DNA of 64,000 nt. Origin: an uncultured Flammeovirgaceae bacterium (GTDB lineage: Bacteria > Bacteroidota > Bacteroidia > Cytophagales > Cyclobacteriaceae). The stretch spans positions 62,001-126,000 of the forward strand of contig CAKZYA010000062.1 of NCBI GenBank assembly GCA_937883755.1, written 5' to 3'. The notes beneath the pieces are model-generated. The model searched no databases. It saw nothing but the letters and a program-made list of their open reading frames with translations, and was not told the origin of the DNA. Positions 1 through 64,000 of the stretch are shown here, piece by piece (positions within the stretch are counted from its first letter, which is position 1; every line of letters begins with the position of its first letter). The position numbers and the translations under genes are program-made.

Positions 1-45
1 ACGGTTATCTCAATTTAGCGATTCATCGACTCAAATCTAACTACC

Positions 46-2457
46 ATGTTCCAATACTTCACTATCGCTTACCGCAACCTTACCAAACATAAGTTTTACT
101 CGCTCATCAATTTATTAGGCCTAGCCATTGGCACGGCGGCTTGTCTGCTGATTCTACACTACGTGCGCTACGAGCTGAGCTACGAAGATTTCCATGAGCA
201 GTCTAATCAAATCTACCGACTTACGCTGGACATTTATGAGGAAGGGGAATTATTATCGCAGGATGCCGAAGTGTATCCGCTGGCAGGTCCTGAGCTGAAA
301 GCCAATTTGCCTGAGGTACTGGACTACGTGCGGCTGCACGACCAGGAACATATGGTGTTTGGTACCGATGAGTATCGTAATACTGAGCGTCGCGCCTATT
401 ATGCTGATCCTTCTGCACTTTCTATCTTCTCTCTGAAGATGATACAGGGAGATACGACCGGTGCCCTAGATGAACCCTTTGAGATGATACTCACCGAATC
501 TAAAGCCAAGCAGTACTTCGGTACTACCGATGTAGTGGGAAAAACGCTGGATATGTTCGGCGGGTCGTACCAGGCAGCTAACCAGAAGAAAATGGTAAAG
601 ATTACCGGAGTGATAGAGGACTTACCACCCAATACCCACCTAAAAATAGATTTTCTGATTTCCTACGTCACTCTGCGAGACAAGACCATCAATTATCCTT
701 TTGGGTGGAATGCGAACAATGAATTCACCTATCTGCTGATGGAGCCACAAGCTAATTTAGCAGCTTTCAATCAGAAGCTAGATAAATTTGTCGAAAGTTT
801 AGAAGGCGAAATGGAAAATGAGCGCTTTATTGTTCAACCCGTACGCGACATTCACCTGTACTCTAACAAAACCTACGAACCCGAAGCCAACGGGAACGCC
901 GATACGGTCACTTTCCTATCGGTGATTGCTCTCTTTATTCTGATTATTGCCTGGGTAAACTACGTGAACTTAGCTACCGCCCGCTCGGTAGAACGCGCCA
1001 AAGAAGTGGGAGTGAAGAAAGCGGTAGGTTGCTCCCGCGCCCAACTTATTCGCCAGTTCTTGTTCGAGGCATTACTGACCAATATCGCGGCGATGCTGGT
1101 AGCCACCCTGATGGTATACCTAAGCTTTTCGGCCTTCCGCCAGCTAAGTGGGCAACCGCTTACGGTTAATTTATTCAACGACTTAAATTTTGTGCTGATT
1201 ATCATCGGATTGGTAGTAGTTGGAACTTTGCTTTCGGGATTGTACCCGGCTTTAGTGTTATCCTCATTCCGTCCGGTAGCAGTGATGAAAGGTAAGTTAA
1301 AGAATACTTCCCACGGTAGGTACCTCCGGCAAGGCTTGGTCGTATTCCAGTTTCTAGCCTCAGTGGTGCTGATGGTAGGCACGTTTACGGTGTATCAGCA
1401 ACTGACATTTATGCAGCAACAGGAGCTAGGAATGGACATTGACCAAGTGCTGGTAGTTAATATTCCATTGGATATTCAGATCGATTCTGTCGCCCGCTCC
1501 CGCATTGGTACATTGCACCAAGCTTGGTCGGGTTTATCTACTATAGAGGCGGTAGGTAGCTCGAGCGCAGTTCCAGGAACCAGCTACAGCTTTCTTAACT
1601 CATCTACAGGAATACGCCGAATAGGTGAAGAAAAGAATAATAAAATTACTTTTTATTGGTACCGAGCTGATGCTAACTTTATGGATGTTCTGGATATGAA
1701 ACTGGTAGCCGGACGTAATTTTGAGGAGGGAACAGATAACGTAAGAAAAGTAATGGTGAACGAGGAAGCGGTACGATTACTTGGTTTTGAAGATGCTGAA
1801 GCTGCGATTGGGCAACGAATCACTTTCGATAGTTCTGAAATTATTGGAGTAGCCCAAAACTACCATCACCTCTCTATGAAAGAGCCGATGATACCTCTCA
1901 TATTTCAGAATAGAAATAGCAATTTGTATCAATACTTGCGGCTGAGAACAGATGATCTTCCCCAAACTTTAAAACAGGCAGAAACAGCTTATGAGGAAGT
2001 ATTCCCCGGTAGCACTTTTTCTTATTTCTTTCTGGATGATACTTTCAATCAGCAGTACCAAGCTGAAACCCAGTTCGGGCAAGTATTCGGCGTGTTTGCG
2101 GGATTGGCAATTTTAGTGGCTTGCTTGGGTTTATTAGGATTATCGTCTTACACCAGTATTCAGCGTACTAAAGAAATCGGTATTCGCAAAGCCTTGGGAG
2201 CCTCGGTAAGCCACATTATTTTGTTACTGACCAAAAGCTACTTCCGGCTTATTCTAATTGCTTTGCTAGTTGCTATCCCAGTAGCCAACTATGTGATGGG
2301 TGAATGGTTAGAGCAGTTTGCGTATCGCATTGGTATTAGCTGGTGGCTGTTTGTGGTACCTGGAATTCTGGTTGTTCTTATTGCCCTATTGGCAGTAAGT
2401 GGGCAAACCCTAAAATCTGCCCGAGCCAACCCAGTAAAAGCTCTGCGGTATGAGTAG
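46..2457 (+). CDS. FtsX/MacB-like ABC transporter permease
   Basis: This 803-residue inner-membrane protein has the duplicated MacB-type permease layout. A first transmembrane helix (about residues 18-41) is followed by a periplasmic core domain to about 245, three helices (about 283-400), a second helix near 430, a second periplasmic domain, and three C-terminal helices. FtsX signature stretches are visible twice, GVKKAVG near residue 321 and GIRKALGAS near 711. Proteins of this type are common in Bacteroidota and couple an ABC ATPase to periplasmic lipoprotein or peptide transport or to mechanotransmission. No ATPase gene follows, so the substrate cannot be inferred. The start is the first ATG of the open frame. 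Confidence 0.9.
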   Translation: MFQYFTIAYRNLTKHKFYSLINLLGLAIGTAACLLILHYVRYELSYEDFHEQSNQIYRLTLDIYEEGELLSQDAEVYPLAGPELKANLPEVLDYVRLHDQEHMVFGTDEYRNTERRAYYADPSALSIFSLKMIQGDTTGALDEPFEMILTESKAKQYFGTTDVVGKTLDMFGGSYQAANQKKMVKITGVIEDLPPNTHLKIDFLISYVTLRDKTINYPFGWNANNEFTYLLMEPQANLAAFNQKLDKFVESLEGEMENERFIVQPVRDIHLYSNKTYEPEANGNADTVTFLSVIALFILIIAWVNYVNLATARSVERAKEVGVKKAVGCSRAQLIRQFLFEALLTNIAAMLVATLMVYLSFSAFRQLSGQPLTVNLFNDLNFVLIIIGLVVVGTLLSGLYPALVLSSFRPVAVMKGKLKNTSHGRYLRQGLVVFQFLASVVLMVGTFTVYQQLTFMQQQELGMDIDQVLVVNIPLDIQIDSVARSRIGTLHQAWSGLSTIEAVGSSSAVPGTSYSFLNSSTGIRRIGEEKNNKITFYWYRADANFMDVLDMKLVAGRNFEEGTDNVRKVMVNEEAVRLLGFEDAEAAIGQRITFDSSEIIGVAQNYHHLSMKEPMIPLIFQNRNSNLYQYLRLRTDDLPQTLKQAETAYEEVFPGSTFSYFFLDDTFNQQYQAETQFGQVFGVFAGLAILVACLGLLGLSSYTSIQRTKEIGIRKALGASVSHIILLLTKSYFRLILIALLVAIPVANYVMGEWLEQFAYRIGISWWLFVVPGILVVLIALLAVSGQTLKSARANPVKALRYE

Positions 2458-2594
2458 GCGACTCAACCATTGAACTTCAAAATCAACGTTATTTAGTTGC
2501 TCTAGTATATTTGAGATTCGCTTGATTCATTACACAAGCAACTATTTAGAATAAAATTTGCTGCTACTCGACAAAATACTGTGAAAAGTCGGGT

Positions 2595-3956
2595 ATGAAA
2601 TTCTTATTCAACATTGGAGTAACAGAGGAGCTTTCAGAACGATATCAAGCCAAAGTGCGGCTCTCTAACCAGATCGCTAGTATGTTTGTATTTGTAGCAT
2701 TAAGCTACATGGCTTTTTCTATCTTCTATTACCCACCCCTGGTTATGTATCCGGCTAGTGCCGCTGGGTTAGCATGCAGCATATTCATATTCAACTCCTT
2801 TCAGTGGCATCGTCTTTCTCGGTTTATTATGTCGTTCCAGGCGTTGTTACTCACTGCTATCTACCATGCCTACTTAGTAACACCAGGTGATTCTCTCCTA
2901 GATGCATTTATGGTATGCCAGATTTCTATGACGCTAATTCCCTGGATTCTTTTTGATTTTGAGGAAAAAGGGTTATTAGCTGCATCGCTAGTTATGTGTT
3001 ATGCCATTTTCTTTAGTCAATCGTGGTTGAGCACTGTGTTAGTACTAGATTTAGATAATAGTATGTTTCAAGGTGGTATTTTCTATTACGCCACCAGCGG
3101 TATGGGCATCATTATCATTTCTCTCTCACTTTTCTTCTTACTCCGTAAAAATCATCGGTCTGATCAGAAAAATATTACCCTACTTAATGAGGTAAATAAG
3201 CAGAACCAGGCAATGCAAGAGCAGCAAGATGAATTATCAAAAAACCTGGAAGAAGTTAAACAGGCTAGAAAAGAGGATGAAAAGAGAAGTTGGGCAACCC
3301 AGGGCCTGAGTGAGATAAACCAAGTCTTGCGAGCTAATCAAGATCAGAATGAGACTTATCAACAGCTTATTGCTAAACTAGTCAGTTATTTAAAAGCTAA
3401 TCAGGGTGGCCTATATGTCTTAGAGAGTGAAGATAACCAAATACTACGTTTAGAAGCCTGCTATGCCTACGAACGCCAAAAGTTTTTGAATAAAGAGATT
3501 GCACCGGGTCAAGGATTAGTGGGTCAATGCTTTCTGGAAAGAAAACCGATATATTTAACTAATATTCCCGATCAGTATACGCACATTACCTCAGGTCTAG
3601 GAGAGTCTACCCCTAATCACCTGTTCATTACTCCGCTTATATTTGATGAAAATGTAACAGGGGTTCTCGAGATTGCATCTTTCTCACCCATTGAAGAATA
3701 TCATCAGGTCTTCCTAGAGAAAGCGGGTGAGGACATTGCATCAGCCATACGAAGTAAGCAAGTAACAGCCAGAATGAGTGAGTTACTTAACCAGTCACGG
3801 CAACAGGCCGAAGAGATGCAAGCCACTGAAGAGGAAATGCGGCAAAATATGGAAGAGCTACAAACCACTCAAGAAGAGATGCACCGGAAATCTAGTGAGC
3901 AAGAGGGTATTATTCAGCAGCTACGCGAGGAACTTGCTAGCCACGCACAAGCGTAA
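2595..3956 (+). CDS. Membrane-anchored GAF-domain sensor protein
   Basis: The N-terminal third (residues about 28-185) holds roughly six hydrophobic helices and ends in a basic LLRKNH boundary. A coiled coil (about 195-235), a GAF domain (about 240-395) and a second glutamate/glutamine-rich coiled coil (about 400-450) follow. GAF domains bind small ligands and normally feed a kinase or cyclase. Here no histidine kinase, GGDEF or methyl-accepting output domain is present and the protein ends in the coiled coil, so it may signal through a partner. It converges with the next gene, with one base between the two stop codons. The assignment rests on the visible architecture; the ligand is unknown. 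Confidence 0.8.
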   Translation: MKFLFNIGVTEELSERYQAKVRLSNQIASMFVFVALSYMAFSIFYYPPLVMYPASAAGLACSIFIFNSFQWHRLSRFIMSFQALLLTAIYHAYLVTPGDSLLDAFMVCQISMTLIPWILFDFEEKGLLAASLVMCYAIFFSQSWLSTVLVLDLDNSMFQGGIFYYATSGMGIIIISLSLFFLLRKNHRSDQKNITLLNEVNKQNQAMQEQQDELSKNLEEVKQARKEDEKRSWATQGLSEINQVLRANQDQNETYQQLIAKLVSYLKANQGGLYVLESEDNQILRLEACYAYERQKFLNKEIAPGQGLVGQCFLERKPIYLTNIPDQYTHITSGLGESTPNHLFITPLIFDENVTGVLEIASFSPIEEYHQVFLEKAGEDIASAIRSKQVTARMSELLNQSRQQAEEMQATEEEMRQNMEELQTTQEEMHRKSSEQEGIIQQLREELASHAQA

Positions 3957-3957
3957 A

Positions 3958-5040
3958 CTACTTTTGCTCGGCCATTTCCTTCATCACCATTAATAACGAA
4001 AGCGCAGTTTCTTCCGAATATCGCCCCATACCGCACGAGCAAGCAATATCAACGGTACCACCTCGGACTGACTCAATTGCTTGTAGTATATGTTGGTGCT
4101 CTTCCTTACTACGTTTCTTATGTACAAATCCGGCAATGAAACGGACGTGCTCGGGTAACTTGATATCCTTTAAGTCTGCGTAATACTTTTCATTTGTCGG
4201 GGGTGGGGTAGCTGCCTCAGCCAGAGGATAATGTACATAAGCAATTTGGTGGGATTTTGGCCATGTTTTTACCATCTGATTTGAGAAATACACCAACTTC
4301 TTCAGCGTTTTAGGATGAATTAGTGCCTCGTTGTTTAGGTCACCTAAACAAATATGAACTCCTAGTTCAGCCGATGAGTCTATCCTTCTCACTAATCCGT
4401 ATATACTTTTTAGAGGAATGCCTATCAGAAAATTAGGGAGCTTATGCGCTAGTGCTAACTCACCAGGTACCTCAACTTGAATTACTACATCATCTCCGGC
4501 TAACTTAATTATCTCGTTAACTTCGTAGGCTATTCGCTGGCTAAAAACACTAGCATAACGTAGTGCATCGATCTTTCCCATCATGGCAAAGGTAATGCCT
4601 AGTCCGGTAGGCACTCCAACCTGAAACTTTAGATCTGGTTGGCCACGTTCGTCTCGCAGTTGCTTAAATAGAGGGTAACTCTCTTTAAAGTAGGTATGGT
4701 ACCCGAAATCCAGATGCTGATACATTGCGGAAGGCGGATGTTTGGGGCGCAACTTCTGCACAGTGTCATATCCCACTGGGAAACCGTCATCGCCTCGCTG
4801 GGCATCCTGCGCTACTTCCCAGTTCTCCGTATCTGCCGTACAAATATCAATGGCAGTCATCACCCAGGCAGCTCTCTTTCCTTTAGGATACTGGGGTGTT
4901 TTCTCACCGATCTCTCCATCGGGTAGGCTAGACAAGTGGGTTCCCAGATGATCCAGAGCGCGTTTCATAGCGTCTTGTTCATTGGCAAAAGGCATACTAC
5001 CTACTAAGTGCGTTCGTCGCTGTATCATTTTATTAGACAA
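3958..5040 (-). CDS. MetE/UROD-like superfamily protein
   Basis: The 360-residue protein looks like the catalytic TIM-barrel family that includes the C-terminal domain of cobalamin-independent methionine synthase and uroporphyrinogen decarboxylase. Supporting elements are LVGSMPF at the N terminus, VQVEVPGELA-like strands in the middle, HICLGDL, and a C-terminal CSCGMGRY stretch that could supply a metal-binding cysteine. It lacks the N-terminal half of true MetE. The reaction is not known; methyl transfer to a thiol is only an inference from the fold. The gene stands alone, convergent with the GAF gene and divergent from the methyltransferase gene. Confidence 0.7.
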   Translation of the reverse strand: MSNKMIQRRTHLVGSMPFANEQDAMKRALDHLGTHLSSLPDGEIGEKTPQYPKGKRAAWVMTAIDICTADTENWEVAQDAQRGDDGFPVGYDTVQKLRPKHPPSAMYQHLDFGYHTYFKESYPLFKQLRDERGQPDLKFQVGVPTGLGITFAMMGKIDALRYASVFSQRIAYEVNEIIKLAGDDVVIQVEVPGELALAHKLPNFLIGIPLKSIYGLVRRIDSSAELGVHICLGDLNNEALIHPKTLKKLVYFSNQMVKTWPKSHQIAYVHYPLAEAATPPPTNEKYYADLKDIKLPEHVRFIAGFVHKKRSKEEHQHILQAIESVRGGTVDIACSCGMGRYSEETALSLLMVMKEMAEQK

Positions 5041-5144
5041 GGTTTTTTAAATATAGCAATAGTAGTTATACCTGCCTGAGTTTTTAAAACATCGTATATG
5101 AAAAAATTACTACCATCTCCCGAATTTTTGTTCATCTTTGAGAT

Positions 5145-5750
5145 ATGGCGGTTCCCTACTTCATTCTGGCAGGTTTGTGGCTAGTATATTTTGTTTTGCA
5201 CAGCCTATTGGCTTCCACCGAAGTAAAAAAACAGGCTCAATACTGGCTGGGAAAATCTTATCGCTACTATCGGCTGGGTTACAATATCATTGCGGTAATC
5301 ACCATTATTCCTATTCTGCTCTATAATTCGTTGATTTCTACTGAGCCACTTATTGGTGATATTCGGGTACGCGATATACTGCAACTATTTGGATTGGTGC
5401 TAGCTTCTTACGGGGTGATCGTGATTCATCTTTCGTTTAAGCAATTCTCTAAGCGGGAGTTCTTAGGTGTACCCACACCAGCGGAGAATCAAGTTGAGCC
5501 ACTTCAAACCGATGGGGTTTTGCGCTACGTTCGTCATCCGCTATACGCAGGCACTATTCTGATTGTACTAGGTTTATGGGCGTTCTCCCCTACTATCGCT
5601 AATCTGATTACCGCGTCGGCCTGGATCATTTACATATTGATCGGAATTCAACTAGAAGAAAAAAAGCTACTGAAACTTTATGGTGATAAGTATCGAGATT
5701 ATCAAGCCAACGTACCTATGCTGATACCTCGCTTACGCTATCCTCGCTAA
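5145..5750 (+). CDS. ICMT/phospholipid-methyltransferase-like membrane protein
   Basis: A 201-residue integral membrane protein with about five hydrophobic segments. The C-terminal part carries the family hallmark of isoprenylcysteine carboxyl methyltransferase and phospholipid methyltransferases: a GVLRYVRHPLYAG block (about residues 126-138) followed by a conserved LEEKKLLKLYGDKYRDY stretch. These enzymes use S-adenosylmethionine at the membrane; the methyl acceptor in bacteria of this type is usually unknown. The ATG at 5145 gives the best hydrophobic N terminus. No operon partner is evident. Confidence 0.8.
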   Translation: MAVPYFILAGLWLVYFVLHSLLASTEVKKQAQYWLGKSYRYYRLGYNIIAVITIIPILLYNSLISTEPLIGDIRVRDILQLFGLVLASYGVIVIHLSFKQFSKREFLGVPTPAENQVEPLQTDGVLRYVRHPLYAGTILIVLGLWAFSPTIANLITASAWIIYILIGIQLEEKKLLKLYGDKYRDYQANVPMLIPRLRYPR

Positions 5751-5997
5751 CTAGCGATCCAGGGTAGACATCGCCTACGCTTTACTTAATTTAGCAGTAT
5801 CTTTATTGGATTTACTACGCCTCCCTGAAGTGTTAAGCGAAAGCAGAATGAAGAAAATGATAGTAGTATAGTGCGGTAGTACGAAAAATAATAATGCCGA
5901 TTCCATGACTGATAAAGTAGAATTGTGAGTAATTCACTTATCTATAGATTATATCAAGTAAAGGTCATCAACTTTGGCGGAAAAGTTTAATTGTTGC

Positions 5998-6771
5998 CTA
6001 CTCCTCAAAAAAGCTACCTAGAATAGAGCTTTCTCCTTTATTACTATTTTTTCCGTAGGGAGCAATCGCTGCTACTAACTTTCGGAATGGCATGGATTGT
6101 AGCCAGACCCGACCCGTGCCCGAAAGCGTAGCTAAAAACAACCCTTCTCCGCCAAAGATCATAGACTTCAGTCCACCAGAGCTTTGGATGTCAAAATTAA
6201 TGGATGACTCAAAGGCAACTACGCAGCCGGTATCAATCCGTAGGGTTTCATTATTAAGCTGCTTTTCGATCACGGTACCCCCGGCGTGGATAAACGCGAG
6301 TCCGTCGCCTTCCAATCGTTGTAAGATGAATCCTTCGCCTCCAACCAATCCTGAGCCCAACTTGCGATTTAATTGGATGCTTACTTTGGTACCAAGTGCT
6401 GCACACAAAAACGAGTCTTTTTGTACTGTCAGGGTATTTTGCTGCATTTGGGATAAATCTACTGGAATAATAGTACCCGGATAGGGGGCAGCAAAAGCTA
6501 CTTTCGCTTTTCCGTAGCCCCGGTGGGTAAAGTGGGTCATAAAAGCTGATTCTCCGGTAAGCATTCGGCTACCCGCCGAAACCAGTTTGCCAAAAAAGCT
6601 CTGATTAGGATTAGAGCCATCGCCCATTTTAGTTTCAAATGCAATACCATCTTCTAGGTATACCATTGCTCCAGCTTCGGCAATTACGGTTTCTTGGGGG
6701 TCAAGCTCTACTTCTACCAATTGGATACCTTCACCCCGAATCTGATAGTCTATTTCGTGCGATCGTTTCAT
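5998..6771 (-). CDS. AIM24/TIGR00266-family protein
   Basis: This 257-residue protein matches the TIGR00266 (AIM24) family. It is rich in glycine and beta strand, with the early [12 protein letters not shown] block, the [13 protein letters not shown] block (about residues 78-90), and a tail ending in [10 protein letters not shown]. Members form a single beta-helix-like domain. The molecular function is not established; a mitochondrial homologue affects inner-membrane architecture. The gene is divergent from the sulfatase gene at 6853, with about 80 nt between starts. Confidence 0.85.
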
Positions 6772-6852
6772 AGGTTGTTACTGAATAATTGATTAACTAA
6801 TGATAATTTTAGTGGAGATCTATCCTCTAAATTCGTGATAATCTCTTAAATA

Positions 6853-8220
6853 ATGAAACACCTTATCTATCCGACTTTTCTCTTCATTTTAATTAATCTA
6901 AGTTACTATAGTACAACAAATGCTCAATCTTCATCACCCCCCAATATACTATTGATTATTACCGATGACCAAGGCTACCACGATGTCTCCTATTATGGTA
7001 CTGAAGACATCCGTACTCCCCATATCGATTCCCTAGCTATGGCCGGTATGCGGTTTGACCGTTTCTACGCCAACTGTCCGGTTTGCTCCCCTACCCGCGC
7101 TGCACTACTAACCGGACGTTACCAAGACTACGTGGGTGTACCTGGGGTAATTCGTACTAATACTAATAATAGCTGGGGCTACCTTGATCCTACTGCTACA
7201 CTATTGCCAACCCCTTTAAAAGATGCTAGTTATCATACTGCGATTATTGGTAAGTGGCACCTCGGCTTGGATTCACCAAATACTCCGAATGAACGGGGCT
7301 TTGATGAATTTAAAGGTTGGTTGGGTGATATGATGGATGATTACTGGACGCATCGTCGCCACGGCATTAATTACATGCGCCACAACGAGAAAACAATTGA
7401 CCCAGAAGGCCACGCTACTGATCTGTTCACGCAGTGGTCAGTAGAGTATATCCAAGAGCAAACCGAAAAATCCCAACCTTTCTTTTTGTATCTGGCGTAC
7501 AATGCCCCTCACTTTCCGGTACAGCCACCTGAAGATTGGCTGAATAAAGTTAAGGAGCGAGAACCAGATATTTTGGAGAATCGGGCTAAACTCGTGGCTT
7601 TTATTGAGCATATGGATGATGGTATCGGCCAAGTGATTAATGCATTGAAACAGTCCGGTCAGTACGAAAACACGCTAATCGTATTTACCAGCGACAACGG
7701 CGGACATCTGCCCAGTGAAGCTAACAACGGCCCGGTACGCGATGGTAAACAAAGTATGTACGAAGGCGGATTGCTGGTTCCTACCGTTATAAGCTGGCCG
7801 GGTAAAATACAACCTAGAACCAAAACCAATCAGATTAATCTTTCTATGGATTTGTACCCAACTTTATTGACCGCGGCGGGGATTACCTCTGACAATGCAA
7901 TTGAAGGACGTAGTTTTTTGCCTACACTGCTCGGAGATATTTCTACTGAAGAAGAAAGAGGTGTATTTTTCACCCGGAGAGAAGGAGGCGCTCGTTACGG
8001 AGGGCAGTCTATTTATGCAGTGCGGCTTGGCAATTGGAAGCTCATTCAGAACAGCCCTTGGCAACCTCTGGAATTATACAATCTGGAAGTAGACCCAAGA
8101 GAAGCGCGAAATGTTGCTGACCAGCAGCCTAAAAAATATGAGGAACTTCTTCGCCTTTTGATGAATCATATTCAGCAAGGAGGAAGAATACCTTGGCAAC
8201 CCCCAAAGAGTGAAAATTAA
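6853..8220 (+). CDS. Periplasmic S1-family sulfatase
   Basis: The protein starts with a signal peptide (residues 1-24, cleavage near NAQ-SS) followed by the metal-binding NILLIITDDQG motif. The sulfatase signature CSPTRAALLTG begins at Cys78, the residue converted to formylglycine by a maturase. GKWHLG and a late TSDNGGH motif complete the active site. At 455 residues it is the usual length of a type I sulfatase. It would remove sulfate esters from sulfated glycans in the periplasm. No sulfatase-maturing enzyme lies in the window. Substrate specificity cannot be read from the sequence. Confidence 0.93.
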   Translation: MKHLIYPTFLFILINLSYYSTTNAQSSSPPNILLIITDDQGYHDVSYYGTEDIRTPHIDSLAMAGMRFDRFYANCPVCSPTRAALLTGRYQDYVGVPGVIRTNTNNSWGYLDPTATLLPTPLKDASYHTAIIGKWHLGLDSPNTPNERGFDEFKGWLGDMMDDYWTHRRHGINYMRHNEKTIDPEGHATDLFTQWSVEYIQEQTEKSQPFFLYLAYNAPHFPVQPPEDWLNKVKEREPDILENRAKLVAFIEHMDDGIGQVINALKQSGQYENTLIVFTSDNGGHLPSEANNGPVRDGKQSMYEGGLLVPTVISWPGKIQPRTKTNQINLSMDLYPTLLTAAGITSDNAIEGRSFLPTLLGDISTEEERGVFFTRREGGARYGGQSIYAVRLGNWKLIQNSPWQPLELYNLEVDPREARNVADQQPKKYEELLRLLMNHIQQGGRIPWQPPKSEN

Positions 8221-8316
8221 ATCATATTATTAGCGTATATAGAATTAATCATACAGATGTAATAAATTTTATATTTTAATATTTTTTATTTATTTTTACA
8301 TTAAAATTACCTAAAT

Positions 8317-9273
8317 ATGAAATTTAAAATTATATCAGTTATATTTTTTATCACAAATCTTACTGCTTTTTCGCAAGAGATTGATCATTTCTTACCTGAG
8401 TCCCATCAGCAGCACCTTAGCCAAAAAGAGTATAATTATTTACTGGAGCATACCCTGCAACAGCTAGATGAATTTGAAATTCTGAACGTAGAATCAGGTA
8501 TTGTTAAGATTCAGATGGGCGAATACCCTTACTCCTTTTCTCTCCTACCCATTATTGAACAAAGTGCTGAGTTTGACTTTGATTCTACTCAGAGAAATGA
8601 TTTGGCAAATGAGTACATCATGATGCTCATGAGCGCCTACGAAGATCAGAAGATGCTTAGTGAGGCTGATTTTTCCACGGTAAAAAAATACTTGCGATTA
8701 CAGCTATATCCTGGAGAGGCGATGGAGGGTGAAGATGAAATGCATTGGGTATCCCGTACCGATCTGGAAGGAACTATTACCTGCGCGGTGCTTAATCTTC
8801 CTACCGCAACGGCAACTGTTGAGCACAACCAATTAGCTAAGTGGGGAGTAACGGAAGAAGAAATCTGGCACATTGCCGAGCAAAATACTGCCACTCCTAC
8901 CTATGAAACTATCCGCAAAACCGTAGCTGATTCTATTGATCTATTAGCGATGGGTGGAGCGAATACAACATTGGTGTTAGATAAAGTAATGCCGGAACCT
9001 ATTGGCGAATACGGAGCCATCGTTACTGTGCCCCACGAAGAAATTGTGCTGGTTCATAACCTAAAAGCTGATAACCTTCACACCTTCCAAACCGTAGTTG
9101 AGTACCTTTATGATTTTGTCAGCGAACAATACCAGGGACATCCTGATCCAATTTCTCCTTACTTTTACTGGTATTCCCAAGGCGGATACACTCGTATTCG
9201 GTTGGGTAAAGACCAGCACGGGAATTTACACATTTTCCCACCAGTGGCTATGGATTGGACTTCAGAGGAATAG
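8317..9273 (+). CDS. Exported DUF1444-like protein
   Basis: A 318-residue protein with a short signal peptide (about residues 1-19, ending TAFSQE). The middle contains an LNLPTA stretch followed by a KWGVTEEEIWHIAEQN block, which resembles DUF1444 (YtpQ-like) proteins. DUF1444 has no assigned reaction. Most relatives I recall are cytoplasmic, so an exported version is slightly unusual. It starts 96 nt after the sulfatase across a very AT-rich spacer, so co-transcription is possible but not shown. Confidence 0.6.
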   Translation: MKFKIISVIFFITNLTAFSQEIDHFLPESHQQHLSQKEYNYLLEHTLQQLDEFEILNVESGIVKIQMGEYPYSFSLLPIIEQSAEFDFDSTQRNDLANEYIMMLMSAYEDQKMLSEADFSTVKKYLRLQLYPGEAMEGEDEMHWVSRTDLEGTITCAVLNLPTATATVEHNQLAKWGVTEEEIWHIAEQNTATPTYETIRKTVADSIDLLAMGGANTTLVLDKVMPEPIGEYGAIVTVPHEEIVLVHNLKADNLHTFQTVVEYLYDFVSEQYQGHPDPISPYFYWYSQGGYTRIRLGKDQHGNLHIFPPVAMDWTSEE

Positions 9274-9507
9274 TTATTCCTCTTCTTCGGATTGATCTTC
9301 TTTTTGATCGGTATCATCATCCCGACCTTCAATATCGTCTCGGTCGCGTAGCTTTTTATCATCTACGTGCTTGTTCAGAAACTTATTGATCTTATCAATA
9401 TCATAGTTGGTCTGAATCTCCCCAAACGTATCAATCTTGATATCAAACCCATCTAATTCTGGGTTCACTTTGGGTTTTTCTCGTTTATTTAATCTTTTCC
9501 TTCCCAT
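9274..9507 (-). CDS. Small charged protein of unknown function
   Basis: A 77-residue protein with a basic N terminus (MGRKRLNKREK), a short central region (GFDIKIDTFGEI) and a highly acidic tail that ends in four glutamates. I recognise it as a small conserved hypothetical type found in Bacteroidota but cannot assign a function. The strong charge split suggests a nucleic-acid or protein-binding accessory factor, which is inference only. It converges exactly with the DUF1444-like gene: its stop lies directly beside that gene's stop at 9273. Confidence 0.6.
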   Translation of the reverse strand: MGRKRLNKREKPKVNPELDGFDIKIDTFGEIQTNYDIDKINKFLNKHVDDKKLRDRDDIEGRDDDTDQKEDQSEEEE

Positions 9508-9527
9508 GATTTATACCAATTGAAAAT

Positions 9528-9591
9528 TTATCCCGGACGAGTTCCGGGGTTGACAGTACCACTGTGCGACAGTCGCCGTGGCGCGGGATAA
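9528..9591. repeat. Intergenic inverted repeat with CGTGGCGCG core
   Basis: An 8-bp arm TTATCCCG (9528-9535) is matched by CGGGATAA (9584-9591). Smaller hairpins lie inside: ACAGT-ACC-ACTGT and GCGAC-A-GTCGC. The string CGTGGCGCG at 9577-9585 is the same as the core of the 14-nt insert found in tRNA-like genes at 23951 and 24337, so the two may belong to one dispersed short palindrome family. No T-run follows on either strand, so it is not a convincing terminator. Confidence 0.5.
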
Positions 9592-9651
9592 TTGATAGTT
9601 AATCCGCTGTATCAATTCTTTAATAATAACGGTAAGAATGTATAGTCTGTT

Positions 9652-11184
9652 TTAAGTATTTCCGTTCAACTGCTCTACGGCCTGCCGTATTCGACTCATC
9701 ACCTCCTGACGGCCTAGTACTTCCATGGTGCTCATTAGATCAGGGCCACCGCCTTGTCCGGTGAGAGCCAGACGTAACGCGGGCATCACTTTGCCTAAAC
9801 CCATTTGCCGATCTTCTAACAACTGCTGTAGTTGCTGCTTAGCACTTTCGGCTGACAACTTTTCGTCAGAACCTTCTAGTACTTCCGCGTAAGCAAGCAG
9901 TGCATCCGAGGCCTCGGCTTTCCACTTTTTCCGCACCATTTTCTCATCGTAATGCTCAGGCGGTTGATAGAAGTACTGGGCTGTGCTCCAGATCTCCTGC
10001 GGAAAAGTAATACGCTCTTTCATCAATCCACACACCTGCTCCGCTTTTTCTGGGCTACTTTCAATGCCGTTTTCTGACAAGTCTTTAAGAAGATATTTAG
10101 CTAGGGATGAGTTGGGCAGTTCCTTAAGATATTGCTGATTAAACCACTTGGCTTTCTCAATATCGAACTTAGCCCCGGCCTTACTGACCCGATCCAGACC
10201 AAACACTTTCACTAATTCTTCTAAGCTAAACAACTCTTCTTCATCACCCGGATGCCAACCTAGCAATGCCAGAAAGTTTACCGTCGCCTCGGGCAAGTAA
10301 CCTGACTCGCGAAAACCAGGAGAAACCTCTTCTGACTGTGGATTTTTCCAATCGAACGGATACACTGGGAAGCCGAAACGGTCGCCACTGCGCTTGCTGA
10401 GTTTTCCTTTGCCATCGGGATTCATTAGCAATGGTAAGTGGGCAAACTGCGGCATACTATCTTCCCAACCCAAGTAGCGATAAAGTAACACGTGCAGCGG
10501 AGCCGATGGCAACCATTCCTCTCCCCGGATAACGTGAGAAATCTTCATTAAATAATCATCTACTACATTAGCCAAATGATAAGTCGGCAAACCATCAGAT
10601 TTTAGCAGCACTTTATCGTCTAGGGTAGACGAATGGACTTTTACCTCTCCTCGTACTAAATCATTCAATTGTATCTCCTCATCTTCCGGAGTTTTTATTC
10701 GTAGCACGTAGGGTTCGTCACTCTTTAATTTCGCCGCTACTTCCTCTTCTGAAAGAGTCAATGAATTCTTCATACTCATCCGGCTAGTGGCATCGTACTG
10801 CGGGTTTTTACCTTCTGCTTGTAATCGCTCCCGCATGGTGTTCAACTCATCCGAAGTATCAAAAGCATAGTAAGCGTATCCGGCATCCAGCAATTGCTGA
10901 GTATACTGCTGGTAGATATTTTTTCGTTCAGACTGTCGGTAGGGTGCGTATTTACCCCCTTCTACTACTCCCTCGTCAGGTGAAATTCCGCACCAATCCA
11001 GTGCTTCCCGAATATATTCCTCCGCCCCTGGTACGAAGCGGGTTTGATCAGTATCTTCAATCCGCAGAATAAATGTCCCTTGATGTTGTTTGGCAAATAG
11101 GTAATTATATAGGGCGGTACGTACCCCGCCAATGTGCAGTGGCCCCGTCGGACTGGGGGCAAATCGTACTCGTACTGGTCTCAT
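9652..11184 (-). CDS. gltX: Glutamyl-tRNA synthetase
   Basis: This class I aminoacyl-tRNA synthetase charges tRNA-Glu with glutamate. The class I HIGH motif appears as HIGG (about residues 17-20) after the FAPSPTGPLHIGG start typical of GltX. The KMSKS loop appears as KLSKR near residue 264. The length of 510 residues is normal. A tRNA-Glu(TTC)-like gene lies in the RNA-repair locus at 24458, but the two are not linked by operon. The start ATG agrees with the conserved N terminus. Confidence 0.97.
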   Translation of the reverse strand: MRPVRVRFAPSPTGPLHIGGVRTALYNYLFAKQHQGTFILRIEDTDQTRFVPGAEEYIREALDWCGISPDEGVVEGGKYAPYRQSERKNIYQQYTQQLLDAGYAYYAFDTSDELNTMRERLQAEGKNPQYDATSRMSMKNSLTLSEEEVAAKLKSDEPYVLRIKTPEDEEIQLNDLVRGEVKVHSSTLDDKVLLKSDGLPTYHLANVVDDYLMKISHVIRGEEWLPSAPLHVLLYRYLGWEDSMPQFAHLPLLMNPDGKGKLSKRSGDRFGFPVYPFDWKNPQSEEVSPGFRESGYLPEATVNFLALLGWHPGDEEELFSLEELVKVFGLDRVSKAGAKFDIEKAKWFNQQYLKELPNSSLAKYLLKDLSENGIESSPEKAEQVCGLMKERITFPQEIWSTAQYFYQPPEHYDEKMVRKKWKAEASDALLAYAEVLEGSDEKLSAESAKQQLQQLLEDRQMGLGKVMPALRLALTGQGGGPDLMSTMEVLGRQEVMSRIRQAVEQLNGNT

Positions 11185-11343
11185 GGCTACTTTAACCGCT
11201 TAGTGATTTAAAAGTTGCCTGCAAGATAATGAAATGAGTTACCACCGTTCGTTAACGAGGCAAAGTTTCGTAAATTTCACCGATGAAACCATTTAGATAA
11301 TGTCTGTTTTCATCTTTCATATCTCATCTTTTGCCAATTGTCT

Positions 11344-12480
11344 ATGATTCATCAATTTAATTTTCCTACCGTTGTTCGCTTTGGTGAGGGAGTCGTTCGG
11401 GAATTGGGCGACTATCTGAAAAGTCAGGTAAGTCAACGGCCGTTACTCATTACTGATGGGGTAGTGGCGAAGCTAGCCTTCTTCGAGAAAATTATGACTG
11501 ATCTGAAGCAGCAAGGTCTGTCCCCCGAACTATTCTGCGATATTTCCAAAAATCCGGTAAAATCTGATGTAACTAAAGGAAACCGAGCCTATCACGAACA
11601 CGAAAATGATGCAATTATCGGCCTAGGCGGCGGAGCGGCAATGGATGTAGCCCGGGCGGTGGCACTCAGTATTAATAACACCCGAGATTTACTGGAGTAC
11701 GACGAACTCACTGGTGGCGATCAGTACATTACTGAACCAGTGCCATTGTTTGTAACTGTTCCTACTACGGCGGGTACGGGCAGCGAAGTGGGGCGTAGTG
11801 CAATTATTTCGGATGATGTAACTCGCAAAAAACATATTCTCTTCCATCCCAGCCTGATGGCACAAATTGTGTTTGCCGACCCTGAACTCACCTATGAACT
11901 ACCTCCGGCAGTTACTGCCGCTACTGGTATGGATGCCCTGACTCATAACATGGAAGCTTACTTAGCAAAAAACTATCACCCCATGGCCGATGGTATTGCC
12001 CTAGAAGGAATCCGTATGATCTCCCGATCCTTAGAAAAAGCAGTGAAACAACCGGATGCAGAATCACGGCGGGAGATGCTACTAGCTTCGCTGATGGGTG
12101 CCGTAGCTTTTCAAAAGGGTTTGGGAGTGGTTCACTCGCTGGCGCATCCGCTTTCGGCTTTGGTAGATATGCACCACGGACTGGCGAATGCTATCTGTCT
12201 GCCTTACGGACTAGGATTTAATGTAGCGGGTTTTGAAGATCGATTTGCCACAATAGCTCAAGCTATGCAGTTGACTAACCAAAACGGAGAAGCCGTCATT
12301 GAAGCATTGTTTCACCTGAACGAAGCCATCGGCTTACCTACCCGCTTGGGCGAAGCAGGGGTGATTGAAGAACATCTGGAGGAACTAGCAACACTCGCTT
12401 CCGAAGATTTTGCTCATCCGAATAATCCTAAACCTGTAAGCCGTGAGGATTTTGTAAAACTGTATACTGCTGCCCTGTGA
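11344..12480 (+). CDS. Iron-containing alcohol dehydrogenase
   Basis: A 378-residue group III (Fe-dependent) alcohol dehydrogenase. The NAD(P)-binding GLGGGAAMDVAR stretch, the TTAGTGSEVGRSA motif and the metal-ligand histidine region HSLAHPLSALVDMHHG are all present. The open frame extends upstream to a TTG at 11338, but the ATG at 11344 gives the standard N terminus (MIHQFNFP) and is preferred. The last four bases overlap the GTG start of the next gene, so the pair is translationally coupled. The substrate is unknown; the neighbour suggests amine or gamma-glutamyl metabolism. Confidence 0.92.
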   Translation: MIHQFNFPTVVRFGEGVVRELGDYLKSQVSQRPLLITDGVVAKLAFFEKIMTDLKQQGLSPELFCDISKNPVKSDVTKGNRAYHEHENDAIIGLGGGAAMDVARAVALSINNTRDLLEYDELTGGDQYITEPVPLFVTVPTTAGTGSEVGRSAIISDDVTRKKHILFHPSLMAQIVFADPELTYELPPAVTAATGMDALTHNMEAYLAKNYHPMADGIALEGIRMISRSLEKAVKQPDAESRREMLLASLMGAVAFQKGLGVVHSLAHPLSALVDMHHGLANAICLPYGLGFNVAGFEDRFATIAQAMQLTNQNGEAVIEALFHLNEAIGLPTRLGEAGVIEEHLEELATLASEDFAHPNNPKPVSREDFVKLYTAAL

Positions 12481-13214
12481 TCAAAATTGGAGTATCAGCT
12501 TGCATCATGTACCCTGATTCAGAGCGCGCTTATTTTTCAGCTAAACACCTCTGCTATCTGGAGCGCGATATGGCTCGCTACCTGCACCGCCCTAATGTAC
12601 TGCCAATATTAATTCCCCATCTGGAGCAAGAAGAACTAGCGAATTTTCTAGCACAAATGGATGGCTTCGTTTTTCAGGGCGGCTCCGATTTAGCCCCCGA
12701 AACCTACGGTGAGAAACCCATCGGTCGCTGGTTGGGTGATCCGCTACGCGATGAGTACGAACTGGATATTCTGGACTACGCCATTAAAAACCATAAACCT
12801 GTTTTTGGCATTTGCCGAGGCTTTCAGGTGATGAACGTGTATTTCGGTGGAAATTTATACCAAGATATTGCTACCCAGCAACCCGAACTAGATCAGCATC
12901 GGGACGCAGTGCTTTACGACCAGCTAAACCATCCCGTGCTTTTGGAAGAAGAAAAACTGCTAGCCCGTTTACATCAAGATGAATCTAATCGAATGGTCAA
13001 CACCGTTCATCACCAAGCCGTGAAGGATTTGGGCAGAAATCTAGAAGTACTTGCCACTTCGCCCGATGGACTCGTAGAAGCCTTTCTGTGGAACCAAACC
13101 GAAGAAGGCAAAGTATTTGGCGTACAGTGGCACCCCGAGTTCTTCGCCAATTCTCAGATTCCTTTAATGGACGCCGAAAAGGTTTATACGCATTTTTTGG
13201 GGTTTTGCCGATAG
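12477..13214 (+). CDS. Class I glutamine amidotransferase-like C26 peptidase (PuuD-like)
   Basis: This 245-residue protein resembles gamma-glutamyl-gamma-aminobutyrate hydrolases. The nucleophile elbow GICRGFQ holds the catalytic cysteine near residue 115, the oxyanion region is FQGGSDLAP, and the histidine-glutamate pair sits in VQWHPEF near the C terminus. The GTG start at 12477 overlaps the dehydrogenase stop codon. PuuD-type enzymes release GABA from gamma-glutamyl-GABA in putrescine breakdown; the coupled dehydrogenase and the aldehyde dehydrogenase at 17374 would fit such a route. That pathway is inference. Confidence 0.88.
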   Translation: MIKIGVSACIMYPDSERAYFSAKHLCYLERDMARYLHRPNVLPILIPHLEQEELANFLAQMDGFVFQGGSDLAPETYGEKPIGRWLGDPLRDEYELDILDYAIKNHKPVFGICRGFQVMNVYFGGNLYQDIATQQPELDQHRDAVLYDQLNHPVLLEEEKLLARLHQDESNRMVNTVHHQAVKDLGRNLEVLATSPDGLVEAFLWNQTEEGKVFGVQWHPEFFANSQIPLMDAEKVYTHFLGFCR

Positions 13215-13439
13215 AGCAGGTTTGTAGACATTGAGCCCTTTACGACCATAGCATCGGTTAATGACGAAAGGGAGCTCGATTCTAAGATTATATAAAAACT
13301 GATTATTTCCATTTTAGCAAAATATTTTACTCGCTGATAATCAGCATATTGCGAATTATAGATATTGGAGAATAAAAAACATTTCTCTTTTTATACAGCT
13401 TCGCAATTACGGATCAGAAGAGTAATATCTTAGGTAGAT

Positions 13440-13946
13440 ATGAATGTATTTAAAGTAGATTCAGCGAGTCATTTCCGCCACCTTTGGTCATTAATGGTGC
13501 TAAGTGTAATACTTCCAATAGTCGGATACTATTTGATGCTTTATAAATTAGGTGAATTTAATGTAGAAGCAGCTTTAATTGTTTCTTTTGTAGTTTTTAC
13601 AACACTTATTCTTCCACTTTTGATACTTCATATTAACTATTATCTATACAGCAAAAACGATAAGTTTTTGTATGATGAATCTCGAGAGATTATGGTTTAT
13701 GAAAGAAAAGGAATGGTAACGGAATTTGAAGCGAAGAATATAGAATCCGTTGTAAGCTACAAGTCTTGGCCTTTGGCAGAAAATCGCACACCAATTTTTC
13801 CTTGGGATGTATATCATTATACTGCTATCGAGTTGAAAAATGGGAGCTTGTTAAAAGTGTCTAGTTTAGTGGTCTATGAATTTGATAAGAAGGTTAAAAT
13901 AGATGGTATTAGGATTAGGAAAACGTTCTATCCTTGGATAGGGTAA
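13440..13946 (+). CDS. Membrane protein of unknown function
   Basis: A 168-residue protein with two hydrophobic helices (about residues 16-36 and 44-66). A soluble C-terminal half follows, made mostly of predicted strands with the pattern of a PH-like domain (IMVYERKG, AIELKNGSLLKV). I do not recognise a family. The gene is more AT-rich than its neighbours and stands alone between two spacers of about 225 and 140 nt in which I see no other gene. Function unknown. Confidence 0.6.
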   Translation: MNVFKVDSASHFRHLWSLMVLSVILPIVGYYLMLYKLGEFNVEAALIVSFVVFTTLILPLLILHINYYLYSKNDKFLYDESREIMVYERKGMVTEFEAKNIESVVSYKSWPLAENRTPIFPWDVYHYTAIELKNGSLLKVSSLVVYEFDKKVKIDGIRIRKTFYPWIG

Positions 13947-14085
13947 GGTAAATAGCTTCGCTATCTGGGACATTCTATTGCGAATTTTAATATCTCTGGA
14001 TTTGCAATCCACCGATACTAATGCTTATCCAACAAGTCCCCCGACAGATGCTTTTTGCCACTTCTGCCGAGGGGTGTAAGTTCAT

Positions 14086-14547
14086 TTATTTATTATTAGC
14101 ACTTTGTAAATCGCGGGTGTTCTTTTGAACGGCGATGGCTGAGAACATGCTTAGCAAGAAGCTCATGCTGTAAAATCCTTTTTCACTTAGAGTTAAATCA
14201 GCGTTCCACAAGCCGATGGTAAGCAAGGTGACCGAGAGAATGGCCGCAAACCAACTGATACCATAGTAAAGATCAGTTACTGGGATGCCTTCCAGGCGGT
14301 CGCGCACACTCTTCTGTACGGATACTACCGCAAACAGCCCGAACATAATCAGGGTGAAATAATATCCTTTTTCGTTGAGCTCCATCGCGGCATTGTACAA
14401 GCCAATGAAGTAAGCGGTCATTCCCACCAAAAGCATCGTCCAGGAAACGGCCACGAACGCATTAGAAGGACGTTCCACTTTCCGGTTCGGTGCGTTGTCC
14501 TGATATTTATTAACTGATTCGTTTTTTTCTTCAATGATCTGATTCAT
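14086..14547 (-). CDS. YiaA/YiaB-family inner membrane protein
   Basis: A 153-residue protein with two copies of the YiaAB two-helix unit. Each copy has a helix pair ending in a recurring motif: KGYYF...VQKSVRDR in the first half and KGFYS...VQKNTRDL in the second. The paired duplication is directly visible. YiaAB proteins are small inner-membrane proteins without a known biochemical role. The gene precedes (in transcription order, follows) the Crp/Fnr regulator gene by 77 nt on the same strand. Confidence 0.85.
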   Translation of the reverse strand: MNQIIEEKNESVNKYQDNAPNRKVERPSNAFVAVSWTMLLVGMTAYFIGLYNAAMELNEKGYYFTLIMFGLFAVVSVQKSVRDRLEGIPVTDLYYGISWFAAILSVTLLTIGLWNADLTLSEKGFYSMSFLLSMFSAIAVQKNTRDLQSANNK

Positions 14548-14624
14548 AGCATAATTTCGTTTGATGATGAATCAAAGGTCAGGACTTTCCGACACCGGAA
14601 CATTTACATATGTAAATAAATGAT

Positions 14625-15200
14625 TCAGTCCTTTTTTGCCCGAATTCGGCTTAACTGAGTCGGGGTTATGCCCAGATAAGAAGCTACGTGGTACTGAGCC
14701 ACCTGATTTTCCAGTTCGGGAAACTGTTGCTGAAACATAGCGTAGCGTTCCGAGGCATCGTTCATGACCAGCGACATTTCGCGGCGTTCTTTCTTCACAA
14801 AGAAATCTTCAGCAATCACCCGGTTCAGCCTTTCTACCATAGGATGCTCTTCGTAGAGTGCCAAAATTCGCGCAAAGTTGGTTTGTAGCAACTCGCAATC
14901 GGTCAGGCACTGAATGTTAATCATATTCCGCTGACCCGTAATCAAGGAGGAATACGCCCCGACGATAGCCGGATTGGTAAAGAAAATCTTGTTGAATTCT
15001 TCGCCCTTAGGACTACGATAATACGCCCGAAGAACGCCGGATTTCACAAACGCCAGCTTCTTAGCAAACTCGCCCTCGGTCGCTAAGTGGTCACCTTTCT
15101 GCATTGCTACGGGTTCAAACAAATTTAGCAAAGCCTGCATAGAAGCCGTTGGTAGAGAAGTGAAACTGCTCAGATATTTCTCAAAGGAGTACATAGACAC
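14625..15200 (-). CDS. Crp/Fnr-family transcriptional regulator
   Basis: A 191-residue regulator with an N-terminal cyclic-nucleotide-binding-like beta barrel (about residues 15-120). A dimer helix and a short C-terminal helix-turn-helix (HVASYLGITPTQLSRIR) follow. This compact form, with Leu-Ser-Arg in the recognition helix, is the Bacteroidota type that often lacks the residues needed to bind cAMP. It may act on the adjacent YiaAB gene. It ends 17 nt downstream of the interrupted ABC ATPase gene on the same strand. Confidence 0.88.
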   Translation of the reverse strand: MSMYSFEKYLSSFTSLPTASMQALLNLFEPVAMQKGDHLATEGEFAKKLAFVKSGVLRAYYRSPKGEEFNKIFFTNPAIVGAYSSLITGQRNMINIQCLTDCELLQTNFARILALYEEHPMVERLNRVIAEDFFVKKERREMSLVMNDASERYAMFQQQFPELENQVAQYHVASYLGITPTQLSRIRAKKD

Positions 15201-15217
15201 TCAAATATATGCTTTTA

Positions 15218-16083
15218 TCACTTCAACAGCTTTCTTACCAATGCAGCATTCTTTTCTTGAGAGCTGCCAAATATCTTTTCTTCCATCTCGACGTATTCTG
15301 ACGGCTGGAATGTGTGCTGAATCTGTCCATCAGCCAAGTAACTGATCGCGGTACATAAACTGATCAGCGATTCTAGGATGTGCGACGTCAGCAGAATGGT
15401 TTTGCCCTGCTCCTGCAATGTTTTAATAATCGTCTTAAGCTTTTGGGTTGTTTCCAGATCAATGCCATTGAAAGGTTCATCTAGCACCAGAATTGCCCGA
15501 TCAAGAGCGATAACTCCCATAAAAGCCAGTTTTTTCTTCATTCCGGTAGAGTAGGATTCAGTGTACTGATCTAGCGGTAGATCAAATAACTGATTCCATT
15601 CCTCGATAGCAAAGTCGGGATGATGGTATGTAAATAGCTCCAGATACTCTCGCCCAGTAATGTTGGAATAGAAGAAATTATTAGTTTCCAGATACGCCAC
15701 ATCTTTCTTCGCTAAAGAGCGAAGTGATTTAAACTTTTGGTATTAGATTCATAGGAATAGCTTCATACTCAGTAAGTTTAAGTGATACAAAGTATAGCAT
15801 AAATTGTATCAAAAGCTGAGCAAATTATTCGTTTTAATGAATTGAAAATCAAAGCTTTAGCATAAATATTCTCTAAAAAGTTTAAATCACTTTAGCGATT
15901 GTTAAACTGAATTTTACCACTAGCCAGTGATTTCAGCCCACATAAGCCTTTAATCAGCGTAGTTTTACCCGAGCCATTCAGTCCTACCAAACCATGCGTA
16001 CTTCCCGACTCAATCGTTAAATCTAAATCGCGAATAACTTCCTTCTTTCCGTAGCGAAGACTGACATGCTCAATACTGATCAT
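15218..16083 (-). pseudogene. ABC transporter ATP-binding gene split by a MITE
   Basis: The N-terminal part (15892-16083) carries Walker A (GLNGSGKTT). The C-terminal part (up to about 15717) carries the YSTGMKKKLAFMG signature and the Walker B stretch ILVLDEPFNGID. Between them lies a 172-bp element that introduces a stop right after FNNR. Removing the element and one copy of the 4-bp target duplication restores a continuous frame (FNNR-SLAKKDVAYLET). It is therefore a recently broken gene rather than two genes. It overlaps the start of its permease partner by 14 nt. Without the ATPase the transporter should be inactive unless another ATPase substitutes. Confidence 0.9.
15722..15893 (-). mobile_element. 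172-bp MITE, copy 1
   Basis: A non-coding AT-rich element with terminal inverted repeats AAGTGATTTAAACTTTT. It is flanked by a direct AGCG duplication (15718-15721 and 15894-15897). By eye it is identical, in reverse complement, to the element at 28410-28581. It is too short to encode a transposase. A non-autonomous element mobilised in trans by an unseen transposase is the simplest reading. The identity of the copies and the restored host reading frame both indicate recent movement. Confidence 0.9.
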
Positions 16084-17011
16084 ACAAATAAGTGCTTAGG
16101 TTATTTTTGGCTCGCCGATAGTAATTAATCAGCATAACTAATGGTACTGGAACAAAAAAAGGGACGAACAAACTCAGAAAATAGATAAACATGAACACAT
16201 TATTGTTCAATGTCTGCCCCGGTTCGTAAAAGCTATATTTCAGCATAATACTGAGCAGTTGGATGATAGAGCTAACCAGAAACCAGATCACCAAAACATA
16301 CCAGTATTTAATATTTACTACCAAGAAAATCAGTACCAGCGGTAAGCAGCCGATCCAGAATAAGAGCAGATGCGCTTTCCCCTTCTGCCAAAGGAAAGCG
16401 CGGGGCGGAGAATCAGCAAATACCTCAACCATCGACCGGGGCTCGGCTTCGTTGTAGAAAGTAGTAACGATGAAGGTAAAAATGACAATAACCAGCAGGG
16501 TGATAAACGGGTAGGCATAAAGCAACAATGCCGAAATATACAGCAGCCCGACCCAAAGTCCTTGTTTCCGCAAATTGCTCTTCCACTCAAACGCCAGTGC
16601 TGGAATAAAGGATAGACTGCGAATGCGACTCGCCCCAAAATTAGTTCTGATACTAATAAAAGGAACAAGGGTAATAGATACGAATAAAGATGCTACTTCT
16701 AGCCAGTGAAAATTTAGTAAAAACTCCAGGTATACCAGACTTGCCAGCAAATGATACTCTACCAGATACAGAAAGTAGGTTTGCTCATGAATCAGTTGTA
16801 AAAACACTTTATCTTTCCTGAATGTATGAAGTGAAGCGATTGACAAGAAAATAGTAACGGCTACCACATAGGTGAGCGGAGGAGTCAACGTATAGATTCT
16901 CGCTAGTGTAAAAAATACCAGTAATAGGGCAATTATGCTCCGTACTACTCCCAGCTCCTGAAGTACCCTTCCCAATTGCTTCAAATGTAACTTTAGCAGC
17001 GTGGCAACCAT
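16070..17011 (-). CDS. ABC transporter permease-like membrane protein
   Basis: A 313-residue protein with about eight hydrophobic helices and a basic cytoplasmic N terminus (LKLHLKQLGR). Its stop region overlaps the start of the ABC ATPase by 14 nt, which marks the two as a transporter pair. The fold resembles ABC-2-type exporters of Bacteroidota, though no strong family motif is visible. With the ATPase gene disrupted, this permease is probably orphaned. Confidence 0.7.
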   Translation of the reverse strand: MVATLLKLHLKQLGRVLQELGVVRSIIALLLVFFTLARIYTLTPPLTYVVAVTIFLSIASLHTFRKDKVFLQLIHEQTYFLYLVEYHLLASLVYLEFLLNFHWLEVASLFVSITLVPFISIRTNFGASRIRSLSFIPALAFEWKSNLRKQGLWVGLLYISALLLYAYPFITLLVIVIFTFIVTTFYNEAEPRSMVEVFADSPPRAFLWQKGKAHLLLFWIGCLPLVLIFLVVNIKYWYVLVIWFLVSSIIQLLSIMLKYSFYEPGQTLNNNVFMFIYFLSLFVPFFVPVPLVMLINYYRRAKNNLSTYLYDQY

Positions 17012-17373
17012 GCACTAAAAGTAAGGCTATCTATTCTTTCCACTTGCATCTATTACTCAAATAAAACGTATCTTCGTGAGAAAACACCACTTAACGTAAG
17101 CTATGAATTAAGACAATTTTCTCCGCCGAGAAGAGGAAGAATTTTCTGTTTGAGCATAGCGATCCACCGTGGACGCGGCGGGTTGCCGGTGCAATTTCAA
17201 ATTCTTCTAGATTTTTGCGCCCCACGCCGGATCTACTTTTTATCGATGGAAAATCGGACCGCCGATGCGGTAGAAACCCGCCCGGATTGAGGGCAATCAT
17301 CTGAAAATCAAGTACTTATGATTTTTCATTGTGAAGCCTAATCTATAGTTTATATTACTTACCTATTTTCAAT
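17012..17373. other. Intergenic region with inverted repeats
   Basis: I see no convincing gene in these 362 nt. Two inverted repeats stand out: GAAGAATTT near 17132 pairs with AAATTCTTC near 17201, and GGCGGGTT near 17176 pairs with AACCCGCC near 17276. The near-palindrome TCCACCGTGGA lies at 17163-17173. Its CCACCGTGG core recurs in the tRNA-Tyr-like and tRNA-Ile-like genes at 20889 and 20986. Confidence 0.5.
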
Positions 17374-18741
17374 ATGGAGATTATCAACCCAGCTACCGAA
17401 GCCCTGATTACTACGATAGAAGAGGACACCAATACTTCAGCTCAGGAGAAATATGAGAAAGTACATCAAGGCCAGAAAGACTGGCAGAAAGTGCCAATTT
17501 CTGAACGTATTGCAACTATCACTAAATTTTCCGAATTGTTGAAGAGCGAAGCTGATGAACTAGCCCAAACACTTACTCGGGAAATGGGAAAACCCCTCAA
17601 CCAGTCGCACAATGAGTTGAACGGAGCACGGGGACGCATCCAATACTTCGTAGAAAATTCGAAAAAGTGGCTAGCCGAAGAGGTAGTCACGGAAGAAGAG
17701 GGATTAGTGGAAAAGATCGCCTACGAGCCATTGGGCGTTATCGCCAATATATCGGCTTGGAATTATCCCTACCTAGTGGGAGTCAATGTATTCATTCCTG
17801 CACTAATTACCGGAAACGCCGTACTCTACAAACCTTCGGAATACACCACCCTTACCGGACTAAAGATTGGCGAATTGTTGCATCAGGCGGGAGTTCCTGA
17901 CGATGCGTTTCAGGTAGTGGTGGGAGGCGGTGAAGTAGGAAAAGCACTGCTCGACCTTCCGTTGGATGGTTACTTCTTCACTGGATCGAACCGTACTGGC
18001 AAAAGCATTTATGAAACGGTAGCTCCCAAAATGGTGCCCTGCCAGATGGAATTAGGCGGAAAAGATCCGCTCTACGTTCCCAACGATAATGCAAACGTCG
18101 CTAAAGTAGCTCAGGCGGCTGCCGAAGGAACATTTTATAACAACGGACAAAGCTGCTGCGCCGTAGAGCGCGTCTACGTACACCAGGCTATCTACGATGA
18201 GTTTATGGAAGCTTTTGGTCAGGAAGTTCAGCAGCTCAAACTGGGTAATCCGGAAGAAGATGGTGTATTCATTGGTCCATTGGCCCGACAGGAGCAGATT
18301 GCGGTGCTGGAGCAGCAGGTTCAGGATGCCATTGATAAAGGAGCCCAGCTACTGGCCGGAGGTAAAAAAGCTGATCGTACCGGTTATTATTTTGAACCGA
18401 CAGTACTCACCAATGTCAATCACCAAATGCAGGTGATGCGGGAAGAATCATTCGGCCCTATCATTGGCATCCAGCGAGTGGCTGATGACGATGAAGCAGT
18501 AACTCTGATGCAGGATACCGACTACGGACTCACTGCCGCCGTCTACTGCGACACGCAGGAGAAAGCCGAAGAAATTCTAGCGAAGATCGACAGCGGTACC
18601 GCCTACTGGAATTGTTGCGATCGTGTAAGTGCCACCCTTCCCTGGTCAGGCCGCAAAAAGTCCGGTTTTGGCAGTACCCTATCCTACCAAGGCATTCGCA
18701 CCTTCACCAAACCCAAGGCCTACCATTTGCGGAAAATTTGA
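17374..18741 (+). CDS. NAD(P)-dependent aldehyde dehydrogenase
   Basis: A 455-residue aldehyde dehydrogenase of the succinate-semialdehyde/betaine type. The nucleotide-binding FTGSNRTGKS motif, the ELGGKDP motif with its general-base glutamate, and the catalytic cysteine region NNGQSCCAVERVYV are present. It oxidises an aldehyde to a carboxylate. The substrate is not given by the sequence. Succinate semialdehyde or an aminoaldehyde would fit the PuuD-like and alcohol dehydrogenase genes 4 kb upstream, but the linkage is loose. Confidence 0.93.
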   Translation: MEIINPATEALITTIEEDTNTSAQEKYEKVHQGQKDWQKVPISERIATITKFSELLKSEADELAQTLTREMGKPLNQSHNELNGARGRIQYFVENSKKWLAEEVVTEEEGLVEKIAYEPLGVIANISAWNYPYLVGVNVFIPALITGNAVLYKPSEYTTLTGLKIGELLHQAGVPDDAFQVVVGGGEVGKALLDLPLDGYFFTGSNRTGKSIYETVAPKMVPCQMELGGKDPLYVPNDNANVAKVAQAAAEGTFYNNGQSCCAVERVYVHQAIYDEFMEAFGQEVQQLKLGNPEEDGVFIGPLARQEQIAVLEQQVQDAIDKGAQLLAGGKKADRTGYYFEPTVLTNVNHQMQVMREESFGPIIGIQRVADDDEAVTLMQDTDYGLTAAVYCDTQEKAEEILAKIDSGTAYWNCCDRVSATLPWSGRKKSGFGSTLSYQGIRTFTKPKAYHLRKI

Positions 18742-18944
18742 TTAAAAAACAATTTTACTGTGGCTATGATCTACAAAGAATAGAATAGCGATCTTGCTTC
18801 ATGACTAACGGCTCATCTACGTAACAACTGCATACTGTTTCGTTAAATGAGATGGCTTCGGGGCTGGTTCTACTTGAATTTCTCGTACTACCATCACCCA
18901 CCCCTCGCCATGACGTTATCTGTTGCTTTTCCTTCCCATCTTTC

Positions 18945-18971
18945 CGTCATTGCGAGGCACGAAGCAATCTC
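18945..18971. repeat. Short palindromic repeat (ATTGCGAGG type)
   Basis: The string CGTCATTGCGAGGCACGAAG followed by CAATCTC is a well-known type of dispersed intergenic palindrome in many bacterial genomes, with ATTGC pairing GCAAT across a short loop. It lies in the 299-nt spacer between two convergent genes, where I see no coding sequence. It could act as a transcript-stabilising hairpin or a REP-like element. Confidence 0.55.
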
Positions 18972-19040
18972 ACTGAGTGAAGCACTAGGTTGATAGGAAC
19001 TGCTACTTCATTCAAAGCTCACAATATTTGGCCAACAGTT

Positions 19041-20087
19041 TTAAGCCTTTACTTTTAACTCCTCAATCTGCTTCATCCGGTCCCGTCCCTGTCGCTCAAA
19101 CATCCAACTGGGGTATTCAGGAGTTAGTTGGCTGACTTCATCCAGCTTTTGCAGATCATCCTCAGATAATTCTACATCTACCGCTGCCAGATTATCTTCC
19201 AATTGCTCTACTTTTTTTGCTCCAATAATCACGGAAGTAACCACCTTCTGATGCAACAGCCAGGCTAGGGCTATTCGGGCTACCGAGATGCCTTTCTCTT
19301 CAGCCATTGGATGCATCACATCCAGAATATCAAACGCCCGCTCTTTGTTCACCGGAGGGAAGTCAAAGTCTACCCGACGGGAGCCTTCCGGTCCAGCCCC
19401 ATCGCGCTTATACTTTCCGCTTAATAGCCCTCCCGCTAATGGACTCCAGACCATCAAACCTATTTTCTGATCCAGCATCATCGGTACCAATTCTCGCTCC
19501 AGGTCGCGCCCAGCAATAGTGTAGTAAGCTTGCAACGAAACAAATTTGGTGAGATTACGAAATTCAGCGTAGCCTTGTGCCTTCATAATTTGCCAAGCGG
19601 CCAGATTGCTACAACCAATATAGCGCACTTTTCCGCTACGCACTATATCATCCAGTACCCGCATAGTTTCTTCCAGTGGCACAAACGTATCAAAGCCATG
19701 AATCTGGTACAGATCGATATAATCGGTATCGAGGCGGCGCAGGCTCTCTTCTACCTGCTGCATGATATGGCTCCGGCTTAAACCAGTTTGGTTGGGTCTA
19801 CTACCCATTGCACCCCGCACCTTGGTTGCTAAAACCAGGCTATGGCGATCCAGACCTAGGTTGCGAATAGCCCGTCCGGTCATCTCTTCTGATAGGCCTT
19901 CGGAGTAAACGTTAGCCGTATCGATAAAATTAATTCCAGCGTCTACTGAGCGCTTCACGAGTTGATCTACCGGCTTCTGTTCCAGGGTACCGATGGCTGT
20001 CCAGTAGCCGCGTCCGCCGAAGGTCATGGTGCCCAAGCATAATTCCGAAACCAGTAATCCGGTATTTCCTAAAATATTGTACTTCAT
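19041..20087 (-). CDS. Aldo/keto reductase
   Basis: A 348-residue NADPH-dependent aldo/keto reductase. The N-terminal strand with LGTMTFGG, the DTANVYSEG stretch with the catalytic tyrosine, the KVRGAMGS lysine region, the DYIDLYQIHGFD histidine region and the nucleotide-binding VIIGAKKVEQLEDN block are all present. It would reduce carbonyls with NADPH in the cytoplasm. Substrate unknown. It is convergent with the aldehyde dehydrogenase and divergent from the RNA-repair locus. Confidence 0.94.
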   Translation of the reverse strand: MKYNILGNTGLLVSELCLGTMTFGGRGYWTAIGTLEQKPVDQLVKRSVDAGINFIDTANVYSEGLSEEMTGRAIRNLGLDRHSLVLATKVRGAMGSRPNQTGLSRSHIMQQVEESLRRLDTDYIDLYQIHGFDTFVPLEETMRVLDDIVRSGKVRYIGCSNLAAWQIMKAQGYAEFRNLTKFVSLQAYYTIAGRDLERELVPMMLDQKIGLMVWSPLAGGLLSGKYKRDGAGPEGSRRVDFDFPPVNKERAFDILDVMHPMAEEKGISVARIALAWLLHQKVVTSVIIGAKKVEQLEDNLAAVDVELSEDDLQKLDEVSQLTPEYPSWMFERQGRDRMKQIEELKVKA

Positions 20088-20362
20088 ATTGATGCAGATT
20101 GATAGTGAAAAATTGTATTTTTTCTTTGCGGTTGGTTTACGTTAGGGTTTTGGTAGTACGTACTATCCGGTTCCAATCTCTAAGTAGTCAAGCAACTAGG
20201 CATAACTACACTAGCATTTCTGTCATACGAAGTTGATCCGGGTTGAGTTTATCCTAAAGGCTAATTTGTAGTAATCGATCACAGTAGTTACTATTTAAGT
20301 GCCTGAATATCAAAGTATTAAAAAGATATTGAAAAATATTTATAAAAAATTTAGACAAATGC

Positions 20363-20394
20363 TTGCATTATATTTTAGTAAAAACCTACCTTTG
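20363..20394 (+). promoter_or_regulatory. Bacteroidota-type promoter of the RNA-repair locus
   Basis: A TTG at 20363-20365 is separated by 21 nt from TACCTTTG at 20387-20394, a match to the Bacteroidota -33/-7 consensus TTTG/TAnnTTTG. Transcription would start near 20401 and run into two short ORFs, two terminators and then the tRNA and Rsr block. It is the only such site I found upstream of that block. The 275 nt before it, back to the aldo/keto reductase start, hold no feature I can support. Confidence 0.6.
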
Positions 20395-20418
20395 TAGCGT
20401 ACAAGAAAAAAAGAAGAA

Positions 20419-20511
20419 ATGTTATATCTAAGCATACACATAATTACAAATCCCAACGGCTTTCAGCAAGAAAGTGATAAGGGTGGAGACTGTATGCTCA
20501 GGCATAAATAG
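20419..20511 (+). CDS. Possible 30-residue leader ORF 1
   Basis: An ATG 25 nt after the promoter -7 box, preceded by a purine-rich run, opens a 30-codon frame ending in TAG. The peptide contains NPNGFQQESDKGGDCML and matches no family I know. It ends 27 nt before an intrinsic terminator. It may be a leader peptide, or the transcript may be a small RNA of about 160 nt. Short length makes coding status uncertain. Confidence 0.3.
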   Translation: MLYLSIHIITNPNGFQQESDKGGDCMLRHK

Positions 20512-20538
20512 TAATATTTTAAGCTATTACGATTGAAG

Positions 20539-20564
20539 CCCGAGCCGAAAAGTTCGGGTTTTTT
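20539..20564 (+). terminator. Intrinsic terminator 1 of the locus leader
   Basis: Stem CCCGAGC/GTTCGGG around the loop CGAAAA, directly followed by six T residues (20559-20564). This is a strong Rho-independent terminator. It sits between the promoter and the tRNA/Rsr genes, so only read-through transcripts or an unseen downstream promoter can express those genes. Confidence 0.8.
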
Positions 20565-20590
20565 ATTTCGATTGTTATGAAATAACGCGT

Positions 20591-20719
20591 ATGAAAACGA
20601 CAAATTTATACATACATTGGCTGAACTGCGTACCAATGTTTGATGAACGTCAGGGAGAGGTGTGGCTTAGCGATACGTATCCAATTCAGTACGGTAGATC
20701 GGAAAAGATTTATAGGTGA
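20591..20719 (+). CDS. Possible 42-residue leader ORF 2
   Basis: An ATG at 20591 opens a 42-codon frame (MKTTNLYIHWLNCVPMFDER... ) that stops with TGA at 20717. Its 3' end contains the strand GTAGATCGG (20694-20702), which can pair with the left arm of the terminator that follows. Such placement is typical of translated attenuator leaders. The peptide itself matches nothing I recognise. Coding is inferred from position only. Confidence 0.35.
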   Translation: MKTTNLYIHWLNCVPMFDERQGEVWLSDTYPIQYGRSEKIYR

Positions 20720-20772
20720 AATTATATCACCCAGAATATCTAAACCCGATCTACACCAGATCGGGTTTTTTT
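20694..20772 (+). terminator. Terminator/antiterminator attenuator before the tRNA array
   Basis: Terminator: perfect 8-bp stem CCCGATCT (20745-20752) / AGATCGGG (20758-20765), loop ACACC, then seven T residues. Competing structure: GTAGATCGG (20694-20702) is exactly complementary to CCGATCTAC (20746-20754), which would consume the left terminator arm. The two folds exclude each other, as in classical attenuation. The upstream strand lies inside leader ORF 2, just before its stop codon, so translation could decide the outcome. The first tRNA-like gene begins 12 nt downstream. Confidence 0.7.
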
Positions 20773-20783
20773 GTGCCCTTTTT

Positions 20784-20928
20784 GGGAGTGCGCCAGAGTT
20801 GGAGAGCTGGGGCGGTCCGGGCCACGGTAGCTGTAAAATCGTTGTGCTAGACACTGAGTAGGTTCAACCGTGACGGCACGGCGTCCACCGTGGATCATGC
20901 CCGACCGGAACCGTTCTTACCACTCCCA
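20784..20928 (+). tRNA. tRNA-Tyr(GTA)-like gene with two insertions
   Basis: The acceptor stem GGGAGTG/CACTCCC and the D stem CCAG/CTGG are perfect. The anticodon stem GCGGT/ATCGT (with G-U pairs) encloses 21 nt: a 14-nt insert (20817-20830) followed by a normal 7-nt loop CTGTAAA with anticodon GTA. A long variable arm typical of class II tRNAs follows. The T stem GTAGG/CTTAC encloses 53 nt, starting TTCAACC and then about 46 extra nt that contain a TCCA-CCG-TGGA hairpin. A functional tRNA would need both inserts removed or tolerated. Confidence 0.65.
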
Positions 20929-20931
20929 CAA

Positions 20932-21019
20932 TGACCCATAGCTCAGTTGGTTAGAGTACCTGCCTTATACGTAGTAGGTGCCTGGCCACCGTGGAACGGT
21001 TCGAATCCGGGTGGGTCGA
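20932..21019 (+). tRNA. tRNA-Ile(TAT)-like gene with 14-nt T-arm insert
   Basis: Acceptor TGACCCA/TGGGTCG, D stem GCTC/GAGT, anticodon loop CTTATAC (anticodon TAT), variable loop AGGTG, T stem CCTGG/CCGGG and T loop TTCGAAT are all placed at canonical spacing. The exception is a 14-nt insert CCACCGTGGAACGG (20986-20999) between the last base of the 5' T strand and the first base of the T loop. Acceptor pair 1-72 is T-G and pair 27-43 is mismatched. It starts 4 nt after the tRNA-Tyr-like gene. Confidence 0.65.
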
Positions 21020-21022
21020 TTT

Positions 21023-21093
21023 TGCCGGATCGTCTAATGGGAAGACATCAGTTTTTGGAGCTGAAGACATGGGTTCGATTCCTATTCCGGCAG
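21023..21093 (+). tRNA. tRNA-Gln(TTG)
   Basis: Seven-bp acceptor stem TGCCGGA/TCCGGCA, anticodon stem TCAGT/GCTGA with loop TTTTGGA (anticodon TTG), and T arm ATGGG-TTCGATT-CCTAT. It has no insert, unlike its upstream neighbour 3 nt away. CCA is not encoded. Confidence 0.8.
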
Positions 21094-21098
21094 CGCTG

Positions 21099-21261
21099 AA
21101 GGAGGGGCAAAACGGGTGCCTCCTTAAAATCGGAGAAGGGTTAAAGACCCTACGCAGGATTCCGTTTGTTCTGCAATGTTCAGAAAAAGCTCCGAAGCAA
21201 ACCAGCAGGTTATCCTCTTATATTGGCGTATGAATTATACATCAGTAAAAAGAGGTAACCT
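21099..21261 (+). ncRNA. Candidate structured RNA between tRNA-Gln and tRNA-Phe
   Basis: Four stems can be drawn: AAGGAGG/CCTCCTT (21099-21125); TCGGAG/CTCCGA (21130-21195), enclosing the hairpins GGGT-TAAAG-ACCC and GCAG...CTGC; and a long stem AGGTTA(T)CCTCTT/AAGAGGTAACCT (21207-21261) capped by GTAT-GAATT-ATAC. The last looks like a Y-RNA-type long stem but lacks the YCGTA/GCTTGT loop of the array at 23707. No coding frame fits. The function is unknown. Confidence 0.4.
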
Positions 21262-21266
21262 TAACT

Positions 21267-21341
21267 GGATGGGTAACTCAGTTGGTAGAGTGCCAGTGTG
21301 AAGTACTGGTGGCGTAAGTTCGATTCTTACCCCATCCACCA
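21267..21341 (+). tRNA. tRNA-Phe(GAA) with encoded CCA
   Basis: Perfect acceptor GGATGGG/CCCATCC, D stem ACTC/GAGT, anticodon stem CCAGT/ACTGG with loop GTGAAGT (anticodon GAA at 34-36), and T arm GTAAG-TTCGATT-CTTAC. The 3' ACCA is encoded, which I did not see for the other tRNAs of this locus. No insert is present. Confidence 0.75.
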
Positions 21342-21371
21342 TAAGAATTAAATGATTTGTTTAACTAAAAA

Positions 21372-21881
21372 ATGGTAGAAGCCATGACTATGCAATTACT
21401 GGAGCAGTACATGCTAGAAGCTGATCGAGCCTTCGCTCAGGAGGACTATGTGCGCGGCAAAAGTCTGGTAGAGGAAGCGTTAGCGCTGGAGCCGGACTAC
21501 GGCGAAGCCCACAACTACCTGGGTTGGCTGTACCTGTACCATCTTAGCGATCTGGAAAAAGCTGAAGAGCACCTCAAGTTAGCGATTCGGTACAAGCCGA
21601 GCTGCCGGGGTGCCTACGTACACCTTTCCACTATGTTTACCGACCAGGGGCACTTGGAGGAGTTGCAAATATTGCTTCCCAAAGCGTTAGCGGTACGAGG
21701 TATCAACCGGGTAGCTTTGCTGGTAGACTGGGGACGAATGCAGGAGTCATTGGGTAACTACCAGCCAGCAGTTCGCCACTATAAGGCGGCCATGAAAGCC
21801 AGTATGAGCAATAGCGAACAGGATGGCTTACGCGATCATATCCGCCGCTGCCGACGAAAACGCTGGATTCGGTGGATGTAA
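21372..21881 (+). CDS. TPR-repeat protein upstream of Rsr
   Basis: A 169-residue protein made of about four tetratricopeptide repeats, for example the helix pairs around ALEPDYGEAHNYLGWLYLY and AIRYKPSCRGAYVHLS. It ends in a strongly basic tail (RRCRRKRWIRWM) that could contact RNA. TPR domains mediate protein-protein contacts. It lies 30 nt after tRNA-Phe and 119 nt before the TROVE gene on the same strand, so it is likely a partner in the same RNA-handling system. No signal peptide is present. An alternative start is the ATG at 21387. Confidence 0.75.
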   Translation: MVEAMTMQLLEQYMLEADRAFAQEDYVRGKSLVEEALALEPDYGEAHNYLGWLYLYHLSDLEKAEEHLKLAIRYKPSCRGAYVHLSTMFTDQGHLEELQILLPKALAVRGINRVALLVDWGRMQESLGNYQPAVRHYKAAMKASMSNSEQDGLRDHIRRCRRKRWIRWM

Positions 21882-21889
21882 AAGGCGGC

Positions 21890-21944
21890 GCGCTGGACTC
21901 GAACAAGATGGCGTCCAGCGCTTACGAGCGGGGGCTTGTCCCCG
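21890..21944 (+). other. Two hairpins in the TPR-Rsr spacer
   Basis: A perfect 9-bp inverted repeat GCGCTGGAC (21890-21898) / GTCCAGCGC (21913-21921) is followed by CGGGG/CCCCG (21929-21944). Neither ends in a T-run. They may stabilise or separate the TPR and TROVE parts of one transcript. Confidence 0.5.
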
Positions 21945-22000
21945 ACTTGGTCGGATATGCCTCCTGGCAGATAATTTAAACTGAGAAACTAACAGAAATC

Positions 22001-23554
22001 ATGCGATTCAATATCAAAACCAAACGAACCAATAAGGTCAAAAACTACGAAGGAGATGAAGCTTATACTATGTCTCCTGCTATGGAACTGTACGCTAGCG
22101 TCGTGACTACTACTTTGGCTGATAAGTTCTACGAGAAGGATCAAAAACGCATCACGCGTCTGCGAAAGCTGATCGCTAAAAACGATCCTCGGTTCGTAGC
22201 CAAGCTGGCCGTATACGCTCGGGAGCAAATGCATCTGCGTTCAGTGCCACTGGTACTGGCGGTAGAGCTAGCCAAAGTGCATCGCGGCGATAATCTGATG
22301 AGCCAGACGGTAGCTCGAGTGGTGCAACGGGCCGACGAGATCACTGAATTACTGGCGTACTACGCAGTGGCCAACCAACGCAAGGGCACCAAGCAATTGA
22401 ACTTGCTATCGAAGCAAATCCAGAAGGGATTAGCGCAGGCGTTCAACCGCTTTGATGCCTACCAGTTGGCGAAGTACAATCGGGCTACTAGCATCAAGCT
22501 GAAGGATGCGCTGTTTCTAGTGCACCCTAAAGCTAAGGACGAAGCGCAGCAAGTAATCTTCAACCAACTGGTGAACGATACATTGCCCGTGCCTTACACC
22601 TGGGAAACCGAACTATCGGCCCAAGGTCAGCAAACCTTTGCCAACGAAGCTGACAAGCAATTGGCTTTCCGAACCAAGTGGGAGGAGCTGATTGATAGCG
22701 GTAAGCTAGGCTACATGGCGATGCTGCGTAACCTGCGCAATATTCTGGAAGCCGAGGTTTCCAGTGATCAGCTGCAAAAGGTTTGTGCATTGCTGAGCGA
22801 TGAGCGAGCCGTAGCCCGATCCAAGCAGTTACCGTTCCGTTTCCTGGCGGCCTACCGGGAGATTAAGGCGCTGAAGCTAGCCGAAAGCACTATGGTGCTA
22901 AATGCCTTGGAAGCAGCGGTTCGAGCTAGCGCAGCTAACATCCCTGGCTTTGATGAGAACGTGCGGGTACTAATTGCCTGCGACGTGTCCGGATCAATGC
23001 AACGAGCGATTTCGCCTAAGAGCAAAATCCAGAACTACGACATCGGTTTAATGTTGGGTATGTTGCTGCAAAGCCAGTGCCAGCGGGTAATCACTGGTAT
23101 CTTCGGAGACCGCTGGAAGGTTATTAATCTGCTGCAGGGAAATATCCTGGCTAACGTTGATGAACTGCATCGGCGCGAGGGTGAGGTAGGTTACTCCACC
23201 AATGGTTACCTAGTGGTAAAAGATCTGATCAAGTGCCGAAAGGTAGTAGATAAAGTGATGATCTTCACCGACTGCCAGTTGTGGAACTCGAACGGCTACC
23301 GATGGTCGGCACCCCGATGGGGAGGCACTGCTAGTACCGAAACCATTGCTCAGCTATGGGGACAGTACAAGCAAATCGCTCCCGAAGCCAAGCTGTATCT
23401 GTTTGACCTGGCAGGCTACGGTAACACTCCGCTGGATATCCGGGGAAACGATGTGTTCTTCGTAGCGGGCTGGTCCGATAAGGTGTTTGCGGTACTACAG
23501 GCGATAGAAAACGGAAGCCACGCCGTGGCCGAAATTAAGAAGATCGCCATGTAG
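22001..23554 (+). CDS. rsr: TROVE-domain Ro60 homologue (Rsr)
   Basis: A 517-residue RNA-binding protein of the Ro60/TROVE family. The N-terminal two thirds (about residues 15-320) is the helical-repeat TROVE ring, starting with KNYEGDEAYTMSP and MELYASVVTTTLADKFYE. The C-terminal part is a von Willebrand A-like domain whose metal site DVSGSM lies near residue 328. Ro60 and bacterial Rsr bind Y RNAs on their outer surface and misfolded or fragmented RNAs in the central ring. Rsr is often encoded with Y RNAs and RtcB. Here it sits between two tRNA groups and 2.3 kb upstream of the Y-like array and RtcB genes, on the same strand. Confidence 0.93.
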   Translation: MRFNIKTKRTNKVKNYEGDEAYTMSPAMELYASVVTTTLADKFYEKDQKRITRLRKLIAKNDPRFVAKLAVYAREQMHLRSVPLVLAVELAKVHRGDNLMSQTVARVVQRADEITELLAYYAVANQRKGTKQLNLLSKQIQKGLAQAFNRFDAYQLAKYNRATSIKLKDALFLVHPKAKDEAQQVIFNQLVNDTLPVPYTWETELSAQGQQTFANEADKQLAFRTKWEELIDSGKLGYMAMLRNLRNILEAEVSSDQLQKVCALLSDERAVARSKQLPFRFLAAYREIKALKLAESTMVLNALEAAVRASAANIPGFDENVRVLIACDVSGSMQRAISPKSKIQNYDIGLMLGMLLQSQCQRVITGIFGDRWKVINLLQGNILANVDELHRREGEVGYSTNGYLVVKDLIKCRKVVDKVMIFTDCQLWNSNGYRWSAPRWGGTASTETIAQLWGQYKQIAPEAKLYLFDLAGYGNTPLDIRGNDVFFVAGWSDKVFAVLQAIENGSHAVAEIKKIAM

Positions 23555-23562
23555 GTAAAAAA

Positions 23563-23591
23563 GGACTGTCAGCTTTTACAACTGGCAGTCC
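23563..23591. other. Strong hairpin after rsr
   Basis: A 10-bp stem GGACTGTCAG/CTGGCAGTCC with a 9-nt loop lies 9 nt after the rsr stop. On the + strand it is followed by TCTTAAAAAA, not a T-run, so + transcripts should read through into tRNA-Lys and the array. On the - strand it is followed by TTTTTT and would terminate antisense transcription. Confidence 0.7.
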
Positions 23592-23603
23592 TCTTAAAAA
23601 AGC

Positions 23604-23677
23604 GTGCTCGTAGCTCAACTGCGCAGAGCCTCCGACTTTTAATCGGAAGGTTGTGGGTTCAAATCCCATCGGGCACA
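23604..23677 (+). tRNA. tRNA-Lys(TTT)
   Basis: A canonical tRNA: acceptor GTGCTCG/CGGGCAC, D arm GCTC...GAGC, anticodon stem TCCGA/TCGGA with loop CTTTTAA (anticodon TTT), variable loop AGGTT and a TTCAAAT T loop. No insert is present. It precedes the first Y-like RNA by about 30 nt. Confidence 0.88.
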
Positions 23678-23706
23678 CAGATGATGTAAAAATTTTGAAT
23701 ATTTAG

Positions 23707-23824
23707 AAGGATGTCGTTAGAAGTGAAATACTTCGCTGCCGATGGGGAGGATTAGCCCATAGAGGCTAACTGGGTTCGAATCCCAGCATAGCGTGCCCCG
23801 AATTCGCTTCGCTTGTTACTCCTT
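23707..23824 (+). ncRNA. Y-RNA-like element A with tRNA-like body
   Basis: The terminal stem pairs AAGGA (23707-23711) with TCCTT (23820-23824). A conserved internal loop TCGTTA/GCTTGT follows, then an 8-bp helix GAAGTGAA (23720-23727) / TTCGCTTC (23803-23810) and the conserved ATACTTCG box. The body is D-arm-poor: a GGGG/CCCC closing helix, a 6-bp hairpin TTAGCC/GGCTAA and a perfect T arm CTGGG-TTCGAAT-CCCAG. The overall plan matches a bacterial YrlA RNA: a Ro-binding stem plus a tRNA-mimic module. The assignment is by structure and by the adjacent rsr gene, not by a covariance search. Confidence 0.65.
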
Positions 23825-23887
23825 TTATTTGAAATATGAATGATGACAAAAATAAACAGTTATGATAAGATAGAATAAAAGAAAAAA

Positions 23888-24052
23888 GGTGTCGTAGAAC
23901 AGCGTTACCGTCCGGCGGCCCGGTTCGATTCAGGTTCGAATGGTCGGAGGCCATCGTGGCGCGATTCGAATCCTCCCAGGCCCATACAAACAGAAATGGG
24001 CCTGTAGCTCAGTTGGTCAGAGCGCTTATGTCTTCGCTGTTCGCTTGTCACC
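23888..24052 (+). ncRNA. Y-RNA-like element B with circularly permuted tRNA body
   Basis: Terminal stem GGTG/CACC, internal loop TCGTA/GCTTGT, then 8-bp helix GAACAGCG (23897-23904) / CGCTGTTC (24035-24042). The body runs in permuted order: anticodon arm TTCGA-TTCAGGT-TCGAA (23924-23940), variable loop TGGTC, T stem GGAGG, 14-nt insert (23951-23964), T loop TTCGAAT, CCTCC, acceptor 3' strand CAGGCCC (23977-23983), linker of 14 nt, acceptor 5' strand GGGCCTG (23998-24004), D arm GCTC...GAGC. The acceptor stem is a perfect 7 bp closed by the linker. The Ro-type stem therefore emerges at the D-arm/anticodon-arm junction. Confidence 0.75.
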
Positions 24053-24065
24053 CCTATTTAAAGAG

Positions 24066-24188
24066 AAAAGGCTGCCGTAGAAATGGAATACTTCGCTTCA
24101 TTAGACTAGCTGGTTAAGTCGCCGGTTTTGTACCGGACACGCGGGTTCGAGTCCCGTATGAAATTTCCGCTTCGCCTGTTGCGCTTTT
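24066..24188 (+). ncRNA. Y-RNA-like element C enclosing a linear tRNA body
   Basis: AAAAG (24066-24070) pairs with CTTTT (24184-24188). The internal loop CCGTA/GCCTGT, a helix GAAATGGA (24080-24087) / TCCGCTTC (24166-24173) with one A-C mismatch, and the box ATACTTCG follow. The body is a complete tRNA in normal order: acceptor-like TTCAT/ATGAA, D arm GACT...AGTC, anticodon arm CCGG-TTTTGTA-CCGG, T arm GCGGG-TTCGAGT-CCCGT. The acceptor stem is fused to the Y-type stem, so no free 3' end exists. By position the anticodon reads TTG, but U at position 37 makes that uncertain. Confidence 0.65.
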
Positions 24189-24193
24189 AAACT

Positions 24194-24268
24194 AGTGGTG
24201 CCGTAGAGGAGGGATACTTCGTTAGACTGGAAATCTAAACCCACAACTCTCTTCGCTTGTCGCCCACT
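24194..24268 (+). ncRNA. Y-RNA-like element D, minimal, with Ser(GGA) anticodon hairpin
   Basis: AGTGG (24194-24198) pairs with CCACT (24264-24268). The internal loop CCGTA/GCTTGT is followed by an 8-bp helix GAGGAGGG (24206-24213) / CTCTCTTC (24247-24254) and the box ATACTTCG. The whole body is one hairpin TTAGA-CTGGAAA-TCTAA, a perfect 5-bp anticodon arm with a 7-nt loop and anticodon GGA (serine). No D arm or T arm remains. At 75 nt it is the smallest of the series. Confidence 0.65.
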
Positions 24269-24280
24269 TTATGAAGATCT

Positions 24281-24452
24281 CCGAAAGATGTCGTAGATGT
24301 GCGTTACTTCGTGGTAATTCCTTTTGGATAAATAGGCCGTCGTGGCGCGATTCGATTCCTATCCCCGGCTCTAAGAAAAGAAATTATGACGGGAAAAGCT
24401 TCTGGTTGTATCAGAGGCGAATTGAGTCGCTCGTCGCCCATTACTCTTTCGG
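24281..24452 (+). ncRNA. Y-RNA-like element E, apparently permuted and partly degenerate
   Basis: CCGAAAG (24281-24287) pairs perfectly with CTTTCGG (24446-24452). The conserved TCGTAG and GCTCGT strands and the TTACTTCG box are present, but the 8-bp inner helix is weak. The body holds a T stem ATAGG/CCTAT with a 14-nt insert (24337-24350) before the TTCGATT loop, then CCCCGGC, a 17-nt linker and GACGGGA followed by a D-arm-like hairpin GCTTCTG/CAGAGGC. This order mirrors the permutation in element B, though acceptor pairing is only partial. Confidence 0.5.
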
Positions 24453-24457
24453 TTTAT

Positions 24458-24530
24458 GCTCCCGTCGTCCAATGGCTTAAGACATCCGGCTTTCTACCGG
24501 AAAACGAAGGTTTGATTCCTTCCGGGAGTA
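24458..24530 (+). tRNA. tRNA-Glu(TTC)-like
   Basis: Acceptor GCTCCCG/CGGGAGT (G-U at 1-72), anticodon stem TCCGG/CCGGA with loop CTTTCTA (anticodon TTC), and T stem GAAGG/CCTTC. Two departures from consensus suggest reduced function: the T loop reads TTTGATT (C56 changed) and position 37 is T. It begins 5 nt after element E. No insert is present. Confidence 0.65.
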
Positions 24531-24536
24531 CTAAAT

Positions 24537-24611
24537 GCCCCTGTAGCTCTAAGAGGCAGAGCGCAGTAAAACACTTGTAGGGACGGCCGTCGTGGAACGA
24601 TCGCAGGGATC
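24537..24611 (+). tRNA. Degenerate tRNA-like gene with 14-nt insert
   Basis: The 5' part is tRNA-like: acceptor GCCCCTG, TA, D arm GCTC-TAAGAGGCA-GAGC. The anticodon region is too short for a normal arm. It ends GACGG followed by the insert CCGTCGTGGAACGA (24587-24600). The T loop and 3' T strand are missing; CAGGGAT may serve as an imperfect 3' acceptor strand. A further D-arm-like hairpin GGCT...AGCC lies near 24625-24645. It is a decayed tRNA or a highly modified mimic. Confidence 0.4.
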
Positions 24612-24652
24612 AAGGTTTCTGGACGGCTGAATTGTGGTTAATAGCCCAGTAA

Positions 24653-24810
24653 GCCCCAGCATCGCTCCGGCGACCCGGCGAACAGCCTCTCGAGGGAAGC
24701 TTAGTAGGGAAGCGTCCGACGTGGAACGTGTCTCCTGGTCTCATGCTAAGCTTGATGAATATCAGGCGAGTACGGGCCATCGTGGCGCGATTCAAATCTC
24801 GCCGGGGGCT
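24653..24810 (+). tRNA. Class II tRNA-like gene (Leu-like) with several insertions
   Basis: Acceptor GCCCCAG (24653-24659) pairs with CGGGGGC (24803-24809) with one mismatch, and the T stem GCGAG/CTCGC encloses a 20-nt insert plus a TTCAAAT loop; the insert ends with the same CCATCGTGGCGCGA string as elements B and E. A short variable hairpin GAT-GAAT-ATC precedes it. An 8-bp stem AAGCTTAG/CTAAGCTT (24697-24753) encloses 41 nt with an ACGT-GGA-ACGT hairpin where the anticodon loop should be. The D region is expanded and holds TCGC-TCCG-GCGA. The amino acid identity is uncertain. Confidence 0.45.
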
Positions 24811-24818
24811 TATTTAAA

Positions 24819-24891
24819 AGCGAGTTAGTCTAATGGCTAAGACACTTCTCTCATAAGGAAGAGAAACACGGTTCGATTCCGGTACTCGCTA
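24819..24891 (+). tRNA. tRNA-Met(CAT)
   Basis: Acceptor AGCGAGT/ACTCGCT is perfect; the D stem is GTCT/AGAC; the anticodon stem CTTCT/GGAAG has loop CTCATAA (anticodon CAT). The T stem keeps only three pairs (CGG/CCG) around TTCGATT. It could be elongator Met or, if lysidine-modified, Ile. It is the last tRNA before the PcfJ-like gene. Confidence 0.7.
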
Positions 24892-25004
24892 TGTTTAACA
24901 TTTTAACTGAAACAAAGGCATGAGACAACGAAATAGTAAATCAATATTCAGTACGATGAAAATATCAAATTGGGGAAACTCCCCATAAACGCATTTACAA
25001 TATC

Positions 25005-26306
25005 ATGGGAAACCAGATTTCAAAACAATGCTCTCGTCAGGAGCGACTGTTACAACTTCAGTATAAAACTGAGCGGGAGCGAGCTTTTATTGAAACATTA
25101 TCGGAGCGGAAGGTTACGAATCAATCTTGGCAGAAATTAGTCGATGGCCTGTATCACGACACAGTATCCGAAAAAAAATTAGTGACCGAAATAAGTATTA
25201 AATTGTATGAGCTTTTCAGTAAGTGTTCAGCTAAAAAGCGTCAGACTCAGCGAAAGCAGTTTCGGGAGGTGCTTCTTCATCTACACCAGCAAAAGTGTTA
25301 TAAACTGCTACAGGATGCAGAGTACTTAGCGGGATTATTTACCATGTGCCGGTACACTCACGCTATGATGCATCCTGTGAAGGAGTGGAAACGTCCGTCG
25401 CATAGTGCAGAAAGGCAGTTTGTGTCGCTAGTAAATCTCTGCTTTGTCCGGTACAAAGTGCCGGGTTTTCTGTACCAGGTTTGGCTCGATACCAAAAAGA
25501 ATACGCAGCAGCAGTGGTTCATCGATCTGGGAAGTGGAAAAAACATTCGACGGGTTCGTGGACTGCCGATAACGATGACTAAGAAAATGGCTCATCTTTT
25601 TCTGCAAGCCACTGATGAGCTTACGGTAGAAGAAGCTTTGCGATGGTCGCAAGCAAGAGGGATGGGATGTAGTGACCAAATAGCTGAGGCAGTTGCGATG
25701 AGTCGCTTAAGTAGGAATAGGTTTCATGCTGAATCTTTTTGGGAGTCCGTCATTCGGTTCATAGCGCAGCAACCCGAAGAATATGCCGACAAAGTGTGCG
25801 AAGTAATAGATTACATTGCGTACGCTTACGAGCAAAATACTGATTTCTCGATGAAGGGTAGAACCTGGAATGCTTTGTGGCGACAAACTCAGGCTTGGCA
25901 CGAAGAACTCAATCGGGAACGAAAGTTAGGAGGCCGTTACGTATGGGAAAGTTCGGGTATTGGTGAGCGATTAATTACGAAAGGAAGCGGTACCAAAACG
26001 AAAACTTTCCAACTTATTGAACTTTCTTCTTCTAAAGCACTTGCGATGGAGGGAAGAAAAATGCACCATTGTGTTTCCACCTATGCCTACGTTTGTTACA
26101 AACGGCGATCAGCTGTTTTCTCCTTACGGATGTACGATCAAGCAGTACCTGAGGAGACTACCTTAGCTACTATTGAAGTAGATTTGAAGCAAAGACGGGT
26201 GGTGCAAGCAAAAGCCCGATTCAACGCGCGTATTTCTCGGCAAGCTCAACAAATAATGGAGAAGTGGGCATTTGAAGAAGGATTAACACTAGCCCCTTGG
26301 CTGTAA
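25005..26306 (+). CDS. PcfJ-domain protein
   Basis: A 433-residue basic protein whose C-terminal third fits the PcfJ-like domain. A block with the key words EGRKMHHCV (about residues 349-357) is followed by a tyrosine/arginine segment, FSLRM, then TIEVDLKQRRVVQAKARFN. PcfJ domains occur in conjugative elements and phages and have no established reaction; the conserved His-Cys pair suggests catalysis or metal binding. The N-terminal two thirds is helical with no recognised domain. It lies between the tRNA array and rtcB on the same strand, 18 nt before the next gene, so it is probably part of the RNA-repair operon. Confidence 0.7.
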   Translation: MGNQISKQCSRQERLLQLQYKTERERAFIETLSERKVTNQSWQKLVDGLYHDTVSEKKLVTEISIKLYELFSKCSAKKRQTQRKQFREVLLHLHQQKCYKLLQDAEYLAGLFTMCRYTHAMMHPVKEWKRPSHSAERQFVSLVNLCFVRYKVPGFLYQVWLDTKKNTQQQWFIDLGSGKNIRRVRGLPITMTKKMAHLFLQATDELTVEEALRWSQARGMGCSDQIAEAVAMSRLSRNRFHAESFWESVIRFIAQQPEEYADKVCEVIDYIAYAYEQNTDFSMKGRTWNALWRQTQAWHEELNRERKLGGRYVWESSGIGERLITKGSGTKTKTFQLIELSSSKALAMEGRKMHHCVSTYAYVCYKRRSAVFSLRMYDQAVPEETTLATIEVDLKQRRVVQAKARFNARISRQAQQIMEKWAFEEGLTLAPWL

Positions 26307-26324
26307 TAGTAAATTGACAAGAAG

Positions 26325-26744
26325 ATGAAAATTAAAGTTTTATACCGACCGGTAGGCATCAATGAATTGAACAAGATTGCCAACCTAGACTTCCGAGGTT
26401 TTCCATCTCGCTTGGCTTGGCAACCCATTTTCTATCCGGTGCTCAACTTTGAGTATGCTGAGCAAATAGCAAGGGATTGGAATGCCAAGAGCGACGAAGG
26501 AATAGGGTTTGTGACTCGATTTGCGGTTGACATAGATTACCTCCGCCAGTTTGACGTGCAAACCGTAGGTGGGCCTATTCATCAGGAGCTTTGGATTCCA
26601 GCAGAGGAGCTAGAAAATTTCAATCGTATGATTGACGGGAAGATTGAAGTCGTTTCAGTGTACTACGGTGAGAATTTTGACAGGAGTCAGGTTTCACCCA
26701 GCATTAAAGAACTACTAAAAAACATAAATCATGGCAACAAATAA
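26325..26744 (+). CDS. Small protein coupled to RtcB
   Basis: A 139-residue soluble protein with conserved-looking blocks: LYRPVGINEL, GFPSRLAWQPIFYPVLN, FVTRFAVDIDYL and HQELWIPAEELENFN. From memory this resembles small proteins annotated as ADP-ribosylation/crystallin J1-related, but I cannot confirm the name or any activity. Its last 14 nt overlap the rtcB start, indicating translational coupling and a likely physical or functional partnership with the ligase. Confidence 0.6.
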   Translation: MKIKVLYRPVGINELNKIANLDFRGFPSRLAWQPIFYPVLNFEYAEQIARDWNAKSDEGIGFVTRFAVDIDYLRQFDVQTVGGPIHQELWIPAEELENFNRMIDGKIEVVSVYYGENFDRSQVSPSIKELLKNINHGNK

Positions 26745-28146
26745 ATTAACCGGCAAAGACTTGCGAAAACTGGGTTATCCTGAGGGAAAAATTATCAGGT
26801 TGGCTCTGCAAGCTATTGAAGATGGATACAAAGGCAAGAACCGAAAAGTGAAACTGGACTTGCTGAAAAAAGTCTACCAATACCCACATAACTACGTGAA
26901 GGATCAGATAGTAGGTGCGGTGGCTCAGGCTTTGCTCACTCCTGCTGAAGACTCAGGCAGAATTGCGCTGAACAAGCAGCGGAAAGATTACCCGATCTAT
27001 GGTGAAGCGGGGATTGAAGAAGGAGCCAAGCACCAGATGAACGTAGCGATGAAGCTTCCTGTTACGGTAGCTGGGGCGTTAATGCCCGATGCTCATCAAG
27101 GCTACGGTTTGCCCATCGGCGGAGTGCTGGCTACTGAAAATGCGGTGATTCCCTACGGCGTTGGCGTGGATATTGGTTGTCGGATGTGCATGACTTTCTA
27201 CGACCTGCCCACGGCTCACCTAACCGAGCGAAACGATCAGCTTCGGAAGATGCTGATTGATAATACCCGATTCGGGCAGGCTACGTTTCAGCGACCGAAA
27301 GATGATGCGGTGCTGGAGCGACCGGAGTTTCAGGAGATCAAAGTAGTGCGAGACCTGAAGGATCGAGCCTACAATCAAATTGGTTCTTCCGGTGGAGGTA
27401 ATCACTTCGTAGAATTCGGAGTAGTTGACGTGGTGGATACCGATAATGAGTTTGGCGTACCTGTCGGGAAATACCTGGCGGTACTGTCGCACTCGGGTTC
27501 CCGAGGACTGGGGGCTAATATTGCGGCGCACTACACCAAAATCGCTAAGTCGGTGTGCAAACTGCCCGATGAGGCCAAACACCTGGCGTGGCTGGATCTG
27601 GACTCGGAAGCCGGACAGGAGTACTGGCGAGCCATGAACCTGGCGGGTGACTACGCTTCGACCTGTCATCACCAGATTCACGAACGGCTCGGAAAAGCTC
27701 TGGGCGAAGCTCCTTTGGCGATGGTGGAAAACCACCACAACTTTGCTTGGAAGGAGCGGGATGCGGACGGCAATGAGATCATCGTTCACCGAAAGGGAGC
27801 TACTCCCGCGGGTAAAGGAGTGTTGGGAATTATTCCCGGTTCCATGACTGCTCCCGGCTTCATTGTGCGGGGACGAGGCGAAGTAGCATCAATCAATTCG
27901 GCTTCTCACGGAGCAGGGCGGGTGATGTCACGACGAAAAGCCAAGCAGTCGATCACCCAGCAGGAAGTAACCAATGCCCTGAAGCAAGCAAAGGTAACGC
28001 TGATTGGCTCCGGCCTGGACGAAGCTCCGATGGCCTACAAAGACATCCGGGAGGTAATGCGGCAGCAAGAAGACCTGGTGGATATTGTGGGCACTTTCCA
28101 GCCCCGAATTGTCCGAATGTGTGGCCCCAACGAGGGCTGGGATTAA
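26731..28146 (+). CDS. rtcB: RNA-splicing ligase RtcB
   Basis: A 471-residue GTP- and Mn-dependent RNA ligase that joins 2',3'-cyclic phosphate (or 3'-phosphate) ends to 5'-OH ends. Metal ligands are visible: GVDIGCRM with Asp146 and Cys150, GGGNHF with His225, SHSGSRG with His254, and ENHHNF near residue 334. The SASHGAGR motif places the guanylylated histidine at about His393. Such ends are produced by anticodon nucleases and by tRNA-splicing endonucleases. It follows the 139-residue protein with a 14-nt overlap and ends the locus before a terminator. No archease or RtcA gene is seen nearby. Confidence 0.97.
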   Translation: MATNKLTGKDLRKLGYPEGKIIRLALQAIEDGYKGKNRKVKLDLLKKVYQYPHNYVKDQIVGAVAQALLTPAEDSGRIALNKQRKDYPIYGEAGIEEGAKHQMNVAMKLPVTVAGALMPDAHQGYGLPIGGVLATENAVIPYGVGVDIGCRMCMTFYDLPTAHLTERNDQLRKMLIDNTRFGQATFQRPKDDAVLERPEFQEIKVVRDLKDRAYNQIGSSGGGNHFVEFGVVDVVDTDNEFGVPVGKYLAVLSHSGSRGLGANIAAHYTKIAKSVCKLPDEAKHLAWLDLDSEAGQEYWRAMNLAGDYASTCHHQIHERLGKALGEAPLAMVENHHNFAWKERDADGNEIIVHRKGATPAGKGVLGIIPGSMTAPGFIVRGRGEVASINSASHGAGRVMSRRKAKQSITQQEVTNALKQAKVTLIGSGLDEAPMAYKDIREVMRQQEDLVDIVGTFQPRIVRMCGPNEGWD

Positions 28147-28152
28147 ATAGTA

Positions 28153-28187
28153 CCTCTGAAGCTTCATAGCTTCGGAGGTTGCTTTTT
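28153..28187 (+). terminator. Intrinsic terminator after rtcB
   Basis: A 10-bp stem CCTCTGAAGC/GCTTCGGAGG (one G-U) around the loop TTCATA is followed by TTGCTTTTT and further T-rich sequence. It closes the RNA-repair transcript 6 nt after the rtcB stop. Confidence 0.85.
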
Positions 28188-28275
28188 CTCTTTTTGAGTT
28201 TTTCAGCTATTAACCAGGTTTTAGTATATTGTAAGAACAAGCTTCATTGAATATGAAAGCAGTAAAGGCAAAATT

Positions 28276-28787
28276 TTGAAAGATCAAAGCGAAAACCCAG
28301 GTGAAAAATTGTTAACGGAGATTGAACGGAATTCTAGAAGACTTTCACGTATATCTGAAAAGCGGTTTAAACTAAGGGCGTTTCTTATTACAATCAGAAT
28401 TCTTATAATAAAGTGATTTAAACTTTTTAGAGAATATTTATGCTAAAGCTTTGATTTTCAATTCATTAAAACGAATAATTTGCTCAGCTTTTGATACAAT
28501 TTATGCTATACTTTGTATCACTTAAACTTACTGAGTATGAAGCTATTCCTATGAATCTAATACCAAAAGTTTAAATCACTTCAATCAAAAAGTTAATCAA
28601 TGATGATACTGAGGCTGATAGAAGGATTGTTAAACTACTATCGAGAGAAATTTTCATTAAGGGTAGAACTCCAAGCTATTTTCAAGATAACTTCTACTGG
28701 TTTTTAGATGAATGTAGAGTAAGAAAGAGTGAAGAAGAATTTAAATATCTTGTTCATCTCTTTAAAGAAATTAGTCTCGCACAATAA
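28276..28787 (+). pseudogene. Small gene of unknown function interrupted by a MITE
   Basis: Two frames flank the element: codons from a TTG at 28276 to 28409, and codons after 28581 ending with TAA at 28785-28787. Deleting the 172-bp element plus 4 bp joins them in one frame (RILI-IKKLINDDTEAD). The original product would be about 110 residues, charged, with no recognised domain; the tail includes FYWFLDECRVRKSEEEF. The N-terminal start is uncertain. Confidence 0.7.
28410..28581 (+). mobile_element. 172-bp MITE, copy 2
   Basis: Same length as copy 1 at 15722-15893, in opposite orientation, and identical to it by visual comparison of the whole element. Terminal inverted repeats are AAAGTGATTTAAAC and its complement. 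The flanks read TAAT and CAAT, consistent with a 4-bp duplication that has since gained one substitution. No coding capacity. Confidence 0.9.
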
Positions 28788-28805
28788 TTTCATCAACAGC
28801 ATAAG

Positions 28806-28842
28806 AAAGACCTGTCCGGTAGTGATTACCCAGCAGGTCTTT
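28806..28842. terminator. Probable bidirectional terminator hairpin
   Basis: AAAGACCTG (28806-28814) pairs with CAGGTCTTT (28834-28842), with an inner hairpin GGTA-GTGAT-TACC. It lies between the interrupted + strand gene and the stop of the - strand CPBP gene, where a shared terminator would be expected. The T-runs are short (TTT on each side). Confidence 0.6.
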
Positions 28843-28846
28843 CCTA

Positions 28847-29587
28847 TTAGTTATAGTACATATAATGAGTAAGTATGATAGCTGTCATATTGTAAACTCC
28901 ATGCGCAACGATTGGGGCTACTAATCTTTTTGTGTGTATAAATAACCCTGTATACACGGTAGTAGGAACTAATATATCCATCCAACTTAGTGCATCAGTA
29001 GGTAGATGACCAATTGCGAAGAATATGATCGATATAATTGCAGCAATCCATAATCCGACATTAGGATTTCTGAAGGTATCTTTCAAAACATTTATGAAGT
29101 AGCCTCTATTGTAAATTTCCTCCGTAATTCCTCCGCCAATAACTCCTAGAGCTATGTACGAAAGTATCCCTATCAAACTGCCGTCCATCATTTCCACTAC
29201 CTGCGATATGTCTTCTCTTTCAACACCTCCTGTACTAGGTATAATTAGCGCAAATTGTAAAGTAGTCCAGGTTAATCCACCTACTAAGCCCAATAATCCA
29301 TCTCTTTTCCAATGAGATAGAGAGAAGCCGATGTAACGGAAATCTTTCTTTAGCAGTCTGAGCGAAAAGTATATTAATGAACAGATCGTAATACACTGGA
29401 ATAAACCCATAATCAACAGATTTATTCCGGTTAGTCCTCCGTTGACCTTAGTAATACCAAAAAACAGATTAGGAGCTACAAACAAGATAAACCCTAAGAT
29501 GATAGTAGAAATAAAAATTATCAAAGTCTTTGTTCTGCTCACTGATCTATTAGTCGGCTTATCTTCAATAATTTGCTTGGTCTTCAT
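28847..29587 (-). CDS. CPBP-family intramembrane metalloprotease
   Basis: A 246-residue protein with about seven transmembrane helices. The CPBP (ABI, Rce1-like) motifs are present: EEIYNRG with the paired glutamates and arginine, FAIGHLP with one zinc-binding histidine, and HGVYN near the C terminus. Such proteins cleave prenylated or small peptide substrates in the membrane, and some give bacteriocin self-immunity. The target is unknown. It follows the DUF-type membrane protein gene by 30 nt on the same strand, suggesting an operon. Confidence 0.88.
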   Translation of the reverse strand: MKTKQIIEDKPTNRSVSRTKTLIIFISTIILGFILFVAPNLFFGITKVNGGLTGINLLIMGLFQCITICSLIYFSLRLLKKDFRYIGFSLSHWKRDGLLGLVGGLTWTTLQFALIIPSTGGVEREDISQVVEMMDGSLIGILSYIALGVIGGGITEEIYNRGYFINVLKDTFRNPNVGLWIAAIISIIFFAIGHLPTDALSWMDILVPTTVYTGLFIHTKRLVAPIVAHGVYNMTAIILTHYMYYN

Positions 29588-29617
29588 TGTGTTATTTTTT
29601 CTGATGTGTATATCTCC

Positions 29618-30328
29618 TTAAGCCGTTTGCGGGGGAAGATACAGTGTCTCATCGGTTTCGTCTACCACCGCTTGGTACAGCGAAGCGAAGGAAGACTTTA
29701 TCCAGATAACTGCGGGGATGGTTCCGACAATGAAAAGTAGCAGTCCTCCAATAAAGATAAAGATAGAAGTAACGCCCAGGCCAAATATTCGCCAGCCGTG
29801 CCCTCGGGTTAATTTCCAGCTACCTTCTACTGCTGCAATCGGATCTAAGCCTTTGTCCATCACCAGATAAGAAACAAAAGCCAGTCGGCAGGCCACAATA
29901 ATGCCCGGAATGATGAGAGCGATAAAAGCAATACCTATCAGGGCTCCGGCCAACAGGTTGGTTAAAATGATCGTAACATAATCGTTGAAGCCGATAATGA
30001 TATTTTTTACATTAATTGCCTCCCGACGAGCTGCTTGCACGAAAAGCAGATCAGCTCCGTATTCAATAACCGGAACAAATAATAGCCAGTAGGCGATAAT
30101 CATGATTTCAAATATCGCGGGGGCTCGACTCAGTGGCTCAATGAAAACATCTTCACCGATTTCTCGATCATCGTCGAAGCCATCCCTAACTGATTCTAGC
30201 GGAATATCAACAATGGCTAGTACAATTACTACTAAAAATAGCGGAAGAAAATAGCGCTTCATGGTTTCCCATCCGTGGGATAAGCTGCCTTTCCAAGTGG
30301 ATTGAATGTTGTTATTTACAGTTTCCAT
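29618..30328 (-). CDS. Multi-pass membrane protein (DUF975-like)
   Basis: A 236-residue protein with about five helices and the pattern of glycerophosphodiesterase-membrane or DUF975-like domains: an IIPGIIVACRLAFVSYLVMD block followed by GLDPIAAVEGSWKLTRGHGWRIF, where a W-K-L-T/R-G turn is characteristic. Function unknown. It is probably co-transcribed with the CPBP gene downstream. Confidence 0.75.
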   Translation of the reverse strand: METVNNNIQSTWKGSLSHGWETMKRYFLPLFLVVIVLAIVDIPLESVRDGFDDDREIGEDVFIEPLSRAPAIFEIMIIAYWLLFVPVIEYGADLLFVQAARREAINVKNIIIGFNDYVTIILTNLLAGALIGIAFIALIIPGIIVACRLAFVSYLVMDKGLDPIAAVEGSWKLTRGHGWRIFGLGVTSIFIFIGGLLLFIVGTIPAVIWIKSSFASLYQAVVDETDETLYLPPQTA

Positions 30329-30363
30329 TTTTATTGGTTTTTGGTTGAGAGCATGTTTAAGCT

Positions 30364-30552
30364 TTATCCTTCGGCCTGCAAATTCGCCTTTGACTGCTGT
30401 ACTTCGTCAATTTTTTCGGCCGTAGCCTTAGCTATGCCCTCAAAAATTGACTCGTTCAGCCGCCAAATCCTGAATTTTCGGTTACGAAAACAAAACTTAA
30501 ACATGCTCTGAAAGAAGTATGCCCAAAAGAAGAGAAAAGCCGCTAATTCCAC
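30364..30552 (-). CDS. Possible small membrane protein
   Basis: A 62-codon frame with a hydrophobic N terminus (ELAAFLFFWAYFF), a basic segment (RNRKFRIWR) and a hydrophilic helix (ATAEKIDEVQQSKANLQAEG). The composition looks protein-like and it lies 35 nt upstream of the membrane protein gene in the same direction. The opposite strand is also open here, so coding is unproven. Confidence 0.35.
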   Translation of the reverse strand: MELAAFLFFWAYFFQSMFKFCFRNRKFRIWRLNESIFEGIAKATAEKIDEVQQSKANLQAEG

Positions 30553-30555
30553 TAG

Positions 30556-30594
30556 CTACTAAAGTAGTGTTTTACTAATTCACTACTTTAGTAG
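30556..30594. promoter_or_regulatory. Perfect 14-bp inverted repeat, candidate operator
   Basis: CTACTAAAGTAGTG (30556-30569) and CACTACTTTAGTAG (30581-30594) are exact inverted copies separated by 11 nt. Each half is itself partly palindromic, and a related AAAGTAG occurs at 30608. The site lies between divergent genes, 54 nt upstream of the LuxR-type regulator, where an operator for that regulator or a neighbour would be expected. Confidence 0.55.
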
Positions 30595-30648
30595 GATGGC
30601 TAATACCAAAGTAGGGGGTATTTTGCGCCAGCATAATTGCCAAACACT

Positions 30649-31572
30649 ATGGATATTCAGCGACTGCTGATTTGGGTATGTTTCATCTTATGTCTGGGCC
30701 TTACCGTAGGCGGAGTCATGGTATTTTTCCGGCTTCGCGAACGAGGCTCACTTCCGGCGGTGCGACTGATGCAATACTACCTGGTGATGATGTACGCCTT
30801 TGGTTTCTACGCACTCTGGAGCGATGTGCTACTCCGACTGCTGTTTCCGCTAGAACAGGAAGAAGGTCTGATTCCAAAAATCTCTAATTTCCTATCACTA
30901 CTAGGTGCACCGTTTCTACTGATTGGATTAATTATGCTGGTGCTTTGGAGCGTGCGAATGATTCTTAAGAAGTCTATAATCTTGCTTAGCATCGGCGGAC
31001 TTCTTGGGTTATTGACTATTGCCTTGCCTTACCTTTTAACTCATCAATTTGAAATACTACTCCATACCGAGCGGCTGTTCTCATCGGTTACGGTGGCAGT
31101 CGTATTATTTACGTTGGTACTAGTAGCCTTTTTGCCGATTCGCTACCTGACTGGAAAAGCAAAAAAACCACTTATCGCAATTCTTCTGTCATTAGGGCTG
31201 ATTCACGGAATACCACTTCTGCCCTTCTTGACTGATCCACAACGAGAGCTGACGTTTATATTCTTCTTCTTTCTCACCAATACTACTTTGGGAGTCTACT
31301 TTCTGTACATTGGCGATTTTCCATTGTCAGTAAAAGAGAAATCATCAGCCCTTACCCTGGATGAGTTCGTAGAAAAGTACCGCATCACGGCACGTGAGAA
31401 AGATGTTATTCTGGAAATCTATAAAGGAAAGACCAACCAGGAAATTGCCGATACGCTATTCGTCACCCTGCAAACCATTAAAGACCATACCAGCCGAATT
31501 TATCAGAAAACCGAAGTGAAAAACCGCAATCAACTTACTTCGCTGGTGCGAACGTTTGAGAAACTTTCGTAG
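30649..31572 (+). CDS. Membrane-bound LuxR-type regulator
   Basis: A 307-residue protein with about seven N-terminal transmembrane helices (to about residue 220) and a C-terminal LuxR/GerE helix-turn-helix (YRITAREKDVILEIYKGKTNQEIA, then VTLQTIKDHTSRIY). The frame extends to a TTG at 30637, but the ATG at 30649 is the natural start. It probably senses a membrane or periplasmic signal and binds DNA directly. The 14-bp inverted repeat upstream is a candidate target. Confidence 0.85.
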   Translation: MDIQRLLIWVCFILCLGLTVGGVMVFFRLRERGSLPAVRLMQYYLVMMYAFGFYALWSDVLLRLLFPLEQEEGLIPKISNFLSLLGAPFLLIGLIMLVLWSVRMILKKSIILLSIGGLLGLLTIALPYLLTHQFEILLHTERLFSSVTVAVVLFTLVLVAFLPIRYLTGKAKKPLIAILLSLGLIHGIPLLPFLTDPQRELTFIFFFFLTNTTLGVYFLYIGDFPLSVKEKSSALTLDEFVEKYRITAREKDVILEIYKGKTNQEIADTLFVTLQTIKDHTSRIYQKTEVKNRNQLTSLVRTFEKLS

Positions 31573-31690
31573 ATAGAATACGCCAGCATATTTCACTGAG
31601 ATATTACACAGCTAAGATTCGTTAGGATATAGCCGTTCGCAGGGAGGAAGCAAGCAGTATCTTTCATACTCTTTCAATCATTGTAAGTTT

Positions 31691-32980
31691 ATGAAAAAAA
31701 CTATCTGTCAATTAGCCATAATTATACTTCTAGCTGCTTGCCAAGAAGAAACCGAAGCTCCCACACTTCCTAGCAGTTTTGAGCTTTCTGCACCTGAAGT
31801 AGTCGAAATTGGGCTTTATTCTGCTCAAGCCGAAGCTCAAATTACTTTCAGCGAAGTAGAAGAAGTCAGGAATGTAGATTTCGGGTTAGTGTGGTCAACG
31901 TCCCCGGGAGCGGTTCCATCTGACTCGGTGCAACAATCGTGGAGTACCAGAGGAGTAGGCACAATTTCACCTAGCCCATTCCCGATATTTGATATAATTT
32001 CAGATTTACAGCTAAATACCACCTATTATATACGCCCGTACTTCGTCGACGAAAAGAGTGAGCTGATGTACGGCCCTGAAACTACTTTCACAACCTTGGC
32101 TGGTGATGCTTGGAGCCCAGTTGGGAGTAGTTTTCCGGGCAATAACGGTCAGTGGCCGGTGGGTTTTGCGATTGGTGAGGCTATTTACGTAGGTTTCAAT
32201 CTAGTATCTCAGGGAAATACTTCGTCGGCAACCCGGGAGTGGTGGCAATACGACGTAGCTACTCAGCAGTGGGAGCAAAAGGCCGACTTTCCGGGCAGCC
32301 TTAGTATTAACCCCCAGGCTTTCGCAGTAGACGATAAAGGCTATATAGTGAGCAGTCAGCGTCAGCAGTACGTAGAGTGCTGGGAGTATGATCCGCAGGA
32401 AGACCGATGGGCGCGTAAAACCGATTTTCCGGACTACGGACGCGAGGGCAATGCGGCCTTCAGTTTCGGAGTTAATGGTAAAGGCTATCTCAGCGGAGGC
32501 TACGGTAATTTACATGAGTCGGTATGGGAGTTTGATCCACAAGATGCTACTGATGGGACGGATGAACACGGCAACCCAATGGGCTCGTGGACTCGCAAGG
32601 CTGACTTTCCTGGGTGGGAACACCGGAACGCTGCCGTGTTTATTATTAATGACCAAGCGTACATTGGTCTGGATGCCCGAACCGTAGTGAGTCCCGATAG
32701 TCTGGAGGTGAGGAAACAGTTATGGCGTTACGATGCCCTGAACGACAACTGGATAGCCGAAGGGCGCTTTCCGGGTGAACCTCGTGAACAGACCATTGCC
32801 TTTAGTGCCAACGGTAAAGGCTATATGGGCGGCGGTCGTGATCATACTGACTTCTGGGAATACGATCCAGTTACCCAAGAATGGACACCCAAGGCTGAAG
32901 CCAGTGGAGCCGATCTTAGCTTTTCGGTAAATAATCGGGGCTATGCTTTTAGCTATGGTATGTTGGAATATGTGCCTTAG
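31691..32980 (+). CDS. Kelch-repeat lipoprotein
   Basis: A 429-residue protein with a lipoprotein signal (lipobox LAAC, Cys at residue 17). An Ig/fibronectin-like N-terminal domain (about 25-135) precedes about five Kelch-type blades. Blades are marked by repeats such as WWQYDVATQQWEQKADFPG, WEYDPQEDRWARKTDFP and WEYDPVTQEWTPKA, each followed by a glycine-glycine or GKGY element. It is likely a surface or periplasmic beta propeller that binds glycans or proteins. No enzymatic residues are recognised. Confidence 0.85.
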   Translation: MKKTICQLAIIILLAACQEETEAPTLPSSFELSAPEVVEIGLYSAQAEAQITFSEVEEVRNVDFGLVWSTSPGAVPSDSVQQSWSTRGVGTISPSPFPIFDIISDLQLNTTYYIRPYFVDEKSELMYGPETTFTTLAGDAWSPVGSSFPGNNGQWPVGFAIGEAIYVGFNLVSQGNTSSATREWWQYDVATQQWEQKADFPGSLSINPQAFAVDDKGYIVSSQRQQYVECWEYDPQEDRWARKTDFPDYGREGNAAFSFGVNGKGYLSGGYGNLHESVWEFDPQDATDGTDEHGNPMGSWTRKADFPGWEHRNAAVFIINDQAYIGLDARTVVSPDSLEVRKQLWRYDALNDNWIAEGRFPGEPREQTIAFSANGKGYMGGGRDHTDFWEYDPVTQEWTPKAEASGADLSFSVNNRGYAFSYGMLEYVP

Positions 32981-33013
32981 TTGGTTGATTACAACTCATA
33001 GCTGAGCGTTGTA

Positions 33014-33523
33014 ATGCATTATAAAATGAAAGATTTATTTAGAAAAAAATGGTTTCGGATTTGGGTATTACTAATAATTTTAAGTCCTCTAATTAGCTTT
33101 ATCGGGTCATACGGGTATTTCTATGTTTTAGCTCTATTATTCCCATTAGCGCAATTAGTCGGAATTAACAGAATTCACAAATCAAAACGGAATCTAATTT
33201 GGTTAATTCATTTTCCATTTTGGATTTATACATTAAATCTTGAATTAGACAGGAATGAAATCTTTATTTTCATTGTCGTGAACTCAATATTGGGAGAAAT
33301 TCTTTTAGCTATTATATTTCAAAAATTTGGCCGATTTATTTGGTTGATCCTAAACTCAATTGCATTAGCGATAATATATGGTGGAATGATTGTGTCTGGT
33401 AGTAATGATTTTATCCAAGTAGTAATTATGATTATTAGCTATGGGATTTCAGCTATTACTTTAGGGGTTGGATTAGAATATGGATATCTAAGAACAAAAA
33501 ATACGCACTACAACAGTGTATAA
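33014..33523 (+). CDS. Small multi-pass membrane protein
   Basis: A 169-residue protein with about five hydrophobic helices and a basic start (MKDLFRKKWFRIW, from an alternative ATG at 33026). Its AT content is visibly higher than the flanking genes, which hints at recent acquisition. No family recognised and no operon partner. Confidence 0.55.
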   Translation: MHYKMKDLFRKKWFRIWVLLIILSPLISFIGSYGYFYVLALLFPLAQLVGINRIHKSKRNLIWLIHFPFWIYTLNLELDRNEIFIFIVVNSILGEILLAIIFQKFGRFIWLILNSIALAIIYGGMIVSGSNDFIQVVIMIISYGISAITLGVGLEYGYLRTKNTHYNSV

Positions 33524-33569
33524 ACGGTCGTTCTAACACCACTTATATTGAATGGCAGTTAATCTATAT

Positions 33570-34682
33570 TTACTCTTCCAACTTCGCATCTGTCTGAGTT
33601 GCCTTTACGCCTTGGTGGCGGCGGTCGTTGAGTTCGGGGTCTTCGCCCATCCAGGCCCACACTTTAATTAAACCATTTTGGTGGGCACTGGCCAAAAAGC
33701 TACCATCGGCGTTAAAGTCCAGGTACTCGGCGTGGTCGCCCGCCCAGATTTTAGCGGCTACCGGAATCCGGTCGTTCTTCTTTTCCAGAATATCGTCGGC
33801 TCGGTACACAAAGATGTGAGGATCGTGCCCAGCGTAAGCAATATACTTACCATTGGGATGCCAAGTGACCGATTCAATCTTCTTGCCCAGATGATTAAAC
33901 GTCTTCTTCAACTTACCTTCTTTCCACTCCCAAATGTACCCATTGCCCCGGTTCTGATCGGATTGACCTACCGCAAACACGTATTTATCGTCGGGTGAAA
34001 ATACGCCACTGGTAAAGGTTACGTAGTAATCAGGCTTCAGCGTTTGCGCTAGCGACCAGTCTTGGGTTTTGTATACTTTCACCGCTCCATGGCCTACGGC
34101 GAGCAGATACTCGTCATCTTGCGAGAAGAATAGCTCATTCACGGTGCTACCAAAATCCATCGAGGCTATTTCCTCACCGGAAGGCATTTCGTAAATACGG
34201 ACAAATCCCTTGGTAGGCTTCCCTTTTTCCTCAATCTTCTCTTCCCCAATCGCTAACAGGCTACCCTGCTGCGACCAGGTAAGCCCATCAATACCTCGGT
34301 TTTGCTTGAGGGTTTTTACTACTTCGCCACTAGCAGCATCGTAGACCGTTACTAGGTAATCTTCGCTACCCGCCGCTACGTACTTACCATCGGCTGACCA
34401 GCCCACCCGCTCAATTTCCTCCGCCGCGTACTGTCGCCACAGTTCGGTACCATCAGAGGTGCGCCACATGATTACGGAATTGTCATACTTGGTGCCGCTG
34501 ATTATATATTTACCATCCGGCGAGAACTCCACACTTTCTACTGAGCCTAGTTCGCCCAGAGCATCAGCAATCCGCGACCAGACGGGTTCTAACCGCAACT
34601 GGTAGTCGAGATACTGTTGGGCATATCCAACTTGAAAAAATGAAGTAAGAAGTACGATGACGAAGCCAGTCCTTTTCAGCAT
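33570..34682 (-). CDS. Exported WD40-repeat protein
   Basis: A 370-residue protein with a signal peptide (about residues 1-21, ending GYAQ) and a seven-bladed WD40-type propeller. Blades show the pattern FSPDGKYIISGT, WSADGKYVAAGSED, FSQDDEYLLAVG and FNADGSFLASAHQNG, with tryptophan-aspartate-like ends such as VIMWR and IKVWAW. Beta propellers of this kind act as binding platforms in the periplasm or outer membrane. No partner is evident. Confidence 0.85.
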   Translation of the reverse strand: MLKRTGFVIVLLTSFFQVGYAQQYLDYQLRLEPVWSRIADALGELGSVESVEFSPDGKYIISGTKYDNSVIMWRTSDGTELWRQYAAEEIERVGWSADGKYVAAGSEDYLVTVYDAASGEVVKTLKQNRGIDGLTWSQQGSLLAIGEEKIEEKGKPTKGFVRIYEMPSGEEIASMDFGSTVNELFFSQDDEYLLAVGHGAVKVYKTQDWSLAQTLKPDYYVTFTSGVFSPDDKYVFAVGQSDQNRGNGYIWEWKEGKLKKTFNHLGKKIESVTWHPNGKYIAYAGHDPHIFVYRADDILEKKNDRIPVAAKIWAGDHAEYLDFNADGSFLASAHQNGLIKVWAWMGEDPELNDRRHQGVKATQTDAKLEE

Positions 34683-34792
34683 GACGATTAGATTTTTCTT
34701 TAATTACTCAGGTTATTGTCAAAGATAATAGTGGAGTCTTAATTTCGCAGGTTCCATTCAATTAATAGCTATGTACAGGTAGATAAATATCT

Positions 34793-36043
34793 CTATTCTT
34801 TATTCACTAATGCCTGATAAACCAACACTCGATACTTACGAACAAACTCGCTGTAATTGTGAATGGGCATTACGTTGGTGTAGACTTGCATGACCAGATC
34901 ATTTTCAAAGTCAATGGTGTATTCGGAGCAATAAGCTCCGCCCCATTTTACCGAACCTACTGGGGCTTGGTCGCCATAGTGGCTTTTTTCGGTAATTACC
35001 ATCAGGCCGTAGCCAAACTTATCGTGCCGATCCCACACTTCCGAGTCGCCAATGTGGTTGCGAGCCATCAACTCTACCGTAAGCGGACTTAGTAAACGAA
35101 CGTTATTATAGATTCCTTTATTCAAAATAATCTGGCAAACTTTGGCGTAATCAGCCGCCGTGCTGACTAGCCCAGCTCCGCCCAAGTAGTAGGTTTGCTC
35201 GCCACTGCGGGCAAAATTCTGGTAGGTTTCCTCCGTACTAACTTCCAGCGAAGCATCGACTGACTCCTTTTTGAATAGGGTTACTAAGCGATCGGCTTTC
35301 TCCAGTGGCAGATAAAAGTAGGTATCGTTCATCCCCAGTGGAGTAAAAATATGCTCTTGAAAATACTCGGCTAGCGACTGTCCCGAGACTACTTCTACCA
35401 ATCGCCCCAGAATATCGGTATTGGGTCCGTAGGAAAAGTACTCACTCGGCTGGTGCACCAGCGGACGGTTAGCTAATTGATTAATTGCATCTTCCAGCAC
35501 TACGTCTTCTAGTGAAGCCAGAAATGGGATTTCAAAATCAGTACGCGCCCAGAGTGGGTGCTCATAGGGAATTCCAGCCGTATGCGTGAGCAAATCGCGA
35601 ATCATAACCTCTCGGTTGGCCGGAATAGTTTTGTAGTCCAACGTAGCTGAATCGTAACTCTCCAGTACTTTCGGATTAGCAAAGGCCGGAATGTACTTGG
35701 AAATCGGGTCTTCCAGTAGAAAATAACCCTGCTCGTAGAGCATCATCACTGCAATGGAAGTGACTAATTTGGTTTGGGAAGCAATTCGGAAAATAGCATC
35801 GGTTGTTAAAGGTTTCTGCTTCTCAGCATCTGCCCAGCCGTAGGCTTTATTATGAACTGTTTCGCCCCGATGAATAATCATGGATACCGCGTGTGGAATA
35901 TTTCCTTCATCTACCCAGGACTGTAAAAAGGAATCAACCCGGCTTAGTCGTTCAGGCGAGAACTCTAAATCAGTATGGGATTGAGCTTCAGCAGCTAAAA
36001 AGAAAAATGCTAGAAGACTGGATAAATAGAGGCGAGTGAGCAT
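34793..36043 (-). CDS. Exported serine hydrolase (beta-lactamase/esterase family)
   Basis: A 416-residue class C beta-lactamase-like protein. The catalytic SxxK tetrad is SQTK (Ser89/Lys92) and the tyrosine motif lies in FSYGPNTD. The frame is open up to a TTG at 36067, but the ATG at 36043 gives a clean signal peptide (MLTRLYLSSLLAFFFLAAEAQ) and is chosen. Members are esterases, D-aminopeptidases or transpeptidase-like enzymes rather than true resistance enzymes. It is divergent from the PadR operon with about 96 nt between. Confidence 0.88.
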   Translation of the reverse strand: MLTRLYLSSLLAFFFLAAEAQSHTDLEFSPERLSRVDSFLQSWVDEGNIPHAVSMIIHRGETVHNKAYGWADAEKQKPLTTDAIFRIASQTKLVTSIAVMMLYEQGYFLLEDPISKYIPAFANPKVLESYDSATLDYKTIPANREVMIRDLLTHTAGIPYEHPLWARTDFEIPFLASLEDVVLEDAINQLANRPLVHQPSEYFSYGPNTDILGRLVEVVSGQSLAEYFQEHIFTPLGMNDTYFYLPLEKADRLVTLFKKESVDASLEVSTEETYQNFARSGEQTYYLGGAGLVSTAADYAKVCQIILNKGIYNNVRLLSPLTVELMARNHIGDSEVWDRHDKFGYGLMVITEKSHYGDQAPVGSVKWGGAYCSEYTIDFENDLVMQVYTNVMPIHNYSEFVRKYRVLVYQALVNKE

Positions 36044-36093
36044 AGCAGTTAAGTTGTTGTGATGCAAGCAAAGTAAGCAAATTCAAAAATAAG

Positions 36094-36131
36094 TATATAT
36101 AAGATTGTAATATATAAGAATATTATATATA
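36094..36131. promoter_or_regulatory. AT-rich inverted repeat before padR
   Basis: TATATATAA (36094-36102) is matched by TTATATATA (36123-36131), 8 nt upstream of the PadR start and between divergent genes. PadR-family repressors commonly bind such dyads in their own promoters. The repeat is AT-only, so chance is a real alternative. Confidence 0.35.
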
Positions 36132-36139
36132 ATTGTCTT

Positions 36140-36493
36140 ATGTATTCATCCGAACTAATCAAAGGAACCGTTACCACGCTTATTCTGAAGCTACTATCTG
36201 ACAATCACCGGATGTACGGTTACCAAATCACCCAAGCTATTACTGAGGCTACCGAAGGGAAAATTACGCTGACGTTGGCGGCAATCTATCCGGTATTGCA
36301 TAAGCTCAAAGCCAGCGGTGAACTAACTACCGAAAAAGAGAAAGTGGGTAACCGCATGCGGATTTATTATTCACTAACCAATCAAGGGAATGATACCGCC
36401 CAAGAAAAACTCAAGGAGTTTGCCGATTACTTAGCCACCATGAAATCATTGCTGGATCTGAAACCGGGACTGCAAAAATGCCTGACGGTGTAA
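36140..36493 (+). CDS. PadR-family transcriptional regulator
   Basis: A 117-residue PadR regulator. The winged-helix core is MYGYQITQAITEATEGKITLTLAAIYPVLHKLKASGEL, given here in two parts: MYGYQITQAI then LAAIYPVLHKLKASGEL; it is followed by a YYSLTNQG wing and a short dimer helix. PadR proteins repress transporter or membrane-stress genes. Its 3' end overlaps the next gene by 16 nt, a common arrangement in which PadR controls the membrane protein it is coupled to. Confidence 0.9.
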   Translation: MYSSELIKGTVTTLILKLLSDNHRMYGYQITQAITEATEGKITLTLAAIYPVLHKLKASGELTTEKEKVGNRMRIYYSLTNQGNDTAQEKLKEFADYLATMKSLLDLKPGLQKCLTV

Positions 36494-37542
36494 CTCAACT
36501 AACCAAATCACAGATCGGTATTATTCGAACGCGACTAAAACAGGATGGTATAAAAACCACCGAATTAGCGGAAGATTTGCTGGATCATTTTTGTGTGGCG
36601 ATCGAGGAAAAAATGGTGGAAGGACAAACTTTTAATGCCGCTCTCGAGAATACATTCGGCTCATTGCAAGAAGATGAACTAAAAGCAACCGAAATGAAAA
36701 CTCAAGAACTGTTGGAAGGCAAGAAAACGTATTATCCTAACCTACTGCAAAGCTTTGGATTACTGCTTATGACTTTTGCCATTAGTTGGGTAGCGTCTAA
36801 GGGTGTACAGGCCATCTCTGTCGGAATAGAAGATCTAGAAATGCGAAAACAATGGTTTGAGCAAAACTATCTGCTGATTATTGTATTTTCGGTAGTACCC
36901 ATTGTCGGAATTCCCATTGGATATACTATCTGGAGGAAAAGGCAAACGCAAATTAATTTACCTATTTTCTCATTTCGTACCGTTCCGGCGTATGTGTACG
37001 GAGCAATGCTACTCGTTGGATTGTTAAGCAGCTTTTGGCTAGAACCACTTATCATATTTTTTCCTCTTTCTCAGCAAAACCGGGAATTAGAACTCGCAAT
37101 GCTAGAAAACTTTGATCTTCCGCTGGTTGTGCTAGTTAACATTGGTGCTATGACTTTGCTGGAGTTACTATTTCGTGGAATTATTCTGAGAGGATTGCTG
37201 ATGACGATGACTCCAATCTGGGCTATTTTCTGGAGTAGTCTATTCTGCGCCCTAACGATGTATCCCTATTTCACTTCTATTTTTTTCCTTAGTTTGCTAT
37301 CAGGATGGATATACTGGAAAACCCGATCACTACTTCCTTCCATTTTCCTCGTAACTGCCTTTCCACTTGTGGCTTACGCTATTTTTCATTCCTTGGGTTA
37401 TTCAGATTCATACCTCCAATTCGCCTGGTGGAATTATGTTGATCATAACCTACTGATCTATCTGCCTCTAGTTATCGGGTCGCTGCTGCTAACAGTAGGA
37501 CTACTCTACTATCTAAACCGAAGACTGAGCGTAGAATCCTAG
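36478..37542 (+). CDS. PadR-linked CPBP-like membrane protein
   Basis: A 354-residue protein. The N terminus (about 1-85) is a soluble helical region (AEDLLDHFCVAIEEKM) like the prefix domains found in PadR-coupled permeases. About eight transmembrane helices follow, and a degenerate CPBP segment LLELLFRGIILRG (about 235-247) keeps one glutamate and the FRG arginine but lacks the usual second glutamate and the clear histidines. It may be a non-catalytic CPBP relative. It is translationally coupled to padR. Confidence 0.75.
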   Translation: MPDGVTQLTKSQIGIIRTRLKQDGIKTTELAEDLLDHFCVAIEEKMVEGQTFNAALENTFGSLQEDELKATEMKTQELLEGKKTYYPNLLQSFGLLLMTFAISWVASKGVQAISVGIEDLEMRKQWFEQNYLLIIVFSVVPIVGIPIGYTIWRKRQTQINLPIFSFRTVPAYVYGAMLLVGLLSSFWLEPLIIFFPLSQQNRELELAMLENFDLPLVVLVNIGAMTLLELLFRGIILRGLLMTMTPIWAIFWSSLFCALTMYPYFTSIFFLSLLSGWIYWKTRSLLPSIFLVTAFPLVAYAIFHSLGYSDSYLQFAWWNYVDHNLLIYLPLVIGSLLLTVGLLYYLNRRLSVES

Positions 37543-37567
37543 AATTAACCTTGGCAGCAGGAGTTTA

Positions 37568-39847
37568 TTATCTCTTAATCATTTTTTGGGTGATACTACT
37601 ACCATCACGAAAGCGAATTACTGCCGTATATATTCCTGGAGTCAACTTTTCTACCGAAATAGCATTTTGATGATCCACTACGTTAGTTTGTACTAATCGT
37701 CCGGTAAAATCGTACCAGGTAATATGTTGGACCTGATGTGCTTGCGGTAATTGAAGCCCATCTCCTACTGGGTTCGGGTACAATTGCCATCTAGTTTCCG
37801 TAAGATCATCATCTAAGCTAGTCACTGTATCTGGCTCTTCAGGTTCTTCGGTTGATTCTTGCCCAGGCTCCTCCGTTTCTTCTTCAGAAACGTTTACGGA
37901 AATGACGACCCAGGCAGCAGCAGATTCCGCTTCTCCATCAGTAATACTATACATGAGACTATCAGTTCCTACAAAAGGATCGGTAACTACGTACATAATG
38001 CTTTTCCGATCTTCATCAATGATCGCAAAGCCCTCAGCCTGGGTAGCATCTAACGAGACAATCGTTAAGCTGTCTTGCTCCAGATCAGTGTCATTTTGCA
38101 ATACATCAATGTAGATAGTATCCAGTTGTGTTACTGACAGTGTATCGTCAACGGCAATAGGAGCATCATTAACCGATTTTACGGTGATGGTTACTTGAGC
38201 TTGAACGCAGACGCTATCCTCACCTACGGTACAAACTTGATAGGTAAAAGCATCGCTACCGAAATAATTAGTATCCGGTGCGTAGGTAAACGTTCCGTCC
38301 AAATTGAGGGTAAGCTCACCGAATTCAGGATCGGTAAGATTTCCGGTCACTTGTAAACTATCCTCTTCCGCATCAGTGTCATTACTCAGTACGTTTCCAC
38401 TCAACGTAGCATCTTCATCTACATTGAATTCATCGTCTACCGCTACTGGGTCGCTGTTGATGTACTCAAACTCATCGGCCCCAATGTCCGGCTGGCTGGT
38501 GTCGCGGGCGTCACCATCAATGTCGGTAGTGACCGAAGCGACGGGATTTGCTTTTCCGTTCAGTGCCCCATTGTTGTTAATATGCAAGTCATCGCTAGCA
38601 ACAAACTTCGGATCTACGGCTAAGGAATTACCATCGAGCGAGGTAGTATCCTGCCATTTAGCTAAGGTTAGCACATCAATATTAGTGATACTTGCCAAAT
38701 TGCCTCCCGCTGAGTAAAAGTTGTTATAATCAGAAGCCGCTAAGTCACTGATATTTTCTATATCAATGGCAAAAAATTTATCGTTAGCGAAAATATTATT
38801 TTGCAGATGTACAGTGGAAGAACGAGTCATTAAAGCTCGACTGATGAAAAAATCACTACTATTATGTAAAACACTAACGGTATTATAGAGTAAATTGATA
38901 TTAGTTGATGCGTCTACGAAAAAACCAACGCCGTTGAATGTACTCTCCTGCATTTTAAGCCGCACCATATTATTATAGGCTAGTCCACGCTCCGTAGAGG
39001 AAGGATCACAACCACTAAATACGATTCCGTATAAATACTGTACATCTAATGTATTATTGAATACGCTCAGGTGAGATATATTATCTAAATAAATTCCTGC
39101 CGAATTACCAAAATCATCGACATCCTCACCCGATAAAATAGTATTATCGTATACGTAAACCGAGTCAGCAAACCCGGAAGAGATTGCGTTGGCGATTTGC
39201 CGCTCCAGTTGGTTATGATGAATGGATACGTTCTTCAGTATATCTAAGGAGTTTCCATTAAAAAAAATACCGTAGTAGCCATCCTCAAAAGTATTATAGG
39301 CAATCTCCACATCAAGACAAGCTTCATCGCTAAAAGGAACTGGATTAGAGTTGATAATTCTCCCATCCGTAGTAGATGCCCGAACGAATACCAATCGGTT
39401 GTAGAGGATTTTAAGATAACGGGTATCTACAATGTCTAATACTCCATTTTGAGACCCACCTACATTTTCAATAGTCAGATACTGAAAGGTAATGTTTCTA
39501 GCGCCGTCCAAAAGCAAAGTATATTCACCGTTGCTGATCGCTGTGTGAGTAAGAGTTACTGCGGATGTATCCTGGCTTTCTGATTGAAAAACTACTTGGT
39601 GATTGTCATTTCCAGTGTAGTTGCCAACAGTGATTTGTTCAGCATACTCTCCGTCCCGAATGTTAAAAGTTACATCTCCAGAAATACCGTTGGTTTCCAG
39701 AGCAGCGATAGCGTCAGTAATAGTTGCGTAATCAGGTGTGATTCCGCCAATGGTTTTAGTGCCACTTAGCTGGGCAAATAACGAAAAATTTGAAGCAAGG
39801 GATAATACAATAAGACACAGCCAACTTATAGAACGGGAAGAATACAT
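37568..39847 (-). CDS. T9SS-sorted parallel-beta-helix protein with cadherin-like repeats
   Basis: A 759-residue secreted protein. A signal peptide (ending near FAQ) is followed by a right-handed parallel beta helix (about residues 30-440; repeated NITFQYLTIENV and LSVFNNTLDV type coils). Two tandem Ig/cadherin-like VCBS domains (about 465-670) start at VAVDDEFNVDEDATLSGNVL and SVNDAPIAVDDTL. A low-complexity acidic linker and a C-terminal type IX sorting domain (YPNPVGDGL ... TPGIYTAVIRF ... MIKR) complete it. It should be carried across the outer membrane by the T9SS and attached to the surface; polysaccharide binding or lysis is likely but not shown. Confidence 0.88.
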   Translation of the reverse strand: MYSSRSISWLCLIVLSLASNFSLFAQLSGTKTIGGITPDYATITDAIAALETNGISGDVTFNIRDGEYAEQITVGNYTGNDNHQVVFQSESQDTSAVTLTHTAISNGEYTLLLDGARNITFQYLTIENVGGSQNGVLDIVDTRYLKILYNRLVFVRASTTDGRIINSNPVPFSDEACLDVEIAYNTFEDGYYGIFFNGNSLDILKNVSIHHNQLERQIANAISSGFADSVYVYDNTILSGEDVDDFGNSAGIYLDNISHLSVFNNTLDVQYLYGIVFSGCDPSSTERGLAYNNMVRLKMQESTFNGVGFFVDASTNINLLYNTVSVLHNSSDFFISRALMTRSSTVHLQNNIFANDKFFAIDIENISDLAASDYNNFYSAGGNLASITNIDVLTLAKWQDTTSLDGNSLAVDPKFVASDDLHINNNGALNGKANPVASVTTDIDGDARDTSQPDIGADEFEYINSDPVAVDDEFNVDEDATLSGNVLSNDTDAEEDSLQVTGNLTDPEFGELTLNLDGTFTYAPDTNYFGSDAFTYQVCTVGEDSVCVQAQVTITVKSVNDAPIAVDDTLSVTQLDTIYIDVLQNDTDLEQDSLTIVSLDATQAEGFAIIDEDRKSIMYVVTDPFVGTDSLMYSITDGEAESAAAWVVISVNVSEEETEEPGQESTEEPEEPDTVTSLDDDLTETRWQLYPNPVGDGLQLPQAHQVQHITWYDFTGRLVQTNVVDHQNAISVEKLTPGIYTAVIRFRDGSSITQKMIKR

Positions 39848-40044
39848 GAGGAATAGAATTATTCGGTTTGGGGAATACGCATAAATCGTAGCGAAAATAG
39901 CGCGAGGTAGCTAGTTAACTTTGGTATGATGGAGTGACTTATTACGTAAGTAATATTTCTGCCGACAAAGGAAATTTTAAACCTTGGAGCAAATGGCTAT
40001 GTATAAATGGAATCTGGTCAGCACACTGGCTTTACGATTGAAAA

Positions 40045-41748
40045 ATGCCTATAATTAAATCATCGGCACTATCAACACAACTACCTATGCTCCCCCAACG
40101 AATCGCGCCACTTATATTCTTAGTCATTTCCGTTCACTATTGGTCTGCCTGTAGTTCAACCCAGTCTTCCGAAGAAACTGGCGCATCTCCTCATGATAGC
40201 CGCCCTAACATTCTTTTGATTATGGCTGATGATATGGGCTACTCGGATATTGGCTGCTACGGTGGCGAAGTTCGTACTCCTACACTAGATCGACTGGCGA
40301 CCAACGGGCTGCGCTTCTCCCAGTTTTACAACACCGCTCGTTGCTGCCCTACCCGGGCTAGTTTGATGACTGGACTGTATCCTCACCAAGCAGGCGTAGG
40401 ACATATGATGAACGACCGAGGCACCGACGGCTACCGGGGTGATTTAAATGAACATAGTGTAACGATTGCCGAAGTGCTAAAGCAAGCAGGCTACCAAACC
40501 TTTATGAGCGGCAAATGGCACGTTACCAAACATATTGGACAGTGGAGCGGAGATAGTTCGCTCACATCAAAACACAACTGGCCGCGCCAGCGAGGCTTTG
40601 ACCAGTTTTACGGTACCATTACCGGAGCAGGAAGCTTTTACAACCCAATAACGTTGACCGATGGTAATACTCCGGTAAATTTGCAGGATACCAGCTACTA
40701 CTACACCGATGCCATTTCCGAAAAAGCCGTACAGTTTATTCAGGAAGGCGAGGATAATGCCCCTTTTTTCGGATACATCGCCTACACGGCACCCCACTGG
40801 CCGCTGCACGCTTTACCCGAGGATATTGCCCGCTACGAGGGTCGTTACGACATTGGTTGGGATAGCTTGCGACGAGAACGCTTGCAGCGAATGCGAGAAA
40901 TGAACGTAATTGATGCAAACTGGCTACTTACCAAGCGCGACGAACAGGTTCTGGCTTGGGAAGAAGCAGAAAACAAAGATTGGCAAACCCGCCGTATGGA
41001 AGTATACGCCGCCCAGATTGACCGTATGGATCAGGGCATCGGAAAGATCGTCAAATCATTAGAAGAAAGAGGCATACTGGAAAATACGCTGATTTTCTTC
41101 TTGGCTGATAACGGCGGTTGTGCTGAAGAATTGAATAACAATTGGGGCGGAATCTACCGATCTTACGAAACGCTGAACGGTCAACCAGTCGTATTTGGCA
41201 ACGAGCATACTGACCTGATGCCCGGTCCGGCTACTAGCTATCAAAGCTACGGTGTGCCCTGGGCTAATACTTCCAACACACCGTTCCGTTTGTACAAACA
41301 TTACGTACACGAAGGTGGTATTTCTACTCCTCTGGTAATTCATTGGCCGAAAGGTATTTCTTCACCGGGTGAGTGGCGGCGCAGCCCCGGCCACTTAATT
41401 GATATTATGGCTACCTGCGTAGATGTAGGGCAAGCCGAATATCCCCAAAAGCACGATGGAAATACAATTCATCCCATGGAAGGAGTCAGCCTGACATCCG
41501 CCTTCTCCGAAGATACTGTAACCCGAGAAGCCATTTACTTTGAACACGAGGGTAATCGGGCAGTGCGCCGAGGTTCGTGGAAGCTGGTAGCTAAAGGGCG
41601 AGAAAGTGCATGGGAATTGTACAACATAGAACACGACCGTAGCGAAACCAATAACCTCGCTGAAGAGCAACCTGAAATGGTACAAGAGTTAGCCAACCTC
41701 TGGCAACAATGGGCCGAACGCGCTAATGTTTTACCTTGGCCTAGCTAG
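40045..41748 (+). CDS. Sulfatase (S1 family) lipoprotein
   Basis: A 567-residue type I sulfatase. The metal motif NILLIMADDMGYSD is followed by the signature CCPTRASLMTG, with Cys100 as the formylglycine site. SGKWHV and ADNGGCAEE complete the active site. The N terminus contains a lipobox ending at Cys36 (HYWSAC). An internal ATG at 40087 would give a tighter lipoprotein signal and is a plausible true start. It is followed 34 nt later by a second sulfatase, so the two are likely co-transcribed and act on sulfated glycans. Confidence 0.92.
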   Translation: MPIIKSSALSTQLPMLPQRIAPLIFLVISVHYWSACSSTQSSEETGASPHDSRPNILLIMADDMGYSDIGCYGGEVRTPTLDRLATNGLRFSQFYNTARCCPTRASLMTGLYPHQAGVGHMMNDRGTDGYRGDLNEHSVTIAEVLKQAGYQTFMSGKWHVTKHIGQWSGDSSLTSKHNWPRQRGFDQFYGTITGAGSFYNPITLTDGNTPVNLQDTSYYYTDAISEKAVQFIQEGEDNAPFFGYIAYTAPHWPLHALPEDIARYEGRYDIGWDSLRRERLQRMREMNVIDANWLLTKRDEQVLAWEEAENKDWQTRRMEVYAAQIDRMDQGIGKIVKSLEERGILENTLIFFLADNGGCAEELNNNWGGIYRSYETLNGQPVVFGNEHTDLMPGPATSYQSYGVPWANTSNTPFRLYKHYVHEGGISTPLVIHWPKGISSPGEWRRSPGHLIDIMATCVDVGQAEYPQKHDGNTIHPMEGVSLTSAFSEDTVTREAIYFEHEGNRAVRRGSWKLVAKGRESAWELYNIEHDRSETNNLAEEQPEMVQELANLWQQWAERANVLPWPS

Positions 41749-41782
41749 TTTCTTCATCGGGCAATCACCAAACTAATCACCT

Positions 41783-43222
41783 ATGCATCAGAAATATCTC
41801 ATACTATCGCTTTTCCTCTTCTCGACCCTATTAGCTTGCCAGCCAACAGCCGAAACATCATCCGAAGCAAGCCAACCAGCCTTACCCAACATCGTCTTCA
41901 TTCTAGCGGATGACATGGGTTACGGCGACCCGGGTAGTTATAATCCCGAGTCTAAAATACCCACTCCTAACATTGATAAAATTGCTCAGAACGGAGTAAA
42001 GTTTACCGATGCCCATTCGCCCGGCCCCTGGTGCGTGCCGTCCCGTTATGGGCTTATTACCGGACAATATCCGTATCGCACCCAACTCAACTGGCGCGAA
42101 CGAGCCTTAATTAATCCAGACCAACGCACTATTGCTGAGCTACTAAAAGATCACGGCTACCGTACCGGGATGATCGGTAAGTGGCACTTAGGTTTTGATA
42201 GTATTGACTGGAATAATATTCCCGCCGATCAGGAGTTTCAAGGTGGCCCAGTAGATCATGGATTTGACGAGTTTTTCGGGATGCACGCTTCACTGGATAT
42301 TCCGCCCTACTTTTATATTGAAGGCGACCGAGCGATAGCAGCCCCTAGCGATACGGTCGCCGATAACCAGAGTGAGGACGCTACCACTACCATTTCCGGA
42401 GCATTTTGGCGGGGCGGCGATATGGCGCCGAGCTTTAGTCACGAGGACGTACTGCCTAAGTTTACCGAACGAGCTGTTACATTTTTAGAGAAACAGCAAT
42501 CGGATCAACCTTTCTTTTTATACCTCGCTCTCACCGCACCTCACACCCCTTGGGTGCCCACCGAAGAATTCGCGGGAACCACATCGGTAGGTGAGTACGG
42601 TGATTTCACCAAACAGGTAGATCATACAGTTGGACAAATAGCTAGTACGCTAGATTCACTTGGTTTTGCTGAAAATACCCTATTCATTTTCACCAGCGAT
42701 AATGGATCGGTGTGGTTTCCTGAAGATGTAGAGAAGTTCGATCACCGCAGCACTGCTTCACTACGCGGAATGAAGATTGACCACTGGGAAGGTGGACATC
42801 GAATTCCATTTGTAGCCCAGTGGCCGGGAAAAATTCCGGCTGGAACGGTACGGGACGATTTAATGGGTTTTACCGATGTCTTTGCTACACTAGCTGCTGT
42901 GGTAGGTGATACTGTGGTTTCAGAAGACAAGGATAGCTATAATATGCTTACTGCTTTTCAGAACGAAGCGACCGAACCCATTCGTCAAGAAATGATCATT
43001 GGTGAACGGGTCGTGCGACAGGAAAATTGGAAGTTTATCCGAGATGGAGGCGAGGGTGGTCTGGGAAGAAGCTACGGCTATCAGGGTCAAGAACCAGCTC
43101 CTCAAGTAGATGAACTTTATAACTTAGCCGAAGACTTATCCGAAACCAATAATTTGGCGGAAGAGCAACCGGAAAAGGTCAGTGAACTTAACGCACTGCT
43201 ACCGAAGCTTCAGTCGGAGTAG
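41783..43222 (+). CDS. Sulfatase (S1 family) lipoprotein
   Basis: A 479-residue sulfatase with a lipoprotein signal (LLAC, Cys19). The metal motif is NIVFILADDMGYGD and the signature is CVPSRYGLITG with Cys84 as formylglycine. IGKWHLG and TSDNGS follow. Its subfamily differs from the upstream sulfatase, which suggests different sulfate positions or sugars. The 3' end overlaps the convergent TetR gene by 35 nt. Confidence 0.92.
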   Translation: MHQKYLILSLFLFSTLLACQPTAETSSEASQPALPNIVFILADDMGYGDPGSYNPESKIPTPNIDKIAQNGVKFTDAHSPGPWCVPSRYGLITGQYPYRTQLNWRERALINPDQRTIAELLKDHGYRTGMIGKWHLGFDSIDWNNIPADQEFQGGPVDHGFDEFFGMHASLDIPPYFYIEGDRAIAAPSDTVADNQSEDATTTISGAFWRGGDMAPSFSHEDVLPKFTERAVTFLEKQQSDQPFFLYLALTAPHTPWVPTEEFAGTTSVGEYGDFTKQVDHTVGQIASTLDSLGFAENTLFIFTSDNGSVWFPEDVEKFDHRSTASLRGMKIDHWEGGHRIPFVAQWPGKIPAGTVRDDLMGFTDVFATLAAVVGDTVVSEDKDSYNMLTAFQNEATEPIRQEMIIGERVVRQENWKFIRDGGEGGLGRSYGYQGQEPAPQVDELYNLAEDLSETNNLAEEQPEKVSELNALLPKLQSE

Positions 43223-43751
43223 CTATATTATACTTGCTTTGTAACAGTGCCAGCATTTTGTTTAGTGGGTAACGGTCATTCGTGAAGTATTGAGTGGCCA
43301 TACCGTCTAACGTAGCGTACAGCAAAATGGCCTCAGGTAACGCTTTGGTATACCCTAACTGTTGCATCAGCACCGCTAGATCGCCAATGATAAAGTTATT
43401 CAGTTCGTCGAAGTGGGTGCCGAGCTGTTTGGCAAGCGAAGACTGCAAGCGCAACGCCCGTAGTAATAACCAGTAGCTACGGTATTTTTCCAGAATTGTA
43501 AAGTAGTGTACCAACCACTGTTGGAGATTTTCCGCCGGATAGTTTGGCCAGTCCTGCTCAATCTTGGCAACACCTGCATCCACAATCGCTATCAGCAAGG
43601 CTTCCTTGTTTTTAAAGTAGTTGTAGGTCAACCCCAGCGAAATATCAGCGTGGCTGGCAATATCTCGCATGGAGGTTTGGTCGTAGCCTTTCTGACTAAA
43701 TAGCGTGAGGGCAGTACGGAAAATTTGTTGACGGCGGGCGGCAGTATTCAT
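43188..43751 (-). CDS. TetR-family transcriptional regulator
   Basis: A 187-residue regulator. The N-terminal helix-turn-helix (IFRTALTLFSQKGYDQTSMRDIA, then ISLGLTYNYFKNKEALL) is a clear TetR domain; the rest is a helical ligand-binding and dimer domain. A palindrome TGAAC-TATT-GTTCA lies 8 nt upstream of the start and may be the operator. The 3' end overlaps the sulfatase gene on the other strand. The ligand is unknown. Confidence 0.9.
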   Translation of the reverse strand: MNTAARRQQIFRTALTLFSQKGYDQTSMRDIASHADISLGLTYNYFKNKEALLIAIVDAGVAKIEQDWPNYPAENLQQWLVHYFTILEKYRSYWLLLRALRLQSSLAKQLGTHFDELNNFIIGDLAVLMQQLGYTKALPEAILLYATLDGMATQYFTNDRYPLNKMLALLQSKYNIATPTEASVAVR

Positions 43752-43758
43752 TCTTGAT

Positions 43759-43772
43759 TGAACTATTGTTCA
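43759..43772. promoter_or_regulatory. Candidate TetR operator
   Basis: TGAAC-TATT-GTTCA is a perfect palindrome with 5-bp arms immediately upstream of the TetR start codon. Position suggests autoregulation; it may also affect the divergent HAD gene at 43903. Confidence 0.4.
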
Positions 43773-43902
43773 GGTAAGAATATGCAATTACTACCGGATT
43801 CTCAAGCTAAATAGTGTATATTTGTTATAAAAAATAAAACGAAACAAGTAATTTACATCGTTCTACGGAGGTATATTACTTACTAAATCAACTAACCCAA
43901 TT

Positions 43903-44307
43903 ATGCGATCATTAATTATTGCCGTAGATTTTGACGGAACCGTAGTAGAAGATGCGTACCCCCGCATTGGTAAACCTCAACTGTTTGCCTTTGAAACCCT
44001 CAAAGCCCTGAAGCAAGAGCGACACCGATTAATTTTATGGACTTGCCGAAAGGGACAAAGCCTGCAAGAAGCGGTAGAGTTTTGCCGAGAAAATGGAGTG
44101 GAGTTCTACGCAGTCAATAGCAATTTCCCTGACGAACCACTCACCTCAGAGGACAGTCCTAAAATTGTGGCTGATTTATATATTGATGATCGTAATCTTG
44201 GTGGCTTTCCCGGTTGGGATCAAGTGTGGAAAATGCTAAAGCCCGATGATGAATTACCAGAAGTAGAGATGCGATCGAAAGGTCTATTACAGCGAATCTT
44301 TGGCTAG
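43903..44307 (+). CDS. HAD-superfamily hydrolase
   Basis: A 134-residue HAD-like protein. Motif I is AVDFDGTVVED (nucleophile Asp near residue 9), motif II lies in LILWTCRKG, and the acidic motif IV is DLYIDDRNLGG. The small size and lack of a cap domain fit a minimal phosphatase acting on a small phosphorylated compound or a phosphosugar. The last 4 nt overlap the convergent outer-membrane gene. A TATATTTG box at 43817 could be its promoter, though no clear upstream element is seen. Confidence 0.85.
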   Translation: MRSLIIAVDFDGTVVEDAYPRIGKPQLFAFETLKALKQERHRLILWTCRKGQSLQEAVEFCRENGVEFYAVNSNFPDEPLTSEDSPKIVADLYIDDRNLGGFPGWDQVWKMLKPDDELPEVEMRSKGLLQRIFG

Positions 44308-45455
44308 AAGGCTTCGGCAATATTGATGTAGAAATTGCTGGTGCCCTGACCCACAGCAAAATCAAGGCGGATATTAAGATTCTCTTCAGGAATAAGCGCG
44401 TAGCGCAACCCTGCCCCTACCGAGGGTTTTATGTCTGATAAAGAAAATTCTCCAAATCGTCGTGCTACATCGCCAATGCCAACAAAGCCAACTGCTCCCA
44501 AATTCTTCCAAATATGGCAACGGTATTCGGCCTGCCCCGCCAACAAATTATTATCGCGGTAGCGGCCTTCGTAGTAGCCTCGCATAATCATGTCTCCCCC
44601 TAGAGCGGCTAGTTCAATGAAAGGGGTCTCTCCCTGACTAAAGTAGCCAAACAATTGTACCGCCACAATGTCATTTCGTCGGGCAAAGGGTTTCCAGTAA
44701 TTACGTACATCCAGCACCCCAACTGAATAATCAAAGTCACTGCCTAAGGCTTTACGGTGAACCCGTTGCCGAAACTCAGCCAGTATGCCCGAAGTAGTAT
44801 TTAATACGTTATTACGATTATCAAGCATCACTCCCACATCAAGACCCACCGATCGATAGGGCTCGGCACCTAATGGCACTTCAGCTGACAATGCACCATC
44901 AGGATCAAGGTCAAGATCATAAGTTTCGGTGTAGCGAAAGCCCAAACCAGCGTACAGCTTTTTGTATACCCGCCGATAAGTTAGATGCTCTACCCCCAAT
45001 TCGGTGTAAGAAAAAAGCTCTTCATTGGATTCTGGACTGGCATTACCAATGCCGTAATAAAATTGAGGAAATTTTCGAAACGCCAATTCACCACGGTGAA
45101 TAAACTGCTCGCGGCGAGAGAATACAGTGTATTCGGGTGTAGTAATTATTTGATTATTGAGTGTATAGCGTAACGACATTGCAATGAACGAGGTACGGGT
45201 AGAGTCAGCCGTAGGCGGAAAAAGCAATTTCCCGCCAACTCCAAACTGCCAGCTGGTTTCGGGCGAATAGCCTGCAAAGGGCGCTACTACCCACCTCAGC
45301 GGGGGTTTACTTGGTTTTCGGGGAATTTCTCCTGAGAAGAGATCAATTACCTTATCAGCTAAATCAAACACCGACCCTTGGGCTAAAACCGACGTTGGAC
45401 AGCTAAGCAACAGAAAAGTAGCTTTAATAATAGTACTTGATAAGTAGCGACGCAA
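44304..45455 (-). CDS. BamA/TamA-like outer membrane beta-barrel protein
   Basis: A 383-residue protein with a signal peptide (cleavage near VLAQ) and an Omp85-type C-terminal barrel. Alternating strands and the late GGDMIMRGYYEGRYRDN block correspond to the conserved lid-lock region, and the barrel ends in a phenylalanine. No POTRA domains are present, so it is a short surface-antigen-type member. It follows the AsmA-like gene by 18 nt, resembling a reduced TamA/TamB pair involved in envelope assembly or lipid transport. Confidence 0.85.
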   Translation of the reverse strand: MRRYLSSTIIKATFLLLSCPTSVLAQGSVFDLADKVIDLFSGEIPRKPSKPPLRWVVAPFAGYSPETSWQFGVGGKLLFPPTADSTRTSFIAMSLRYTLNNQIITTPEYTVFSRREQFIHRGELAFRKFPQFYYGIGNASPESNEELFSYTELGVEHLTYRRVYKKLYAGLGFRYTETYDLDLDPDGALSAEVPLGAEPYRSVGLDVGVMLDNRNNVLNTTSGILAEFRQRVHRKALGSDFDYSVGVLDVRNYWKPFARRNDIVAVQLFGYFSQGETPFIELAALGGDMIMRGYYEGRYRDNNLLAGQAEYRCHIWKNLGAVGFVGIGDVARRFGEFSLSDIKPSVGAGLRYALIPEENLNIRLDFAVGQGTSNFYINIAEAF

Positions 45456-45473
45456 GGGCCTAGATTTTGTAGA

Positions 45474-48041
45474 TTAAGGGTGAGGCTCGAATTCCAGATA
45501 TTCGTCACTAACTTCAACCTGATAGTTGGAGATCTTCCGCCGATTCTTCATTACTTCTTTTAGTTCTTGCTTTTCGGCAGCAAGATTTTCTTTAAACTGC
45601 ACCTTAGCCGCTGGAATATCGTAAGAAATTTTGTAATCTTCTACTGTTCCCTTAGCTTTCAGAAAAAGTTTAGTGGGTGCCGCATTATCTGAAGCCACCT
45701 CACCAAAATACTTCTTTCGCTGGTCTGATCGCTCCCGAGCCTTAGCCGATCGTAAATGAATACTCCGCATGGGTACATCAAAATGGTAATCAATCTGATT
45801 GTCAAAAGTATGGATACCCTCTACTGTAATGTCCGATAAATTACTGTGCACTACCATCTTGGGAATATAGATCTGCCGATCACGAATACGAATATAGTTC
45901 CGAATATCGTCGAACTGAAGATGGTCGAGTTGCTCTTCATCTACAAAACGAGCAATCCGTTGCATCGGCTCAAAATTATTTAGCTCTCCTCTTTTTAATG
46001 TAGCGTAGGTTTCTGCCGAAAGCGAAGGGTAGCGTACTTGCAGATTATGATCCAGGCTCATCCGCCAATCTGATGTGGCGTACACCTCTCCCTTAAGATG
46101 GCGAGCCGTGAGAAAATCTTGCTGAAAATCTTCAAAAACGTAGAAAGCACTGTCTACGTGAACTCCCTCCAGGCGAGTGCGCCCCTCAGTATGAATGATC
46201 TCTTGCTGGGTATTTACCACAGCCGAAGCGTAAGCTGTTCCTCCAGCAGTTCGTACCGATAAGTCTTGAATGTGGGCAATCTGATTACGTAGTTTAAGCT
46301 TGCCTTGAACGTCTCTTCCACGAAAACGTCGAAACTTTAGTCGCTTTATATCACAGGAGAAGTCCAGAGTGAGCCTGGGGCTGACTTCTAGGCGATACGG
46401 CTGCTTACCTGAAAGCCGCTGCCAATCTTGCGCGACACTTCGCAATAGGTTACCATCGAGCGAATTACTCAATCTACCGGAAAACAACTCGTCCAGATCA
46501 ACAAAATCAGATTGCAACGAAGCACTGATTTGCACCGGATGCGTCTTCGTAAGTGCGTAGGCAATAGCATTTCTGAACTGCCCTGTGAGAGAAAAGTGGC
46601 TATGCCCCCAGTAGCCCGAAACTCGCTGGATAGCTAAGTGACTATTTTGAACCTCAAACGTACCAGAAATCTGCTGAAACGGTAACTGGCTGTCACGCAG
46701 AGCGAAGGAAACATCATTCATCTCAATAATCCCAGAGCTTTGGGTGCGACGGCGACGGTTCAGTCGATTGCTCTTCAGATCATTGATGCTTCCCTTCAAC
46801 TGCACATCAGCAATAATCTCACCCTGGGTATTTTCAAGTTGCGGAACTGGGTAAAACGCCAGTAGCGATGGTATACTAAATTGTCCTTTAAAATCGGTTT
46901 CGAGATACAAATCGCGAAAATTACGCAACCGAAGATTACCACTTAGTGGCTTTCCATCCAGCATAGCGCGAATATTGGTCAGGCTTAGATCTGAAGTACG
47001 AGTGTTTCGTTCCGCGCCATTGGTAAATGAACCCGACAGGTAAATATTTTCTAGCTTCTTCCGGTAATCCGGGTGAAAGAAAGAAGCATCTTGGCAACCA
47101 AAATCTAGTTGAATAGCGGGCTGATAGGCCAGCCCGGTAACCTTTCCGGCTAATTGTACTGCGCCTGTGCTTCGGTAATGCTGCCAAGGTCGAGCTATTG
47201 ATTCGGGCAGTACACTTAGTAAAGTAGGAAAATCTGTGTGAGTTGCTTCTACTATTAAATCTAGTTTCGTTTGGTCAGTATGGTCAATCCATCCTTGAAC
47301 CTGAATCTTAGTATCGTTTAAACTTACTTGAGAAGGTTCTACCAGTAGGCGTTTTTCGTGGCCGTAATAAACTAACTCGGTACGTAGCCCTAGCCATTGG
47401 TTAGCAAAATAATGATCAGAACCTACTCCAATGTATTTGCTTTCCAAATTGCCTTCTGTGTTGATTTGATACACCGATCCGTCCACCTGCAACGATGCAG
47501 TTACGTCGTGGGCATAAGTCAGTATATCTTGCTTCCGGGCTAAATCTAGGTATCGGACTTGCACATCATTCAGATTTACTTGCTCTAAACGAAAAGCCAG
47601 CGAACGGCTCATTGACTGCTGAGTTGAATCTCGCTGATTTCGGAATATAGTGTAATTGGCTCTCCTTTCTTCGTCAATAAGCAAGGTTACTGCTCCATTG
47701 GTCAGTGTGATTTGCTGCAATTCGTACGTTCCCTGAAGCAGAGCAAGCAGATTGAATGAGAAATCAATCCGAGCAATATCAGCTAACGGGGACTTACTAC
47801 CGCGAATCGAATCCGCAGCTCCGGGAATAAAAACCTCCTCAAAGGAAACCGCTAATTGCGGAAAATCTCGCCACGCCGATACCTGAATGCTTTTTACCTC
47901 TACTGGCGTAGCTACATACTCGTTTAACGACGATACCAATCGCTCAATGAGTTGATCCTGATAGAAATAGCCAATCCCTACCAATCCCGCTGCAAAAATG
48001 CTCAGCGTAATAGCTAACCCAATGATAATTCTTTTAAACAA
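45474..48041 (-). CDS. AsmA-like envelope protein
   Basis: An 855-residue protein with one N-terminal membrane helix (about residues 4-27) and a long periplasmic part. The opening AsmA block (QDQLIERLVSSLNEYV ... PVEVKSIQVSAWRDFPQLAVSFEEV) and a C-terminal repeated-strand region are typical of AsmA/TamB-type lipid-conduit proteins. In Bacteroidota such proteins are thought to move phospholipids to the outer membrane. It is the first gene of a two-gene unit with the BamA-like barrel. Confidence 0.85.
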   Translation of the reverse strand: MFKRIIIGLAITLSIFAAGLVGIGYFYQDQLIERLVSSLNEYVATPVEVKSIQVSAWRDFPQLAVSFEEVFIPGAADSIRGSKSPLADIARIDFSFNLLALLQGTYELQQITLTNGAVTLLIDEERRANYTIFRNQRDSTQQSMSRSLAFRLEQVNLNDVQVRYLDLARKQDILTYAHDVTASLQVDGSVYQINTEGNLESKYIGVGSDHYFANQWLGLRTELVYYGHEKRLLVEPSQVSLNDTKIQVQGWIDHTDQTKLDLIVEATHTDFPTLLSVLPESIARPWQHYRSTGAVQLAGKVTGLAYQPAIQLDFGCQDASFFHPDYRKKLENIYLSGSFTNGAERNTRTSDLSLTNIRAMLDGKPLSGNLRLRNFRDLYLETDFKGQFSIPSLLAFYPVPQLENTQGEIIADVQLKGSINDLKSNRLNRRRRTQSSGIIEMNDVSFALRDSQLPFQQISGTFEVQNSHLAIQRVSGYWGHSHFSLTGQFRNAIAYALTKTHPVQISASLQSDFVDLDELFSGRLSNSLDGNLLRSVAQDWQRLSGKQPYRLEVSPRLTLDFSCDIKRLKFRRFRGRDVQGKLKLRNQIAHIQDLSVRTAGGTAYASAVVNTQQEIIHTEGRTRLEGVHVDSAFYVFEDFQQDFLTARHLKGEVYATSDWRMSLDHNLQVRYPSLSAETYATLKRGELNNFEPMQRIARFVDEEQLDHLQFDDIRNYIRIRDRQIYIPKMVVHSNLSDITVEGIHTFDNQIDYHFDVPMRSIHLRSAKARERSDQRKKYFGEVASDNAAPTKLFLKAKGTVEDYKISYDIPAAKVQFKENLAAEKQELKEVMKNRRKISNYQVEVSDEYLEFEPHP

Positions 48042-48176
48042 ACGATGCTATTTTAATCTCAACGCAACAAGTAGGTCAAATATGATACCCACCACACTCA
48101 CCGTTTGCAACAAATACTAACAAAAAGGTACTTAAAGGAAATAGATGATAGGCTCAGAAAATTTTTCAGCTGGACA

Positions 48177-48207
48177 TTGGCAATTGTAGGCAAGAGTATT
48201 ACCTTTG
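48177..48207 (+). promoter_or_regulatory. Promoter of tRNA-Val
   Basis: TTG at 48177-48179 and TACCTTTG at 48200-48207 are separated by 20 nt, a close match to the Bacteroidota promoter consensus. The tRNA starts 66 nt downstream. The same TACCTTTG box occurs at the RNA-repair locus promoter. Confidence 0.65.
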
Positions 48208-48272
48208 CAAAACATTTTTTCAGGGTTCTTCATTTGCTCATAGTCAAAAAAGAAAAGTCCCTAGTAAAAAAT

Positions 48273-48347
48273 GGGTTCTTAGCTCAGTTGGTTTAGAGCA
48301 CCTGCCTTACAAGCAGGGGGTCGTAGGTTCGAATCCTACAGGACCCA
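48273..48347 (+). tRNA. tRNA-Val(TAC)
   Basis: Canonical cloverleaf: acceptor GGGTTCT/AGGACCC, D arm GCTC...GAGC, anticodon stem CCTGC/GCAGG with loop CTTACAA (anticodon TAC), T arm GTAGG-TTCGAAT-CCTAC. No insert. It serves as a normal reference for the unusual tRNAs at 20-25 kb. Confidence 0.95.
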
Positions 48348-48371
48348 CACTCTTATAGAATAATGATTATC

Positions 48372-48405
48372 AAGCACTTACGAAGAAATTTGTAAGTGCT
48401 TTTTT
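48372..48405 (+). terminator. Intrinsic terminator after tRNA-Val
   Basis: A perfect 10-bp stem AAGCACTTAC (48372-48381) / GTAAGTGCTT (48392-48401) is followed by TTTT and further T-rich sequence. It lies 25 nt after the tRNA and shows that the open frame of the next gene cannot sensibly start at 48396. Confidence 0.9.
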
Positions 48406-48497
48406 GTTTAAGTTTCTTTAATGAACATATTCGCAGTGTTCAGGAGTTATCTCCAGATGAGATTTCGGCATCTAACCACATAAAACCTACCTATGAA

Positions 48498-49841
48498 ATG
48501 TTAGACTGGTTTTTAAGAAAAGATCATTGGCTCAACTCCCTGCTAGGGCTAATTATCAGCTTCACTTTAATCGCTTGTTCAACCCAGCCACAGTCTGATT
48601 ATGATCAGTTCGGAGGGTACACTGACATTCAGCGGGAGGCTACGGGCTGGTTTCGCGTGGAGAAAGTTGGTGATCGCTGGATGTTCATCACTCCTGAAGG
48701 GCACGGCTACATTGCACTGGGGGCTAATCATACCGGACGTTATCTTAATGAGCGGGAACAGTCAGCCGGATTATATGAGCGGGTTGGTGACGATCGCCAG
48801 CAAGCCGAAGAAGCAATGTATCAGGCTTACTTGGAATCAGGGCTGAACGCGGGTGAGGCTTACGCACCGCTCAACCCATACTTGAAAAACCGCCTGCCCT
48901 ATATTGTGCACCTTAACTATCCCGGAAGCAAGTTCGAGTTCGATATTTTTGATGATTCAGTGCAAACGGCGTTTCGCCAGCATCTTGTACCTCAATGCCA
49001 GCAGGTAGCTTCTGATTCCTTCGCGCTGGGAATAGCGTTTGTGGATCTACCGGTTTGGAACACTCGCCGAATGGAATTTTTTCGCTCTCTACCAGCTAAT
49101 GCCCCTGGCAAACAAGCCTATCAAAAGTTTCTCACTGATCAATACCCTTCCATCCAGAAACTGAACAAAAACTACAGCACCTCTTTCAATTCTTTTGAGG
49201 ATTTACTAGAAAGCACCGAATGGTCGGTGGATTCTAAGCTGCCTGCTGTACAACAGGATGACGAACGCTTTATGGGACAGATTGCTGAAAAACTTTATCC
49301 TTTACTAAGGGACATTGTGCGGGAAGGCGCACCCAATCACTTATTTCTGGGAGAACGTTACGTACTGCGGATGGTGCCCGAACCAGTTCTACAATCACTA
49401 GCTAAGTACGTGGATGTATTCTGTACCCAAGCGTTGATTCTGAGTCCGCAACGGCCACCTGAGTGGCAAGTCTTTCAGCAGCCAGGTTACGATAGCGCCT
49501 TTGCTACTGTGAAAAAACCAATCATCGTAGTGGATTGGGCCACCCCATTTAGTCTGGACGAAACTTATGAAAACGACCGCGGAACCATTAAAGCCGAAAA
49601 TGAAGCAGCCGAAGATGTTGCTCGGTGGGTGAAAGATGCCTTGAATCAACCGTACATCGTTGGAATATTTAAGTGTCAGTTCATCGGTACTCACGGCAAT
49701 GATCGGTGGTTTCCTAAAGGGCGTATGAAGCGAACGCTGTGGCAAGACGACGGCACTCCTTTTCCAGTCATGACCGAACGAGTCTCCCGGGCTCATCGTG
49801 AAGCTTTGAATGAGGTTTATCAATCAATCGAGAATCAGTAA
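48498..49841 (+). CDS. Agarase-like glycoside hydrolase lipoprotein
   Basis: A 447-residue protein that starts at the ATG at 48498; the frame upstream of this runs into the tRNA-Val terminator. A lipoprotein signal ends at LIAC (about Cys26). The N-terminal block GWFRVEKVGDRWMFITPEGH followed by YIALGANHTG is characteristic of the beta-agarase/GH50-like TIM-barrel enzymes. LFLGERYVLRMVPEP and the C-terminal IVGIFKCQFIGTHGNDRW region continue the fold. It probably cleaves a red-algal or related galactan at the cell surface. It lies just upstream of the FecI/SusCD cluster. Confidence 0.75.
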   Translation: MLDWFLRKDHWLNSLLGLIISFTLIACSTQPQSDYDQFGGYTDIQREATGWFRVEKVGDRWMFITPEGHGYIALGANHTGRYLNEREQSAGLYERVGDDRQQAEEAMYQAYLESGLNAGEAYAPLNPYLKNRLPYIVHLNYPGSKFEFDIFDDSVQTAFRQHLVPQCQQVASDSFALGIAFVDLPVWNTRRMEFFRSLPANAPGKQAYQKFLTDQYPSIQKLNKNYSTSFNSFEDLLESTEWSVDSKLPAVQQDDERFMGQIAEKLYPLLRDIVREGAPNHLFLGERYVLRMVPEPVLQSLAKYVDVFCTQALILSPQRPPEWQVFQQPGYDSAFATVKKPIIVVDWATPFSLDETYENDRGTIKAENEAAEDVARWVKDALNQPYIVGIFKCQFIGTHGNDRWFPKGRMKRTLWQDDGTPFPVMTERVSRAHREALNEVYQSIENQ

Positions 49842-50039
49842 AGAGGCACACTCTTATGCTATTTTCAGATGACTATCTGATAGTTTACTTTCGGTCATTG
49901 CTGTCTTATTAACAGAAGGCTTCTCCTGTTCAAATACTAGCTTATCAGAACACTATTATCTTACTATTTTGAGTTAATGATAACAATTTCGTAAAATGAC
50001 TAGTATAAATAAGACACCTGTTAAGAGTTTTTTGGTAAA

Positions 50040-50621
50040 ATGCCAACTCCTTTAATCACCGAATCAATAGTACGTCAGTTTACGCAGGGGCAACCCAAAG
50101 CGTTTAGGCTAATTTTTGATGCACTTCACGCGCAGGTTTACGCATTTAGTATCAGATTCACCAAGTCTCCTACTGAAGCAGAAGAAGTAACTCAACAAGT
50201 TTTCATTCGTCTTTGGGAAAAAAGAAACCTTATAGACCCAAGCCTTCCACTAGAGAATTATGTGTACAAGATGACACGTAATTGCGCCTTCAATCATCTC
50301 AAGCAAATGGCCCTTCGTGATCAACAGCAACAGGCTGGAAAGCTATGGGTAGAGAATAGTGCTCCAGTAACTGAAGATGACCTATCGTTAGCTGAGTGTC
50401 AACAGCTTACCCACAAACTTATCGACTCTCTTCCGGAAAAACGACAAATCATTTTTAGGATGCACTTTGAGGAGGGGCATTCTCCGGCTGAAATAGCTTC
50501 TCTACTAGGTATTTCACAATCTACGGTGAAATCACAGTTAGCCAAAGCCACCAAAGCAGTGAAAGGATTTTTATTGAACTACCGGGTAGCCAATATCCTT
50601 GCCTTTCTTCTTCTTTTCTAA
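50040..50621 (+). CDS. FecI-like ECF sigma factor
   Basis: A 193-residue extracytoplasmic-function sigma factor. Region 2 spans about residues 20-90 (FRLIFDALHAQVYAFSIRFT, EAEEVTQQVFIRLWEKR) and region 4 about 125-180 (LPEKRQIIFRMHFEEGHSPAEIA, ISQSTVKSQLAKA). It is the Bacteroidota expansion type found beside FecR and SusC genes and should switch on the following transport operon when the cognate glycan is bound by SusC. It is probably sequestered by the FecR at 50776. Confidence 0.93.
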   Translation: MPTPLITESIVRQFTQGQPKAFRLIFDALHAQVYAFSIRFTKSPTEAEEVTQQVFIRLWEKRNLIDPSLPLENYVYKMTRNCAFNHLKQMALRDQQQQAGKLWVENSAPVTEDDLSLAECQQLTHKLIDSLPEKRQIIFRMHFEEGHSPAEIASLLGISQSTVKSQLAKATKAVKGFLLNYRVANILAFLLLF

Positions 50622-50775
50622 TATTTCTAAAGAGAAGGTCAAAAAGTAGATATAAATCATAGTATTCACCTACTTTTATTGCCTTTTTCACAAAATCTCA
50701 ACTAATTTTTATTAGGATCATCCTACCCGCTTAGCTAACTGTATTAATAGTATAAGATGCTCTAAAACAGTTAGC

Positions 50776-51747
50776 ATGGATCAAGCCGAACAACTGCTTA
50801 AAAAATATTTGGAGGGGCGCTGTACCAATAAAGAGAAACAGCAGCTTTACCACTATCTGCTGCAAAGTAACGCTGCGGATTACGATGAAGCGTTAAAATC
50901 ACTGTGGGCTGAGTTAGCTACTGCTCCTAAGCCTGAAGCTACCGCTTCAGCGCGGATGTATCAGTATGTGACAGAAAATAGCTCAGATTTCAAACGACGC
51001 TTTTTTCCGGTGAGAGTATGGTATGCAGTGGCCTCTTTGACGGGTATATTACTTGTGTTGGCTGCCTTGTACTATTTACTACCTCGGCAAGAAGTATACG
51101 ATACACAGTACGGCGAGGTAAGAACCTTAGTATTACCCGATAGCACAATCGTACATCTCAATGCTAATTCTCAACTTTCTTATTCTTCTGACTTAGCTAC
51201 TAACGATATCCGCGAGGTTTGGCTAAAGGGTGAAGCTTACTTTGAAGTTACCTATCACCAACTCTCTACTAGTGACCCGGTCAAGCTGGTCGTTCATACT
51301 GATCAGGTGGATATCGAAGTACTGGGAACCTCTTTCAATGTGAAAGACCGGCGGGGCATTACGCAGGTGGTGCTAGACGAAGGAAAAGTGCGGCTAAAGA
51401 AACCAGAGAGTGATGATGAGCTAGTGGCACTAAAGCCTGGTGAAGCTGTTCGAGTAGATCAACAGCAGACATTTTCAGTAGAGAGAATTGAATCTTCAGC
51501 CCAAGCCTCTTCTTGGAAAGAAAATGAGCTTTACTTCAACGATCAATCTTTAGTAGAAATCCAGCAAATTCTCGCCGATAACTACGGTATTCAGATACGT
51601 TTTGCGGAGTCTACGTTGGGGCTACTACGCTTTACCGGTTCTACTCCGGCTGATAACCTTTCTGTTTTATTTACCACACTAGAGAAATCATTTGCGCTGA
51701 AAATCCAGGAGAGGGACGGGGAATATATTGTGAGAAGCGCACCCTAG
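50776..51747 (+). CDS. FecR-family anti-sigma factor
   Basis: A 323-residue inner-membrane protein. The cytoplasmic N terminus (about 1-75) would bind the sigma factor, a single helix lies at about 82-106, and the periplasmic FecR domain follows (YGEVRTLVLPDSTIVHLNANS, then EVWLKGEAYFEV). A C-terminal STN-contacting domain (about 250-323) completes it. It relays the substrate signal from the SusC N-terminal extension to the sigma factor. Spacing and order (sigma, FecR, SusC, SusD) support this. Confidence 0.93.
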   Translation: MDQAEQLLKKYLEGRCTNKEKQQLYHYLLQSNAADYDEALKSLWAELATAPKPEATASARMYQYVTENSSDFKRRFFPVRVWYAVASLTGILLVLAALYYLLPRQEVYDTQYGEVRTLVLPDSTIVHLNANSQLSYSSDLATNDIREVWLKGEAYFEVTYHQLSTSDPVKLVVHTDQVDIEVLGTSFNVKDRRGITQVVLDEGKVRLKKPESDDELVALKPGEAVRVDQQQTFSVERIESSAQASSWKENELYFNDQSLVEIQQILADNYGIQIRFAESTLGLLRFTGSTPADNLSVLFTTLEKSFALKIQERDGEYIVRSAP

Positions 51748-51784
51748 AAATGTATGCAACCAATTACCTATCAAATAAACCCTT

Positions 51785-54700
51785 ATGATTATGTGTAGCA
51801 TTCTACCCCATTTTTTGCGAAATAGCATACTGCTGTTAGCCATGCTAGTCAGTAGTTGCGCTTTTGCCCAAACGGTAGCACTATCTACCCCGTTTCCTAC
51901 GGTATCAGAAGTGCCCCGACAAGAAGTAGGCAGCCTGAAGTTCGTTTTAGAGCAGTTAGAAACTGAACACGATGTTCGGTTTAATTATGCTAGCCAGCTA
52001 GTTGAAGGAAAGCGAGTATCAGCTCGTGCTTCCCGACAAGCAAAGACATTAGACGAAAAACTAGTATTATTACTTAAACCGCTCGGGCTGCGGTACGAAA
52101 AGATTAGCGATCAGATTTATGGTATTTATCCGGAGGCTTCCCGAGCGAAATCTAATAGGGAAGAGACAACTGCTACGGATGAGCAGAGTCTGTATAATGC
52201 TCATGTAAATGCGGTTAACCGGATGAAGAATATGCCATTACGTGCTCCGGTAGTAATAGAAAGAGATATATCCGGACAAGTTATTGACGAGAATGAAGAC
52301 CCCTTACCTGGAGTAAACGTTGTTGCAAAAGGCACTACCATTGGAACTGTAACCGACATTGATGGAAATTATCGTCTTAGCGTTCCCGATAATACCGAAA
52401 TACTGGTCTTTTCTTCAGTGGGTTATACAACTGAGGAAGTCACGATTGGAAGCCAGAGTGTTATCAATATGGCCATGTTGCCTGATATTAAGTCGCTGAG
52501 TGAAATAGTAGTAGTGGGTTATGGTACTCAAGAAAAATCAGATCTAACTGGAGCTATCTCTTCTGTAGAATCGCAAGATATTACTCGTCTTTCCGAGCGT
52601 CGGTTAGAGAATGCATTGCAAGGCCGGGCAGCTGGAGTGCAAGTAGTGCGGACTGAAGGAAGCCCCGGAGCACCAGCCCGAGTAAATATTCGAGGCTCAG
52701 GCTCTATTGGAAATACTGACCCACTGTGGATTGTAGACGGGGTACCCATGGATCCCGGTAACTTCTTCAACCCTAACGATGTAGAGTCAATGGAAATATT
52801 GAAAGATGCATCAGCGGCAGCTATTTACGGAGCTCGCGCTGCTCACGGGGTAATTCTAGTGACTACCAAACGAGGTGCTGAAGGTAGGGTAAAAGTAAAC
52901 TTCAATACGCAGGTAGGTCTACGCCAACCGCGCCCGCTACCCAATATGCTGGGTACCGAAGATTTTGTGCGCGCCAGTTCTATTGCTAGAATCAATGCTG
53001 GGCAAGACCCTGAGCCCGCTTGGGATAACCCCGAAAGCTTGCCCAATACCAACTGGGTAGACGAAGTATTTGATGGAAGTGGTATTGAGCAGATGCACAA
53101 CATATCTATCTCTGGTGGCAATGAGAATGCTTCTTTCTTCATATCAGGGGCTTACGATCGGGAAGAAGGAGTGATGATTAATAACTGGTTTGAGCGATTC
53201 GCCCTACGAGCTAACTCCGACTACAAAATTGGTAAGCGGGTTCGTATTGGTGAGTCATTGCTAGTCTCTCGTACCCGAGAGAATCCGACTTCTAGTGATG
53301 GTGGCGACCTACAAACTGTATTTCGGGCGATTCCGATTATGCCCGTGCGGGACGAGAGCAACCCTTTCGGTGGCTGGGGAACGGCTGCATCCTATTTTCA
53401 AGGGCCTAATCCAGTGGCGGCTCAAATGCAGAACCATATTCTGCAAAAGGTAAACCGTATCAATGGTAATGTATACGCTGAAGTAGATATTATAGATGGT
53501 CTAATGTTACGAGGTAGCGTAGGGGTCAATATTGCCGCACTACAACGAGAGCATTTTGCTGAGTCGTTCAGCTACGGTGCACTATCTAACCCTATCAACT
53601 CGCTCACCATGCGAAGTCGGGATAGTGAAAGCCTAAATACCAACTTAGTCTTGACTTACAATAAATCGCTAGGTAAACATGACTTTACAGTGATGGGGGG
53701 ATACGAAAGTTTTCGCAGTGATGGTATAGATTTCACCGCTACCGCTCAAGACTTCCCCGTTAACTTTGCTCGTAGTTTTGCTCTAGCTACCGGAGCGGTT
53801 GATATTTCTGACCGTACTACTATTGATGATCAGTATCGATTAGAGTCGCTCTTTGGCCGAATTAACTACAGCTTTGATAATAAATATCTGCTAAGTGCTA
53901 GCGTACGCCGCGATGGTTCTTCTCGTTTTGGTACTGCTAATCAGTTTGGAGTTTTCCCTTCCTTTTCCGCCGGATGGCGCATTATTGAAGAAGAGTTTAT
54001 GCAAAATGTTGACTGGCTTTCGGACTTAAAGCTTAGAGCTAGTTGGGGTATACTTGGTTCAGATCGTATTGGTGATTATATCTTCTCGCCTACCTATCGG
54101 AATACCCGCTCTACTTACGCATTTGACCCTACCGGACAGTCGGGTGGTAATAAGGTAAGGGGGTTTTACTTAAGCCGTTTCCCTAATCAGGAAGTGAAGT
54201 GGGAAGAAATTGTGCAAACCGACATTGGAATTGATGTAGGACTGTTAGATGGCCGCTTTAATATTACGGCTGACTACTATGTTAAGAATACTACCGATAT
54301 GTTGATCGGAGTGCAATTACCTCCTTCATACGGGGTTTCACAGGAGAATAGAAACCCGCAGAGTACCCAGCTAAATATTGGTGAGGTGGAAAATAGAGGA
54401 TTTGAGTTAGCGCTGAATTATCGTCAGAATGTAGGAGATTGGACATTTGATATTACAGGTAACGCTGCCTGGAACCAGAATGAAGTGCGTGCATTAGACG
54501 ATAATCAGCAGATTTTAGCTGGCGGCGGCGGTCACGGCTATAGCGGGCCTACCTCCATTACAGAAGCCGGGCAACCCATGGGAACCTTCTTTGGCTTAGA
54601 TGCGATTGGTATTTTTCAAACCCAGGCTCAGATTGATGAATTGAATGAGGCCTCTCCTACCGGAGTCTACCAAAATCAGTCTACCGCACCCGGTGACTTA

Positions 54701-55282
54701 CAGTACCGCGATGTGAATGGTGATGGAGTAATTACTCCTGATGATCGAACTTATATTGGTAACCCTTGGCCCGAAATGATCTACGGGTTAAACGCTAATA
54801 TTACCTTCCGTAACTTTGACTTCACCATGTTCTTCCAGGGAGTGCAAGGGGTAGATTTATTTAACGCTCCGAAAGCTTACACTCGCACGGTATTTAGTGA
54901 CTATAATACCAGTGACTTAGCATTTGAAGCTTGGACACCAGAGAATCCTACCGAGCATCCTCGCTTAATTGCGACTGATCCGAATGGAAACTTTCGACAG
55001 CCCTCTTCTTATCATATAGAAGATGGTTCTTTCCTACGACTGCGTAATATTCAATTAGGTTATACATTGCCTAATCCTGTACTAAATCGGCTCGGACTAA
55101 CTCAGGCTCGCATTTTCGTGAATGCCCAGAATATTCTAACCATTACCCAGTACGAAGGAATAGACCCCGAGGTAGTAGGCAGCGAAAGCTCAAGCAACGC
55201 TAACACCCAACGAGGGGTAGATCATTACCGTCAGTATCCTCAAACCACCCTAATTTCGGCTGGACTTCAACTTGGCTTTTAA
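51785..55282 (+). CDS. SusC/RagA TonB-linked outer membrane transporter with STN domain
   Basis: An 1165-residue TonB-dependent transporter. In order: signal peptide (to about residue 28), STN signalling domain (about 45-115, FVLEQLETEHDVRFNYASQL), carboxypeptidase-regulatory-like domain (about 158-235, SGQVIDENEDPLPGVNVV), plug (about 245-360, VVVGYGTQEKSDLTGA, VDGVPMDPG), and a 22-strand barrel ending in LQLGF. The STN domain identifies it as the signalling type that works with FecI and FecR. With the SusD lipoprotein it imports oligosaccharides across the outer membrane. Confidence 0.96.
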   Translation: MIMCSILPHFLRNSILLLAMLVSSCAFAQTVALSTPFPTVSEVPRQEVGSLKFVLEQLETEHDVRFNYASQLVEGKRVSARASRQAKTLDEKLVLLLKPLGLRYEKISDQIYGIYPEASRAKSNREETTATDEQSLYNAHVNAVNRMKNMPLRAPVVIERDISGQVIDENEDPLPGVNVVAKGTTIGTVTDIDGNYRLSVPDNTEILVFSSVGYTTEEVTIGSQSVINMAMLPDIKSLSEIVVVGYGTQEKSDLTGAISSVESQDITRLSERRLENALQGRAAGVQVVRTEGSPGAPARVNIRGSGSIGNTDPLWIVDGVPMDPGNFFNPNDVESMEILKDASAAAIYGARAAHGVILVTTKRGAEGRVKVNFNTQVGLRQPRPLPNMLGTEDFVRASSIARINAGQDPEPAWDNPESLPNTNWVDEVFDGSGIEQMHNISISGGNENASFFISGAYDREEGVMINNWFERFALRANSDYKIGKRVRIGESLLVSRTRENPTSSDGGDLQTVFRAIPIMPVRDESNPFGGWGTAASYFQGPNPVAAQMQNHILQKVNRINGNVYAEVDIIDGLMLRGSVGVNIAALQREHFAESFSYGALSNPINSLTMRSRDSESLNTNLVLTYNKSLGKHDFTVMGGYESFRSDGIDFTATAQDFPVNFARSFALATGAVDISDRTTIDDQYRLESLFGRINYSFDNKYLLSASVRRDGSSRFGTANQFGVFPSFSAGWRIIEEEFMQNVDWLSDLKLRASWGILGSDRIGDYIFSPTYRNTRSTYAFDPTGQSGGNKVRGFYLSRFPNQEVKWEEIVQTDIGIDVGLLDGRFNITADYYVKNTTDMLIGVQLPPSYGVSQENRNPQSTQLNIGEVENRGFELALNYRQNVGDWTFDITGNAAWNQNEVRALDDNQQILAGGGGHGYSGPTSITEAGQPMGTFFGLDAIGIFQTQAQIDELNEASPTGVYQNQSTAPGDLQYRDVNGDGVITPDDRTYIGNPWPEMIYGLNANITFRNFDFTMFFQGVQGVDLFNAPKAYTRTVFSDYNTSDLAFEAWTPENPTEHPRLIATDPNGNFRQPSSYHIEDGSFLRLRNIQLGYTLPNPVLNRLGLTQARIFVNAQNILTITQYEGIDPEVVGSESSSNANTQRGVDHYRQYPQTTLISAGLQLGF

Positions 55283-55293
55283 TATAAACGACT

Positions 55294-56865
55294 ATGAAAC
55301 GATTTCTGAATAACACACTTTACTTAGCACTGGCTGTACTACTATTTAGTCAATGCTCAGAGGACCCTTTAGATGTGACCAATCCTAACGAGATTGATGC
55401 GGCTAATTTCTTCCAGAATATCAATGACTTAGAACTTTCGCTTACTTCGGTATACTCCGCTATGAAGCCCCACGACCTGTTTGGAGCGGATCTTTGGCCT
55501 AAAGTACACTTTGGGTTACCCAAAACGGCCAACCAGGATTGGTTAGGTACCGATGGCTGGAATCAGCTCTATCGTAACGAAGTAACTGCGGATAATAATC
55601 TGGTTCGTAACTTCTGGCGAGCTTTCTACCGAGGTGTTGCCCGGTCTAATGATTTTATCAACAATGCCAATCAGTACATAGAGACCCAGGAGCCCCCAGC
55701 AGATGAGGTAGCTCGTATCAATGAAATGATCGGGGAGGCTTCCTATTTAAGAGGCTTCTTCTACTTCCACATGATTCGCTTGTGGGGAATGGATATTCCA
55801 GCTAGAAACCCCAATGCAATGGGCGTTCCGCTAACTCTAGATGTAGCGGCTACTCGGGAGGAAATGTTCGTAGAACGAGCTACCGTAGATCAAGTGTACC
55901 AACAAATTATAAGCGACCTGGAAGCTGCCGAAACCGCCTTACCGGAAAGTTGGGAAGGCGATGATGTAGCTCGGGCTGATGCATTTTCTGCCAAAGCATT
56001 ACTGGGTAAAGTGTACATGAATTACGAAGATTACCCTACTGCTCAGGGTTATTTCGAGGAAATCATTAATAGCGGAATGTTCTCCTTGGTTCCGTTTGAA
56101 GAATATCAAGGGCTATTTAACGGAGAAAATGAGTTTAGCTCGGAGTCACTCTTTGAACTCAACTTTTCTACTGACTTGCAGGAAACTGCATGGCAGGGAG
56201 GTTTGGGAGCTAACATTGCACTGCAAATCTCGCCTAAAGGAACCGGCTGGAGCAACGTATATCCCCACGATGTAAATGTGCTACGATTTGGCAACGATCC
56301 TCGTCTGCGAGTCAACGCCCTAGAGCCAGGAGTAGATTCGGTCGTCTTTGGTGATGGTACCACCAGGATATTGGAGCCTATGGTAGGTGACGCTGACGCT
56401 ATTGGCTGGAGCTTCCGCAAATGGGTTCCTACTGATTACTCAGTGTATTCTACCAACCGAAACTTCGGGGCAAATTTACCGCTTACTCGCTTAGCTGACA
56501 TCTACCTCATGTACGCGGAGGCTATGAATGCCCAAGGGAATGATGCAGTAGCGGCGGAATATATGAATAAAGTACGCCGCCGAGCTTATGGCCTTGATCC
56601 CGATGCTCCGGATGCTTCAGTGGATTACGTGCTGGGAGGTACTCAACTACGAGACTCTATACGGGAAGAACGGTTCCGCGAGCTATTTGCTGAGGGACAG
56701 CGCTGGTACGATATTACCCGCTGGGACATTGTAGAAGAAGAACTAGCGAAGTATCCTAGCGTTCGCTCTGGTACGGTTATTTATAACCCCGAAGATTACT
56801 ATCTACCCATTCCGCAGCAAGAATTAGATACGAACCCTAATATCACTCAGAGCACGGGATACTAA
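55294..56865 (+). CDS. SusD/RagB surface glycan-binding lipoprotein
   Basis: A 523-residue lipoprotein (lipobox LFSQC, Cys near residue 20) of the SusD family. TPR-like helices around EMIGEASYLRGFFYFHMIRLWG and the C-terminal RLADIYLMYAEAMN, REERFRELFAEGQRWYDITRW and YYLPIPQQELDTNPN blocks are diagnostic. It forms the lid of the SusC transporter and captures oligosaccharides. It starts 11 nt after susC, so the pair is co-transcribed. Confidence 0.96.
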   Translation: MKRFLNNTLYLALAVLLFSQCSEDPLDVTNPNEIDAANFFQNINDLELSLTSVYSAMKPHDLFGADLWPKVHFGLPKTANQDWLGTDGWNQLYRNEVTADNNLVRNFWRAFYRGVARSNDFINNANQYIETQEPPADEVARINEMIGEASYLRGFFYFHMIRLWGMDIPARNPNAMGVPLTLDVAATREEMFVERATVDQVYQQIISDLEAAETALPESWEGDDVARADAFSAKALLGKVYMNYEDYPTAQGYFEEIINSGMFSLVPFEEYQGLFNGENEFSSESLFELNFSTDLQETAWQGGLGANIALQISPKGTGWSNVYPHDVNVLRFGNDPRLRVNALEPGVDSVVFGDGTTRILEPMVGDADAIGWSFRKWVPTDYSVYSTNRNFGANLPLTRLADIYLMYAEAMNAQGNDAVAAEYMNKVRRRAYGLDPDAPDASVDYVLGGTQLRDSIREERFRELFAEGQRWYDITRWDIVEEELAKYPSVRSGTVIYNPEDYYLPIPQQELDTNPNITQSTGY

Positions 56866-56893
56866 TCCTCATAAGCTAAAGTTTGATTATTAT

Positions 56894-56928
56894 ATTAGCC
56901 TTCGGGGGATTGATCTCCGAGGGCTAAT
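56894..56928 (+). terminator. Hairpin between SusD and the FG-GAP gene
   Basis: ATTAGCC (56894-56900) pairs with GGCTAAT (56922-56928), with inner TCGG/CCGA pairing. A short T-rich tail (TTTATT) follows. It may attenuate transcription between the transporter pair and the next gene rather than stop it fully. Confidence 0.55.
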
Positions 56929-56940
56929 TTATTCCCGCAA

Positions 56941-58479
56941 ATGCGTATCCCTTCTTTTTTTCAATTATTCCTAGCCTATTCACTGCTTCTAGAGCTGGCG
57001 TGTACGTCTACTGGTGAAGTCGCCTCGGAAGAGCAGCTCGCTCAAACCCATTGTGGAAGCTGTCATGCTTTTCCTAAACCGGATTTACTCGACCGCGCTA
57101 CCTGGCAAGAGAGCGTACTACCCCAAATGGCTCTGCGGATGGGTATTGCGCCCAGTAATATCAACGACCCAAAAATTCAGCAAGCCTACTACCATCTAAC
57201 AGAAACTGGACTGTATCCGCGCCCCGCACTAATTTCTACCGAAGACTGGGAAAAGATCGTTCAATTTTATGATTCATTAGCTCCTGAGAGTCTTCCGGTT
57301 ATATCAGATTCGTTACCTATCACCCATCAGTTTTTACCTCATCAACCTGAGAAAAAGCTACCTCCGGCAGTCACCTGCGTTTATTTTCACCATGAAATGC
57401 AACAAATGCTGGTAGCTGACCACACCCAGGGTCAACTACTCACGATTGATTCGGAGTGGGAAGCCCTGCAACTAGTACCTCAAACCAAGCTGATAAGCTA
57501 TATTCAGGCTCTTCCTAGCAATCAGCCAGATCAGTCATCATTGCTAATTACTTATTTGGGAGAAAACATTCGTCCTGAAGACCGTCCTTCAGGCGAAGTA
57601 GCTGAGGTAATACTCACAAAAGACACAACCCTGAGTTATCAAAAATTAGATTTACCCAATCTACCTCGAGTCACCCAAGCACTATATATTGACTTAGTAG
57701 GCGATACGATTCCTGAATTGCTTACCTGTAGTTTTGGGTACTTAAGCGGTCGACTTTCTTTTTGGCAAAAGAGCGAATCAGGTAGTTATGAAGAGTCAGT
57801 TATCCGAAATGAAGCGGGTGCTCAGTGGGCTATTCCGCAGGATGTTAACGAAGACGGAAAAATGGATCTGTTCGTACTCTGGGGGCAGGGCGACGAACGA
57901 ATAGCACTTTATGAAAATCAGGGTGAAGGTACTTTTGAGGAAAAAATGTTATTGTGCTTTCCGCCCTCCTACGGTTCCAGCTACTTTGAATTAGCTGATT
58001 TTGACGATGATGGCCAGCTAGATATTCTGTACACCTGCGGCGATAATGCCGATTACTCTACCGTACTTAAACCCTACCACGGAGTGTATATTTTTCGCAA
58101 CCAGGGCGATTTACAATTTGAACAAACTTACTTTTTCCCCATGAACGGAGCTTACCGGGCTATTGCCCGTGACTTCGATCAGGATGGTGATCTTGATATT
58201 GCCGCCGTTTCTTTCTTTGCTGATTATACTCATAGGCCAGAGGAAGGGTTTGTGTATTTAGAACACAATGGTTCGTTTCAGTTTCAAGCGAGCACATTAC
58301 CCATTCAGGAATTAGGCCGATGGATTACATTGGATGCAGGAGATTTAGACCAAGACGGAGATTTAGATTTGGTGCTAGGCAATTGTTCTACCGCCGGAGG
58401 TTTTGATCGTACCTTGGATCAGCAGTGGAAAGAAGGTTCACCCTACGTGATTCTGGAAAACACACATATCCCATCCTAA
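56941..58479 (+). CDS. FG-GAP/VCBS-repeat lipoprotein with a haem-binding motif
   Basis: A 512-residue protein with a lipoprotein signal (LELAC, Cys21) and a CGSCH haem c motif at residues 38-42. A propeller of FG-GAP-like repeats carries calcium-binding loops: DVNEDGKMDLF, DFDDDGQLDIL, DFDQDGDLDIA and DLDQDGDLDLV. The single CxxCH with PKPDLLDRATWQESVLPQMALRMG after it resembles a short cytochrome c segment. Electron transfer to an oxidative step in glycan handling is possible, but the covalent haem is not shown. It lies 75 nt after susD. Confidence 0.8.
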   Translation: MRIPSFFQLFLAYSLLLELACTSTGEVASEEQLAQTHCGSCHAFPKPDLLDRATWQESVLPQMALRMGIAPSNINDPKIQQAYYHLTETGLYPRPALISTEDWEKIVQFYDSLAPESLPVISDSLPITHQFLPHQPEKKLPPAVTCVYFHHEMQQMLVADHTQGQLLTIDSEWEALQLVPQTKLISYIQALPSNQPDQSSLLITYLGENIRPEDRPSGEVAEVILTKDTTLSYQKLDLPNLPRVTQALYIDLVGDTIPELLTCSFGYLSGRLSFWQKSESGSYEESVIRNEAGAQWAIPQDVNEDGKMDLFVLWGQGDERIALYENQGEGTFEEKMLLCFPPSYGSSYFELADFDDDGQLDILYTCGDNADYSTVLKPYHGVYIFRNQGDLQFEQTYFFPMNGAYRAIARDFDQDGDLDIAAVSFFADYTHRPEEGFVYLEHNGSFQFQASTLPIQELGRWITLDAGDLDQDGDLDLVLGNCSTAGGFDRTLDQQWKEGSPYVILENTHIPS

Positions 58480-58502
58480 ATTTTGCTATTTTACGTTAGC
58501 AC

Positions 58503-60410
58503 ATGAATCAACCGCCGACCATACCTCCATCGCGTTCTCAATGGTTCAAGATTGTTGCAATAGCACTGCCATTTTTATTTTTGTTACTATTAGAAGGTAT
58601 GCTTCGATGGGTAGGCTACGGACAGGATTACCCGCTATTTATCACCAGTACTACCCAAGCTGATCACTGGGTGATGAATCCTCAGATATCCGAAAAATAT
58701 TTTTCAGAAAATGCCGATGCCACAATCGGTTATCAGGAAGCTTTTCCAATGGAAAAAAAGGCAAATACCTTCCGTGTTTTTGTTTTGGGAGCATCTACCG
58801 CAGTAGGGTATCCGTATTTACATAACGGGTCTTTTCATCGCTGGCTTCAGTATCGACTGAACCGCACGTTTCCTGATAAAGATATTGAGGTAATTAATCT
58901 AGCCCTAACCGCCGTTAACTCCTACACAGTCTTAGACTTTGCCAAACAGCTAAGTGATTATCAGCCGAATGCCGTACTTATTTATGCCGGACATAATGAA
59001 TACTACGGCGCGCTAGGGATTGGTTCTACCACAGCCATCGGAAGCAACCCCACATTAGTTCACTTAATGCTAAAGTTGCGAGAGTATCGTATCGTTCAAC
59101 TGCTGACTAATGCGCTGACGCTATTCAAACCTTCTGCATCAGAAACTGACTTGTTAGAAAATCTAATGAAGCGTATGACTGCCGAACAGGCTATCGCTTA
59201 CGATTCTGATTTATATCACAAAGGCATCCGGCAGTACGAGGTAAATATGACAGAAACTCTATCGTTTTTGAACGAACAAGGTATACCTACTTTCATCAGC
59301 ACGCTAATTAGCAACGAAAAAGATTTGCCTCCTTTTATCAGCGATAGCACCGAAGAAGAATCAGCCGATTACTATTACCAACTTGGTGAGACTACCTACA
59401 ATGAGGAAGAATTCACTACTGCCAAACAGTACTTCCTTCAAGCGAAGGAATTAGACTTACTGCGTTTTCGCGCTCCTCAAACAATTAATGACATTATTCG
59501 CCAATTGACTGATCGTTTTCCTCAAGTTCATTTGGTAGATACTCAGGTGCATCTAGAAGCATTTGTTCCCAATGGCATTATTGGGGAGGAAATTTTGCTA
59601 GAACATGTACATCCTAATTTACTCGGATATTCGCTAATCGCCGATGCTTTTTATCAGAAGCTAAGAGAAGAGGACATGATAAGCCGTGATTGGGAGCAAG
59701 CTTCAGACTGGGAGCAGGCTCACCAGGAAATGCCCATTACTGAAGTAGATTCGCTGAAAGGAGTCTACGAAATTATGATGCTTAAGGAAGGCTGGCCTTT
59801 CTACGAACCTATCACTAAACTTGATGCAACAAATCGTTCCCTACCTGAAGCTATTGCCGGAGCACTAGCCGTTCAGCAAATCTCCTGGGAAGAAGCTATG
59901 GAGCGATTGTATCAGTATTATTACCAAGATCAAGATTATGAAGAAGCTCTGAAAGTAGCCGAAGCAGTGACGCTAGCACACCCTAATGAACCTCAGTTTT
60001 TTACGAAAGCAGCCGGCCTTGCTTTGCAGATCGACGACATGCCAAAAGCCAACTATTTATTTCAGCAGGCACTATCCTTAAATGAATCAGTTTCGTTGGC
60101 TCGCCAGATCGCGATTAACTTTATCAAGGCAGATGCGCTAAAAGAAGCCGTGCCTTATCTGCAGTACATCACAGAGCGAGAGCCCACTGATGCGCTAAGC
60201 TTTCAGCTGATTGGGGCTATAAAGTCGATACTTACTTTCTCAGAAAAAGAGAGTTCATCCGAGAATGATCCTAAAGTAATGACGCAATTAGCGGAGAACT
60301 ATCTCCTTTTGGGAAAAGAAAATACGGCTGAGATGTACCTAAAGACGATATTGGCCCAAGAGCCAAACAACGAGCGAGCGTTGAGCCTCATGAATAAAAT
60401 ACAAAATTGA
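58503..60410 (+). CDS. Membrane-anchored SGNH hydrolase with TPR repeats
   Basis: A 635-residue protein with an N-terminal membrane helix (about residues 14-33) and an SGNH/GDSL-like domain. Block I holds the nucleophile in VLGASTAVGYP (about residue 97), block III is GHNEYYG (about 162-168), and the catalytic histidine lies in LEHVHPNLLG. A C-terminal TPR region (about 450-635) follows. SGNH proteins of this type transfer or remove acyl groups on polysaccharides or lipids. The following DUF5989, SxtJ and carbamoyltransferase genes form a recurring cassette with it. Confidence 0.85.
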   Translation: MNQPPTIPPSRSQWFKIVAIALPFLFLLLLEGMLRWVGYGQDYPLFITSTTQADHWVMNPQISEKYFSENADATIGYQEAFPMEKKANTFRVFVLGASTAVGYPYLHNGSFHRWLQYRLNRTFPDKDIEVINLALTAVNSYTVLDFAKQLSDYQPNAVLIYAGHNEYYGALGIGSTTAIGSNPTLVHLMLKLREYRIVQLLTNALTLFKPSASETDLLENLMKRMTAEQAIAYDSDLYHKGIRQYEVNMTETLSFLNEQGIPTFISTLISNEKDLPPFISDSTEEESADYYYQLGETTYNEEEFTTAKQYFLQAKELDLLRFRAPQTINDIIRQLTDRFPQVHLVDTQVHLEAFVPNGIIGEEILLEHVHPNLLGYSLIADAFYQKLREEDMISRDWEQASDWEQAHQEMPITEVDSLKGVYEIMMLKEGWPFYEPITKLDATNRSLPEAIAGALAVQQISWEEAMERLYQYYYQDQDYEEALKVAEAVTLAHPNEPQFFTKAAGLALQIDDMPKANYLFQQALSLNESVSLARQIAINFIKADALKEAVPYLQYITEREPTDALSFQLIGAIKSILTFSEKESSSENDPKVMTQLAENYLLLGKENTAEMYLKTILAQEPNNERALSLMNKIQN

Positions 60411-60414
60411 ACCT

Positions 60415-60564
60415 ATGGAAACTCTAAAAGAATTCTGGTTATTCCTGCGAACCCGTAAAAAGTACTGGTTAATTCCTACCTTCATTTTGCTGGTGCTTAT
60501 TGGTTTTTTGATCGTCGCTACCAGCGGTTCAGCATTAGCTCCCTTTATTTATTCTATATTCTAA
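60415..60564 (+). CDS. DUF5989-family small membrane protein
   Basis: A 49-residue protein that begins METLKEFWLFLRTRKKYW, followed by a single transmembrane helix (about residues 20-37) and the tail SGSALAPFIYSIF. This is the typical DUF5989 pattern; these tiny proteins almost always sit beside SxtJ and NodU-type carbamoyltransferase genes. It starts 4 nt after the SGNH gene stop. Function unknown; probably a membrane subunit of the cassette. Confidence 0.85.
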   Translation: METLKEFWLFLRTRKKYWLIPTFILLVLIGFLIVATSGSALAPFIYSIF

Positions 60565-60588
60565 TGGTGTTTAAGTGTTAGTGTGTTC

Positions 60589-60653
60589 AAGTGTTCGGGT
60601 ATTTAAATGGTTTATATACCTGAACACATGAATACCTTGATACATGAACACTT
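60589..60653. repeat. Intergenic inverted repeat
   Basis: GTGTTC...GGTAT (60591-60602) pairs with ATACC...GAACAC (60616-60627), and a further GAACACTT (60646-60653) can pair with the upstream AAGTGTTC. It fills the 92-nt spacer between the DUF5989 and SxtJ genes and may stabilise or partly terminate the transcript. Confidence 0.5.
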
Positions 60654-60656
60654 TCT

Positions 60657-61052
60657 ATGTCTATGAAACTATCTAAAATCATCACTACGAAATTTAGCCG
60701 AGTGCAACTGCTAGAGACTGGGCTAGTAATTATTGTGATTGGTATAGTACTCGGTTTTATTCAACCACAGCCTGATTGGTTTATCGCGGCGGCAGTAGTA
60801 GCGGGAATAGGCTTGTTAGTGCCCCGCTTTTTGTATCCGATAGCCGTAGTTTGGTTCTCATTAGGAAATCTGCTGAGCTTGGTAGTTTCACCAATACTTT
60901 TAACCCTAGTGTTTCTGCTGATTATCACTCCAATCAGTCTTATTCGGCGATGGTTAGGCCACGATTCTTTGCAGTTTAAGAAGAAAACTAACTCTATGTT
61001 TAAAGAACGAAACCATACGTTCTCGCCTACTGATCTGAAAAACTCATTCTGA
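60657..61052 (+). CDS. SxtJ-family membrane protein
   Basis: A 131-residue protein with three or four transmembrane helices (about residues 17-35, 42-58, 63-100). It ends in the ISLIRRWLGHDSLQ motif and polar tail found in SxtJ-like proteins. SxtJ is named from saxitoxin gene clusters and is generally found next to carbamoyltransferases, but its role is unknown. An alternative start is the ATG at 60663. It precedes the carbamoyltransferase gene by 22 nt. Confidence 0.85.
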   Translation: MSMKLSKIITTKFSRVQLLETGLVIIVIGIVLGFIQPQPDWFIAAAVVAGIGLLVPRFLYPIAVVWFSLGNLLSLVVSPILLTLVFLLIITPISLIRRWLGHDSLQFKKKTNSMFKERNHTFSPTDLKNSF

Positions 61053-61074
61053 CTCTTCTTCAAAACCACTCTAA

Positions 61075-62874
61075 ATGGTGCCGCACATCATTCTAGGAAT
61101 CTCGGCTTTTTACCACGATAGTGCAGCGGCTTTAGTCATTGATGGAAAAATTATTGCGGCAGCTCAAGAAGAACGGTTCACTCGTATTAAACATGATGCT
61201 TCTTTTCCTATTCATGCCGTACGCTACGTACTGGAAGAAACGGGGCTTACGATCAGCCAAATCAGTAGCATTGTCTTCTACGATAAACCCTTACTGAAAT
61301 TTGAGCGGTTGCTGGAAACCTACCACGCTGTTGCCCCCCGGGGAATTAAAAGTTTTCTAACCGCTATTCCGGTCTGGATCAAAGATAAACTCTTTTTACG
61401 CCGCATGATTCGTCGAGAGTTATCTTCCTTAGGGAAGATTTCTGCACCTATTTTATTTACTGAACACCATCTGTCTCATGCGGCTAGTGCTTTCTATCCC
61501 TCACCTTTTGACGAAGCAGCAATCCTAACAATTGACGGAGTAGGTGAATGGGCAACTACTACTATCGGACACGGCAAAGGCAGTCAAATTACAATGCTAC
61601 ACGAAGTTCACTTTCCGCATTCGGTAGGGCTGCTTTATTCCGCATTTACGTACTATTTAGGCTTCCGGGTTAATAGCGGTGAATACAAATTAATGGGGCT
61701 AGCGCCCTACAGTGATGCTCAATCTAAACAGACTAAAGATTTCCAGAAGAAGATTTTACAAGAGCTAATTGTGTTGAAAGATGATGGCTCATTACAGCTC
61801 AATATAGCGTATTTCAAGTTTCTAACTGGATTGCGTATGGCAGATGATCAGAAGTGGGAGAAGCTATTCGGTTTTCCTCGTCGCTTACCCGAATCAGATA
61901 TCCGTTCTGAACATGCCAATCTGGCGTTAGCCATTCAGCAAGTTACCGAAGAAATTGTGTTCCGATTAGCCCGCACCGCTCAATCACTTACTAACAGTCG
62001 TCACTTGGTAATGGCTGGAGGGGTAGCACTTAATAGTGTGGCTAACGGAAAACTCTTAGATCAAAATCTATTTGACCAGATATGGATTCAACCAGCGGCG
62101 GGAGATGCAGGAGGTGCCCTCGGCGCAGCGTTAGCTAGTTGGTATATTGGTCAGCAAGCTCCGCGAACCACTCAGTTACCTGATGCCATGCAAGGAGGAT
62201 ACCTAGGTCCTTCGTTCACCAATCGGGCTATTGAACATTTGCTGCTTCAGAATAGCACTGACTATACCTACTTTGAGGATATCACCAAATTAGTAGATAA
62301 AGTGGTTCAGCATTTAATAGACGGTAAGGTGGTAGGCTGGTTTCAAGGACGAATGGAATTTGGCCCCCGGGCTTTGGGCAATCGTAGTATCTTAGCTGAT
62401 GCTCGTCATCCCGCAATGCAGCAGCGGCTTAACCAAAAAATTAAGTTTCGGGAAAGCTTTCGCCCCTTTGCTCCCAGTGTGCTAGAAGAAGACGCTGTTG
62501 ATTATTTTGATTTAGAAACTTCTTCTCCCTACATGCTACTGGTTCGCCCGGTGCAAATGAACCGTCGTGAGGATATTTCTGGCCAACCTGATAATTGGCA
62601 AGAGCAGCTGGCTCAGATCCGCTCGGATATTCCAGCGGTTACCCACGTGGATTACTCGGCTCGTATTCAAACCGTTAATGACCAAGCAAATCCTCGCTTC
62701 GCTCAATTACTCCGTGCATTCAAGAAGCAAACAGGTTGCGGGCTATTGGTGAATACTAGTTTCAATGTGCGCGATGAGCCAATTGTCTGCACTCCTGCTG
62801 ATGCATATCGTTGCTTCCAACAAACTGAAATGGATGTGCTGGTAATGGAAAATTATATCCTGGTGAAGGCATAG
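61075..62874 (+). CDS. NodU/TobZ-family carbamoyltransferase
   Basis: A 599-residue O-carbamoyltransferase. The N-terminal actin-like domain starts ILGISAFYHDSAAALV and carries a TEHHLSHAASAFYPS metal/ATP-related block and DGVGEW. The C-terminal Sua5/YrdC-like synthetase part contains GWFQGRMEFGPRALGNRSILAD and the VNTSFNVRDEPIVCTP block. These enzymes make carbamoyl-adenylate from carbamoyl phosphate and ATP and transfer carbamoyl to a hydroxyl, often on a sugar. The acceptor here is unknown; the SGNH neighbour hints at a decorated glycan or lipid. Confidence 0.93.
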   Translation: MVPHIILGISAFYHDSAAALVIDGKIIAAAQEERFTRIKHDASFPIHAVRYVLEETGLTISQISSIVFYDKPLLKFERLLETYHAVAPRGIKSFLTAIPVWIKDKLFLRRMIRRELSSLGKISAPILFTEHHLSHAASAFYPSPFDEAAILTIDGVGEWATTTIGHGKGSQITMLHEVHFPHSVGLLYSAFTYYLGFRVNSGEYKLMGLAPYSDAQSKQTKDFQKKILQELIVLKDDGSLQLNIAYFKFLTGLRMADDQKWEKLFGFPRRLPESDIRSEHANLALAIQQVTEEIVFRLARTAQSLTNSRHLVMAGGVALNSVANGKLLDQNLFDQIWIQPAAGDAGGALGAALASWYIGQQAPRTTQLPDAMQGGYLGPSFTNRAIEHLLLQNSTDYTYFEDITKLVDKVVQHLIDGKVVGWFQGRMEFGPRALGNRSILADARHPAMQQRLNQKIKFRESFRPFAPSVLEEDAVDYFDLETSSPYMLLVRPVQMNRREDISGQPDNWQEQLAQIRSDIPAVTHVDYSARIQTVNDQANPRFAQLLRAFKKQTGCGLLVNTSFNVRDEPIVCTPADAYRCFQQTEMDVLVMENYILVKA

Positions 62875-63050
62875 ACATTGATTATTAAAAGTTGTCGTTG
62901 GAATTGCCTTTAAAAGTATGCTCAGTGCCCAGAAATTGTGAGCAATGGATGAGGAACGAAAGTATTGAAGCTTGAAAATAAACGGCAAGGCAGTTATCGA
63001 TTTGCAACCACCAAAACCCATGTGTCCAGAATTGAAAAATAACCATTACT

Positions 63051-64000
63051 TCAATTTGCCATGACCATTGCCCGGCTATACTTATTTCGGTAGGCTATCG
63101 GAGTCATACCGGTAACTTTTTTAAACACTTCCCGAAAAGCTTTGGTATCCTGGTAGCCTACATCAAACATCACCTCCGAAACAGTTTTCACTCCCTTTTC
63201 TAGTGCTTGCTTAGCAGCTTCTATCTTCACCCTTTGAATATACTCCAGCACAGTATTGGTGGTGGAGCTTTTAAACCGTCGCTCAAAGGTGCGCCTGCCT
63301 ATCCCAACTTGGTCACAGAGATCTTCCACGGTAATCCTATCTGGATAGTGGGACTCAATGTATTCCTGAGCCTCTAGTACCTCCAGGTCATCATGAGACT
63401 TTTGTCCCGAAAAAATTGTGAAGGGCGACTGGCTGGCTCGATCCAAATCAATCATAAACGCTTTAGAAGCAGCAATGGCTATCTCTCTTCCAACGTAGCG
63501 CTCGATTAGGTAGATCAGAAGGTTGGTAAAAGCCAACGCCCCTCCACTAGTATAGATTCGGTCGGACTCCGCCACAATCCGCTCATCTTCCAGGATGACT
63601 TGGGGGAACAGTTTTCGGAACGCATCAGCCGAACCCCAGTGGGTAGAACAGCGTTTGCCATCCAGGATACCCGTGGCGCCCAGAAAAAAGGCACCTACAC
63701 ACATACTGACTAAATCGGCTCCCGCCCGGTAGTGACGGAGCATCCAAGGCACTAGCGCCTCGTTAGCTTCCAGGGTTTGCCACGGATCGCCAAAGGTAGC
63801 CGGCAGGATGATCACATCCGTCTTCCTCACATCTTCAACTAACCGATCAGTCTTAATAGTGTACAAACCGCCGCTGGGTTGCACTTCTTTAGAAAGACCT
63901 ACTACCTCAATAGTAAAGGTGGGTTCAGGTAAATACTCATTCACCCAGGTGAAAATTTGGCGAGTTAGGTCCAGATTGGTAATGCTGAATTCCCCTTGCG
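63051..64000 (-). CDS. GlxA-type AraC-family regulator (5' end outside window)
   Basis: The gene runs off the right edge: the frame is open to base 64000 and reads ITNLDLTRQIFTWVNEYLP before a GTG at 63944 that is not the true start. The N-terminal part is a DJ-1/PfpI-like domain (VSMCVGAFFLGATGILDGK). The C-terminal part is an AraC DNA-binding domain (ITVEDLCDQVGIGRRTFERRF, VSEVMFDVGYQDTKAFREVFKK). GlxA-type regulators often control catabolism of amines or quaternary ammonium compounds. Target genes are not evident within the window. Confidence 0.9.
   Translation of the reverse strand, partial: QGEFSITNLDLTRQIFTWVNEYLPEPTFTIEVVGLSKEVQPSGGLYTIKTDRLVEDVRKTDVIILPATFGDPWQTLEANEALVPWMLRHYRAGADLVSMCVGAFFLGATGILDGKRCSTHWGSADAFRKLFPQVILEDERIVAESDRIYTSGGALAFTNLLIYLIERYVGREIAIAASKAFMIDLDRASQSPFTIFSGQKSHDDLEVLEAQEYIESHYPDRITVEDLCDQVGIGRRTFERRFKSSTTNTVLEYIQRVKIEAAKQALEKGVKTVSEVMFDVGYQDTKAFREVFKKVTGMTPIAYRNKYSRAMVMAN

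What the first reader, a model, noticed from the sequence alone, without database searches (positions are those of the whole stretch)
23707..24452. Tandem array of five Y-RNA-like RNAs with diversified tRNA-like bodies
Five consecutive elements share one terminal architecture: an outer stem, a conserved internal loop YCGTA / GCYTGT, an inner helix of 8 bp whose sequence differs but still pairs (GAAGTGAA/TTCGCTTC, GAACAGCG/CGCTGTTC, GAAATGGA/TCCGCTTC, GAGGAGGG/CTCTCTTC; weak in the fifth), then a WTACTTCG box. Compensating changes between copies are direct evidence for RNA structure. The GGTG-YCGTAG ... CTTGTCACC plan resembles the Ro60-binding GGUCCGA/UUGACC stem of animal Y RNAs, and the rsr gene lies just upstream. 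Known bacterial operons have one or two YrlA RNAs; here each stem carries a different body (T-arm module, permuted tRNA, whole tRNA, single anticodon hairpin).
Basis: partly seen in the sequence, partly recalled or inferred. Interest (0 to 1): 0.92.

Follow-up and report, generated by a model that had tools for sequence, protein, structure and literature searches.

The report
Ro60 RNA array displaying anticodon loops
Next to a bacterial Ro60 gene and an RNA-repair ligase gene lies a row of small RNA genes that share one pair of ends but carry different pieces resembling transfer RNAs; similar arrays sit beside this gene in related bacteria, where some pieces expose anticodon loops and may work as decoys for RNA-cutting toxins.

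Summary
Five elements (23711-24444, + strand) share a Y-RNA end module between rsr (22001-23554) and rtcB. 79 of 80 fetched Bacteroidota rsr loci (the best 80 of 174 confirmed) carry 1-9 such elements, median 5. The box motif tracks Rsr: 12 of 24 TROVE-positive versus 16 of 272 TROVE-negative genomes, the latter at control rate. Sister species G003 has rtcB but no rsr, and no element in the matching stretch. Inner-helix covariation is strong. Published Y RNA models do not reach significance in the window; relatives match YrlA below its gathering score. New to me: in 94 of 409 elements the constant box CUUCG helps close a 7-nt anticodon-type loop (shuffled maximum 12), with varied anticodons; nine relatives' elements carry a copy of the 23S rRNA helix-69 region there, five of them exact over 25 nt. 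Neighbours are RNA-repair genes. Best reading: Rsr-bound RNA decoys or baits for ribotoxins. Identity is well supported; function is inferred, without expression or binding data. A new variant of a known kind.

The parts
22001..23554 (+). rsr, bacterial Ro60 (TROVE) protein, 517 aa
   Evidence: Pfam TROVE E 7.3e-31; phmmer to solved TROVE-domain proteins 9l5y/9kop E 1.6e-23, weak to 2nvo annotated Rsr E 0.0067
23711..23819 (+). E1: Y RNA element; T-arm plus hairpin body with GGGG/CCCC stem, Deinococcus-Y-like layout
   Evidence: R1 model E 3.8e-4; RF01053 21.3 bits, E 0.37, gathering 80
23889..24051 (+). E2: Y RNA element; permuted tRNA body (T-arm with insert, closed acceptor AGGCCCA/TGGGCCT, D-arm); box degenerate
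   Evidence: RF02553 YrlA over the whole model 19.5 bits, gathering 69; not listed by R1; not in the 409-element set
24072..24182 (+). E3: Y RNA element with an unpermuted whole tRNA body, anticodon UUG
   Evidence: tRNA 24095-24165, 45.4 bits, ARAGORN; inner helix 7 of 8; R1 E 0.78, not significant
24198..24263 (+). E4: short Y RNA element whose body is one anticodon-type hairpin UUAGA-CUGGAAA-UCUAA (GGA in a 7-nt loop)
   Evidence: held-out R1 match E 5.5e-9; folds as drawn
24288..24444 (+). E5: Y RNA element; permuted tRNA-like body with T-arm insert and D-arm
   Evidence: inner helix 7 of 8; R1 E 2.8e-3
21372..21881 (+). TPR protein upstream of rsr
   Evidence: Pfam TPR_16 E 1.7e-8
23604..23678 (+). 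free-standing tRNA-like gene, anticodon UUU, between rsr and E1
24458..24531 (+). free-standing tRNA-like gene, anticodon UUC
24536..24813 (+). tRNA-like with acceptor, D-arm and T-arm but an insertion of about 190 nt in place of the anticodon arm
   Evidence: sequence reading; D-arm and T-arm-insert repeats 24533-24564 and 24774-24800
24819..24891 (+). free-standing tRNA-like gene, anticodon CAU
25005..26306 (+). PcfJ-like protein
   Evidence: Pfam PcfJ E 1.4e-13; a PcfJ-like protein cluster in 13 of 80 related loci, one representative Pfam-tested
26325..26744 (+). protein of 139 aa, no Pfam match
26731..28146 (+). RtcB RNA ligase
   Evidence: Pfam RtcB E 7.1e-87; RtcB cluster in 51 of 80 related loci

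Best explanation
The locus encodes an Rsr (bacterial Ro60) ribonucleoprotein with five tandem Y RNAs inside an RNA-repair island. Shown by sequence: each RNA has a constant end module (outer stem, YCGTAG / GCYTGT internal loop, 8-bp inner helix that covaries, WTACTTCG box) and a variable body. In part of the relatives' elements the 3' part of the box (CUUCG plus 0-4 nt) pairs with following, often tRNA-derived, sequence to close a 7-nt anticodon-type loop with U33, or closes a copy of the 23S rRNA helix-69 loop. Inferred: Rsr binds the constant stem and holds the displayed loop as a decoy or bait, so that RNA-cutting toxins (anticodon nucleases and rRNA-directed nucleases) bind or cut the Y RNA instead of tRNA or ribosome, while RtcB, and in some relatives RlaP, an Rnl1-like ligase and PNKP, reseal what was cut. 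Steps not shown: transcription, Rsr binding, toxin binding.
For: Box tied to TROVE genes: 12 of 24 TROVE-positive versus 16 of 272 TROVE-negative genomes; the 18 matches in the former all lie on the same strand within about 2.4 kb downstream of the TROVE match; the reversed-pattern control gave 20 matches in 296 genomes. 79 of 80 rsr loci hold elements. Covariation: 38 of 48 helices with at least 7 of 8 pairs versus swapped mean 5.0, maximum 12. Box-closed anticodon-type loops in 94 of 409 elements, shuffled mean 6.7, maximum 12 in 200; with the same stem, position 33 is U in 94, C in 17, A in 8, G in 1. 23S helix-69 region right after the box in 9 elements. Protein clusters: RtcB in 51 of 80 loci, divergent WYL regulator in 41, PARG 13, RlaP 9 and 8, Rnl1-like ligase 6, PNKP 6, one representative of each Pfam-tested. 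Sister species G003 lacks rsr and shows no element in the matching 8.5-kb stretch but keeps rtcB. PMC7790460 (passage) proposes that the YrlA tRNA-like domain could competitively inhibit an anticodon nuclease.
Against: No expression or binding data. Most elements (315 of 409) show no box-closed anticodon loop by my criterion; in the window only E3 and E4 show convincing anticodon loops, both self-closed, and the box-criterion hit in E1 is mostly G-U pairs. Some of the 94 are doubtful: four UUGAAAU loops (L043, L046, L050, L066) compete with a longer self-closed GUU hairpin in the same body. Same-anticodon duplicates within a locus are not significantly rare: 1 versus 3.3 expected, P 0.12. 10 of 94 loops have A34, unusual for real bacterial tRNAs. 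51 of the 94 come from Hymenobacter, so they are not independent. YrlA fragments were not detected in Salmonella under nuclease-activating conditions (passage), which fits a decoy but not a cut bait. Of nine cluster proteins, five of them from the window, only a relative's WYL regulator matched PADLOC. Of the rRNA-type bodies only the short helix-69 region is reliably shared with 23S.
Confidence: 0.5

Rival explanations
1. Tethers, as in the published RYPER model: Rsr-bound Y RNAs whose tRNA-like bodies recruit PNPase or other tRNA-binding enzymes for decay or quality control of structured RNA; the different bodies aim the particle at different partners or only drift.
For: Known role of Y RNA in D. 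radiodurans and the RYPER description (passages of PMC7790460, and PMC8394870); 133 of 409 bodies keep the T-arm then D-arm order by a simple motif test; YrlA-model matches in relatives to E 2.3e-8.
Against: Does not predict anticodon-type loops with U33 closed by a constant box, bodies without a T-arm (71 of 409 short ones), or the 23S helix-69 copy.
Confidence: 0.27
2. Bait and sensor: Y RNAs are cut by the same nucleases as tRNA, and the cut or its cyclic-phosphate ends switch on the repair genes through the WYL regulator or other proteins.
For: WYL regulator cluster upstream in 41 of 80 loci; the Salmonella operon is regulated by damaged tRNAs (PMC7790460, title and start of abstract, passages).
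Against: No direct evidence for cutting; YrlA fragments were not detected in Salmonella; none of the six window proteins tested near rsr is a WYL protein.
Confidence: 0.13
3. Degenerating tRNA genes: arrays arise from captured tRNA genes, and the bodies drift without function.
For: Free tRNA-like genes lie among the elements in the window and in several relatives; bodies vary widely; some anticodons are unnatural.
Against: End module and covarying helices kept across the phylum; U33 and the closing strands kept while position 34, and less so 35, varies in one orthologue group; association with rsr.
Confidence: 0.1

Closest known systems
YrlA, Rfam RF02553 (Y RNA-like, Salmonella and others)
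   Same: Encoded next to rsr and rtcB (PMC7790460, passages); T-arm, closed acceptor and D-arm in permuted order; 3' end CUUGUCGC-like
   Different: Window elements score 19.5-20.6 bits against gathering 69; a gathering-level scan of 14 related loci gave no YrlA match; at E-value level YrlA matched in four of five loci scanned, best 49.6 bits. The printed YrlA consensus has no U33 anticodon loop at that register (my reading). Bodies here also include bare hairpins, unpermuted tRNAs and, in relatives, a 23S piece.
Deinococcus radiodurans Y RNA, Rfam RF01053
   Same: 30 of 409 elements, E1 among them, have a T-arm plus hairpin body with a GGGGAGG motif; E1 aligns over the whole model
   Different: E1 21.3 bits, E 0.37, gathering 80: not a member by score
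Salmonella rsr-yrlBA-rtcBA RNA repair operon (PMC7790460, passages seen)
   Same: Rsr, Y RNAs and RtcB together; link to tRNA damage
   Different: Here up to nine elements per locus, no RtcA among the proteins tested, a WYL regulator in many relatives, anticodon-type loops displayed
TROVE and RtcB in phages (PMC7824862, passages seen)
   Same: TROVE protein, RNA ligases and tRNAs in phages, discussed there as RNA repair
   Different: Those are phage genes: 95 records match Rsr, all below 60% identity, 33.5% for the top listed. The box motif gave single matches in eight IMG/VR stretches, no array

Membership tests
Bacterial Y RNA (general) | Encoded beside an rsr/TROVE gene | tested here: met
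   E1 begins 157 nt after the rsr stop; 79 of 80 related loci; association
Bacterial Y RNA (general) | 5' and 3' ends pair into a conserved stem | tested here: met
Bacterial Y RNA (general) | Bound by Rsr | not testable with these tools
   needs pull-down
YrlA RF02553 | Match at the gathering score (69 bits) | tested here: not met
   19.5 and 20.6 bits in the window; no gathering-level match in 14 related loci; relatives 31 to 49.6 bits
YrlA RF02553 | tRNA-like domain in the order T-arm, closed acceptor, D-arm | tested here: met
   E2 (and E5 loosely); T-arm then D-arm in 133 of 409 elements; E1, E3 and E4 do not have it
Deinococcus Y RNA RF01053 | Match at the gathering score (80 bits) | tested here: not met
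   E1 21.3 bits, E 0.37
Animal Y RNA | Match to the Rfam animal Y RNA family | tested here: not met
   no match listed at E<=10 in 23690-24480
Ribotoxin decoy | Displays the target loop of a toxin in native form | tested here: inconclusive
   94 of 409 anticodon-type loops and 9 helix-69 copies; no toxin was tested
Ribotoxin decoy | Protects cells from the toxin | not testable with these tools
   needs experiment

The most novel reading that the evidence does not exclude
Bacteroidota Ro60 particles carry a modular, evolvable decoy library: one constant Y-RNA frame whose box CUUCG serves as a universal 5' strand, into which target loops of translation-machinery-cutting toxins are slotted (anticodon loops of Lys, Asp, Pro, Asn, Leu, Met and other types, and 23S helix 69), with the displayed anticodon open to change in an arms race, backed by RtcB repair.
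Probability: 0.27. Interest if true: 0.92.

Novelty: new variant of a known kind. Interest (0 to 1): 0.76.

Why it matters
The job of bacterial Y RNAs inside RNA-repair operons is open (PMC7790460 says its studies did not address it; passage). Arrays in which one constant frame presents different anticodon-type loops, or an rRNA loop, make the question testable: what is displayed predicts which nuclease should be blocked or sensed. They also give a natural series of presumed Ro60 ligands that differ mainly in cargo, and would extend Y-RNA tRNA mimicry from the D, T and acceptor arms to the anticodon.

Tried and rejected
Rejected: animal-type Y RNA (no Rfam match); permuted tRNA genes that mature into functional tRNAs (the 5' anticodon-stem strand is mostly missing and in many the loop is already closed by the box: reading sequences, inference); a phage-borne array (eight single box matches in IMG/VR); homology of the rest of the 23S-type body to 23S rRNA: in five of six elements the score did not exceed shuffles, L018 did in the unrestricted comparison (24.0 versus maximum 21.5) but not in the restricted one.

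Led nowhere or weak: IMG/VR search for the T-arm insert (25 single matches); identity of array tRNAs to G000 host tRNAs across loci (119 near, 19 far; metric not discriminating); PADLOC; within-locus anticodon redundancy (P 0.12). For the mini-stem, permutation within spacer class is much tighter than the overall one (observed 53, mean 46.0, maximum 52), so much of the pairing is set by spacer type.

Rows dropped: L081, L082, L089-L100 as duplicates or chance loci (some, L092, L095, L097 and L098, are genuine TROVE genomes) and one opposite-strand hit in L047, leaving 409 elements in 86 loci. The 409 include four of the five window elements; E2 fails the box test. 41 boxes without a 3' partner were left out. 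The L073 '23S' row is a false regex hit, leaving nine. The helix test used 48 unique pairs from 52 of 250 exact 5' modules, because both motifs had to be exact. In building R1 I left out two of 21 selected short elements.

Full report
What is there. In the window, on the + strand, a TPR gene (21372-21881), rsr (22001-23554, TROVE E 7.3e-31), a tRNA-like gene (23604-23678), five Y-type elements (23711-24444), further tRNA-like genes (to 24891), a PcfJ-like gene, a small gene and rtcB (26731-28146, E 7.1e-87) form one run. The strict box pattern occurs three times in the 7.6-Mb genome, all here.

Is it more than chance? A covariance model from 19 short elements of other loci finds held-out E4 at E 5.5e-9, E1 at 3.8e-4 and E5 at 2.8e-3; E3 is not significant (0.78) and E2 is not listed. 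The same model gives 172 matches at E<=0.1 over 71 sources: all lie on the + strand of the 45 rsr loci and none in the 26 viral control stretches; none of these 45 loci supplied sequences to the model. In 148 whole genomes six match at E<=0.001; five of them are TROVE-positive and one (G188) is not. The element finder returned 432 paired elements, some duplicated between loci of one genome; it found one on the strand opposite rsr (L047) and one each in two loci of TROVE-negative genomes (L094, L096), and 41 boxes without a 3' partner. In a helix test in which the 3' module was chosen without looking at pairing, 38 of 48 unique helices have at least 7 of 8 pairs; strands swapped between elements give a mean of 5.0 and a maximum of 12 in 1000 trials. 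On the model alignment 61 cells change on both sides against 24.2 in shuffles, 0 of 500 as high; those sequences were chosen partly for pairing, so one search is the cleaner test. Published Rfam Y RNA models do not reach significance in the window.

Link to Rsr. Of 296 Bacteroidota genomes, 12 of 24 with TROVE carry the strict box and 16 of 272 without TROVE do. The 18 matches in the first group all lie downstream of the TROVE match on the same strand, within about 2.4 kb. The 18 matches in the second group are about background (20 matches of the reversed pattern over 296 genomes). Of 80 fetched rsr loci (the best 80 of 174 confirmed), 79 hold at least one element (1-9, median 5); L003 has none, also by model. 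In most loci the array lies downstream of rsr. Rsr itself is sporadic: 8 of 59 genomes, the own genome among them, and none of the three other genomes of the genus searched. In sister species G003 the flanking aldo/keto reductase (92% identical) and rtcB (97%) remain, but the rsr-array stretch is replaced by other genes; the model finds no element in the 8.5-kb stretch fetched from G003 or in the three stretches fetched from G002. The rest of those genomes was not searched for elements.

What the bodies are. Of 409 elements in 86 loci, sorted by simple motifs: 133 have T-arm then D-arm (the YrlA plan), 104 a T-arm with no D-arm recognised, 30 a Deinococcus-Y-like GGGGAGG layout, 7 D-arm then T-arm, 71 are short without T-arm, 9 of 23S type, 55 other (a tenth 23S hit, L073, is false and counted here). 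Rfam's YrlA model matches in four of five loci scanned at E-value level, up to 49.6 bits and E down to 2.3e-8, below its gathering score of 69; a gathering-level scan of 14 loci gave none.

The new part. In elements whose T-arm puts the tRNA register 0-3 nt after the box, U33 is present in 84 of 114 (shifted registers 10 to 55 of 114), and the last box nucleotides pair with the tRNA-derived 3' strand over at least 3 bp in 53 of those 84 (permuted mean 15.7, maximum 27; within spacer class mean 46.0, maximum 52). Without requiring a T-arm, 94 of 409 elements have a box-closed 7-nt loop of anticodon type; shuffles give a mean of 6.7 and a maximum of 12. Examples are UCG-CUGUUAA-CGA, CGA-CUCAUAA-UCG and GCA-CUUUUAA-UGC. 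Among 90 unique ones the commonest anticodons are UUU 13, GUC 9, UGG 9, GAA 7, GUU 6, CAG 6 and CAU 4; of the GAA type, four UUGAAAU loops (L043, L046, L050, L066) are doubtful because the same bodies hold a longer self-closed GUU hairpin. The hits come from Hymenobacter (51), seven other named genera and 21 other loci, the window among them. In eleven orthologues (ten Hymenobacter and L083) the box, U33 and the 3' strand CGAYG are kept; position 34 varies strongly, 35 moderately, 36 not at all, and some T-stem and acceptor columns vary as much. In nine elements of other loci the same site holds a copy of the 23S rRNA helix-69 region, the box degenerate in one (L078): exact over the 25 nt 1911-1935 in five; six score 20.5-28.5 against a shuffled maximum of 14, and the other three are weaker. 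Consensus folding of six of these draws the helix-69 loop closed by the box, with 16 of 54 pairs covarying. The window has E4, a self-closed Ser-type hairpin, and E3, a whole tRNA body with UUG; it has no clear box-closed loop (the E1 hit is mostly G-U).

Neighbourhood. In the 80 loci, protein clusters near rsr are RtcB (51 loci), a divergent WYL regulator (41), PcfJ-like (13), PARG (13), RlaP (two clusters, 9 and 8), an Rnl1-type RNA ligase (6) and PNKP (6); one representative of each was Pfam-tested. This is an RNA-repair setting.

How it most likely works. Shown: architecture, conservation, link to rsr, loop display. Inferred: Rsr binds the constant stem and the displayed loop attracts a nuclease. 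PMC7790460 (passages) raises competitive inhibition of an anticodon nuclease by YrlA as a possibility. PMC9223846 (passages) reports that the RtcB2-PrfH module protects cells from colicin E3 but not from the tRNA-cutting colicins E5 and D, and that E5 cuts Tyr, His, Asn and Asp tRNAs and D cuts Arg tRNA; so RtcB-type repair alone need not suffice against tRNA cutters. Lys-specific nucleases are recalled, not looked up. Against the decoy reading: no functional data, many elements without a loop, anticodon non-redundancy not significant. I put the decoy reading at about one half, a tether as in the published RYPER model at about a quarter, the rest bait or drift.

Literature. The listings of searches (43 and 62 capped at 15 of 70 and 15 of 18) showed no paper titled or abstracted on anticodon loops or rRNA pieces in Y RNAs. 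The papers most likely to treat this (Chen 2014, Burroughs and Aravind 2016, Wang 2018 under the DOI I tried, Sim 2020; recalled) are not held, so priority is not established. From PMC8394870 I saw passages only: it describes YrlA as a mimic of the D, T and acceptor arms of tRNA.

Noticed in passing
window 20983-21009, 23948-23974, 24334-24360, 24774-24800; L179 (reverse strand): A 14-nt hairpin insert CCRTCGTGGCGCGA sits between the T-stem 5' strand and TTC in four tRNA-like bodies here (two of them inside E2 and E5) and in three tRNA-like genes in sister species G003; compensatory changes (ATCGT-GGC-GCGAT, ACCGT-GGA-ACGGT). G003's counterpart of tRNA-Phe (window 21267) has it, the window copy does not. 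Intron-like, and near rtcB. One further genome match (contig C58) is not in a tRNA.
   Followed up: partly
window 24536-24813: tRNA-like gene with acceptor, D-arm and T-arm halves but an insertion of about 190 nt in place of the anticodon arm.
   Followed up: no
L002:14832, L018:8905, L049:10646, L053:14530, L062:11593, L069:11605, L070:11596, L078:12233, L080:11630: Y RNA elements carrying a copy of the 23S rRNA helix-69 region plus a structured domain of about 140 nt without a reliable match to 23S; of these, L002, L018 and L080 were scanned with Rfam and gave no match there.
   Followed up: partly
L007, L008, L028, L033, L037, L040, L041, L051: Long runs of tRNA-like genes (7 to 15 by ARAGORN, a few inside Y elements) of many isoacceptors beside rsr; the rare Ile(UAU) type occurs in L037, L040 and L051 as well as at window 20932; possibly spare or decoy tRNAs.
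   Followed up: partly
window 25005-26306; PcfJ-like cluster in 13 of 80 loci: A PcfJ-like protein of unknown function is repeatedly linked to rsr arrays.
   Followed up: no
window 20780-20931 and 21095-21262: Two intergenic stretches with low predicted folding energy (-56.7 and -62.3 kcal/mol, no shuffle control); 21093-21290 is 91% identical in sister species G003.
   Followed up: no
window 20932-24891: The seven ARAGORN tRNAs in this locus (Ile, Gln, Phe, Lys, Gln, Glu and Met types) resemble none of the host tRNAs compared closely: best score 0.56-0.67 against 0.79 for the tRNA-Val at 48273; only tRNAs on the 30 fetched loci were compared, of 41 genome matches.
   Followed up: partly
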